Source: Kangiellaceae bacterium
GTDB lineage: Bacteria > Pseudomonadota > Gammaproteobacteria > Enterobacterales > Kangiellaceae
NCBI GenBank assembly: GCA_013373015.1
Contig: JABXIQ010000040.1
Location: 1 to 38,824, forward strand
Direction of reading: 5' to 3'
Length of the DNA stretch: 38,824 nucleotides
Shown here: positions 1 to 38,824 of the stretch, one piece after another
Numbering within the stretch: position 1 is the first letter of the stretch
Layout: each line of letters opens with the position of its first letter
Translations under genes and position numbers: made by a program
Notes under the pieces: generated by a model
What the model saw: only the letters and a program-made list of their open reading frames with translations
Told to the model about the DNA's origin: nothing
Database searches by the model: none

Positions 1-2
1 AA

Positions 3-2030
3 GTTAAGAATGCTAACGGTGGTTATGTCTATCAAGAGATTCAAGACCTTGATGCTCACGGCAAAGTCACAAGCCAGCTAATGACCAACGGTTTAATCAC
101 CCAAACCGCTAACTACCATGCAGCGACAGGGCAGATGACCCAGGTGCGCAGTAGCACCAGCCAAGGTGATAACCTGCGCCATGAAATCAGCTACAGTTAC
201 GAAGGTTTTAGCAACCTTGACAGCCAAGTGGTGACCACCAGCAACGGCGGCCAACACTCAGAAGAATACACCTACGACAAGCTGCACCGCTTAACCTTAA
301 GCAAACGCTGCTACTTGGGCACTTGCCCCACGGCTGACACCATCAGCTATGGTTATGACTCTGTAGGTAACTTCACTCATAAATCAGATTATAGCAATAC
401 CTATTATTACGGTAATACGACCAAGAGTGCAGGCGGCAATGCAGGCCCGAATGCGGTTAGAAGTGTTACACTAACCAATGGAGATACGGCCTTGTATGAA
501 TATGACGGGAATGGAAACTTGCAACTCCACACAATTACTCCTAGCGGTGGCAGTATTTATGTGGATAAAGAAATCATCTACAACGAGTTTAATAAACCTC
601 TTACTATTGAAAAAGGCGGGGTGACCAGCGCTTTTAGTTACGGTGCCGACCTGATGCGCTACAAGCAGATAAAATCAGGCTTATCGGGCGGTCGTACCGA
701 AACCACCTATTATCTGGACAAACTGTTTGAAAAGGTAGAAACCACCACCAATGGTAATTTGACCAAAACCGAGTACAAACACTACATTGGTGATGTGGCG
801 GTGCAGACCAAAACCGTCGCAGGCAGCACAACCACCCATGACATAGGCTTCACCCATCGCGACCGCCTAGGCTCGGTAGTCACCATTACTGACCATAACG
901 GCAACGTCAAAGAGCATCGCAGTTACGACCCGTTTGGCAAGCCGCGCAAAGGCGACTTGAAAACCGCGACCAGCAACACCCTGTTAGCAGCGGTACAACA
1001 AGACCCGCATGGCGGCAGTAGCCTTATCACCACCCGCGGCTTTACTGATCATGAGCACCTCGACGACGCCGAGCTCATTCATATGAATGGACGCGCGTAT
1101 GATTACAACCTAGGTAGATTCTTGTCGGTTGATCCGTTTATACAAGAGCCTGGCAACAGCCAAAGTATGAATCCGTACAGTTATATTATGAATAACCCGT
1201 TGGCTGGGACTGACCCGAGTGGGTATATCAGCCGTCGTCATCACTTTACTCTCGGTGCAGGCATTTCTTCTTATCAACCTCAAGATACACCACTAAGAGT
1301 ATATTATGGACCGCATGGAGAGCCTCTAAACCCGCGACCTAAGCCATATTCTCCTTTTGGACTTAACTCTAGTTCAGGTGATTCTGATAAGCCTGAAATT
1401 AAAGATGATACGGATAATAGGGATATGACTGGCAATGAAGCATCCTTTCCGATAAATGGAGACAGGCCTAGAGATGTAGAGCGTGACGCTAATCCTTATA
1501 AGGTTATTAATATCGATTATCAAGAAGATGTTGGATATAAAAAAGAAGACATTAGTGACAAAGACGCTATTTCTTTGCAACTAAAAAGGGTAATTAAAGG
1601 GATGAGAGAAAGCATGGATGGGAATAGTGTTCATGAATTTAGAAATAAGGAATTAGGTGCGATTGTTGTAGAAGGGGAGTACGACTCCACAGATTGGTGG
1701 CCAGGAGGAGAAACAGATCCTGCAATAATACTATCTAAAGTTAGAGTTTTAGACCAAGATGGTGATATTAATGATCGCGAATTTGGCACGGGAATTGATA
1801 AGGTTGATAGATATGATAGAAGAGTTGCAGATATTTATGGGTATACAAGTGTTTATTCTAAGATAACACCAGCCACGTACTCAATGAATAATTCTTATCG
1901 TCAACAGAATATTGAGAAATATTTGCAGGCAGCAAAGCGTGGAAGAAAAACCATTATCCAAATAGATCATAAGCTGAATATATATCGATTTAATTCTGAT
2001 GGCACATTTAATTTTGATAGGAGTGAATAA
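3..2030 (+). CDS. RHS repeat protein, C-terminal part with variable toxin-like tip (5' end outside window)
   Basis: The reading frame is open from the left edge, so the true start lies upstream; the first ATG inside the window (81) is not the start. The visible protein has YD-type repeats (SYSYEGFSNLDSQ, YEYDGNGNL, RDRLGSVVTITD) and ends its core with the RHS hallmark GRFLSVDPFIQ...NPYSYIMNNPL...DPSGY at about 1114-1226. RHS cores form a shell around a C-terminal toxin that is cleaved just after the core. The tip here is about 267 residues (1227-2030) and much more AT-rich than the core, as expected of exchangeable tips. I do not recognise a catalytic family in it. The last part contains YGYTSVYSKITPATYSMN and a basic KRGRKTIIQIDHK stretch. 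The next gene begins at the base after the stop codon and is a candidate immunity gene. Family assignment is firm; toxin activity is inferred from architecture. Confidence 0.9.
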   Translation, partial: VKNANGGYVYQEIQDLDAHGKVTSQLMTNGLITQTANYHAATGQMTQVRSSTSQGDNLRHEISYSYEGFSNLDSQVVTTSNGGQHSEEYTYDKLHRLTLSKRCYLGTCPTADTISYGYDSVGNFTHKSDYSNTYYYGNTTKSAGGNAGPNAVRSVTLTNGDTALYEYDGNGNLQLHTITPSGGSIYVDKEIIYNEFNKPLTIEKGGVTSAFSYGADLMRYKQIKSGLSGGRTETTYYLDKLFEKVETTTNGNLTKTEYKHYIGDVAVQTKTVAGSTTTHDIGFTHRDRLGSVVTITDHNGNVKEHRSYDPFGKPRKGDLKTATSNTLLAAVQQDPHGGSSLITTRGFTDHEHLDDAELIHMNGRAYDYNLGRFLSVDPFIQEPGNSQSMNPYSYIMNNPLAGTDPSGYISRRHHFTLGAGISSYQPQDTPLRVYYGPHGEPLNPRPKPYSPFGLNSSSGDSDKPEIKDDTDNRDMTGNEASFPINGDRPRDVERDANPYKVINIDYQEDVGYKKEDISDKDAISLQLKRVIKGMRESMDGNSVHEFRNKELGAIVVEGEYDSTDWWPGGETDPAIILSKVRVLDQDGDINDREFGTGIDKVDRYDRRVADIYGYTSVYSKITPATYSMNNSYRQQNIEKYLQAAKRGRKTIIQIDHKLNIYRFNSDGTFNFDRSE
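188..250 (+). repeat. 63-bp direct repeat, copy 1 (inside RHS gene)
   Basis: These 63 bases in the RHS gene are identical to 2645-2707 in the downstream RHS fragment, by direct comparison. They encode the motif SYSYEGFSNLDSQVVTTSNG. Exact identity at the DNA level implies recent duplication or ongoing homologous exchange between RHS copies. Confidence 0.95.
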
Positions 2031-2453
2031 ATGAGAAGCATAGTATGCCTAATGATGTTGATTTTAATCCAATCATGCAATGATAATAGACCTAAAGATG
2101 TATCTTTAATGAAATTAATTTTGAATCCAAAACCTTATTATAATGATGAGGTTATTATCTCAGGGTATTTGCATGGCAATGAGCTATATATTTCAAAGGA
2201 AGCATCAATATTAGCAGACCCAGATATGAAAGTTTTTATTAATAAAAAAGAGCTGGGAAAGCAAGGTTTTAACCTTGAAGCCAAGTGTGGTATTAATTAT
2301 ATAGCTGTTCATGGAACAGTAGTAAAAACAAAGACTAATATTAGAATTTCAAATATAAGCTATTTAACAGTTTTAAATAAATCTAAGAATGAACCAGAAG
2401 ACTTAACTGTTATAACCCAATGTAACTTTAAAAAGCCAAATAATAGCAATTAA
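2031..2453 (+). CDS. Small lipoprotein with OB-fold-like domain, candidate immunity protein for the RHS tip
   Basis: The ATG follows the RHS stop codon with no gap, so translation is probably coupled. The 140-residue product starts with a short lipoprotein signal (MRSIVCLMMLILIQSC; probable lipidated Cys16), which would place it in the cell envelope. The mature part has the pattern NPKPYYNDEVIISGYLHGNE followed by LYISKEAS and a later GTVVKTKTNIRISNISYL. This resembles a small beta-barrel domain that I associate with uncharacterised lipoproteins of the form 'P..Y.G..V...GYL...LY.S'. The gene is AT-rich like the RHS tip and unlike the RHS core, so tip and lipoprotein were probably acquired together. 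Position after an RHS tip is the classical immunity slot. If it is the immunity factor, its location suggests the toxin acts in the periplasm or membrane. Immunity function is an inference. Confidence 0.7.
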   Translation: MRSIVCLMMLILIQSCNDNRPKDVSLMKLILNPKPYYNDEVIISGYLHGNELYISKEASILADPDMKVFINKKELGKQGFNLEAKCGINYIAVHGTVVKTKTNIRISNISYLTVLNKSKNEPEDLTVITQCNFKKPNNSN

Positions 2454-2473
2454 AATAATTAAATAATCAAAAT

Positions 2474-2507
2474 AATAATAATTAGGGTCAAATAATAATT
2501 AGGGTCA
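2474..2507. repeat. 17-bp perfect tandem repeat, two copies, ending in GGGTCA
   Basis: AATAATAATTAGGGTCA occurs at 2474-2490 and again at 2491-2507 without a gap. The second copy continues into AGGGTCAGAGTGAATTAA. This continuation resembles the 'GGGGTCAGAGT..AATT' sequence that I recall flanking IS200/REP-associated (Y1) transposase genes in marine gammaproteobacteria. No such transposase is present here. The tandem repeat is seen directly; the link to Y1 elements is from memory. Confidence 0.7.
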
Positions 2508-2519
2508 GAGTGAATTAAA

Positions 2520-2741
2520 GGTAGTTACCAAACCCAGTTGACCAACGCAGCCACAGGCTTTATCTACCAAACGGTGGACAGTCGCGATGCATGGCTCAAT
2601 GTGTTGACGGGCAAAAAGAACCACAACAGCTTGCTGGAAACGCGCAGCTACAGTTACGAAGGTTTTAGCAACCTTGACAGCCAAGTGGTGACCACCAGCA
2701 ACGGCGGTGTCCTGTCCGAATGTCCGTTAGATTTTTGTTAA
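2520..2741 (+). pseudogene. Orphan RHS fragment, cut at both ends
   Basis: An open stretch beginning right after the tandem repeat encodes an RHS-type segment (TQLTNAATGFIYQTVDSR, then RSYSYEGFSNLDSQVVTT). It has no plausible RHS start and stops at TAA 2739-2741. RHS similarity ends abruptly at 2707, and the remaining residues (VLSECPLDFC) are unrelated, so the fragment was probably interrupted by an insertion there. Such displaced RHS pieces are common downstream of RHS loci, left behind when a new tip and immunity pair recombines in. It is not expected to be a working gene. Confidence 0.8.
2645..2707 (+). repeat. 63-bp direct repeat, copy 2 (in RHS fragment)
   Basis: Identical to 188-250, in the same orientation, 2457 bases away. 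Recombination between the copies would delete the RHS tip and the lipoprotein gene together. Confidence 0.95.
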
Positions 2742-3780
2742 GATATTTCAAGGCTGATTTGCTCAAGGAATGAGCAGCTCAGCTTTAGCAGTTGTAAGTT
2801 TCTTCTCTTTTATCAAAACTATTTATTAGTTTAAGAGTTAATCTGGTTGAGTTTTAAGCAAAACTTGTCTTTCAGTCACACTAAAACTGCCGAGCTAGCG
2901 GACGATTAACTGAAACTAGTATTTTCAATGGTTTCTAATGTCGGTATTGCTTCCGAGCCTGATTCCAGTAAACCTCTTCGGGTGTTTTGCCCTTTAAATT
3001 TTGGTGTGGTCGAATGACGTTGTACCACTGCTGAAAGTCATAGCAGATTAGCGGTAACTCTTCTGCGCTAAATGCCATTCCACTAATCGTCGATTTCAAA
3101 GTCCCAAATAACCGCTCAATTCGACCATTCTGCCAAGGGCTGTGTTTTTCAATCGCCTGATGCTTGATTCCTAAGAGTTTAAAGAATAGCTTTAAAGTTT
3201 TAGAGTTGAAGCAAGCCTCATTATCTGTCCGAATGATTTTGGGCTTAGAATAATCACGAAACATGAAAATTAATTGTTTAATGATATTCAGTGATGACTT
3301 ATTACTTAACGGTATCAAACCTATTAACTTACGGGAATGGTGCTCAATAACACCTAAAATAAGCTTGTTGTCCACAAAGGAAATATCCATCCCCCAATAT
3401 TGATTGAATTTTACTTTATGAGGTTTTTGATTTTTCCAATGTTTACGCATAACTTGGATTTCATACAGGTGAGCTTGAATAGTATAGCTTACAAAGGTTT
3501 TGCCTACTGACTGGCCTTTGTGAGCAAAGCGTCTATTGAATAGGTAAGCAATTAGTCGGCAACTTAGATTCGGTGACTGAGCTTTAATTTTAAGCACTTC
3601 TTGAACCACCCAGTCTGGCTTTTTGCGAACTCGAAACACAGGTAGACTTTCACTATTGGTGATAGAGACATTACGAAATTTGAACTGGTTAGTTGAGCGC
3701 TTAAAAAATGTTACGAGAAATAGTGTAAGCAATATAGCAATTAACATGTGGTGAGACTTGGACTGGCTAGAGACGAGGGG
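2708..3780 (-). mobile_element. Insertion element carrying a DD35E transposase (ends not resolved)
   Basis: The left limit is set at the base where similarity to RHS stops. The right limit is approximate: I see no convincing terminal inverted repeat or target duplication. The element contains one transposase gene on the minus strand, plus about 230 bases of non-coding DNA between that gene's 3' end and the RHS fragment. The right edge may lie anywhere between the transposase start and the tRNA-Leu remnant at 3959. Confidence 0.4.
2935..3747 (-). CDS. Transposase with integrase core domain (DD35E)
   Basis: This 270-residue protein has an rve-type integrase core. The catalytic triad is visible as D121 (WGMDISFVD), D175 (RTDNEACF) and E211 (WQNGRIERLFGTLK), with exactly 35 residues between the second Asp and the Glu. 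It ends with the usual WYNVIRPHQNLKGKTPEEVY motif of IS3/IS481-like transposases. The N-terminus has a hydrophobic stretch (MLIAILLTLFLVTFF) followed by a region that could fold as a helix-turn-helix (about residues 45-80). It appears intact as a single reading frame; there is no sign of the orfA/orfB frameshift of classical IS3 elements. It sits in the accessory region between an interrupted RHS fragment and a tRNA remnant. The exact IS family is not certain. Confidence 0.85.
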   Translation of the reverse strand: MLIAILLTLFLVTFFKRSTNQFKFRNVSITNSESLPVFRVRKKPDWVVQEVLKIKAQSPNLSCRLIAYLFNRRFAHKGQSVGKTFVSYTIQAHLYEIQVMRKHWKNQKPHKVKFNQYWGMDISFVDNKLILGVIEHHSRKLIGLIPLSNKSSLNIIKQLIFMFRDYSKPKIIRTDNEACFNSKTLKLFFKLLGIKHQAIEKHSPWQNGRIERLFGTLKSTISGMAFSAEELPLICYDFQQWYNVIRPHQNLKGKTPEEVYWNQARKQYRH

Positions 3781-4306
3781 TTATAACAGTTTGTAAAGCT
3801 ACATAGAAGAGATTTGGATTCCTGTTCTCCTCCGGTGCATTTTCAGTGGTCAGATATAGAAATCAATCATAACCATAAGTAATTGATATTTAATGCTATA
3901 TTCATGAATGACAAAGGATTATGTAGAAGTTGTTATTACTTGTTAAGGGTTTTCAACAGACTTAAAATCCCTCGATGGCAACACCGTGCCGGTTAGACTC
4001 CGGCCCTGGGCACCATTATAAAAGAATCATAAGACCTTGATTATTCAATTTTTTTTCGTTTTAAAGCCCATCAAAAAACTCTCCTCAGTAGGCTATGAAT
4101 TTCCCTTCTGGTGCATTTTTGGTGCAGATTAGTTAATGGTCCAATAAAGGTTGGGCTCTTAGTTAGGTCGTAGCCGGGGATGTATGGAGTGTTAGTGAGT
4201 AAGTCTATATTATTTCAATGTTTTTGTGCCGGCTTGACTATAATTTTATACTCATTTCACTATAATCAGGTTATTCAATCTACTTATCGACTGCAAAAGT
4301 CTTTTC
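3748..4306. other. 559-bp gene-free boundary region between accessory and core DNA
   Basis: No protein gene is supported here. The region contains a tRNA-Leu 3' remnant at 3959-4015. It also contains two similar blocks starting GGTGCATTTT (3834-3843 and 4110-4119), one on each side of the remnant. The AT-rich stretch 4234-4266 contains TTGACT and two TATAAT-like hexamers in front of the peptidase gene. The -35/-10 spacing is not good for any single pair, so I do not call a promoter. Confidence 0.6.
3959..4015 (+). pseudogene. 3' half of tRNA-Leu(UAA), likely att site remnant of an integrated element
   Basis: The segment matches a bacterial tRNA-Leu from the anticodon loop (CTTAAAA, anticodon TAA) through the variable arm, the T arm (GCCGG/CCGGC stem), the acceptor strand CCTGGGC, the discriminator A and CCA. 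The upstream sequence does not contain the 5' half (no GCCCAGG acceptor strand, no D arm). The T loop reads TTAGACT instead of TTCGACT, so the invariant C56 is lost. It is therefore not a functional tRNA. Tyrosine integrases commonly recombine within the 3' half of tRNA genes and leave such a partial copy at the far end of the island, so this probably marks the right edge of the RHS-containing region. Confidence 0.8.
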
Positions 4307-6136
4307 ATGATTAATTATCACATTCAAGCAATCAATCCCAACGCGCACTTGTTTCAAGTTGAACTTTTTATTGAACAACCTTGCACTCATGGACAAAAAA
4401 TCTACTTGCCTAACTGGATCCCAGGTAGTTACATGATTCGGGATTTTTCTAAGCATATTCAATGGCTTAAGGCTGAAAGTCTTAGCGGCGAATCTTTAAG
4501 GATTGAAAAGCTGGATAAATCTAGTTGGCAGCTAGAACCCTGTAATGATTCTATAAAAGTTATCTATCAAGTTTATGCCTGGGATTTATCGGTTCGAGGT
4601 GCTCATCTTGATCAAACTCATGGCTTTTTTAATGGTACTAGCGTATTTTTGGCTGTGGCAGGGCAAGAGGATGATGTTTGTCAGGTTGAGATTGTTAAGC
4701 CGTCGGGGAAGGAGTATCAAGATTGGCGGGTAGCAACAGGGTTGCAATTGGTCGATGGTACACAAGAATTTGGCTTTGGAACCTATACTGCTCAAAACTA
4801 TGATGAGCTTATCGATTGCCCAGTTGAAATGGCTGACTTTACAGTTATTAGCTTTGAAGCCTGCAATATACCTCATTACATGGTATTAACAGGGCGTCAT
4901 CAGTGTGATGAGCAGCGTCTGAAAGGTGATCTCATTAAAATTTGTGAGCATCACTTAAATTTCTTCGGATTGCCTGCGCCAATGGATCGTTATGTTTTTA
5001 TGACCTATGTTTTGGGTAATGGGTTTGGTGGTTTAGAACACAGAAACTCTACTGCTTTGCATTGCAGCAGAGAGGATTTGCCGCTTAAAACAGATGATCC
5101 CACTAAAGTTAAAAAGTCCTATCAGCAGTTTCTTGACTTGTGTTCTCATGAATATTTTCATACTTGGAATGTTAAGCGCATTAAACCCAAGGCCTTTATT
5201 CCTTATGATACTAGTCAAGAAAGTTATACAGAGTTGTTATGGGCGTTTGAAGGGATCACTTCTTATTACGATAGCCTCGCTCTAGTTCAGTCAGGAGTTC
5301 TTGATGCAAAAGACTATTTGCATCGTTTGGCCAAGAGTTTAACTTCTGTTGAACGCTCAAAAGGGCGTTATGTTCAGCCAGTTACTGATTCTAGTTTTGA
5401 CGCTTGGACTAAATATTATAAACAAGATGAAAATGCTCCCAATTCTGTGATCAGTTATTACACTAAAGGTGCGCAAATTGCTTTATGCCTAGATCTTATG
5501 ATCCGTTCAGAAACTGATGGTGAAAAATCTTTGCAGAACATTATGCAACAATTGTGGGACAATCATGGCAAAGTTAATATTGGTGTGGAAAATAATACTA
5601 TCCAAAATTTAGTCTATGCGTTAGTGGGGGCAGACAAAAAGCCGGTATTTGAAGCGTTTTTTGATCAAGCCTTGTATAGCACTGATGACTTTAATGTCAC
5701 TGCATGCTTAGAGCGATTTGGCGTAAAATTAGAAACTGGAACAAGAAAGTCAATCAGTGATCGTGGTGGCTTTATTAGCGAGCCCCTAGAGAATAGTATC
5801 AAGTCAAGTTTAGCCATTGAATACAGTTCAAAAGTCACAGGAATCTTAGTGAAAAATGTTTATCTTAATGGTGCTGCCAGCAAAGCTGGTATTTCTGCAG
5901 GTGATCATTTGATCGCTATTAATGGTTTGAAGGTCAACCACTCAGACTTTGAACAGAGAATGTCAGAATTTGCTGTGGGTCAGCGTTTGGAAATAGTTGG
6001 TTTTCGCAGAGATGAGTTGATGATCTTTCAAGTCGAACTAGAAGCCGCTGAAAAAGATACGGTTTATTTATCATTAGCTGATAATAATAAAGATCAAGAG
6101 TTGAAAGAATTTAGACAATGGTTGGCTTTGGATTAA
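4307..6136 (+). CDS. M61 family metallopeptidase with PDZ domain
   Basis: The 609-residue protein matches glycyl-aminopeptidase-like M61 peptidases. The zinc motif HEYFH is at about residue 281 in the family context SHEYFHTWNVKRIKP, and the third ligand Glu lies in LLWAFEGITSYYD about 37 residues later. The N-terminal half is the beta-rich M61 N-domain (QIYLPNWIPGSYMIRDF-like motif). A PDZ domain is near residues 505-590 (GAASKAGISAGDHLIAINGL). No signal peptide is apparent, so a cytoplasmic location is likely. The ATG at 4307 has no clear Shine-Dalgarno sequence, but it gives the expected family N-terminus. It is the first core gene after the tRNA remnant and lies 18 bases before xthA. The substrate is unknown. 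Confidence 0.93.
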   Translation: MINYHIQAINPNAHLFQVELFIEQPCTHGQKIYLPNWIPGSYMIRDFSKHIQWLKAESLSGESLRIEKLDKSSWQLEPCNDSIKVIYQVYAWDLSVRGAHLDQTHGFFNGTSVFLAVAGQEDDVCQVEIVKPSGKEYQDWRVATGLQLVDGTQEFGFGTYTAQNYDELIDCPVEMADFTVISFEACNIPHYMVLTGRHQCDEQRLKGDLIKICEHHLNFFGLPAPMDRYVFMTYVLGNGFGGLEHRNSTALHCSREDLPLKTDDPTKVKKSYQQFLDLCSHEYFHTWNVKRIKPKAFIPYDTSQESYTELLWAFEGITSYYDSLALVQSGVLDAKDYLHRLAKSLTSVERSKGRYVQPVTDSSFDAWTKYYKQDENAPNSVISYYTKGAQIALCLDLMIRSETDGEKSLQNIMQQLWDNHGKVNIGVENNTIQNLVYALVGADKKPVFEAFFDQALYSTDDFNVTACLERFGVKLETGTRKSISDRGGFISEPLENSIKSSLAIEYSSKVTGILVKNVYLNGAASKAGISAGDHLIAINGLKVNHSDFEQRMSEFAVGQRLEIVGFRRDELMIFQVELEAAEKDTVYLSLADNNKDQELKEFRQWLALD

Positions 6137-6154
6137 AGAATAATAGGAATTTTA

Positions 6155-6967
6155 ATGAAAATTGTTACTTTTAATATTAATAGCGTGCGTACGCGAGCTC
6201 ATCAAGTTGAAGCTTTGGTAGAAAAGCATGCGCCAGATGTCATTTGTTTGCAGGAAACAAAAGTGCATGATGATATGTTTCCTTTTGATCTTTATGAACA
6301 ACTAGGTTATCACATAGATATTCATGGAGGTAAAGCTCATTACGGAGTCGCTACATTTAGTAAACATAAGCCTATTTTGGTAGAAAAAGGCTTTCCAAAT
6401 GACCCTGAAGACGCGCAACGCCGAATGATTATCACCACATATCAATACGGTGAAGAAACAATTAAAGTGCTTAACGGCTATTTTCCTCAGGGTGAGAATC
6501 GTGACCATCCAGTAAAATTTCCTTATAAAGAGAAATTTTATGCAGATTTGTTGTCTTACTTACAAGAGCATAATCTTTCGACGCGAACCATAGTACTTGG
6601 TGATATCAATATTTCACCTCAAGATATTGATATTGGTATTGGTGAACCGAATAGAAAACGTTGGTTGAGAGATGGAAAGTGTAGCTTTTTACCAGAAGAA
6701 CGCCAATGGTTAGCGAATATTCTTGAAACAGGTCTGACTGATACTTATAGAACTGTCAACCCTGATCGTGACGATAAATTTAGCTGGTTTGATTATCGTA
6801 GCCGTGGTTTTGAGCGTGAGCCTAAACGCGGATTACGAATTGATTCTATTTTTGCTTGCGATTGGCTTAATGAACGGGTTGTTGCTTCGGATATTGATTA
6901 TGAGATTCGTGGTATGGAAAGGCCTTCCGATCATGCGCCTGTTTGGACAGAATTCAAGTTAGATTAA
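6155..6967 (+). CDS. xthA: Exodeoxyribonuclease III
   Basis: The 270-residue product is collinear with E. coli XthA: MKIVTFNINSVRTRAHQVEA at the start, LQETKVHDDMFP (metal-binding Glu near 34), NGYFPQGE (catalytic Tyr), GDINISPQDIDIGIGE (Asp/Asn pair), KRWLRDGKCSFLPEER and the C-terminal SDHAPVW with the catalytic His. The enzyme is the AP endonuclease and 3'-phosphatase/3'-5' exonuclease of base excision repair. AGGA at about 6146 supports the ATG. It lies close behind the M61 peptidase and is followed by a possible weak terminator at 6980. Confidence 0.98.
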   Translation: MKIVTFNINSVRTRAHQVEALVEKHAPDVICLQETKVHDDMFPFDLYEQLGYHIDIHGGKAHYGVATFSKHKPILVEKGFPNDPEDAQRRMIITTYQYGEETIKVLNGYFPQGENRDHPVKFPYKEKFYADLLSYLQEHNLSTRTIVLGDINISPQDIDIGIGEPNRKRWLRDGKCSFLPEERQWLANILETGLTDTYRTVNPDRDDKFSWFDYRSRGFEREPKRGLRIDSIFACDWLNERVVASDIDYEIRGMERPSDHAPVWTEFKLD

Positions 6968-6979
6968 GGTTCGGCAAGG

Positions 6980-7001
6980 TATTCTAGCCTAGAATATTTT
7001 T
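6980..7001 (+). terminator. Possible AT-rich intrinsic terminator after xthA
   Basis: TATTCTA / GCC / TAGAATA forms a perfect 7-bp stem with a 3-nt loop and is followed by five T residues (97-101 of that block). The stem has only two G-C pairs per arm or fewer, so termination would be weak. It may instead be a dyad near the start of the next gene. Confidence 0.4.
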
Positions 7002-7018
7002 CTATAGAGAAAGGCTTT

Positions 7019-10000
7019 ATGAAAAAAGCATTGAAATGGACCAAAAGATTTAGCTATCTAGTATTAATACTATTTGCCTTGCTGTTTATTGCGGTAGGTG
7101 TTTTAGTGTACTTAGTTAATTCTGAATCTTTTCTGCAAAAGCAAATCCGGCAGCACTTTGGAATGGAGTCTGAGGTAGGGGAGTTAGATGTTTCATTATG
7201 GAATGGTACTGTTGAAATTGGATCAACCAGAATAGGTCCGATAGAGAATCCCGCTGTAACTTTTGATAAGTTATCTGCCAAATTTAGCTATACGGATTTG
7301 TTTAGTAGTCGTTTGCTTATTGAAAGTGTTCAACTAGACCGAGCTATCATTAAGTATCCTTTTGAATATCAATTGGCTGAAAGTGATTCTAATGAGCAAG
7401 ATGACAGATTGCTTTTAGACTTTATTGATGTTTCAGATATTCAAATTAATAACTTGGACTTCGAATATACTGAAAATATTACTCTTAAAGGCCATAATGT
7501 TAACTTGAGTGTGAAAGATTTGCCCATCGCTCAAGATGGAGCGATTATCTTTCAAGATCTGTCTAAGTTGTTTCGAATAAGTAAAACAGATATTCAGTTA
7601 GAAGTTGATAAATTAGAGTTTGAAAAAAGTCATCTAGAAGATGCAAAGTTACAGGCCTACGTTAAAGATGATGTAGTAATTGTTAAAAAGATTATTGCTA
7701 ATGGTGCAGAATTTAATATTGACGTGCTTAATTATGATGAAGAACAAAAAATTGATCCGCAACAAGCCAATGATTTAGATATTCCATTCAATGATCTTAT
7801 TGTTGAAAACATAGAAGTTAATAAAACTAATATTAGAATTAAAGGTCAGCAACCTTTGGCTATTGATGACCTTGAAGTTGACTTTAGTAATCTAAAGTTT
7901 GTTGAAAATAAAGTAGCTTTGTGGAAAGACTGGCCAACCTTTTATAAAAAGCAGTCGAGCCAATACAAGATTCAATCAAATTTAATTGATGCGGGTGATT
8001 ACAAACTGCATTCTTTTGATTTGCAAGGTGATTTAAACAATAGCAAGTTTGTGATCCGTCAACTAAATATCAAACAGCCTCAGATAGCATTGAATATCGA
8101 ACAATCAAATTCAAAGGGTGCCAAATCCGAAAAGTTAGTGCTACCTTTTGAACAAGTATTGATTGATAAGGCAGCCATTGAATCGGCAGGCATTAAGCTT
8201 TCTATCGACCAACAAAAGCATCAGCTAAGCAATGCAGATATAGCAATCACTGATTTACCGTTGGTTTTAGATGGGCAGTTAATTACACAGCAGGAATTGC
8301 TTTCTGTTGGTAATAATTCTGCTACCGTTGCAATAAACTCCTTAGCCTATCAAGGTGATTATGGCACAATTGAAAAAGTTAGTGTTAATGCAACAATGCT
8401 TGAATCAAAAGTGGTGGTTGAGCAATTGGTGGTTGATAAAGCTGCAATTAAATATACAGACGTTCCAGGTTCGAGCGCGAAAAAGGCAGATAATAAATTA
8501 TTACCAATAAACAATCTAAAACTCTCAAGGTTTACAGTAAATAATTCAAATATTGAGGTTGAGTTAGACAAACAGTCGTATGCTGCAAAAGCTCTAAATC
8601 TTAGTTTAGATAATGCGTCAATTATTAATGATCGTTTACTGATTCTATCTACGTTTGAACAATGGACTGGAAAGACTCGTGGTCAAGTTAACGCAGCAAC
8701 ATTAGTCTTACCGCAAGGGGATGTGTCAGGCCTACAAACTCGCTTTGAGCTTGAAAATCAGCAATTGATGTTTAAGCCATTAAAAATATCTTCTGCAAAT
8801 ATCAGCGTTGACCTAAGTGATCAAAAGCCTACGGATAAGGAAGGGAGGACGGAGGTGTCAAGTCGTCGCTTGCCGCTAAAAAAAATAAGTTTAGCGCAAG
8901 TGGATAGTAAAGGTTTAAACATAAATTACAAAAGTCATCTTGAACAATTTAGTTTGCTAGGAGGGCGTTTACTGTTTGGTGCTTTTACCATTGTTGATGA
9001 TTTTCATTTGATTGATGATGCCAATGTCATTGCTTCAACAATCAATACTAAGATAGGATTCTCTGCCGATAAAGTTAAATTTATCCAGGGAAACGAGAAA
9101 ACCAAGCAAATTAATGCTCAAATCAGCGATTTATCAAGCTCTATAGTAGCAAGCCCAAAAAAGCTCGATATTGATCTGATTAAGTTTGATTCGAGTAATC
9201 TTCAGCTTGTGTCAAGACAGCTTCATTCCGAAGCAAAAGAGTTAGAACAGGATGCGCTCGTTCAACCCTTTCTATTTGATAGTATCAAAGTATCAAATTT
9301 GGATTTGAATAATACTGATATTCAATTATTGCAAAAAGTGGAAACACAGGATGGTTTAAGAGAACTTCAGGTAGAAAACTTAAATGTATCGGCAACTCAA
9401 CTGACCTTGGCTAAAAAAGGGCAGATGATTGACCAATGGTATTCTAGTGACTTAAAAGATGCTTTTACCTTGGTCGCACTTAATATTGACTCTGTACAAC
9501 AAAACCAAAACTTATACCGAAACCTTAAAGTTACAGCGATGCAAAATAATGGCGTTATTACATTTGCTCCATTTGAGGCATTGATTAATCAAAGCCCGGT
9601 AGGATTAGAATGGACCATTGATTTGAACCAACCGAATTACTACTCACAGCTGCGCACCAACTTCAGTAATTTAGCGCTGCATGATTTGTTAGTGCCTGCG
9701 AATGATGAAAGTATTAGTTTGCGTGGTGTTGTTGATGGTTCGGCGCAATTGACTTTTTCTGGCTTAACTCCAGACATCATATTCCCAAGTATGAATGGAG
9801 AAGTAGCCATTGCTAATCAACAACCAATCCTACTAGAAAATATTAATGTGAACAAGGTGCTGCGTCACTTCTTGGATAGTCAAAGTTTCGGTTTACTAGA
9901 TATTGGTGGTTTTTTATTGGCTGGGCCAGCAGGGCTTTTACTCTCCCAAGGAGTGAGCTTTCAAGGAACGATTAGTAATTTAGGGGCTGATGAAGGTGAT

Positions 10001-10450
10001 ACAACCATTACTGATTTCAATGCAAATTTACTGATTGAAAAGGGTGTGATCAAAACTCAAGATGTGGCTGCCGCAACGGAGAAATATCGCTTTGCGTTTA
10101 ATGGGTCGATAAACCTCGTTGAGCAACAATTCAACGACTTTGAGTTTGATATTATTAACGAGAAGGGCTGTAGTGAATATGGTCAAACTTTAAATGGTGA
10201 TTTAGCGTCACCAGATATTGAAACCTTATCCGCAGCATTTGATGCGGTAACAGGCTCTGTCGTTGGTTTGCTCAAAGATGGCGTCAGCTTGTTAACTGGT
10301 GGTAGTTGTGATGTTATTTATGAAGGTGTTGTAAAACATCCCCAAGACGCTGCAGAAATTATTCGCCAGCCTACGCCTGAAGAGTTAGAGGCTATTAAGG
10401 CTCGTCAGCTACAAGAGCAAAATGACTCTCAACTCATTCAGCAGAAGTAA
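7019..10450 (+). CDS. Large AsmA-like envelope protein
   Basis: The 1143-residue protein has an N-terminal membrane anchor (about residues 12-34, LVLILFALLFIAVGVLVYLV) followed by a very long periplasmic region of repeated short beta-strands. These are of the type 'ISDIQINNLDFEY' or 'IKVSNLDLNNTDIQL' and are typical of AsmA/YhdP/TamB-like proteins. The C-terminal part contains the AsmA_2-like section (VDGSAQLTFSGLTPD..., INLVEQQFNDFEFDI). The last 80 residues include two Cys (KGCSEYG, GGSCDVIY) that could form a disulphide. Members of this superfamily bridge or shuttle lipids across the periplasm, or influence outer-membrane assembly; the specific role here is not known. AGAAAGG at 7008-7014 is a good ribosome binding site for the ATG. 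The downstream gene is convergent. Confidence 0.85.
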   Translation: MKKALKWTKRFSYLVLILFALLFIAVGVLVYLVNSESFLQKQIRQHFGMESEVGELDVSLWNGTVEIGSTRIGPIENPAVTFDKLSAKFSYTDLFSSRLLIESVQLDRAIIKYPFEYQLAESDSNEQDDRLLLDFIDVSDIQINNLDFEYTENITLKGHNVNLSVKDLPIAQDGAIIFQDLSKLFRISKTDIQLEVDKLEFEKSHLEDAKLQAYVKDDVVIVKKIIANGAEFNIDVLNYDEEQKIDPQQANDLDIPFNDLIVENIEVNKTNIRIKGQQPLAIDDLEVDFSNLKFVENKVALWKDWPTFYKKQSSQYKIQSNLIDAGDYKLHSFDLQGDLNNSKFVIRQLNIKQPQIALNIEQSNSKGAKSEKLVLPFEQVLIDKAAIESAGIKLSIDQQKHQLSNADIAITDLPLVLDGQLITQQELLSVGNNSATVAINSLAYQGDYGTIEKVSVNATMLESKVVVEQLVVDKAAIKYTDVPGSSAKKADNKLLPINNLKLSRFTVNNSNIEVELDKQSYAAKALNLSLDNASIINDRLLILSTFEQWTGKTRGQVNAATLVLPQGDVSGLQTRFELENQQLMFKPLKISSANISVDLSDQKPTDKEGRTEVSSRRLPLKKISLAQVDSKGLNINYKSHLEQFSLLGGRLLFGAFTIVDDFHLIDDANVIASTINTKIGFSADKVKFIQGNEKTKQINAQISDLSSSIVASPKKLDIDLIKFDSSNLQLVSRQLHSEAKELEQDALVQPFLFDSIKVSNLDLNNTDIQLLQKVETQDGLRELQVENLNVSATQLTLAKKGQMIDQWYSSDLKDAFTLVALNIDSVQQNQNLYRNLKVTAMQNNGVITFAPFEALINQSPVGLEWTIDLNQPNYYSQLRTNFSNLALHDLLVPANDESISLRGVVDGSAQLTFSGLTPDIIFPSMNGEVAIANQQPILLENINVNKVLRHFLDSQSFGLLDIGGFLLAGPAGLLLSQGVSFQGTISNLGADEGDTTITDFNANLLIEKGVIKTQDVAAATEKYRFAFNGSINLVEQQFNDFEFDIINEKGCSEYGQTLNGDLASPDIETLSAAFDAVTGSVVGLLKDGVSLLTGGSCDVIYEGVVKHPQDAAEIIRQPTPEELEAIKARQLQEQNDSQLIQQK

Positions 10451-10491
10451 TGAAGCTCTAGGCTTTAGCCTTAGAACTTTAACTCTGAAAT

Positions 10492-11343
10492 TTAGCCTCT
10501 AGCAATTGCGCCTTTATTGACACCTTCAAAAGCTTTGACACGGATGTCAGAGTGAGGCTTGATGTGCTTAAGTTGTTTAACAATATGAGCTGCAATAAGT
10601 TCTACGGTTGAGTCATTAACCATCATATGACACTTATCTTGGGGCAAGGTTAAGGAAAAAGATCCTTGCTCGCTGTGATAGGCAAAGTGATTATAACGAA
10701 TGCCGTCAATATCAATTTCTTGCACTAGATCTTCTTGGGTGCCAATATATATGTCTTGCCACTTTTCACACCAGAACTGCTCAAGCTGTTGACTTCTTTG
10801 GCCATTTTCAAAGATATGAATTTGCGAGCGGTGTCCATGCGCGATGCGTTGACAATCACCAAGATGCTTTTTCAAACCGTGAGCGTAGTGGTAATAGTCG
10901 CCTGCAATGTTTTCGGTAGAAAGATGAAGTTCGATAGTATGTACATTGTCGGGTACTACTTTGAAGCACTCTTCAATCAGAAGTTCAGTAACAGCTGCTT
11001 GATTGACTGACTCGTCTTCTAGCAGTACCACTGCTTGTGGTGGTGATTGATGGCGATACCAACGGCCTTGGCTATCACGCAATTCGAGCAATAATTCATC
11101 GTCATTGAGTTCATGACTCAGCTCCGAATAGTTAGCTGGGACTACAAATTTGTGATCAACGCTGTTATCTATAGCTAATTTGATACGTTTTTTAACATCT
11201 CCAAAATCAAAAACCATACCTTGATCGTCAAGATCACCTTCAAGCACAACATCAACGATCCAGCTTTCTCCGACAATGCCTCGCTTAGGATCGAAGAAGG
11301 CAAAATCAATTACAGTTAATTGATCAACAAATAATGCAGGCAT
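10492..11343 (-). CDS. QueD-like 6-carboxytetrahydropterin synthase homologue with two tandem PTPS domains
   Basis: The protein is about 283 residues from the start chosen here (MPALFVDQLTVIDFAFF). The frame is open to an ATG at 11382, but homologues as I recall them begin near MxLFV..LTVIDF. No start has a clear ribosome binding site. Two 6-pyruvoyl-tetrahydropterin-synthase-like domains are visible. Domain 1 keeps FDFGDVKKRI and the VDHKF Asp-His pair (about residues 63-64) but lacks the zinc histidines. Domain 2 has AHGL (His155), GDC (Cys164) and HGH (169, 171), the zinc ligands and catalytic Cys, plus a terminal VKAFEGV Glu. QueD makes the queuosine precursor 6-carboxytetrahydropterin; whether this fused form does so is untested. 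No other queuosine genes are nearby. Confidence 0.8.
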   Translation of the reverse strand: MPALFVDQLTVIDFAFFDPKRGIVGESWIVDVVLEGDLDDQGMVFDFGDVKKRIKLAIDNSVDHKFVVPANYSELSHELNDDELLLELRDSQGRWYRHQSPPQAVVLLEDESVNQAAVTELLIEECFKVVPDNVHTIELHLSTENIAGDYYHYAHGLKKHLGDCQRIAHGHRSQIHIFENGQRSQQLEQFWCEKWQDIYIGTQEDLVQEIDIDGIRYNHFAYHSEQGSFSLTLPQDKCHMMVNDSTVELIAAHIVKQLKHIKPHSDIRVKAFEGVNKGAIARG

Positions 11344-11445
11344 AATTTTTACACTTTTAAGGTGGTTTGGCATATCAGCCATTCAATAATATAGTAAATT
11401 ATAGCATAATCCCTGCAAAGCTAATCTATGGTAATTGAAAGTTTC

Positions 11446-12465
11446 ATGAGTAAAAAATACGATTTATACGCGTTAGGGAATGCGCTTGTTGATATTGAAA
11501 TTGAAGTTGATGAACAAGAATTGCAACGTATAGGTGTCGAAAAAGGTGTTATGACCCTTGTTGACGAGGAACGACATGACTATTTGTTGCATCATTTGCA
11601 TGGCAAAGCTCATCAACGTGCTTCGGGTGGCTCTGCGGCAAACAGTGTTATGGCATTGGCGCAATTAGGCGGAAAGGCTTTCCACTCGTGTAAAGTTGCA
11701 AAAGATGAAGCGGGCGAATTTTATGCTACGGATCTAGACAATGCCGGCGTTGATAATAATTTATCTCAGCTTAATGGTAATCATGGCGCAACTGGCAAGT
11801 GTTTGGTAATGATTACTCCCGATGCTGATAGAACCATGAATACCTTTTTGGGTATCAGTAACGAGCTAAACAAGAAAGATCTAGATTTTGCTGCTTTGGG
11901 TAGCAGCGAGTATTTGTATATTGAAGGTTATTTGGTTAGTGGTGAGGATACTCATGCCTCAGCATTGGCGGCAAAAGATTATGCTCTACGACACGGGGTA
12001 AAAGTGGCAACAACTTTATCGGATCCGAATATGGTGCGCTTTTTTAAGCCACAAATAGAGCAAATTTTAGCAGGAGGGGTTGATTTATTATTCTGTAATG
12101 ATGATGAGGCTCTTGAATTTACTGGTCAGCAAAACATTGCTGATGCACTTAGCGTATTGAAAACAACGGCTCGACAGGTTGCCATAACTCTTGGCAAGCA
12201 GGGTGCTATTTTCTTCGATGGTAGCAATGAGCACATAATCAGACCGCATCCTGTTCAGGCCGTTGATACCAATGGTGCAGGTGATATGTTTGCTGGAGCC
12301 TTTATGTATGGATTAACGCAAGGGTACAGTTACGCCGATTGTGGTCGCTTAGCTAGCTTCGCTTCAGCGCATTTGGTTACGCAGTTTGGCCCGCGGCTTT
12401 ATGGTGAGGCGGTTGAGGTGTTGCGTCAATATAATCAAAGTCACATTAAACCTGCTTATTCATAA
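11446..12465 (+). CDS. PfkB family carbohydrate/nucleoside kinase (adenosine kinase-like)
   Basis: The start is placed at the ATG giving MSKKYDLYALGNALVDIE, because the PfkB N-terminal GNALVD motif normally lies a few residues in and GAAAG precedes it. An in-frame ATG at 11428 would add six residues. The protein has ASGGSAANS (substrate-binding GG motif) and the C-terminal signature DTNGAGDMFAGAFMYGL with the catalytic Asp. Overall similarity is to the adenosine/ribokinase-like subgroup common in proteobacteria. It is divergent from the QueD-like gene and 21 bases before sixA, so the two forward genes may be co-transcribed. The phospho-acceptor substrate cannot be read from sequence. Confidence 0.9.
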   Translation: MSKKYDLYALGNALVDIEIEVDEQELQRIGVEKGVMTLVDEERHDYLLHHLHGKAHQRASGGSAANSVMALAQLGGKAFHSCKVAKDEAGEFYATDLDNAGVDNNLSQLNGNHGATGKCLVMITPDADRTMNTFLGISNELNKKDLDFAALGSSEYLYIEGYLVSGEDTHASALAAKDYALRHGVKVATTLSDPNMVRFFKPQIEQILAGGVDLLFCNDDEALEFTGQQNIADALSVLKTTARQVAITLGKQGAIFFDGSNEHIIRPHPVQAVDTNGAGDMFAGAFMYGLTQGYSYADCGRLASFASAHLVTQFGPRLYGEAVEVLRQYNQSHIKPAYS

Positions 12466-12486
12466 TCGAGCAGCGGTTAGTCACTC

Positions 12487-12966
12487 ATGAATATTTATAT
12501 TATGCGACATGGCGATGCTCCATTTCAGACTGATCAAGATGGTCATGGAGAACGTCGTTTATCGGCTTTAGGAAGCTCTGATGTGGCTGATATGGCTCGC
12601 TTATTGAAGGAGCACCTGAGTCAGTCACAACAAGCGATTGATGCGGTAATGGTTAGCCCTTTAACTCGAGCTCAAGAGACTGCTGATATTGTTGTAAGGG
12701 TGCTTGCTGAACAGTTTATCGGCGAACTCTCGACAGACGATTGTTTATTGCCAGAAGCAAATCCTGAGTTCAGCGCCTTATATATTGAAGCGTTGGCTCA
12801 TAAAAATATTTTGTTAGTAACGCATATGCCTTTTGTCGCGAATTTGTTTAATTATTGGGTGCCTGAGCAAAGACAATATTTTGCTACATCTTCTATTGCA
12901 GCTATTTCAATAGAGCCACAAGTGACTGATAAACCACTGCTCAAAGCTTTTTTTCAGCCGAAATAG
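12487..12966 (+). CDS. sixA: Phosphohistidine phosphatase SixA
   Basis: This 159-residue histidine phosphatase superfamily protein starts MNIYIMRHGDAPF, with the RHG catalytic motif at residues 7-9 (nucleophile His8). It also has the SixA-typical ERRLSALGSSDV, VSPLTRAQETADIV and LLVTHMPFVANL (second catalytic His). SixA removes phosphate from HPt domains and from the nitrogen phosphotransferase system protein NPr. Size and motifs fit the family over its full length. It follows the PfkB kinase closely. Confidence 0.95.
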   Translation: MNIYIMRHGDAPFQTDQDGHGERRLSALGSSDVADMARLLKEHLSQSQQAIDAVMVSPLTRAQETADIVVRVLAEQFIGELSTDDCLLPEANPEFSALYIEALAHKNILLVTHMPFVANLFNYWVPEQRQYFATSSIAAISIEPQVTDKPLLKAFFQPK

Positions 12967-12977
12967 GCGGTGTTTTG

Positions 12978-13000
12978 TTACACTGTAACACTGTAACACT
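12978..13000. repeat. Short 8-bp tandem repeat with dyad
   Basis: CACTGTAA is repeated at 12981-12988 and 12989-12996 and continues as CACT. TTACA-C-TGTAA (12978-12988) also forms a small dyad. It lies between sixA and the acyltransferase gene and could be an operator or chance slippage; nothing decides. Confidence 0.45.
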
Positions 13001-13080
13001 GGAACTTCATGTCAAAAGTGGCTAGCATTGCGCTTTCGTGAAGTTTTTATGACGCTCGAATAATCAAACTAGAGGTTTTT

Positions 13081-13875
13081 GTGCAAGGTTCTAAGTCCAC
13101 AAACAGTCAAAATGAGTCTGTATTTCCGCCTCGTTCGGTGCGTAAAGCCAGTGTGCCGCATATTCTGTGGATCATGTTCTATTCGTTAGCAACAACCTTT
13201 CGTTATTGCGTTAAAACATTATTTGCGGCTTGGTTTTCAAAAGACAACTTGCGTCAAAAGGTTGATCAGATCATTGAAGATTGGTCTGTGCGTTTGGTGC
13301 GAGCGGTAAAAATAGATTTCCGGGTGGAGGGTGATTTAGAAGCGCAAATAGAGGACGGAAGAAGAGTGATTTTAATGTGCAATCACTCGAGTGCCTATGA
13401 TATTCCACTCGCTTTTGCCGCCTTACCAGGCAGCATTCGCATGATTTCTAAGAAAGAGTTATTCAGTATTCCGTTGTTGTCTCAAGCAATGTCAGCTGCG
13501 GAAATTTTGTCTATTGACCGTCAAAATAGACAAAAAGCTATTCAAGATTTAGAAATTGCACGTCAGAAGATGGAAAGTGGGATCCGAGTTTGGATGTTCC
13601 CAGAAGGTACACGTTCGAAAGATGGCCAATTGCTTCCACTGAAAAAAGGTGGGATCCGACTGGCGATTGATACTAACGCTCTGATTATTCCTGTGGTTAT
13701 GCAGGATATCTATCAAGTGTTGCCAGATAAGCAGTGGTTTTCAATGCGCTTAAACCAACCTGTGACTGTTAAAGTGGGAAAAGCGATTGATTGTCGAGAA
13801 TTTGACGTAGAGCATCGTCATCAGTTGTCCGACTTAGTGTATAATTCTATGCAGGACATGCTAAATCAGAAATAG
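13081..13875 (+). CDS. plsC: 1-acyl-sn-glycerol-3-phosphate acyltransferase family protein
   Basis: The 264-residue protein begins at GTG with AGAGG at about 13071 as ribosome binding site. The four PlsC acyltransferase blocks are visible: NHSSAYDIP (H-x4-D catalytic motif), RMISKKELFSIP, FPEGTRSKDGQLLPLKKGG (phosphate-binding) and LIIPVVMQD. A hydrophobic N-terminal segment (ILWIMFYSLATTFRYCVK) would anchor it in the inner membrane. It makes phosphatidic acid from lysophosphatidic acid in phospholipid synthesis. A genome may carry several paralogues, so it need not be the main PlsC. prmB follows 26 bases later. Confidence 0.9.
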   Translation: MQGSKSTNSQNESVFPPRSVRKASVPHILWIMFYSLATTFRYCVKTLFAAWFSKDNLRQKVDQIIEDWSVRLVRAVKIDFRVEGDLEAQIEDGRRVILMCNHSSAYDIPLAFAALPGSIRMISKKELFSIPLLSQAMSAAEILSIDRQNRQKAIQDLEIARQKMESGIRVWMFPEGTRSKDGQLLPLKKGGIRLAIDTNALIIPVVMQDIYQVLPDKQWFSMRLNQPVTVKVGKAIDCREFDVEHRHQLSDLVYNSMQDMLNQK

Positions 13876-13901
13876 CCGAAGGCTTTTGCACGAGTGAAGT
13901 T

Positions 13902-14846
13902 ATGACTAAAACCATGAGCAGTGCCGTTACCGAGTCGCAAGCGGATATCTATCAGCAGGCGCGAGATCAATTATCGAGTATTGAAGATTTCATCCGATTT
14001 TCTGCTTCTCAATTCCACCAAGCTGATCTTTATTTTGGTCATGGAACTGATAATGCCTGGGATGAAGCGGTAGCTATCGTGCTACAAATGCTTGATTTAC
14101 CGAATGATTATCCTGCAACTATGCTTGGGGCAACATTACTTGATGATGAAAAAGCTCACTTGGTCAGTGCCATTAAAGAGCGCGTGGAGCATCGCAAGCC
14201 ATTAGCTTACATTACTAATAAAGCCTATTATTGTGGTTTAGAATTTTACATAGATGAGCGCGTTTTAGTGCCTCGCTCGCCTATTGCGGAGCTCATACAA
14301 AATGATTTTTATCCTTGGCTAGAAGCTGATAATCCGCGAATTTTAGACTTGTGTTGTGGAAGCGGTTGTATTGGTATGGCTACAGCAGCTTATATTGAAG
14401 ATGCTGAAGTTGTGGTATCCGATATTTCAGAAGAAGCGTTAACAGTAGCTGAGATTAACAATGAACGCTTAGGACTTTACCCTAAAGTACAAATTGTGCA
14501 GTCAGATTTGTTTGAAAACTTACAAGGCGAACAGTTTGATTTGATTGTCAGTAATCCGCCTTATGTTGATGCAGAAGATTTAGCCGAAATGCCTCACGAA
14601 TATCAACATGAGCCAGAAATTGGTCTTGGTTCTGGTGTTGATGGCTTAGATTTAACGCGCAAAATTTTACAGCAAGCGGCTAATCACTTGACTGAGCAAG
14701 GCTGCTTAATCGTTGAGGTAGGCAATAGTTGGCCTGCTTTAGAAGAAGCCTTTCCATTAATAGAATTTACTTGGCTTGAGTTTGAGCATGGTGGTGATGG
14801 TGTCTTCTTATTAACCAAGCAACAGTTAATCGAAGCTTTTAATTAA
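13902..14846 (+). CDS. prmB: Ribosomal protein L3 N5-glutamine methyltransferase PrmB
   Basis: The 314-residue protein has the HemK-family methyltransferase fold: SAM motif ILDLCCGSGCIGMA and the glutamine-binding NPPYVDAEDLAEMP. It also has the PrmB-specific EYQHEPEIGLGSGVDGLD and YCGLEFYIDERVLVPRSPI. It methylates the Gln in the GGQ-like context of ribosomal protein L3. This form is distinguished from PrmC by its longer N-terminal helical domain and by the HEPEIGLGSG motif. The start ATG 13902 could alternatively be ATG 13914. It is part of a forward cluster with plsC and epmC. Confidence 0.96.
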   Translation: MTKTMSSAVTESQADIYQQARDQLSSIEDFIRFSASQFHQADLYFGHGTDNAWDEAVAIVLQMLDLPNDYPATMLGATLLDDEKAHLVSAIKERVEHRKPLAYITNKAYYCGLEFYIDERVLVPRSPIAELIQNDFYPWLEADNPRILDLCCGSGCIGMATAAYIEDAEVVVSDISEEALTVAEINNERLGLYPKVQIVQSDLFENLQGEQFDLIVSNPPYVDAEDLAEMPHEYQHEPEIGLGSGVDGLDLTRKILQQAANHLTEQGCLIVEVGNSWPALEEAFPLIEFTWLEFEHGGDGVFLLTKQQLIEAFN

Positions 14847-14879
14847 TCATCAATATTTGCGCGAGTTGAGTTTCTTTTA

Positions 14880-15455
14880 GTGCTTGTTTCTGACCAATAT
14901 CACGACGTGTTTGTCTTAGCAGAGCTCTTTAACCAAGAGTTTTCAGATTATGCTGTCTTGTTAAAACCGGGAGCCGATGAGCCTTTTTATCAAGCCGTAA
15001 ATGAACATCCTTCTTCGAATGCAAAAGCTAACTCTGCAATCATTTATTCAACTCAAGACTATTTCTCTAGCGCTCTGCACGAGCTAGCTCATTGGTGCGT
15101 AGCTGGTGCTAAGCGACGCCAGTTAGATGATTATGGCTATTGGTATGAAGCTGATGGACGTAGCGCTGAGCAACAAGCGCTTTTTTACAAAGTTGAAGTA
15201 AAACCCCAGGCTCTAGAATGGGCTTTTTCCTTGGCCTGTAATATTCCGTTTCGTATTAGTAATGATAATTTGAATAATAACGAACTTGCTCAAGAAGCTG
15301 TCATACATTTTAGGGATAATGTTCATCAACAACTTGCTTACTATTTTACACATGGATTTTCTGGGCGTAGTTTGAGGTTAATACAGATGTTGTGTCAGTT
15401 TTATCGACAAGGCGCCCCTATTCAGCTTCCGGACAAAGAACAATGTTTACTTTAG
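14880..15455 (+). CDS. epmC: Elongation factor P hydroxylase EpmC
   Basis: The 191-residue protein begins at GTG and matches EpmC (YfcM). It has FNQEFSDYAVLLKPGADEPFY near the start, SALHELAHWCVAG with metal ligands, and the family-typical RRQLDDYGYWYEADGRS and EVKPQALEWAFSLAC. EpmC hydroxylates the modified lysine of elongation factor P after EpmA/EpmB action. It overlaps the next gene by 13 bases, implying coupled translation. In E. coli yfcM is also near prmB, and that context is preserved here. epmA and epmB are not in the window. Confidence 0.95.
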   Translation: MLVSDQYHDVFVLAELFNQEFSDYAVLLKPGADEPFYQAVNEHPSSNAKANSAIIYSTQDYFSSALHELAHWCVAGAKRRQLDDYGYWYEADGRSAEQQALFYKVEVKPQALEWAFSLACNIPFRISNDNLNNNELAQEAVIHFRDNVHQQLAYYFTHGFSGRSLRLIQMLCQFYRQGAPIQLPDKEQCLL

Positions 15456-16567
15456 GCTTGATCATAAATCCTTTTGCGGGAATTGGCGGTAAAGTGGGGT
15501 TAAAAGGAAGTGATGGCGCTGACATTCGCCAACAAGCCTTTGAACGTGGCGCTATAGCACAGTCGGCTAATAGAGCGCGAATGGCTTTACAAATCTTAAA
15601 GCCATATAAAGAGCAATTACTTTTTTTTACCGCCGCTAATGATATGGGACAAAATCTTCTTGAAGAACAAGGGTTTAAGTATCAGGTAGTCCACCACTAT
15701 CAAGCTCAATCAAGCGCTCAGGATACCATTGATGCCGCCCAAGCGATGGCGGATCACAATATCAATGTTTTGTTATTTGCTGGCGGTGATGGAACTGCTC
15801 GAGATATATATCAAGCGATTGGTGATACTGTCCCTGTTTTGGGTATTCCTGCAGGCGTGAAGATCCATTCGGGAGTATATGCGGTTACACCAAGAGCTGC
15901 GGGGTTGGTCATAGAACAGATGATCAAAGGCGAGTTGGTGAGTTTGCTCGAAACTAGCGTGATGGATATTGATGAAGAGGCTTTTCGCCAAGGAAAAGTT
16001 AGGGCGAAGCAATATGGTGAAATGCAGGTTCCTGCAGAACATCGTTATGTTCAAGCCACAAAGTCTGGCGGTAAAGAAGTTGAGGCTATGGTACTGCAAG
16101 ATATTGCAGAATATATCGTTGAGCAGATGGATGACGATATTTATTATTTGGTGGGTTCTGGCACAACCTGCGCAGCGGTTATGGATGCGTTGGACCTGCC
16201 GAACACCTTGTTAGGGATAGATATCGTTCATCAAGAGCAGCTGATACAAGCAGATGTTTATGAAAAACATATTTTGCAACTTCTGGAACAGCATCCAAAG
16301 AAAGTGAAAGCCATCATCACTATTATCGGTGGCCAAGGTCATATAATAGGTCGCGGTAACCAGCAATTAAGTGCGACTGCCTTGCAGCAATTAGGCAAGG
16401 ACAATTTAATCGTTATTGCCACAAAGACCAAACTGAATCAACTGGCTGGTAAGCCCTTAATTATAGACAGTGATGATAGTAATATTAACTTAAGTTTAGC
16501 TGGGCCTATTAAAGTTATAACGGGTTACGAAGATTTTGTTTTGTATCCGGTTGCTACATTTGAGTGA
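15443..16567 (+). CDS. ATP-NAD kinase family protein
   Basis: The start chosen is ATG 15443 (MFTLGLIINPFAGIGGKVG), preceded by GGACAAAG. An upstream in-frame ATG at 15392 would lie inside epmC and adds unrelated residues. The 374-residue protein has the GIGG segment and the kinase motif FAGGDGTARDI (GGDGT) characteristic of NAD kinase/diacylglycerol kinase folds. It also has the COG3199-type GIPAGVKIHSGVYAVTPRAA and IGRGNQQLS. It is longer than canonical NadK and belongs to the separate 'ATP-NAD kinase' branch whose physiological substrate is uncertain. It overlaps epmC by 13 bases, so it is probably the last gene of the plsC-prmB-epmC group. Confidence 0.88.
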   Translation: MFTLGLIINPFAGIGGKVGLKGSDGADIRQQAFERGAIAQSANRARMALQILKPYKEQLLFFTAANDMGQNLLEEQGFKYQVVHHYQAQSSAQDTIDAAQAMADHNINVLLFAGGDGTARDIYQAIGDTVPVLGIPAGVKIHSGVYAVTPRAAGLVIEQMIKGELVSLLETSVMDIDEEAFRQGKVRAKQYGEMQVPAEHRYVQATKSGGKEVEAMVLQDIAEYIVEQMDDDIYYLVGSGTTCAAVMDALDLPNTLLGIDIVHQEQLIQADVYEKHILQLLEQHPKKVKAIITIIGGQGHIIGRGNQQLSATALQQLGKDNLIVIATKTKLNQLAGKPLIIDSDDSNINLSLAGPIKVITGYEDFVLYPVATFE

Positions 16568-16628
16568 ACATTCGTTTATTAGTTAATCTTTTCTATCGCT
16601 TTACGGTTGAGCTTTTGACCATTTGCTT

Positions 16629-16646
16629 TGTAAGAAATATCGCACA
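16629..16646. promoter_or_regulatory. GacA/UvrY-like binding site upstream of the candidate CsrB-type RNA
   Basis: TGTAAGAAATATCGCACA matches the GacA upstream activating sequence TGTAAG-N6-CTTACA at 10 of 12 half-site positions: all of the left half and four of six in the right. It lies about 170-185 bases before the predicted RNA start, which is the usual distance in rsmY, rsmZ and csrB promoters. The sequence match is direct; binding is inferred. Confidence 0.6.
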
Positions 16647-16779
16647 AAGAGTTCAGCAATGGCTGAAAGAGGCCGCATCAATAAGTAAGGCTTTTGCTAA
16701 AATAATTGTAACCTATTGAAATATAAATAATAAATAGCAAGTTGTTTTGCTGCGATTGTTTTTTAGTCACTTTTGGCTG

Positions 16780-16807
16780 TTGTCGAAAAGTGTTTTTTTG
16801 CTACATT
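16780..16807 (+). promoter_or_regulatory. Predicted promoter of the CsrB-type RNA
   Basis: TTGTCG (16780-16785) and TACATT (16802-16807) are separated by 16 bases. This predicts transcription starting around 16813-16816, exactly where the first hairpin of the RNA begins. Confidence 0.55.
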
Positions 16808-16814
16808 AGCTCCC

Positions 16815-16966
16815 GTGATTAGGACTATCACACTATCTACAAATCGTATTTGGAATATATGGGAACAATAATTAGGACTGAGTAAACGGAGTTACCACCC
16901 AGGATGGGATTAGGGATTAACTGAAGGATGGATTCATTAGAGAAGCGGCTTTAGCCGCTTTTATTT
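16815..16966 (+). ncRNA. Candidate CsrB/RsmY/RsmZ-family sRNA (CsrA-sequestering)
   Basis: The gap between the ATP-NAD kinase gene and kefG has no protein gene, yet it holds ten GGA motifs between 16822 and 16932. Their positions are 16822, 16852, 16862, 16875, 16888, 16902, 16907, 16914, 16926 and 16930. Several sit in the loops of small hairpins: GTGAT-TAGGACT-ATCAC (16815-16831), GTAA-ACGGAG-TTAC (16882-16895) and CCC-AGGAT-GGG (about 16898-16908). These are the hallmark of RNAs that titrate the translational regulator CsrA/RsmA. The RNA ends with a GC-rich stem AAGCGGCT/AGCCGCTT and a T tract. A promoter and a GacA-like box lie upstream. In known systems BarA/UvrY or GacS/GacA switches such RNAs on to release CsrA targets. 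The length of about 150 nt is closer to RsmY/RsmZ than to E. coli CsrB. The assignment rests on pattern; no family model was run. Confidence 0.82.
16943..16966 (+). terminator. Intrinsic terminator of the CsrB-type RNA
   Basis: AAGCGGCT-TT-AGCCGCTT forms an 8-bp GC-rich stem followed by TTATTTTG. Such RNAs typically end in this way. Confidence 0.85.
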
Positions 16967-17110
16967 TGCCTAAAATTTATAAAAGCTTAAAAATATCCTT
17001 GTTTTTTCAATCCTTTAGTTCAATTTGCGAGTATCTTTAAGTACACTCAAGTATAGAATTTTCACTCTTGTACGCTAATGGCGACTATTGGTTTGCCCAA
17101 AGGAATTAGT

Positions 17111-17659
17111 ATGCAAAACAAAGTGTTAGTCAATTTTGTCCATCCGCTTTACGAAAAATCTAAAGCAAATAAAGCTCTAGTAAGCGCGATCAATGATATT
17201 GAAGGGGTTACCTTCAATGATCTCTATGAGCGTTACCCCGATTTTTATATTGATATTGAGCGCGAGCAAAAATTGCTACTCGAGCACGATGTTATAGTGT
17301 TTCAACACCCTTTTTATTGGTATAGCTCACCGTCGTTATTGAAAGAGTGGCAGGATTTGGTTTTGGAAAATGGTTTTGCTTATGGTGATGGTGGATATCA
17401 ATTGCAAGGAAAACAATGGCTTACAGCAATTACCGTTGGTGGAACTGAGGATAGTTATGGCGCAGGTGGCTATAACCAATTTCCTATAGAGTTATTGCTA
17501 AAGCCCTTTGAGCAAACAGCTGACTTTTGTGGCATGAAATTCTTAGCGCCGTATGTGATGTATGAAGCTTTGATGTTAAGCGATACCGAGTTAGCGGATG
17601 CGGCTCATCAATATGCACAGACAATTCGCCATTTGCGTGATGGTGATTATAAGTCTTAA
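17111..17659 (+). CDS. kefG: KefF/KefG-type NAD(P)H oxidoreductase, potassium efflux ancillary protein
   Basis: The start is ATG 17111 (MQNKVLVNFVHPLYEKSKAN), preceded by AGGA at 17100; an in-frame ATG at 17078 has no binding site. The 182-residue flavodoxin-like protein has the quinone-oxidoreductase motifs VIVFQHPFYWYSSPSLLKEW and TVGGTEDSYGAGGYNQF. KefF and KefG are FMN-binding subunits that activate the glutathione-gated K+ efflux systems KefC and KefB. The next gene, 64 bases downstream, is the matching KefB-type antiporter, supporting this role over a general quinone reductase. Confidence 0.88.
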   Translation: MQNKVLVNFVHPLYEKSKANKALVSAINDIEGVTFNDLYERYPDFYIDIEREQKLLLEHDVIVFQHPFYWYSSPSLLKEWQDLVLENGFAYGDGGYQLQGKQWLTAITVGGTEDSYGAGGYNQFPIELLLKPFEQTADFCGMKFLAPYVMYEALMLSDTELADAAHQYAQTIRHLRDGDYKS

Positions 17660-17723
17660 GTCTCAGTTTGAGGGGTTGGATAGTCATGTTAGGTAGTGAT
17701 AAGCGCTTGGTGCAGGAGTTGTA

Positions 17724-19607
17724 ATGGATACCCATAGTATTTTATTTCAGGCTTTTATCTTTTTATTAGCGGCGGTCATTGGTGTGCCCATTGCTAAGCG
17801 CTTGGGGCTCGGTTCTGTATTAGGTTATTTGCTCGCAGGGATTATCATTGGACCTTTTATTCTAGGTTTAGTGGGGCAAGACGTCACAGACATTATGCAT
17901 TTCGCTGAATTTGGCGTGGTAATGATGTTGTTTTTAGTGGGGTTGGAGCTTGAACCGCATAAATTATGGAAACTGCGAATGCCTATTTTGGGCTTGGGTG
18001 GGTTGCAAGTCATTATCACCAGCATCATCATTATGTTTGCTGCGTTAGCGTTTGGTTTGAAGTGGCAAATGGCGTTGGCAATCGGCATGATTTTGGCTTT
18101 GTCATCGACGGCCATCGTTTTGCAAACCTTGAGTGAGAAGGGGCTGATGCGCACCGACGCGGGTAAGTCTGCTTTTGCCGTGCTCTTATTTCAAGATATC
18201 GCAGTGATTCCGATGTTAGCCTTGATGCCGTTGTTGGCAACTTTGACGGTAACGTCGCCAAACTCAGTAGGTCATGCAGCGCTACAAGGCTGGCAACAAA
18301 CCTTGCTGGTTTTTGCTGTTATTATCAGCATTATTTTGGCGGGACGTTATCTGGTTGCCCCAATCTTTAACTGGATAGCTCGTACTGGTCTTCGAGAAAT
18401 TTTTATTGCTAGCTCCTTATTATTGGTGATCAGTATCACTCTTGCAATGCAAGCCGTTGGGTTATCGCCCGCCTTGGGTGCTTTTTTGGCTGGTGTTGTG
18501 CTGGCTGAAAGTGAGTATCGCCATGAGTTGGAAGTCGGCTTAGATACATTTAAAAGTTTATTGCTAGGTCTGTTTTTCATCACTGTAGGTGCTTCGATTG
18601 ATTTGGCGCTGTTTTTACAATCCCCTTGGCTAATTTTAGGTTTAGTAGCACTTTTGATTGTGATCAAGATATTGGTATTAGTGCTATTGGCCAAGCAGTT
18701 TAAAATGCCGATCATTGAAAATGTTATATTTTCTTTCGCCTTAGCTCAGGGCGGTGAGTTTGCATTTGTATTATTCTCTTTTGCATCAAAAAATGGTGTC
18801 TTGCCACAAGATATTATTGCGATACTCGTGGTCGTTGTGGCACTTTCAATGGCTTTGACACCTGTCCTGATTATTCTTTGCGAGAAGTACTTACAACCAA
18901 TATTTGCTCATAAAGCCGAGGAGCGTCAGTTCGATGAGATTGACGATGGTGATACTCCTGTGATTGTTGCGGGTTATGGCCGATTTGGTCAAATAGTCTC
19001 GCGCTTACTGCGTTCGCAAGGATTTCAAACGACATTGCTAGAATACGATGCGGTGCAATTGGATTTGGTCCGGCGTTTTGGTACTAAAGCCTTTTATGGT
19101 GATGTCACCAATTTAGAGTTGTTGAAAGCGGCTGGAGCCGCAGAAGCTAAATTGATTGTCATTGCGGTTGATAATCAAGAAAAATCATTAATAGTTACCG
19201 AGTTATGTCGTAAGCATTTCCCTCACCTTAAGATTTATGCAAGGGCAAAAGGGCGGCGCGAAGCTTATGAATTACAAAAAGCAGGAGCCCATTTTGTGAT
19301 GCGAGAAACGCTGGGCTCTGCGGTGTTATTGGGTAGAGATGCATTAGTTTCATTGGGCTATCGTAATTATCAAGCCCATCGTGCGGCAAAAATGTTCTTG
19401 CATTATGACATGCGTCATTTAGATGAGTTGGCTGAGCTATGGGGTGACGAAAAACAATATATTTTAGAAGCCACTGAGAAAGCTGAGCTGTTGGAAGCGG
19501 TACTTAAAGCAGATCAAAAAGATCGTCAAGAACTGGAAGATCATGCTTGGAATGCTGAAGATCGGCCGACAAGTTCAACTTTAGACAATGTTGAGAAGAA
19601 CCAATGA
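17724..19607 (+). CDS. kefB: KefB/KefC-type glutathione-regulated potassium-efflux antiporter (CPA2)
   Basis: The 627-residue protein has an N-terminal Na+/H+ exchanger domain of about twelve membrane segments (residues 1-385). It includes FLVGLELEPHKLW, LALSSTAIVLQTL, LLFQDIAVIPML and GAFLAGVVLAESEYRHELE. A cytoplasmic TrkA-N domain follows, with the nucleotide-binding motif VIVAGYGRFGQIVSRLL (about residue 412) and FYGDVTNLELLKAAGA. The C-terminal tail is acidic. The protein exports K+ in exchange for H+ during electrophile stress and is gated by glutathione adducts. CAGGAG before the ATG is a good binding site. The stop overlaps the fetB start (ATGA). Confidence 0.95.
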   Translation: MDTHSILFQAFIFLLAAVIGVPIAKRLGLGSVLGYLLAGIIIGPFILGLVGQDVTDIMHFAEFGVVMMLFLVGLELEPHKLWKLRMPILGLGGLQVIITSIIIMFAALAFGLKWQMALAIGMILALSSTAIVLQTLSEKGLMRTDAGKSAFAVLLFQDIAVIPMLALMPLLATLTVTSPNSVGHAALQGWQQTLLVFAVIISIILAGRYLVAPIFNWIARTGLREIFIASSLLLVISITLAMQAVGLSPALGAFLAGVVLAESEYRHELEVGLDTFKSLLLGLFFITVGASIDLALFLQSPWLILGLVALLIVIKILVLVLLAKQFKMPIIENVIFSFALAQGGEFAFVLFSFASKNGVLPQDIIAILVVVVALSMALTPVLIILCEKYLQPIFAHKAEERQFDEIDDGDTPVIVAGYGRFGQIVSRLLRSQGFQTTLLEYDAVQLDLVRRFGTKAFYGDVTNLELLKAAGAAEAKLIVIAVDNQEKSLIVTELCRKHFPHLKIYARAKGRREAYELQKAGAHFVMRETLGSAVLLGRDALVSLGYRNYQAHRAAKMFLHYDMRHLDELAELWGDEKQYILEATEKAELLEAVLKADQKDRQELEDHAWNAEDRPTSSTLDNVEKNQ

Positions 19608-20317
19608 GCTTGCCTGAAATCGGTGTATGGGAGCTAAGTTTGACTTTAATTCCTGTGCTGTTTGTGGGAATGATATTTTGGCAGTGGAAACTACCTCTCA
19701 AGGATTTGATCGTCGCGACCTTAAGAATGGTAGTGCAGTTATTGTTGATAGGGTTTTTGCTAGTTTATTTGTTCAAACAGGATGATTGGTGGCTTGGTTT
19801 AGTATTGATGGGCTTCATGCTGATCATTTCTGGCTGGATTGCAATGCGTCCATTACTCAATAAAACCCGTCAACACTTTACTCAATTGAGCATCTCATTA
19901 TTGTTAGGCTGTGGCTTTATTTTAATCTTGATATTGGTTGCGGTTTTGAAGTTAGAACCGTGGTATCAACCTCGCTACGTTATTCCTTTAGCAGGAATGT
20001 TGTTGGCAAATACCATGAATGGTTTGAGTTTAGCAGGAGAGCGTTTTCAGTCAGAACTTGAACAGAAAAAAACATTATTAGATGCCCGCAACGCTGCTTT
20101 TAATACCGCAATGATTCCACAAATTAACAGTTTGCTAGCTGTTGGATTGGTGGCTTTGCCTGGTATGATGACTGGCCAGATTTTGTCGGGAGTATCACCA
20201 TTGATCGCTGTGCGTTACCAGATCATTATCATGGCTGCCATTCTTTGCTCAGCAGCTTTTTCAGTGGCCGTGTATTTAGTGATGCGAGTAAAAGAAATGG
20301 TTGCAACTAATCGTTAA
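19604..20317 (+). CDS. fetB: FetB/YbbM-type ABC transporter permease (UPF0014)
   Basis: The 237-residue membrane protein begins inside the kefB stop codon. It has about six or seven predicted membrane segments. It shows the FetB family motifs ATLRMVVQLLLIGFLLVYLF, IPLAGMLLANTMNGLSLAGE, ALDARNAAFNTAMIPQIN-like and VALPGMMTGQILSGVSPLIAVRYQ. In E. coli FetA (ATPase) and FetB form an iron exporter linked to oxidative-stress resistance. No fetA is adjacent, so the ATPase would have to come from elsewhere. Coupling to kefB suggests both work in the same electrophile or oxidative stress response, but that is inference. Confidence 0.9.
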   Translation: MSLPEIGVWELSLTLIPVLFVGMIFWQWKLPLKDLIVATLRMVVQLLLIGFLLVYLFKQDDWWLGLVLMGFMLIISGWIAMRPLLNKTRQHFTQLSISLLLGCGFILILILVAVLKLEPWYQPRYVIPLAGMLLANTMNGLSLAGERFQSELEQKKTLLDARNAAFNTAMIPQINSLLAVGLVALPGMMTGQILSGVSPLIAVRYQIIIMAAILCSAAFSVAVYLVMRVKEMVATNR

Positions 20318-20370
20318 AATTAACTGTCTAAAATCAAGCGTTTCATCTTAAAACTGGAGTGAACGGATAT

Positions 20371-21246
20371 ATGCTTTCACGAGGTATTTTGCTTAAAGTC
20401 AAAGCTGTTGAGCTTATGGAAGGTGGTGGTTTTAAGGTTAAACGTCCATTTCCCGGGCAAATTCCAGATCGACTAGTAGACCCTTTTCTTTTGATAGATG
20501 AAATGGGACCCTCAGATTATGCGCCTGGCGAAGCTGTTGGTGCTCCTGATCACCCTCATCGAGGATTTGAGACAGTGACATATATGCTTGAAGGCGTTTT
20601 TGAACATCGTGATTCAGCTGGGCATTCAGGTACTCTTAAAGCGGGAGATGTGCAGTGGATGACGGCAGGAAGTGGGGTGGTACACTCTGAAATGCCTGCG
20701 GCTTCAATTGTTAAGCGCGGTGGACGAGTTCATGGTTTTCAAATTTGGGTGAATTTGCCTGCCAGTAAAAAAATGATGGATCCGCGTTATCAAGATATTG
20801 ATAATGATGATATTCCAACAGCAACATCGCAGGATAAATTAGTATCAGTGAAAGTAATCGCTGGTCAAGCAATGGGTGTTAATGCAGTAATTGATACGCA
20901 AATTTCAATAATTTATCAGCACTGGATCGTCAATCCAGGCGGTAAATTTCGTCAACCTCTTCAATCAAACCTAAATGCAATGCTGTATTTGTTTCAAGGT
21001 GATGATTTATTGATTGATGGAGCTCAGTTAAAAGAATCTGAATTAGTCATTTTTCATCAAGGCGACTATATCGAGTTTTCTTTGCCAGAGGCGGCTCAAC
21101 GACATGTTGAGTTCATTGTGTTGGCAGGAGAGCCTATACGCGAACCAGTTGTTCGCTCAGGTCCTTTTGTGATGAATACTCTGTCGGAAATAAAGCAAGC
21201 TATTGATGATTATCAGCAAGGTAAAATGGGCGTTATTAACAACTGA
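20371..21246 (+). CDS. Pirin family protein
   Basis: The ATG at 20371 (MLSRGILLKVKAVELMEGGG) is chosen because GGAG lies upstream. A GTG at 20359 would fall inside that purine tract. The protein of about 291 residues has the pirin N-domain with the metal-binding histidines in DHPHRGFETVTYMLEG and the following EHRDSAGHSGTLKAGDVQWMT and GSGVVHSEMP. A C-terminal pirin cupin follows (EPIREPVVRSGPFVMNT). Bacterial pirins include quercetinase-like dioxygenases and regulators of central metabolism; the role here is open. It is downstream of fetB with a 53-base gap and convergent with mnmC. Confidence 0.93.
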   Translation: MLSRGILLKVKAVELMEGGGFKVKRPFPGQIPDRLVDPFLLIDEMGPSDYAPGEAVGAPDHPHRGFETVTYMLEGVFEHRDSAGHSGTLKAGDVQWMTAGSGVVHSEMPAASIVKRGGRVHGFQIWVNLPASKKMMDPRYQDIDNDDIPTATSQDKLVSVKVIAGQAMGVNAVIDTQISIIYQHWIVNPGGKFRQPLQSNLNAMLYLFQGDDLLIDGAQLKESELVIFHQGDYIEFSLPEAAQRHVEFIVLAGEPIREPVVRSGPFVMNTLSEIKQAIDDYQQGKMGVINN

Positions 21247-21284
21247 ACTCAAGTTAATTAATTGCTTAATGAAGGTTTATTAAA

Positions 21285-23156
21285 CTAGCGATTTACTCGC
21301 AAAGGGCTGAGTCTAGCTAAAAGATTTTTTGTTAATGGCAGTGTTTGATGGCTAATGCTATTGGCAATAATTTGTCCACACAATAAAGAAAGACATAATC
21401 CTCGAGTGCCAAAACCGTAGTTTGTCCAAAGTGTTTGTCGGTTTTGAGTTGACAATATTCCAGTAAAGGGGAATCGGTCATAGGATGAGGCGCGAATACC
21501 TACATAGTCTTGAGTGTGTCTATTTGGGTTAATATTGAGATCAAAGTTAGTATTTGCGAGTTGTAGATTGGCTTCTTGATCTTGAGGCCATATATTTTCA
21601 TCGACGCTATTATGGAACGTTGCCCCTAAAACAAGTTGCTGCTTAGTCTTAAAAAGCTGTCCGTTATAATTAATAGGTGCTTCTATATTTACCTGGTTAT
21701 TAACCGTTGTGAGTTGTCCTCTTAATGGCATAATGGTTGGTAAATGCTCAATACCAAGGTTGTTGAGTAAACTATTGTGACCAGTGGCTAGTATTATGTG
21801 ATTAAAATCTGATAATTCTTCAAGCGAGGATATGCTCGTATTGTAGTGGATGTTTTTTTCATTAATATTCGAAACTAAGGACTGACAAAATGTTTGTCCG
21901 TTAAGTTGAAATGCTGGTAAAGCTAAGCCAGAAATAATCTGTTCGTTAAGCTGTGTTTGGTGCCATTGAAAGTGATTGCTCTGTTGGTTGTTGATACGTT
22001 CTCGATACTGTTGAGCATATTGATCTAGTTGATACTGAGAATATTTGTCACTAGTTAGTTGTAAGCATTGAGTGTATTCAGCCATTCTTGGTTGCTCAGT
22101 TAGGTATTGAGCTAATGTATAAAAACCTTGGAAAGTTAACTGGCTAAAAGCGTTGTGATCTAAAGAAAGATTAGGCGTTGCCAACAGTGCGGGCATTTTA
22201 GAAGCTGCGTCAGCAAGCCAAGATCTTTGCTCAAAAATTTCAACATCGATATTTTGTTTGTGTAACCAATAAGCGGTTGAACAACCTGCTAATCCTGCGC
22301 CAATAATTGCTACACGAGCAGACTTTTTTTTCGATTGTAGGTAACTTGACGCTAGTGTAGGTTTAGGAGTAGAAAGTTTTTTCTCTATAAATTGCGCAGT
22401 GATCATTTCACGCTTTTGTGCAAATCCTTTTTGTTTTGTTACCTCGAATCCATAGTGTTGTAGTCCTTTTCGGATTGCTGAAGCCGCGGTAAATGTTGCA
22501 ACCGTAGTTCGCGATGTATCATTATTTTCCGCATGAAGTGCCATAAAATGTAATAAGCCTTTATGCCACATATCGGGGTTTTTGCTTGGAGCAAATCCAT
22601 CTAAAAACCAAGCATCAACCTTAAAGTCTTCTTGTACTGCAACTTCTTTTAGTGCTTTATCGATAGGTAACAAGATTAAGTGCAAGTGAATAGTGCTCTT
22701 GATCTGTATGGTATAAATCCCCGGCAAAGCGGGAGGATAATGTTTCAGTAAGGTTTCGGTTAGTTCTGTTTCTAAATTAAGGTTTTGGTATGCTTTTTTT
22801 AGATCTGCTATCTTTAGTGGAAACTGCTCAACTGAATAATAATGTAAAGACTTATTGTTGGTGTTAGTTGATTTTTGCCATAGCTCACAACTGAGTAAAA
22901 AATTCAGTCCTGTGCCGAATCCTGTTTCAAAAATAACAAAAGAATCTTTCTTTGAGTTTTTAAGATTGGCAAAGCGCTGTGCTAAGTTATTGCCTTTTAG
23001 AAAAACGTATTCACTCTCGGCCAATCCATCTTTACTATTAAAGTAAATATCATCAAATAACGGTGAGTAGGGCGTGAAAGTTAGGCGACTATTTTCGCTG
23101 GTGTTTTCACGCCACTCTATCGTTACGGGTTTTACGCCTAAAAAAGCGTTGTGCAT
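21285..23156 (-). CDS. mnmC: Bifunctional tRNA mnm5s2U biosynthesis protein MnmC
   Basis: The 623-residue protein shows both halves of MnmC. The N-terminal methyltransferase (residues 1-245) has the SAM motif VIFETGFGTGLNFLLSCELW and the signature VDAWFLDGFAPSKNPDMW. The C-terminal FAD-dependent oxidoreductase has the dinucleotide-binding motif VAIIGAGLAGCSTAYWL (about residue 281), MPLRGQLT and the C-terminal YGFGTRGLCLSLLCG. MnmC finishes the 5-methylaminomethyl modification of wobble uridine in several tRNAs. Its start is 21 bases downstream of folE on the same strand, so the two are probably one operon. It is rather more AT-rich than its neighbours. Confidence 0.97.
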   Translation of the reverse strand: MHNAFLGVKPVTIEWRENTSENSRLTFTPYSPLFDDIYFNSKDGLAESEYVFLKGNNLAQRFANLKNSKKDSFVIFETGFGTGLNFLLSCELWQKSTNTNNKSLHYYSVEQFPLKIADLKKAYQNLNLETELTETLLKHYPPALPGIYTIQIKSTIHLHLILLPIDKALKEVAVQEDFKVDAWFLDGFAPSKNPDMWHKGLLHFMALHAENNDTSRTTVATFTAASAIRKGLQHYGFEVTKQKGFAQKREMITAQFIEKKLSTPKPTLASSYLQSKKKSARVAIIGAGLAGCSTAYWLHKQNIDVEIFEQRSWLADAASKMPALLATPNLSLDHNAFSQLTFQGFYTLAQYLTEQPRMAEYTQCLQLTSDKYSQYQLDQYAQQYRERINNQQSNHFQWHQTQLNEQIISGLALPAFQLNGQTFCQSLVSNINEKNIHYNTSISSLEELSDFNHIILATGHNSLLNNLGIEHLPTIMPLRGQLTTVNNQVNIEAPINYNGQLFKTKQQLVLGATFHNSVDENIWPQDQEANLQLANTNFDLNINPNRHTQDYVGIRASSYDRFPFTGILSTQNRQTLWTNYGFGTRGLCLSLLCGQIIANSISHQTLPLTKNLLARLSPLRVNR

Positions 23157-23177
23157 ACTAGTCTTCGATAAATTGTG

Positions 23178-23732
23178 TTATTTTCCAATCAGACTTAGGA
23201 ACTCGTTGCGTGTATTTTGTGATGAGCGAAACAGCCCAAGCATAGTTGAGCTGGTCATCACGGAGTTCTGTTTTTCTACACCACGCATCATCATACACAT
23301 ATGCTTGGCTTCAATAATGACTGCCACGCCTGCTGCGCCAGTGACGTCTTGGATAGCTTCAGCAATTTGTTTTGTGAGATTTTCTTGGATTTGTAGGCGA
23401 CGCGCAAACATATCGGTGATGCGCGCAATTTTAGATAGGCCAATGACTTTACCTGTTGGCAGATAACCTACATGAACTTTGCCTACAAAGGGTAACATAT
23501 GATGTTCACACATAGAGTAGAGCTCGATGTCTTTGACGATTACCATTGAGTCGTTATCGGACTCGAAAATAGCGTTGTTAACCACGGTTTCCAAATCTTG
23601 GTTATAACCACGTGTCAAAAACTGCATTGCTTTAGCTGCACGTTTTGGAGTATCAACGATTCCATCGCGCTCCACATCTTCTCCGATCTCAACTAATATT
23701 TCATGGTATAAATGGGTCAATTTGTCAGACAT
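23178..23732 (-). CDS. folE: GTP cyclohydrolase I
   Basis: The 184-residue FolE has the zinc/catalytic motif [19 protein letters not shown], the signature [20 protein letters not shown], and the C-terminal [17 protein letters not shown] with the third zinc Cys. It converts GTP to dihydroneopterin triphosphate, the first step of folate and queuosine-pterin synthesis. The latter also links to the QueD-like gene elsewhere in the window. AGGAAAT before the ATG fits a ribosome binding site. It is divergent from pdxB, with an 87-base shared promoter region. Confidence 0.98.
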
Positions 23733-23819
23733 TAAAATTTCCTTTGGCTAAATCTATAAGCAATTTTATAGTAAACTCAGTAACATACTCAAATTTTTGT
23801 CGAAAATAAGTGAAAACAA

Positions 23820-24884
23820 GTGTTAAAGATTATAGCTGATGAGAATATGCCTTTGGTTGAAGACTTGTTCGGTCATTTGGGGTCTATTCACAGGGTTGCA
23901 GGGCGAAATATATCGGCAAATGACGTGCAAGACGCCAATATTTTGCTAGTGCGCTCCATTACGCAGGTTAATTCAGAATTATTAAATGGCTCATCGGTAC
24001 GGTTTGTCGGTAGTGCAACCATTGGTACCGATCATATTGATCAAGATTATCTAGCCAAAAATAATATTGGTTTCGCCTATGCTCCAGGCTGTAATGCTCA
24101 GGCAGTTGCTGAGTATGTGCTATGCGCTATAGCATATTGGGCAGAGAAGCGTAATCGAGATGTCTCACGCATCAGGGTGGGTATTATTGGTGCCGGCAAT
24201 GTCGGCAGTAAGCTAGCGAAGGTGCTTGATGCATTATCAATTGATTATGTTTTGAGCGATCCTCCTTTACAACAAGCTGGTGATAGACGAAGTTTTGTTT
24301 CATTAGATGAGATTCAAGCCTGCGATGTGATTAGTTGCCATGTACCACTGACTTATGATCAGGCTGATGCAACTTATCATCTTCTTGATCAATCTTTTCT
24401 TGATGGCTTAAAGGATAACTGCCTATTGATTAATTCATCGCGTGGAGCGGTTTTGGACAATCAAGCGGCGCTTAACGCGAAAATTTTAGCCGAAATTGAC
24501 AATAGAAGGTTGGATATTGTGCTTGATGTTTGGGAGAACGAACCAGATCTTGATGTTCATTTGTTAGATAAATGCCTCTTAGCTACGCCGCATATCGCAG
24601 GTTATAGCCTTGCAGGTAAAGTCCGAGGTAGTTTTATGCTCTATCAAGCCGTATGTCATTGGTTCGATAAAGCAGAAGTTCATAAATTAGTGGATTATTT
24701 GCCTAGAAATAATCACTGGCCATTGAACCTAAGAGCATTGAAACAGCTAAAAAAATACTATGATATTTCGGCAGATGATCAGGCGTTGCGGCAAGTTAAG
24801 CAGTATTTGCCTCAGAGTTTTGATAAATTACGAAAAGAATATCCAACTCGCCACGAATTTATAGATTTTTCAAATATTATATGA
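23820..24884 (+). CDS. pdxB: Erythronate-4-phosphate dehydrogenase
   Basis: The 354-residue protein starts at GTG (MLKIIADENMPLVEDLFG, the PdxB-typical N-terminus). It has the NAD-binding motif VGIIGAGNVGSKLAKVL, the catalytic Arg in INSSRGAVLD, Glu in WENEPDLD and His in TPHIAGYSLAGK. It also has the C-terminal PdxB dimerisation tail. It catalyses the second step of the DXP-dependent pyridoxal phosphate pathway. It overlaps the following small gene by ATGA. Confidence 0.97.
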   Translation: MLKIIADENMPLVEDLFGHLGSIHRVAGRNISANDVQDANILLVRSITQVNSELLNGSSVRFVGSATIGTDHIDQDYLAKNNIGFAYAPGCNAQAVAEYVLCAIAYWAEKRNRDVSRIRVGIIGAGNVGSKLAKVLDALSIDYVLSDPPLQQAGDRRSFVSLDEIQACDVISCHVPLTYDQADATYHLLDQSFLDGLKDNCLLINSSRGAVLDNQAALNAKILAEIDNRRLDIVLDVWENEPDLDVHLLDKCLLATPHIAGYSLAGKVRGSFMLYQAVCHWFDKAEVHKLVDYLPRNNHWPLNLRALKQLKKYYDISADDQALRQVKQYLPQSFDKLRKEYPTRHEFIDFSNII

Positions 24885-25117
24885 ATCCATTTACTTACAT
24901 TACCAGAAGTGCTTTGCCAAGAGGTTGGAAAGTGGTTCTTATCAGTTTGTTGATTGCAATACTGTCAGCGTTACCGTTGTTGTTACTCACTGCTTACAGC
25001 CCAGAACAAGAGATTCCGCTTGTGCTGGGGTTTATATCTATGTTTGGTGTGATCTGTGGCTTAATCAGTATGATCGGAGGTTTTCTGATCATACTATTTG
25101 ATATTTATAAGCAGTAG
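24881..25117 (+). CDS. Small two-helix membrane protein, unknown function
   Basis: The 78-residue protein overlaps the pdxB stop by four bases, so translation is coupled. Two hydrophobic segments are visible, at about residues 17-38 (VVLISLLIAILSALPLLLLTA) and 48-75 (VLGFISMFGVICGLISMIGG). A short basic N-terminus suggests the N-in orientation. I recognise no family. Convergent srmB-like helicase DNA starts five bases after its stop. Confidence 0.7.
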   Translation: MNPFTYITRSALPRGWKVVLISLLIAILSALPLLLLTAYSPEQEIPLVLGFISMFGVICGLISMIGGFLIILFDIYKQ

Positions 25118-25122
25118 TTGAT

Positions 25123-26514
25123 TTAGTTAGCTTTCTTTTTCTTCATAGGGGTGAAACCAACATCGCGTGTTTCGCCAGGCGCGAGTTCAGATGCTCCGAA
25201 TTTTTTAATAGGCTTTTTCGCCGCTATTTTCTTGTTTTGTTTCTTTTCTAACCGCTTTTTATCACGAGCGGATAATTTTTTACCATCTTTACGTTTTTTA
25301 TTACTCGCTGCTTTACCATTTGATTTGAGGTTTTTGGGACCTTGATATTTACCGAGCAAAGACTTTATGACACGCTTTTCGAATTGTGTGTCCATAAAAC
25401 GCTCTATACTGGCCATTAAATTCCACTCACGAGAGCTGACCAAAGAAATTGCTAATCCTGTTTCACCCGCGCGACCAGTACGCCCAATTCTGTGAATGTA
25501 ATCGTCAGCATTTTGCGCCATATCGAAATTAATGACTAGATCAATATCTTTCACATCAATACCGCGAGCAGCCACATCAGAAGCCGCTAGTACTTTGAAC
25601 TTATTATCTCTGAACTGACTCATAACCAAGTTGCGCACTTCTTGAGTGTTATCGCCATGCAGGGTACCTGCGGCATGATTGTGATAACGCAATAAGCCGC
25701 CGAGTCGGTCAACTTGAGCTTTAGTATTACAAAAAACGATAGCTTTTCTGTAGTTTTCATGACTTAACAGCCAGCTAGTAAGGTTTTCTTTATGCTTCAA
25801 ATCGTCAGCAGTGATTATCTGCTGCTGGATATTATTTTGAATATCTTGATGATGGTTTAAGTGAATTGATATGGGTTTTGTGAGCAGTGATTGAGCAATT
25901 TGCTTTATGCCTTTGCCATGTAAGGTCGCTGAAAAAAGTAATGTTTGACGCTTAGAACTACAAAATTTAGCAATAGATAACACATCATCACTGAAACCTA
26001 GCTCAAGCATCTTGTCGGCTTCGTCTAACACTAAAAACTCCAATTCATCTAGAGCGACAGAGTTTTGTTGACAGTGCTCCAACATACGTCCGGGCGTAGC
26101 CACAATGATTTCAGGGTTTTTGCGGAATACTGCGCGTTGATACTTATAATCATCACCTCCAGTAATCACGTCACACTGGATCTGAGTAAATTGAGCTAGT
26201 TCTTTAATATGCTTAACCAATTGCCTTGCTAGCTCTCGCGTAGGAGCAAGAATTAAAGCTCTGGTACCACTTTGCGGAGCTTGTTTAGTTATGAATCGAT
26301 GCAATATCGGTAGTAAAAAAGCCGCACTTTTTCCAGAACCAGTTTCTGCGCTGGCCATTAGATCTTGACCACCTAGTGTTAATGGTATCGTGGTTTGCTG
26401 GATTTCAGTTGGGGTTTCGAATGTTAGCTTTGTTAACCCTTTACGCAAGCGTTCATCCAGTAAATCGAATACTTTTTGTGCTTGTATAGGTGTGTTTTGT
26501 GAGCTTTGGTTCAA
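25123..26514 (-). CDS. DEAD-box ATP-dependent RNA helicase
   Basis: The 463-residue helicase shows all core motifs: Q motif (FETPTEIQ), AETGSGKS, PTRELA, TPGR, DEAD, SAT, the second-domain ARGIDVKDIDLVINFD and HRIGRTGRAG. The tail from about residue 385 is very Lys-rich (KKRKDGKKLSARDKKRLEKK), as in SrmB- and RhlE-type helicases that help ribosome assembly or RNA decay. I cannot decide which subfamily. It is divergent from the AraC-type regulator. Confidence 0.93.
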   Translation of the reverse strand: MNQSSQNTPIQAQKVFDLLDERLRKGLTKLTFETPTEIQQTTIPLTLGGQDLMASAETGSGKSAAFLLPILHRFITKQAPQSGTRALILAPTRELARQLVKHIKELAQFTQIQCDVITGGDDYKYQRAVFRKNPEIIVATPGRMLEHCQQNSVALDELEFLVLDEADKMLELGFSDDVLSIAKFCSSKRQTLLFSATLHGKGIKQIAQSLLTKPISIHLNHHQDIQNNIQQQIITADDLKHKENLTSWLLSHENYRKAIVFCNTKAQVDRLGGLLRYHNHAAGTLHGDNTQEVRNLVMSQFRDNKFKVLAASDVAARGIDVKDIDLVINFDMAQNADDYIHRIGRTGRAGETGLAISLVSSREWNLMASIERFMDTQFEKRVIKSLLGKYQGPKNLKSNGKAASNKKRKDGKKLSARDKKRLEKKQNKKIAAKKPIKKFGASELAPGETRDVGFTPMKKKKAN

Positions 26515-26552
26515 AGCAATATCTCTTTCTCAAGGTCTTGTAAGCATTTTAC

Positions 26553-26594
26553 CATCAAATTGGTTGGTTACGCAGTGAAATCATTGATTTGATG
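26553..26594. promoter_or_regulatory. Inverted repeats between helicase and AraC-type genes
   Basis: CATCAAAT (26553-26560) and ATTTGATG (26587-26594) are perfect inverted repeats. Within the second arm AAATCA-T-TGATTT (26578-26590) is itself a palindrome. Location in the divergent promoter region suggests an operator; chance in AT-rich DNA is possible. Confidence 0.35.
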
Positions 26595-26645
26595 TTGTTT
26601 AAATATTAGGCTTGGTTAGTTGCTATCTTATATGGAGGTGAGCCC

Positions 26646-27503
26646 TTGTCAGTTCAGCCAAGAAAACAACAAAAAGCTTATGACCATATCTTGTGGCAGG
26701 ACAGTAATCTAACTATTGGAACTTTTACCGCTCGCCCCCTATTTAGTGACTTCAACAATACAGGACCCGCGCAGGGACATCTTTTAGTATTTGCCAATCA
26801 TCCCGTGATTATCAACAAGCGGAATCAGCGTTATATTGCCAATCACAATACGGTGATGTTTTATAATCGGGGTGATGAATATACTCGTGAGGCATTGTCA
26901 GAAGAGGGGGATTTTGCCCATTGGATCAGGCTTTCACGTGTCGCTTTGGACGGATTTAATGGTCTGTGTGGTATTGATAGTCAGAACTTCAATCCTTTTC
27001 AGAGTTCGCAGGTTAACAGCAATAACAAAATATTTTGGTTACAGAAGCAGCTGTTTAAATTGTTGGAGACCTATCCTAAACTTGAATCACTGATTGTTTA
27101 TGAGCTTGTTGCGCAAATTGTTGAACAGGTTGTGGATCAAAATGCTGGTAAGCACAGTGTCTCAATCAAGCAAAAAAAACATATATTGAGTTCGGTTGAT
27201 TACATCAGTCGATGTTATAGGGAAAATATTAATTTAGAGCAACTGGCCAAAGAATCCTGTTTATCACCTTTTCATTTGTGTAGGGTATTTAAAAAATTCA
27301 CTGGTTTTTCAATTCATCAATACATTATTAATTTACGGTTAAAAGAAGCATTGAATGAAGTGTGCGATAGCCAAAAATCGCTTTCTGATATTGCTTTGGA
27401 TTTGAATTTTTCGAGCCACAGTCATTTTTCGTCGATTTTTAAACGTGAATATGGTGTTTCCCCAAAGAAACTTAGAATAGATTCGTGCTTACCGATTAAG
27501 TAA
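26646..27503 (+). CDS. AraC family transcriptional regulator
   Basis: The 285-residue regulator most likely starts at TTG 26646, because a full Shine-Dalgarno GGAGGTGA (26635-26642 region) sits five bases upstream. The C-terminal third (about 180-282) is the double helix-turn-helix AraC domain: NLEQLAKESCLSPFHLCRVFKKFTG, then SLSDIALDLNFSSHSHFSSIFKREYGVSPKKLR. The N-terminal domain, with HWIRLSRVALDGF, is a ligand or effector domain without a recognised ligand. Its last 15 bases overlap the convergent DUF3820 gene. The target is unknown. Confidence 0.92.
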   Translation: MSVQPRKQQKAYDHILWQDSNLTIGTFTARPLFSDFNNTGPAQGHLLVFANHPVIINKRNQRYIANHNTVMFYNRGDEYTREALSEEGDFAHWIRLSRVALDGFNGLCGIDSQNFNPFQSSQVNSNNKIFWLQKQLFKLLETYPKLESLIVYELVAQIVEQVVDQNAGKHSVSIKQKKHILSSVDYISRCYRENINLEQLAKESCLSPFHLCRVFKKFTGFSIHQYIINLRLKEALNEVCDSQKSLSDIALDLNFSSHSHFSSIFKREYGVSPKKLRIDSCLPIK

Positions 27504-27713
27504 GGGGCGTAACATTCCCTCTAATCCATTTAGTTTCACTTCGTACATCAGTGCCAATTGTTGACCTAATTTATTCTCAGGAAATCCTTCTTTATGGAAC
27601 CATACTAAATAAGGCTCAGGGAGTTCTAGCAGTTTACGACCTTTATATTTACCATAAGGCATAGTTTGGTTGACGGCTTCGATTAGTTGCTTTTGGTTTT
27701 CAAGAAGATTCAT
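27489..27713 (-). CDS. DUF3820 family protein
   Basis: The 74-residue protein has the DUF3820 pattern: MPYGKYKGRKLLELPEPYL, then WFHKEGFPENKLGQQLALMYEVKLNGLE and a C-terminal LRPLL. The family is widespread in gammaproteobacteria; its function is not established (some members are described as quorum-sensing-regulated virulence factors). It ends inside the tail-to-tail AraC-type gene. Confidence 0.9.
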   Translation of the reverse strand: MNLLENQKQLIEAVNQTMPYGKYKGRKLLELPEPYLVWFHKEGFPENKLGQQLALMYEVKLNGLEGMLRPLLNR

Positions 27714-27775
27714 TTCAAGACATAGCTTTTAATTTTAATGATTACTCTTTATTATGCCTGATAAGGTTATCTATA

Positions 27776-29113
27776 GTGAATAGCAAAATTCATTCAATGA
27801 TTATGAAAAAAACAATTATCACTTTACTTATCAGTGCCGCATTGGGCACTTTAGTAGCTTGTCAGGATGATGATTCTAAAGTTTCTGTTCAGTCCGAAAC
27901 TCAAGCTCAATCTGTTAATCAAGCTGATGTGAAAAAAGAAGCTACAACAGAAATTGATTACGTAAAAGAGGCGCAGCAGATCAGCAAAAAGTATGTGATT
28001 GCTGATTTGCATGTTGATGTGCCATATCGTTTGGAAGAGCAGCTTAATGATGGGCATGAGCATGATGATGTGTCTCAAGCTACACAGTCTGGCGATTTTG
28101 ATTATCCAAGGGCTAAGTCTGGCGGTTTGGACGCTCCATTTATGTCAATTTATATTCCAGCGTCTATTGAGCAAGAAAATGGTCTTGATGGCAGTAGTAA
28201 AGCCATGGCGGATAAGTTAATTGGTTTGGTTGAAAATATTGTTGCCGAAGCGCCAGAAAAGTATGCATTAGCTTATAGCTCTGACGACGTTATTGACAAC
28301 TTCAATAAGGGTTTGATCTCGTTACCTATGGGAATGGAGAATGGTTCGCCACTTGAAGGTAATCTCGACAATCTGCAATACTTCTATGATAAAGGTATTC
28401 GTTACATTACGTTATCGCATTCTTTGAGTAATCATATTTCTGATTCGTCATACGATGAAGCTCGTCCAGCCGATGGCTTGACCGATTTTGGTAAGCAGGT
28501 CGTGGCAGAAATGAATCGACTTGGAATTATGGTTGATGTTTCACATATTTCTGATGAAGCCTTCTATGATGTGATGGAGATTACTAGCGCCCCAGTTATT
28601 GCGAGTCACTCGTCCGCTCGTCATTTTACACCAGGCTTTGAGCGTAATATGTCTGACGAGATGATTAAGAAGTTAGCTGATAATGGTGGGGTCATCTTTA
28701 TCAACTTTGGTTCAACTTTTGTATCACAAACTTCCATCGAAAATTATAATGCGTATAAAGAAGCACGAGCAAAATTTGTTGAAGAAAGTGGTATTGAATT
28801 AGATGATCCAAAAATTGCTGAGTTTACTAAAACGTATCGCGCACAGACTCCTTTTGAGTTTGCCGATTTAGATGTCGTGCTTGATCATTTTGATCATGTA
28901 GTCAAATTGGTGGGCATCGACCATGTCGGTATTGGCTCTGATTATGATGGGGTAGGCGATAGTTTACCTACAGGTTTAAAAGATGTGGCTACCTATCCAA
29001 ATCTGATAACTGGTTTATTGAAGCGTGGCTATAGCGAGCAGGATATCGAGAAGATTTTATCGGGAAATTTATTTCGAGTTTGGAAGCAGGCTGAACAAAT
29101 TTCACAACAATAG
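27776..29113 (+). CDS. Membrane dipeptidase (M19 family), lipoprotein
   Basis: The 445-residue protein is a renal-dipeptidase-type zinc enzyme. Zinc site motifs are visible: ADLHVDVPY (HxD), GMENGSPL (bridging Glu), VDVSHISDEAF and IASHSSARHF, followed by GIGSDYDGVGD. The N-terminus is a lipoprotein signal with lipobox LVAC (Cys29 from this start), so the enzyme is anchored in the envelope. GTG 27776 has a weak AAGG site; ATG 27797 or 27803 would give a shorter signal (MKKTIITLLISAALGTLVAC) and may be the true start. M19 enzymes cleave dipeptides, including those with D-residues. It is probably a peptide-salvage enzyme. Confidence 0.92.
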   Translation: MNSKIHSMIMKKTIITLLISAALGTLVACQDDDSKVSVQSETQAQSVNQADVKKEATTEIDYVKEAQQISKKYVIADLHVDVPYRLEEQLNDGHEHDDVSQATQSGDFDYPRAKSGGLDAPFMSIYIPASIEQENGLDGSSKAMADKLIGLVENIVAEAPEKYALAYSSDDVIDNFNKGLISLPMGMENGSPLEGNLDNLQYFYDKGIRYITLSHSLSNHISDSSYDEARPADGLTDFGKQVVAEMNRLGIMVDVSHISDEAFYDVMEITSAPVIASHSSARHFTPGFERNMSDEMIKKLADNGGVIFINFGSTFVSQTSIENYNAYKEARAKFVEESGIELDDPKIAEFTKTYRAQTPFEFADLDVVLDHFDHVVKLVGIDHVGIGSDYDGVGDSLPTGLKDVATYPNLITGLLKRGYSEQDIEKILSGNLFRVWKQAEQISQQ

Positions 29114-29192
29114 TGAACAGATGATTTGAATAATTTGTTGATATCGGTATTATGAGCAAGGTGTTTTTTTAATAACAAATGGGGAATTGTTA

Positions 29193-29396
29193 ATGGATAA
29201 GAAAGTTATCGCAATTGTATTATTGGTAGTAGGCGTTGCCTTGTTTTTTTGGGGATACAATATGACTCAATCAACTGCTGAGCAGTTATCAGAAGCTTTC
29301 ACAGGCTCTTTTTCTGATAAAGCAACTTGGCTAATGATTGGTGGTGGTGTTTGTGCGTTACTAGGAGTTCTTCAACTAGTAATGGGTAAAAAATAA
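29193..29396 (+). CDS. DUF3185 family small membrane protein
   Basis: The start ATG 29193 (MDKKVIAIVLLVVGVALFFWGY) is preceded by GGGGAA at a good distance; an in-frame TTG at 29187 is less likely. The 67-residue protein has two membrane segments, residues 4-22 and 45-62, and the family motif TGSFSDKATWLMIGGGVCALLGV. DUF3185 proteins are small inner-membrane proteins of unknown role. It is followed by a strong terminator. Confidence 0.85.
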   Translation: MDKKVIAIVLLVVGVALFFWGYNMTQSTAEQLSEAFTGSFSDKATWLMIGGGVCALLGVLQLVMGKK

Positions 29397-29412
29397 TCTT
29401 ACCGTAGAAATT

Positions 29413-29442
29413 AAAAAAAGCCTGCAAACGCAGGCTTTTTTT
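29413..29442. terminator. Strong bidirectional intrinsic terminator
   Basis: Seven A residues, AGCCTGC-AAAC-GCAGGCT and a run of T form a symmetric GC-rich hairpin. It can stop transcription from the DUF3185 gene and from the convergent glycine-rich gene. Confidence 0.92.
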
Positions 29443-29466
29443 GTGCTTGAAAGTTACTAGCGCAAC

Positions 29467-29748
29467 TTATTTGCTCATAGCGTTTTTGATCAAACCAACG
29501 ATTGCAGTAACGATACCGCCACCGCCTAAACCGCCGCCTAATGTGGCTAAAATAGCTTGTAAATCTAAGCCTGCACCAGGCTCAACACCTACAGCACCAG
29601 CTGCAAAAGAACCACCTAAGCCACCGCCAATTGCTCCTATGATAGAGCGTAAAGCAGGACTTAAGTTAAGATTTTTGATGATTGTTGGAATTAAGTTGCC
29701 GCCAGCTGCACCGCCGATGATACTTAAAATTAATGGTATCCAATCCAT
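29467..29748 (-). CDS. Small glycine-rich membrane protein
   Basis: The start ATG 29748 (MDWIPLILSIIGGAAGGNLIP) is chosen because a GGGGG ribosome binding site lies just upstream; a longer frame to 29805 has none. The 93-residue protein is unusually rich in Gly and Ala, with GGxxGG motifs (IIGAIGGGLGGSFAAGAVG; LATLGGGLGGGGIVTAIVGL). It resembles a widespread uncharacterised family of short proteins of the form 'MDW...GAVGGN....GGGLGG', known to me only as hypothetical proteins. The glycine-zipper pattern suggests oligomerising membrane helices. Function unknown. Confidence 0.75.
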   Translation of the reverse strand: MDWIPLILSIIGGAAGGNLIPTIIKNLNLSPALRSIIGAIGGGLGGSFAAGAVGVEPGAGLDLQAILATLGGGLGGGGIVTAIVGLIKNAMSK

Positions 29749-29865
29749 AATGAACCCCCAGTTAATAGTAGTTAATAGTTTTAATAAATCCCTATGACTT
29801 ATCATCAGCTAATATGCATACAAAACAACGACTTGTCTATTAAATAGCGCAAAGATTTACAATTG

Positions 29866-30393
29866 TTATGATTTTTCTGCTAAAGCTTGTTTTAGCCCAT
29901 TTACTTGAATAGTTTGCACTTGATTAACAATTTCAGCGAGTTTATCTAAACCATCTTTAGAATAGCCTGTGACTTGATAGCGGTGAGTAATTTTGCTCAT
30001 GCCGTTATCTAGAGCTTCAAATTTCCATGACATACCACCATGAACCCCCATCATTTGTAACGGTCCAAGCCCACCAATCATGCGGATTTCTTTATTGGGT
30101 TCAACGTATGATACGGTCATGTGAATGGCTTGCTTTGTACCATCAATTTCACAAAAACAACCGTTTACACTGGGCTCAATATACATTTTTTTAGCATCAC
30201 CGAACCAAGTGTGATCAGAGTTCCACCAGTCTCCAACATTCAAAAATTGTTGATAAGCCGTTTCGACTGAAGCATCTGTTTCTATACTAATTTCAATGGT
30301 AAAACCATTTGCGGCTTTGTCTAAAACCTTAGCAGTAATTTGGGGTGATATAAGTGTGAGTATGATGGTTATTAATAATATTGTTGGCTTCAT
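29866..30393 (-). CDS. Exported SRPBCC (START/Bet v 1-like) domain protein
   Basis: The 175-residue protein has an N-terminal signal peptide (MKPTILLITIILTLISPQITAK, cleavage near residue 21) and an SRPBCC fold. The fold is recognisable from EISIETDASVETAYQQFLNVGDWWNSDHTWFGD and MSWKFEALDNGMSKITHRYQVTGYS. Such proteins bind hydrophobic ligands; the periplasmic subset has no assigned role. It is located between the glycine-rich gene and the LysR gene on the same strand; gaps are about 85-117 bases. Confidence 0.85.
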   Translation of the reverse strand: MKPTILLITIILTLISPQITAKVLDKAANGFTIEISIETDASVETAYQQFLNVGDWWNSDHTWFGDAKKMYIEPSVNGCFCEIDGTKQAIHMTVSYVEPNKEIRMIGGLGPLQMMGVHGGMSWKFEALDNGMSKITHRYQVTGYSKDGLDKLAEIVNQVQTIQVNGLKQALAEKS

Positions 30394-30478
30394 AGTAGAT
30401 CCTGTTGTTTCATCAATTGATAGTTATATAACGATTATATGTGTTGTGAATAGACAGCATTGATGATTTTTATTGATA

Positions 30479-31339
30479 TTAGTTGTTCTGTAATAAACCT
30501 ATAAATGCTTTAGCTGGATTAGATAAAGTTCTATTTGCACGATGAATAATCCCCATTTTTCGGAATGATTTATTCTCGTGAGTCAAGGCAACCAATGGCG
30601 ATGTGATCATGGCTTTGGGTAGGATGGTCCAGCCCATCTTACAAGCCGCTAGTTTTGCAATAACCTCAAGGTAATTAGCGGTTTTAACACGACCATGCTC
30701 AACGCCCAGTTCTTGTAAGTTGTGCTCAAACAACTCGCGTGGAAAAGTATGAGCTGGCGGTAAAATACTATCATAATCAGCAAGCGATGCTAAAGGTTGT
30801 GGCTCAGAGGTTAAGGGATGATCCTTATGACAAGCAATTTGCATACGCTCTTGCCATACATCTAAGTGATTTAAGCGCGGATCTTGGTTATGCGGAAAGG
30901 TCACTAAGGCCAATTCTATATCACCTGAAAGCACTTGTTCATAAGCCAGCCCAGAGTCTATAAAATCAATATGTAAATCAACCTCAGTGAACTGATTAAT
31001 AAACTTTTCCAAGTGCTGCGGCAGATAATGCAAGCCAATATAGTGGCTGGTGGCAATTGATAATTGACCAGAGATTTTACCTGATAGATCACGTATTTCC
31101 TGTAAGGAACTGCTGATACTATTAAGCAAGTAGGGCGCTCTTTGTTGTAATAATTCACCTGCTTGGGTTAAAGCTAAATGATTGCCATCTCGATCAAATA
31201 GAGTTGCACCAATGATATTTTCGAGCCGTTTAATCCGCTTACTCAAGGCTGGCTGAGTAAGTTGTAGTTCCTTAGCTGCTTGAGTAAAGGATTTGAGACG
31301 CACTAAGGTCATGAAACTTTTAAGGAGATCAGTATCCAT
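30479..31339 (-). CDS. LysR family transcriptional regulator, adjacent to leuC
   Basis: The 286-residue LysR regulator begins with a typical helix-turn-helix (MDTDLLKSFMTLVRLKSFTQAAKELQLTQPALSKRIKRLE). It continues with an effector domain (GQLSIATSHYIGLHYLPQHLEKF). It faces leuC across 188 bases. A LysR gene next to leuC is found in several gammaproteobacteria, including Pseudomonas, so it is the likely regulator of the leu genes, perhaps sensing a pathway intermediate. Two dyads and a promoter in the intergenic region fit this. Confidence 0.93.
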   Translation of the reverse strand: MDTDLLKSFMTLVRLKSFTQAAKELQLTQPALSKRIKRLENIIGATLFDRDGNHLALTQAGELLQQRAPYLLNSISSSLQEIRDLSGKISGQLSIATSHYIGLHYLPQHLEKFINQFTEVDLHIDFIDSGLAYEQVLSGDIELALVTFPHNQDPRLNHLDVWQERMQIACHKDHPLTSEPQPLASLADYDSILPPAHTFPRELFEHNLQELGVEHGRVKTANYLEVIAKLAACKMGWTILPKAMITSPLVALTHENKSFRKMGIIHRANRTLSNPAKAFIGLLQNN

Positions 31340-31344
31340 ATTTT

Positions 31345-31363
31345 TGATTTCTAATTGAAATCA
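31345..31363. promoter_or_regulatory. Candidate operator dyad at the LysR gene start
   Basis: TGATTTC-TAATT-GAAATCA is a perfect 7-5-7 inverted repeat just upstream of the LysR start codon. The position would suit autorepression. The dyad is direct; function is inferred. Confidence 0.45.
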
Positions 31364-31445
31364 CAATGCCAATCCATTCCTAATGGTTATTGATATTATG
31401 AAAATAATGAATTTGAGTAATTGTAAACTTGAGAGTAGCATAAAG

Positions 31446-31462
31446 CCATAATTTTGTTATGG
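31446..31462. promoter_or_regulatory. Candidate LysR-type binding site upstream of leuC
   Basis: CCATAA-TTTTG-TTATGG is a perfect 6-5-6 inverted repeat. It lies about 48 to 64 bases before the predicted leuC transcription start, where LysR-type activators usually bind. Confidence 0.5.
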
Positions 31463-31475
31463 GCTCGATGTTTGA

Positions 31476-31503
31476 TTGAAAACAAAGTCTGTAACCTTAT
31501 GAT
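31476..31503 (+). promoter_or_regulatory. Predicted leuC promoter
   Basis: TTGAAA (31476-31481), 16 bases, then TATGAT (31498-31503): one mismatch to each sigma70 hexamer. The resulting leader before the leuC ATG at 31528 is only about 18 bases, too short for an attenuator peptide, so control is more likely by the LysR protein. Confidence 0.6.
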
Positions 31504-31527
31504 TTTAAAAAAGAAAAGAGATAAATA

Positions 31528-32970
31528 ATGGCCAAAACTTTATATGATAAATTATGGGATGATCATTTAGTTGCCGAAAATCCAGATGGTTCGGCTCTCA
31601 TCTATATTGATCGTCAATTACTTCACGAAGTGACTTCGCCGCAGGCGTTTGAAGGTTTGAAGCTCGCAGGGCGTAAACCGCGCCGCTTAGAAGCTAATTT
31701 GGCAACGCCAGATCACAATGTTCCAACTACTAATAAAGAGCGTCAAGCGGGTATTTCGGGTATTGAAGATCCCATTTCATTGATTCAGGTTAAAACTTTG
31801 GATGAAAACTGCGATGAATTTGGTGTAACTCAGTTCAATATTGATGATATTCGCCAAGGTATTGTGCACGTTGTTGGTCCTGAGCAAGGTTACACATTAC
31901 CAGGTTTGACCATGGTTTGTGGTGATTCGCATACCGCAACGCATGGGGCTTTTGGCGCTATGGCTTTTGGGGTGGGCACTTCTGAAGTTGAGCATGTTTT
32001 AGCAACTCAATGTCTTCGTCAAAAGAAGATGAAGAATATGCTGGTTAAAGTTGACGGCAAATTGGGTTACGGCGTGACTGCAAAAGACGTTGTTTTGGCT
32101 GTAATTGGTGAAATCGGCACTGCTGGCGGTAATGGCCATGCGATTGAGTTTGCGGGTTCAGCGATTGAAAGTTTATCTATGGAAGGTCGTATGACCATCT
32201 GTAATATGGCGATTGAAGCTGGCGCACGTGTTGGCTTAGTGGCTGTTGATGATAAGACTATTGAATATGTTAAAGGCCGACCCTTTGCGCCACAAGGCGA
32301 GCATTGGGATATGGCAGTTAAGGCTTGGAATGAGCTGCATTCTGATGAAGGCGCGCATTTCGATACAATCGTTGAGCTTAAAGCTGAAGATATTGCGCCA
32401 CAAGTCACTTGGGGCACTTCACCTGAAATGGTGAAACCTGTAACAGGCACTATTCCTAATCCTGCCAATGAGACTAATCCTGTTAAAAAAGAGGGTATTG
32501 AGCGCGCCTTGCAATATATGAACTTAAAGGCTGATGCTGCGATTAGCTCGATCCCAGTGGATAAAGTCTTTATTGGATCTTGTACTAACTCGCGTATTGA
32601 AGATATGCGTGAAGCGGCGCAAGTAGCAAAAGGTCGTAAAGTTGCCGCTAGCGTCAAATTGGCCATGGTGGTTCCAGGTTCTGGTTTGGTTAAAGAGCAA
32701 GCTGAAGCGGAAGGTCTTGATAAGATTTTTATCGACGCAGGTTTTGAGTGGCGTGAGCCGGGTTGTTCAATGTGTTTGGCGATGAATGCTGATCGTTTAG
32801 AGCCAGGCGAGCATTGTGCTTCGACGTCAAACCGTAATTTTGAAGGTCGTCAAGGTCAAGGTGGTCGTACTCATCTTGTAAGCCCAGCAATGGCTGCGGC
32901 GGCAGCGGTGTATGGTCATTTTACCGATGTTCGTGATATTGAGATTTCTAGCTTGAAAGGGGGCAACTAA
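31528..32970 (+). CDS. leuC: 3-isopropylmalate dehydratase large subunit
   Basis: The 480-residue LeuC has aconitase-type [4Fe-4S] ligands: Cys in [13 protein letters not shown] and two in [10 protein letters not shown]. It also has [22 protein letters not shown] and [19 protein letters not shown]. With LeuD it isomerises 2- to 3-isopropylmalate in leucine synthesis. The stop overlaps the leuD start by one base (TAATG). Confidence 0.98.
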
Positions 32971-33608
32971 TGGACGCTTTTACTCAACATAAAGGTTTAG
33001 TGGTACCTCTTGACCGCGCCAACGTAGATACTGATGCGATTATTCCAAAGCAATTTTTAAAGTCGATTAAACGTAGTGGTTTTGGTCCAAATCTATTCGA
33101 TGAATGGCGCTATTTGGATCACGGCGAGCCCGGTATGGATAATTCAAAACGCCCAATCAACCCTGACTTTGTTTTGAATTTTCCACGTTATCAGGGCGCT
33201 TCAGTGTTATTAGCTCGTGAGAACTTCGGTTGTGGTTCTAGTCGTGAGCATGCGCCTTGGGCACTGGAAGATTATGGCTTCAAAGCAGTAATAGCGCCAA
33301 GTTATGCGGATATTTTCTTCAATAACTGCTTTAAGAATGGCATTTTACCGATTATTTTAGATAGCAAAATTATGGACGTGCTTTTTGAAGAAGCAGAAGC
33401 CAATGAAGGTTATCAGTTGGATATCAATTTAGATACGCAGACCATTACTCGTCCAAATGGTGTGGTAATCAGCTTTGAGGTTGAGCCAGATCGTAAGCAC
33501 AGTTTATACAATGGCTTAGATGATATTGGTATTACTTTGCAGCAAGAAAGCTCCATAACTGAATATGAAGAAGCGCGTAAGCAAAGAGCTCCTTGGTTGT
33601 TTAATTAA
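32970..33608 (+). CDS. leuD: 3-isopropylmalate dehydratase small subunit
   Basis: The 212-residue LeuD carries the swivel-domain motif [18 protein letters not shown] and the N-terminal [25 protein letters not shown]. It completes the isomerase with LeuC. Its stop codon overlaps the ATG of the unknown gene that follows by one base (TAATG). Confidence 0.98.
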
Positions 33609-34054
33609 TGTGGACTGACTTTGATCAATATGTCGAGGAATTAAAGTCTAAGCAAAACTTAATTCCTCTGCAAATATATGATTTAGCTACAAATATAGAA
33701 CGGCATGAGCTGTCTAATCCGTCATCTTTACATGATTCATGGTTAGATGTTTATACGGTTAGAGAAATCCGAAATCCAGAACGTCCGTTTGAATGTAAGG
33801 CTTTAATTGAATTGAGATTATTAGGGCAAATGCACGATAGATATATTTCTATTAGCTATGAAAATGTTGCCTCTCATGAGTTTATTGGTTCCACAAATGG
33901 CTTTAATGTTACTGATACTTTTCATGGAGATATTCTAAAGCATGCAATAATTGTTCTTGATGAGGGTATGTTTAGACATAAATTGGAATTTAGGTCAGGA
34001 TCAAAGTTAAGTATTGATTTTAAAGATTTAGAAATTACAGAAGAAATGATATGA
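33608..34054 (+). CDS. Unknown protein inserted between leuD and leuB, immunity-like pattern
   Basis: The 148-residue protein overlaps leuD by one base (TAATG) and leuB by four (ATGA), so it is translated as part of the leu operon. It is clearly more AT-rich than its neighbours: 21/60 G+C at 33661-33720 and 19/60 at 33841-33900, against 28/60, 30/60 and 26/60 in sampled leuD and leuB blocks. The sequence has [49 protein letters not shown] and a C-terminal [14 protein letters not shown]. This 'LHD-W...LLG..HDR' pattern is one I associate with small proteins found near RHS and other polymorphic-toxin loci, some of them presumed immunity proteins. No enzymatic motif and no signal peptide are seen, so it is probably cytoplasmic. 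Function unknown; it is not a known leucine biosynthesis protein. Confidence 0.85.
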
Positions 34055-35124
34055 CAAAGAAAATTTTAGTATTACCAGGTGATGGTATTGGTCCAGAAAT
34101 CGTAAGCCAAGCGACTAAGCTACTGGATTTATTAATTGAGCAGGGTTTAGATGTAACTTACGACAACGCTTTAGTGGGCGGTTGTTCCTTTGATGAGCAT
34201 GGTGTGCCATTGACTGATGAAGTGTTACAACAAGCGCGTGAAGCTGATGCTATTTTACTAGGTGCGGTTGGCGGCCCAAAATGGGAAGGTTATGATATTT
34301 CAGTTCGTCCAGAGAAAGCTTTATTGAAATTACGCTCAGAATTGGCGCTTTTCGGTAATCTGCGCCCAGCATTGCTGTATCCGCAATTGGCGAGTGCTTC
34401 TAGCCTTAAACCAGAATTGGTAGAAAACCTTGATTTAATGATTATCCGCGAGTTAACGGGTGGTATTTATTTTGGTCAACCACGCGGTATTCGTACTCTT
34501 GAAAATGGCGAAAAAGAAGGTTTCAACACCTACGTTTATTCTGAAAGCGAAGTTGAGCGTATTGCGCATGTGGCATTCCGCACCGCAATGTTGCGTAATA
34601 AGCGCTTATGTTCAGTGGACAAAGCCAATGTGTTAGAAGTCACTGAGTTATGGCGTCAAGTGATGGATCGCGTTGCTAAAGAATACCCAGAAGTTGAATT
34701 GACGCATATGTATGTGGATAACGCTGCAATGCAGTTGGTGCGTGCGCCTAAGCAGTTCGATGTGATGGTAACGGGCAATATGTTTGGTGATATTTTGTCG
34801 GATTGTGCGGCCATGCTGACGGGTTCGATTGGTATGTTGCCATCAGCTAGTTTGGATATTAATGGCAAAGGTATGTATGAGCCAATTCACGGTAGTGCGC
34901 CAGATATCGCAGGTCAAAATAAGGCCAATCCGCTAGCAACCATTTTGTCGGTTTCAATGATGTTGCGTCATAGTTTTGGTGAAGCGCAAATTGCAGATAA
35001 GATTGATGCGGCAGTGAGCACGGTGCTTGATCAAGGATATCGAACTGCAGATATTTATACTGACGGTATGACCTTGTTGTCTACTTCTGAGATGGGTGAT
35101 GCTGTACTTGCGGCACTAAAATAA
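34051..35124 (+). CDS. leuB: 3-isopropylmalate dehydrogenase
   Basis: The 357-residue LeuB begins [21 protein letters not shown]. It has [12 protein letters not shown], the dehydrogenase signature [21 protein letters not shown] and the NAD-binding [18 protein letters not shown]. It oxidatively decarboxylates 3-isopropylmalate. It starts inside the stop of the unknown gene. leuA is not in the window. Confidence 0.98.
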
Positions 35125-35136
35125 TCCTTATCTTTC

Positions 35137-35222
35137 AACGATGCGGTGTTAAAAACTGGTTCAAAATGCTCATTTATTAGAATAAACTGCGCTTTTTCGC
35201 CAGTTTTATGCCTGGCATCGTT
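35137..35222. repeat. 86-bp imperfect palindrome between leuB and ccmA
   Basis: Three pairs of arms nest around one centre (35179.5): AACGATGC/GCATCGTT (35137-35144, 35215-35222), AAAACTGG/CCAGTTTT (35152-35159, 35200-35207) and TTTATT/AATAAA (35173-35178, 35181-35186). Intervening segments are equal in length on both sides (7/7 and 13/13). With a one-base bulge the 13-base segments also pair partly (AAAATGCTCA against TGCGCTTTTT). The DNA could form one long hairpin in RNA or be a small palindromic mobile repeat. A T-run terminator tail is absent. Function unknown. Confidence 0.65.
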
Positions 35223-35259
35223 ATCATCTAATGATTATTTCTTTAATGGAGGCAAGTGA

Positions 35260-35886
35260 GTGATAAATAGTGGCTTATTTGCTTCAGATTTAACCGTTTC
35301 TCGTGCAGAACAAACGCTTATTGAAGGTGCCGAATTGCATTTAGCACCTTCAAGTATTACCTATTTGTATGGAGAAAATGGTGCTGGCAAAACCAGTTTA
35401 ATGCGCTGTTTATGCGGACTTCTGCCTGCTGATCAAGGAAGTATTCGTTGGAATGGCAAACCAATTAGTTCATCAGATTCTAATTATTTCAATGATTTAC
35501 TATTCTTAGCTCATGCGCTTTCCATGAAAGCTGAGTTAAGTATCATGGAAAATCTACACTTTTACGCCAAACTGCGTGGTGTTAACAATGCTAATGGTTT
35601 GATCCAACAAGCTGCGCAGCAATTGGGGATTGATCATTTATTAGCGCGTCGTTTTGCAGAGTTATCTGCAGGTCAACAGCATAAGGTTGCGCTATGCCGT
35701 TTAGTTGTTGAACCAGCAAAAATTTGGATTTTAGATGAGCCTTTTGTCAATTTAGATCATCAAACACGCGACTGGTTAGCCAACACTATGATGGAATTTG
35801 CTAAGCAAGGTGGGGTGGTGCTGTTTACCTCACATCATGAAATTGAGCAGTTGACCATCGATCAGCGCTTGAGTTTGGAGCATTAG
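35260..35886 (+). CDS. ccmA: Haem exporter ATP-binding protein CcmA
   Basis: The 208-residue ABC ATPase starts at GTG, with GGAGG at 35248-35252. It has Walker A GENGAGKTS, the signature LSAGQQHKVALCRL and Walker B KIWILDEPFVNLD. CcmA powers release of holo-CcmE in cytochrome c maturation (system I). First gene of the ccm operon; ccmB starts two bases after its stop. Confidence 0.96.
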   Translation: MINSGLFASDLTVSRAEQTLIEGAELHLAPSSITYLYGENGAGKTSLMRCLCGLLPADQGSIRWNGKPISSSDSNYFNDLLFLAHALSMKAELSIMENLHFYAKLRGVNNANGLIQQAAQQLGIDHLLARRFAELSAGQQHKVALCRLVVEPAKIWILDEPFVNLDHQTRDWLANTMMEFAKQGGVVLFTSHHEIEQLTIDQRLSLEH

Positions 35887-35888
35887 CT

Positions 35889-36572
35889 ATGTTACTAACT
35901 TTGCTTAAACGTGAATTGATGATTGCTCGTCGCAACTGGATTGGCCTTGCGATCCCTGTATTTTTCTTTGTCATGGTTGTGTCATTGTTTCCTTTTGCAG
36001 TTAGCCCCGATGCGCCAGTGTTACAAAAAATTGCCCCTGGTATTATTTGGGTTGCTGCTTTGTTGGCAACTTTATTATCTTTAGAGCAGTTTTATCGAAC
36101 TGATTATCAAGATGGCTCTTTAGAGCAGTTGGTCATCATGTCCAGCCCAACTTTGGTTGCCAGCGCTAAAATTATTGCTCACTGGATTTTGACGGGACTA
36201 CCCTTAGTATTAATTTCACCACTGTTGGGTGTCTTGATGCAGCTAAACTATGGGGTTGGGTATGATTCAGTGGCAGAAGATCATACAGTGGTATTGATGC
36301 TAAGTTTGCTATTAGGTACGCCAACCCTTTGTTTGATTGGTGCCGTGGGCATGAGCTTAACACTTGCCGCAAACCGTAATGGTATGTTGGTATCTGTGTT
36401 GATTTTACCCTTGTATGTGCCAATTTTAATTTTTGGCGCATCAACAGTTACAGCATCATTGGAAAATTTCGGCTATAATGGCCAACTCGCGATATTAGGC
36501 GCTTTGTTATTGTTGGCGATGGTTTTTGCTCCTTTCGCCGCAGGGCGCGCATTGAAAATTTCAGTAAGTTAA
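35889..36572 (+). CDS. ccmB: Haem exporter permease CcmB
   Basis: The 227-residue membrane protein has about six transmembrane segments and the CcmB motifs LIARRNWIGLAIPVFFFV-like near the start, and YRTDYQDGSLEQLVIMS. It forms the transporter part of CcmAB(CD). It follows ccmA directly. Confidence 0.96.
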   Translation: MLLTLLKRELMIARRNWIGLAIPVFFFVMVVSLFPFAVSPDAPVLQKIAPGIIWVAALLATLLSLEQFYRTDYQDGSLEQLVIMSSPTLVASAKIIAHWILTGLPLVLISPLLGVLMQLNYGVGYDSVAEDHTVVLMLSLLLGTPTLCLIGAVGMSLTLAANRNGMLVSVLILPLYVPILIFGASTVTASLENFGYNGQLAILGALLLLAMVFAPFAAGRALKISVS

Positions 36573-36586
36573 TAGGTTTTATATTA

Positions 36587-37342
36587 ATGGCTTCTAACTG
36601 GCGTTGGTTCCATCAATTAGGCTCGCCCAAGTGGTTTTTTGAAAAATCGGCAAAATGGCTTCCGTGGTTGTGGGCTTTATTCTTCATTCTACTTGGATTG
36701 GGTTTGTACCATAGCTTATGGGTATCCCCTCAAGATTATCAACAAGGCCATAGTGTTCGCATTATGTATATTCATGTTCCTGTCGCTGCGCTTTCGATGG
36801 TTGGCTATGTGGCCATGGCGATAGCCTGTACCATCGGTTTAGTATGGAAGATGAAAATGGCTTTTGCAGCTGCAAGAGCGATTGCTCCGGTGGGCGCTGC
36901 TATGACCTTTCTTGCTCTGTTCACTGGTGCCGTGTGGGGTAAACCGACTTGGGGTACTTGGTGGGAATGGGACGCACGCTTAACCTCTGAGTTATTATTG
37001 TTTTTCCTATATTTGGGCTTTATAGCGTTACATTCATCCTTCTCCGAGCGTAACAAAGCTGATAAAGCCGCATCGGTTTTGGCCTTGGTTGGGGTTATCA
37101 ATGTTCCAATCATCTATTTTTCAGTGAAGTGGTGGAATACCTTACATCAGGGGTATTCGCTAGGTACTGGTGGTGTTGCTGACGAATTTAAGCCTGCTTT
37201 ATTTATCATGATTGCGGCAATTTACGTATTGTTCGCTAACCTAGTTATTATGCGCTTACGTGCGGAAGTTTTATTACGAGAGCAAAAAGCACGTTGGGTT
37301 GCAGACTGGGCTAAAGGATCAGAAAAAGGAGTTAAGCGATGA
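36587..37342 (+). CDS. ccmC: Haem-handling membrane protein CcmC
   Basis: The 251-residue protein has six membrane helices and the haem-binding WWD domain (WGKPTWGTWWEWDARLTSE), with flanking histidines in YIHVPVAALSM and TLHQGYSL. It loads haem onto CcmE. Its stop overlaps the ccmD start (ATGA). Confidence 0.97.
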   Translation: MASNWRWFHQLGSPKWFFEKSAKWLPWLWALFFILLGLGLYHSLWVSPQDYQQGHSVRIMYIHVPVAALSMVGYVAMAIACTIGLVWKMKMAFAAARAIAPVGAAMTFLALFTGAVWGKPTWGTWWEWDARLTSELLLFFLYLGFIALHSSFSERNKADKAASVLALVGVINVPIIYFSVKWWNTLHQGYSLGTGGVADEFKPALFIMIAAIYVLFANLVIMRLRAEVLLREQKARWVADWAKGSEKGVKR

Positions 37343-37563
37343 ACGGATGGGCAAATAGCTTACAAGAGTTTTTGGCAATGGGTAAGCATGGCGACTATGT
37401 GTGGGCTAGCTATGGTATGACTTTGTTGGTTTTTGTGCTGCTTTTTGTGTGGTTCCGATATATGTTGAAATCCCTGCGTAGCCAAGTACAATCACGCCTG
37501 CAAACTGATGACCAAGAAGCTTCTTCGGCAAAAGCTCGAAAACTCAAAGTGGATAAAGCATGA
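37339..37563 (+). CDS. ccmD: Haem exporter protein CcmD
   Basis: The 74-residue protein has the CcmD core, with one membrane helix (DYVWASYGMTLLVFVLLFVW) and a basic cytoplasmic tail. It is required for release of haem-loaded CcmE. It overlaps ccmC by four bases; ccmE starts 49 bases later. Confidence 0.92.
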   Translation: MNGWANSLQEFLAMGKHGDYVWASYGMTLLVFVLLFVWFRYMLKSLRSQVQSRLQTDDQEASSAKARKLKVDKA

Positions 37564-37612
37564 GGTTTGTATATTCACTATATGGCAAATGATTTTTTAA
37601 AGCGGATGTTCA

Positions 37613-38077
37613 ATGAAACAGCATAGACGTAATAAATTGATCGCTATCATTGGTGGTGTGGTTCTTCTAGCCGCAGCAATGGGCTTAATTCTTTATGCGT
37701 TAAGTGAAAATATCAATCATTTTTACCCCCCAACAGAAATCAAGCAAGGCAAAGCTCCGCTGGATAAAACTATCCGTGTAGGTGGTTTAGTCACACAAGG
37801 TTCGGTGCACAGAAATCAAGAAAGTCTCAAAGTATCTTTTGATATTACCGATAATCAGAATGTGTTAACCATTGAATTTGAAGGGATTTTGCCCGATTTG
37901 TTTCGAGAAGGGCAAGGTATTATCGCGGAAGGAAAATTGATCGACCAAAACAAACTGGTTGCGACTAAAGTGCTGGCAAAACATGATGAAAAATATATGC
38001 CTCCTGAAGTTGAAGCTACATTGCAAAAATATGGTCATCCTGGCAAGTCAAATGACCAGAAGAATGATTCATATTAG
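37613..38077 (+). CDS. ccmE: Cytochrome c maturation haem chaperone CcmE
   Basis: The 154-residue protein has an N-terminal anchor (residues 8-28, LIAIIGGVVLLAAAMGLILYA). It has a periplasmic OB-fold with VGGLVTQGSV and the haem-attachment motif VLAKHDEKYMP, with His124 and Tyr128 corresponding to E. coli His130 and Tyr134. It carries covalently bound haem to CcmF. The start is preceded by a GCGGA-type site. Confidence 0.97.
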   Translation: MKQHRRNKLIAIIGGVVLLAAAMGLILYALSENINHFYPPTEIKQGKAPLDKTIRVGGLVTQGSVHRNQESLKVSFDITDNQNVLTIEFEGILPDLFREGQGIIAEGKLIDQNKLVATKVLAKHDEKYMPPEVEATLQKYGHPGKSNDQKNDSY

Positions 38078-38094
38078 ATGATAGGTGATATCTT

Positions 38095-38824
38095 TTGATA
38101 CCTGAACTGGGTAATTTCTTTTTAATTTTAGCATTCATCAATGCTGTCTTTTTAGGCACCTTACCTTTGTATGGTGCTCATACAAACCATCAAGGCTTAA
38201 TCCATTTTGCACGTAAAGCATCAGTCAGCATATTTATTTTGATGCTTGCTAGTTATGCCTGTTTAACCATTGCATTTGTGCAAAATGACTTTTCAGTAGC
38301 CTATGTTGCCAGCCATTCTAACAGCCAATTGCCACTGTATTATCGCATTCCAGCGGTTTGGGGTGCGCATGAAGGTTCTTTATTGCTTTGGTTACTAGTC
38401 TTAGCGGGTTGGACATTTGCCATCGCTATCTTTAGTAAGTCATTGCCCAAAGTCATGCAGGCTCGTGTGTTGGGGGTTATGGGCTTGGTGTGTATCGGAT
38501 TCACATCATTTACTTTATTTGCATCTAACCCTTTTGAACGAGCATTGCCATTTATCCCGATCGATGGCGGTGACTTAAATCCTTTGTTACAGGATTTCGG
38601 TTTCTTGATCCATCCCCCGATGTTGTATATGGGCTATGTTGGTTTTTCAGTGGCTTTTGCCTTTGCTATCGCCGGCCTATTGCAAGGAGAGTTGGATCAA
38701 CAATGGGCAAAGTGGTCGCGTCCTTGGACTACCGTAGCTTGGGTGTTTATGACCATTGGCATCGCGCTTGGTAGCTGGTGGGCTTATTATGAATTAGGCT
38801 GGGGCGGCTGGTGGTTCTGGGACC
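38095..38824 (+). CDS. ccmF: Cytochrome c haem lyase CcmF (3' end outside window)
   Basis: An open frame from TTG 38095 runs to the right edge without a stop; AGGTGA (38083-38088) supports this start. The visible 243 residues (MIPELGNFFLILAFINAVFL...) contain GAHEGSLLLW, HPPMLYMGYVGFSVAFA and the start of the WWD haem domain WAYYELGWGGWWFWD. CcmF attaches haem to apocytochrome c. It follows ccmE by 17 bases in the operon. Confidence 0.95.
   Translation, partial: MIPELGNFFLILAFINAVFLGTLPLYGAHTNHQGLIHFARKASVSIFILMLASYACLTIAFVQNDFSVAYVASHSNSQLPLYYRIPAVWGAHEGSLLLWLLVLAGWTFAIAIFSKSLPKVMQARVLGVMGLVCIGFTSFTLFASNPFERALPFIPIDGGDLNPLLQDFGFLIHPPMLYMGYVGFSVAFAFAIAGLLQGELDQQWAKWSRPWTTVAWVFMTIGIALGSWWAYYELGWGGWWFWD

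Follow-up and report, generated by a model that had tools for sequence, protein, structure and literature searches.

A probable gene for a CsrB/RsmZ-type small RNA beside an NAD-kinase-like gene in Kangiella

Does the gap between two genes at positions 16568-17077 of the window (the whole 38,824-nt stretch of DNA that was analysed) hold the gene for an RNA that titrates CsrA? The host of the window is a Kangiella species (genome 2.58 Mb, 95% complete); among named genomes, the ten best matches of the KefF-like protein encoded next to the gap all belong to Kangiella. The gap contains ten GGA motifs, a hairpin with GGA in its loop and a terminator, and upstream of these two promoter-like hexamers and a palindrome (Table 1), which an earlier note, made from the letters of the DNA, had put together as a CsrB/RsmZ-type regulatory RNA with a GacA-dependent promoter. 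We conclude that positions 16813-16967 encode, with high probability, a small RNA of the CsrB/RsmZ kind that sequesters CsrA. This kind of RNA is well known; the sequence of the window RNA fits no Rfam family. The analysis computed conservation, the covariation of hairpin 1, the terminator, the spacing of the box and the IHF-like site, the occurrence of CsrA, UvrY and BarA genes, and the absence of a common open reading frame (ORF).

Table 1. The predicted RNA gene with its parts and neighbours (window positions), and loci elsewhere that are discussed in the text
Feature	Position	Strand	Basis
UvrY/GacA-type box TGTAAGAAATATCGCACA, 18-nt palindrome	16629..16646	.	genus-wide pattern, comparison with E. 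coli csrB
IHF-like core TAACCTATTGA (YAANNNNYTGA)	16709..16719	+	match to the consensus, conserved spacing
Promoter-like TTGTCG (16780-16785), 16-nt spacer, TACATT (16802-16807)	16780..16807	+	read from the sequence
Predicted Csr/Rsm-type small RNA, ~155 nt, 10 GGA	16813..16967	+	start inferred from the -10 element
Hairpin 1 GTGATTAGGACTATCAC, GTGAT-TAGGACT-ATCAC, loop holds GGA	16815..16831	+	covariation in the alignment
Near-invariant block CTATCTACAAATCG, without GGA, directly after hairpin 1	16833..16846	+	column identity
Intrinsic terminator AGAAGCGGCTTTAGCCGCTTTT and T tract (terminator 16941-16962)	16941..16967	+	terminator prediction, conserved pairs
Upstream neighbour, NAD-kinase-like protein (PF01513, PF20143)	15392..16567	+	domain matches
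Downstream neighbour, KefF/KefG-like flavodoxin-fold protein	17078..17659	+	best NCBIfam models score under their cut-offs
K2, second GGA-rich RNA in the genome of the window, flanked by dapB and carA genes	G000:C32:7091-7215 (L202 1515-1639)		
UvrY-like box of the small-protein gene, L183	G016 C1:26741		
UvrY-like box of the small-protein gene, L185	G020 C1:346551		
UvrY-like box of the small-protein gene, L187	G018 C1:400852		

The GGA motifs start at 16822, 16852, 16862, 16875, 16888, 16902, 16907, 16914, 16926 and 16930, a span of 111 nt, which confirms the count of ten in about 110 bases (16822-16932). Their density is, as claimed, unmatched in the window: a 110-nt stretch holds 9 and a 150-nt stretch 10, with next-best values of 7 (plus strand) and 5 (minus strand). 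Ten GGA were reached by 3 of 1000 dinucleotide-preserving shuffles of the RNA body (mean 5.9) and by none of 1000 mononucleotide shuffles. Across the genus, the RNA carries 6-10 GGA in 20 of 20 genomes, and GGA tops the trinucleotide counts of the 20 RNA bodies (148 in 2499 nt); in five relatives (L011, L012, L013, L014 and L016) the count was equalled by 101-132 of 1000 shuffles. The earlier note had also placed several GGA in hairpin loops. This stood in part: it applies to the loop of hairpin 1, and seven of the ten motifs have a mean unpaired probability above 0.5; beyond hairpin 1 they are modestly unpaired, and the overall effect is modest (mean unpaired probability of 0.56 for GGA versus 0.37 for other G and 0.47 for GGA in shuffled RNAs).

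All 20 Kangiella genomes have the gene at this locus, between identical neighbours, and the NAD-kinase-like gene, the RNA and the KefF-like gene retain their order and strand throughout. The DNA search matched all 19 other members of the genus, part of them at the terminator only; the non-genus loci L021 and L023-L030, together with a second terminator-like match (L031), were kept out of the alignments. As cut, the 20 RNAs are 142-168 nt long, and the number of GGA is kept while their spacing, the length and the sequence between motifs vary. Since GGA resembles ribosome-binding sites, and some relatives have ORFs as long as 49 codons, the gap could be a spacer that is rich in GGA by chance, or a short protein gene. 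We give next to no credence to either: no ORF common to the 20 Kangiella RNAs was found, the indels among them are not multiples of three, and the covariation described below, the conserved box and the conserved terminator all speak against these readings.

Covariation was examined in alignment A2, which was built from sequence alone. Hairpin 1, which was picked by hand, shows compensatory changes: in A2, 95.4% of its 108 cells are paired, with 24 cells changed on both sides and a covariation score of 0.499, and none of 500 shuffles reached these values of paired fraction, two-sided cells or covariation score. Two of the five covariation measures lay within the shuffles, namely two-sided pairs (4 of 6; 56 of 500 shuffles) and pair types (482 of 500). 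Folding the region had been proposed as a check, and it did not single out the RNA: although hairpin 1 covaries, the RNA as folded in full does not exceed shuffled sequences in stability (MFE z -0.98), and RNAalifold, run on alignment A1, in which hairpin 1 is partly misaligned, retained the terminator as its sole consensus structure.

The GC-rich intrinsic terminator that the earlier note had described was indeed predicted, and its seven consensus pairs are kept in 20 of 20 Kangiella genomes. This constancy bears on the idea that the RNA is a leader or attenuator of the KefF-like gene, which lies downstream on the same strand in all 20 genomes (about 110 nt past the T tract in the window). 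Besides the kept terminator, 19 of the 20, the window being the exception, have a promoter-like T[TG]GTGTA[GA]ACT past the terminator and ahead of the KefF-like gene, and the RNA of other genera (see below) follows an NAD-kinase-like gene with no KefF-like match in the stretches examined. We therefore regard a leader as very improbable.

We then consider how such an RNA might be controlled. The GacA/UvrY-type box suggested upstream of the gene appears to be well founded: it precedes hairpin 1 by 186-197 nt in 20 of 20 Kangiella (186-189 nt in 19 genomes, 197 nt in L022) and comes close to the E. coli UvrY site. Allowing at most one mismatch, the genus box pattern matches the window's own genome at 16629-16646 only. 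In all 20 Kangiella, an IHF-like core follows the start of the box at a distance of 80-81 nt. The pattern YAANNNNYTGA, which we take to be the IHF consensus, has 29 matches in the 38824 positions of the plus strand of the window; a longer IHF-like pattern, YAANNNNYTGATW, is fitted by 13 of the 20 Kangiella, the window not among them. As for the promoter, TTGTCG-N16-TACATT was found where it had been placed, and its hexamers are conserved, the TTG and TAnAnT columns being invariant in A2; a strict sigma-70 scan, in contrast, finds no promoter (0 versus 1.9 in shuffles).

Boxes of this type were also seen at other places in the genus. In three Kangiella genomes, a gene for a small secreted-looking protein is preceded by a UvrY-like box with one mismatch and by what looks, by eye, like an IHF site; it may be a direct protein-coding target of UvrY. 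A second good box at L182 (G028:C29:22834) has at most 5 GGA per 150 nt nearby and a short protein-like ORF beside it, near the contig end.

The Csr/Rsm models of Rfam, proposed as the first check, gave no match in the window or in the 19 relatives at the gathering threshold, nor at a lax one, while the identical tool scored E. coli csrB at 380 bits. Lax matches to other families, SraG and BSnc120 among them, had E values no better than 0.08 and were set aside, by their appearance, as terminator or chance matches. Conservation at the same locus in 20 of 20 genomes, the partner genes and the csrB-like arrangement of box and IHF-like site nevertheless support the CsrB/RsmZ-type reading, so that the RNA would be of Csr type by its anatomy and context, not by Rfam membership.

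Orthologues of CsrA, UvrY/GacA and BarA turned up when the window's own genome was searched for partner genes. A single CsrA gene was detected; its protein passes NF002469 and TIGR00202 and has L4 and R44, presumably the key CsrA residues. The UvrY/GacA orthologue shares 57% identity with UvrY of E. coli and passes NF007018, and its gene is followed by those of UvrC and a CDP-alcohol phosphatidyltransferase, which is the uvrY-uvrC-pgsA order of E. coli. Within the genus, UvrY orthologues at 55-57% identity occur in 18 of the 20 genomes; G027 (86% complete) has a 32% match only, and no UvrY match was found in G023 (55% complete). BarA of the own genome passes NF008318, and 19 of 20 genomes match it at E <= 1e-100. 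In the own genome, the leader of csrA has three GGA immediately upstream of the start codon, which would, as expected, fit autoregulation by CsrA.

To what extent does the gene reach beyond Kangiella? Model R1, built from the 20 Kangiella sequences and hence matching them by construction, gave no match at E <= 0.01 in the 20 family genomes of other genera (three lay at 0.017-0.023). Order-wide, its matches in eight genomes of other families (E 2e-4 to 9e-3) were rejected, since these sequences contain 0-4 GGA and the 300 nt ahead of them lack an exact box; around these eight loci Rfam found one family, RF02514 in L233, apart from the R1 match. Counterparts in other genera were found through the box and synteny, not through R1. 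The box pattern matched 19 of the 20 family genomes outside Kangiella, and 43 boxes were examined after merging identical flanks, with most of the repeated G012 boxes and some one-mismatch boxes left out. At 20 of these 43 boxes, at least 8 GGA per 130 nt lie 130-420 nt off on one side, as compared with 4 of 1253 random positions in the same loci and 4 of 240 positions in a second control of 12 loci. None of these 20 GGA-rich loci (8 or more GGA) is matched by an Rfam model.

In nine genomes (G001-G009), the box follows an NAD-kinase-like gene, the first GGA comes at 203-213 from the box, and six of the nine loci have an IHF-like core at +80 to +82. Because the terminator found for G001 was unlikely and none was found for G004, G005 and G007, GGA were recounted over a fixed stretch; between box+190 and +520 there are 17-29. 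The five loci with a plausible terminator measure 285-381 nt from box+190 to the end and have 18-26 GGA. By position, the predicted window RNA is the Kangiella version of this putative syntenic gene of other genera, with fewer GGA. As the syntenic RNAs are longer and have 17 or more GGA, the Kangiella gene may be a shortened CsrB, assuming that the longer form is ancestral. The G004 RNA (L286 1793-2048 and 2151-2249) includes tandem repeats of a 41-nt unit whose consensus has four GGA, and CsrA sites may thus have multiplied there by unit duplication. In G012, TGTGCGAGATATCTCAAA occurs more than 20 times on many contigs, probably within a dispersed repeat.

Apart from the terminator, the block CTATCTACAAATCG is the best conserved stretch of the RNA, its columns averaging ~0.87-0.90 identity. 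Eight of its bases could pair with the site GUAGAUAG in the own-genome csrA leader, to which they are complementary and which lies 45 nt upstream of the start codon. One could thus picture a UvrY-controlled small RNA that acts chiefly by base pairing with mRNAs through the CUAUCUACAAAUCG block, its GGA motifs being helpers (CsrA-assisted stability or pairing). Both the conservation of the block and its complementarity, noted in the own genome only, would favour this picture; an 8-nt match, however, is expected by chance about one time in five in the 2.3 kb examined, the number of GGA is kept despite changing spacing and sequence, and the core of the block, ATCTAC, is absent from all nine syntenic RNAs of other genera (box+190 to +520). 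We consider base pairing as the chief function very unlikely. A combined history, in which small-genome Kangiella shortened a CsrB sponge at its ancestral site (from 17 or more to 6-10 GGA) and gained CUAUCUACAAAUCG as a base-pairing block, possibly aimed at csrA mRNA, seems to us unlikely, if less so; if it were true, a single RNA would both titrate CsrA and target an mRNA. A CsrA-sequestering RNA is the reading that we retain for the window.

The own genome contains a second GGA-rich RNA, K2, which was located starting from a further box in G021. K2 is ~125 nt long with 5-6 GGA. The own-genome copy is flanked by genes with DapB and carbamoyl-phosphate synthase small-chain domains; it has 5 GGA, a hairpin with GGA in the loop and a terminator, and a degenerate UvrY box lies at -179. 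Model R2, built from 17 K2 sequences, finds K2 in 19 of the 20 Kangiella genomes (the exception is G023) and reaches two other genera, with E 4e-16 in G015 and 2.8e-5 to 1.9e-9 in five of six g3 genomes. Weak R2 matches are numerous: at E <= 0.01 they occur in 35 of the 40 genomes of the family and in 41 of the 197 of the order. Only those in Kangiella, G015 and the five g3 genomes were counted. Rfam gave no match at the 17 K2 loci, and dapB and carA were not found beside the other-genus box loci in the stretches examined.

Taken as a working scheme, the parts of the window gene suggest the following pathway, for which we infer transcription and its start, UvrY and IHF binding, and CsrA binding with titration. 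BarA would phosphorylate UvrY/GacA, which would bind the palindrome at 16629-16646; IHF would bend the DNA at 16709-16719 and so bring UvrY to the weak promoter at 16780-16807. The transcript would extend to the terminator at 16941-16962, and its GGA motifs, the best being that in the loop of hairpin 1, would bind several CsrA dimers, so that mRNAs would be freed from CsrA.

How does this gene compare with known systems? CsrB of E. coli and Salmonella (RF00018) likewise has an upstream palindrome of similar sequence, an IHF-like site between box and promoter, a GGA-rich body and an intrinsic terminator, in genomes with BarA, UvrY and CsrA genes. Counted from the box start, the IHF-like core lies at 89 nt, the transcription start at 191 nt and the first GGA at 199 nt in csrB of E. 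coli K-12, compared with 80 nt for the core and 193 nt for the first GGA in the window. The two differ in size (369 nt with 22 GGA in CsrB versus ~155 nt with 10) and in neighbours, and RF00018 is unmatched by the window RNA. Pseudomonas RsmX, RsmY and RsmZ are, like the predicted window RNA, short RNAs with few GGA and a GacA-type upstream site; they differ in that the window matches none of the Rfam Csr/Rsm models. In the consulted part of Zere et al. 2015 (PMC4682653), the UvrY site of E. coli csrB, TGTGAGAGATCTCTTACA, is centred at -183/-182, and csrC is described with a degenerate palindrome and an upstream half-site. The K2 promoter resembles that of csrC as given there, with a degenerate palindrome and, by eye, a TGTAAG half-site upstream; K2 differs from CsrC in its ~125 nt, its 5-6 GGA and, in the own genome, its place between dapB and carA genes.

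A further parallel comes from Pseudoalteromonas fuliginea, whose Csr RNAs Pf1, Pf2 and Pf3 have 25, 21 and 9 GGA, according to the consulted part of PMC11882849. Pf2 and Pf3 were discovered through GGA motifs, promoter and terminator, all three bind CsrA by experiment, and these Csr RNAs are largely confined to one genus, Pseudoalteromonas (same part of PMC11882849). Kangiella is similar in having several predicted Csr RNAs per genome, its own being predictions from sequence. In the literature searched, judged by titles and the openings of abstracts, no Csr RNA of Kangiella or the Kangiellaceae is described.

That the gap holds the gene of a CsrA sponge is thus very likely correct. The Kangiellaceae would gain a full predicted Gac/Csr output, with a promoter laid out like that of csrB, a second Kangiella RNA of this kind and, at one syntenic site, RNAs that range from short to long. 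The combination of box pattern and GGA count pointed to Csr-type RNAs of other genera that Rfam misses, and the short-to-long series opens a way to study how many CsrA sites a sponge gains or loses as genomes shrink.
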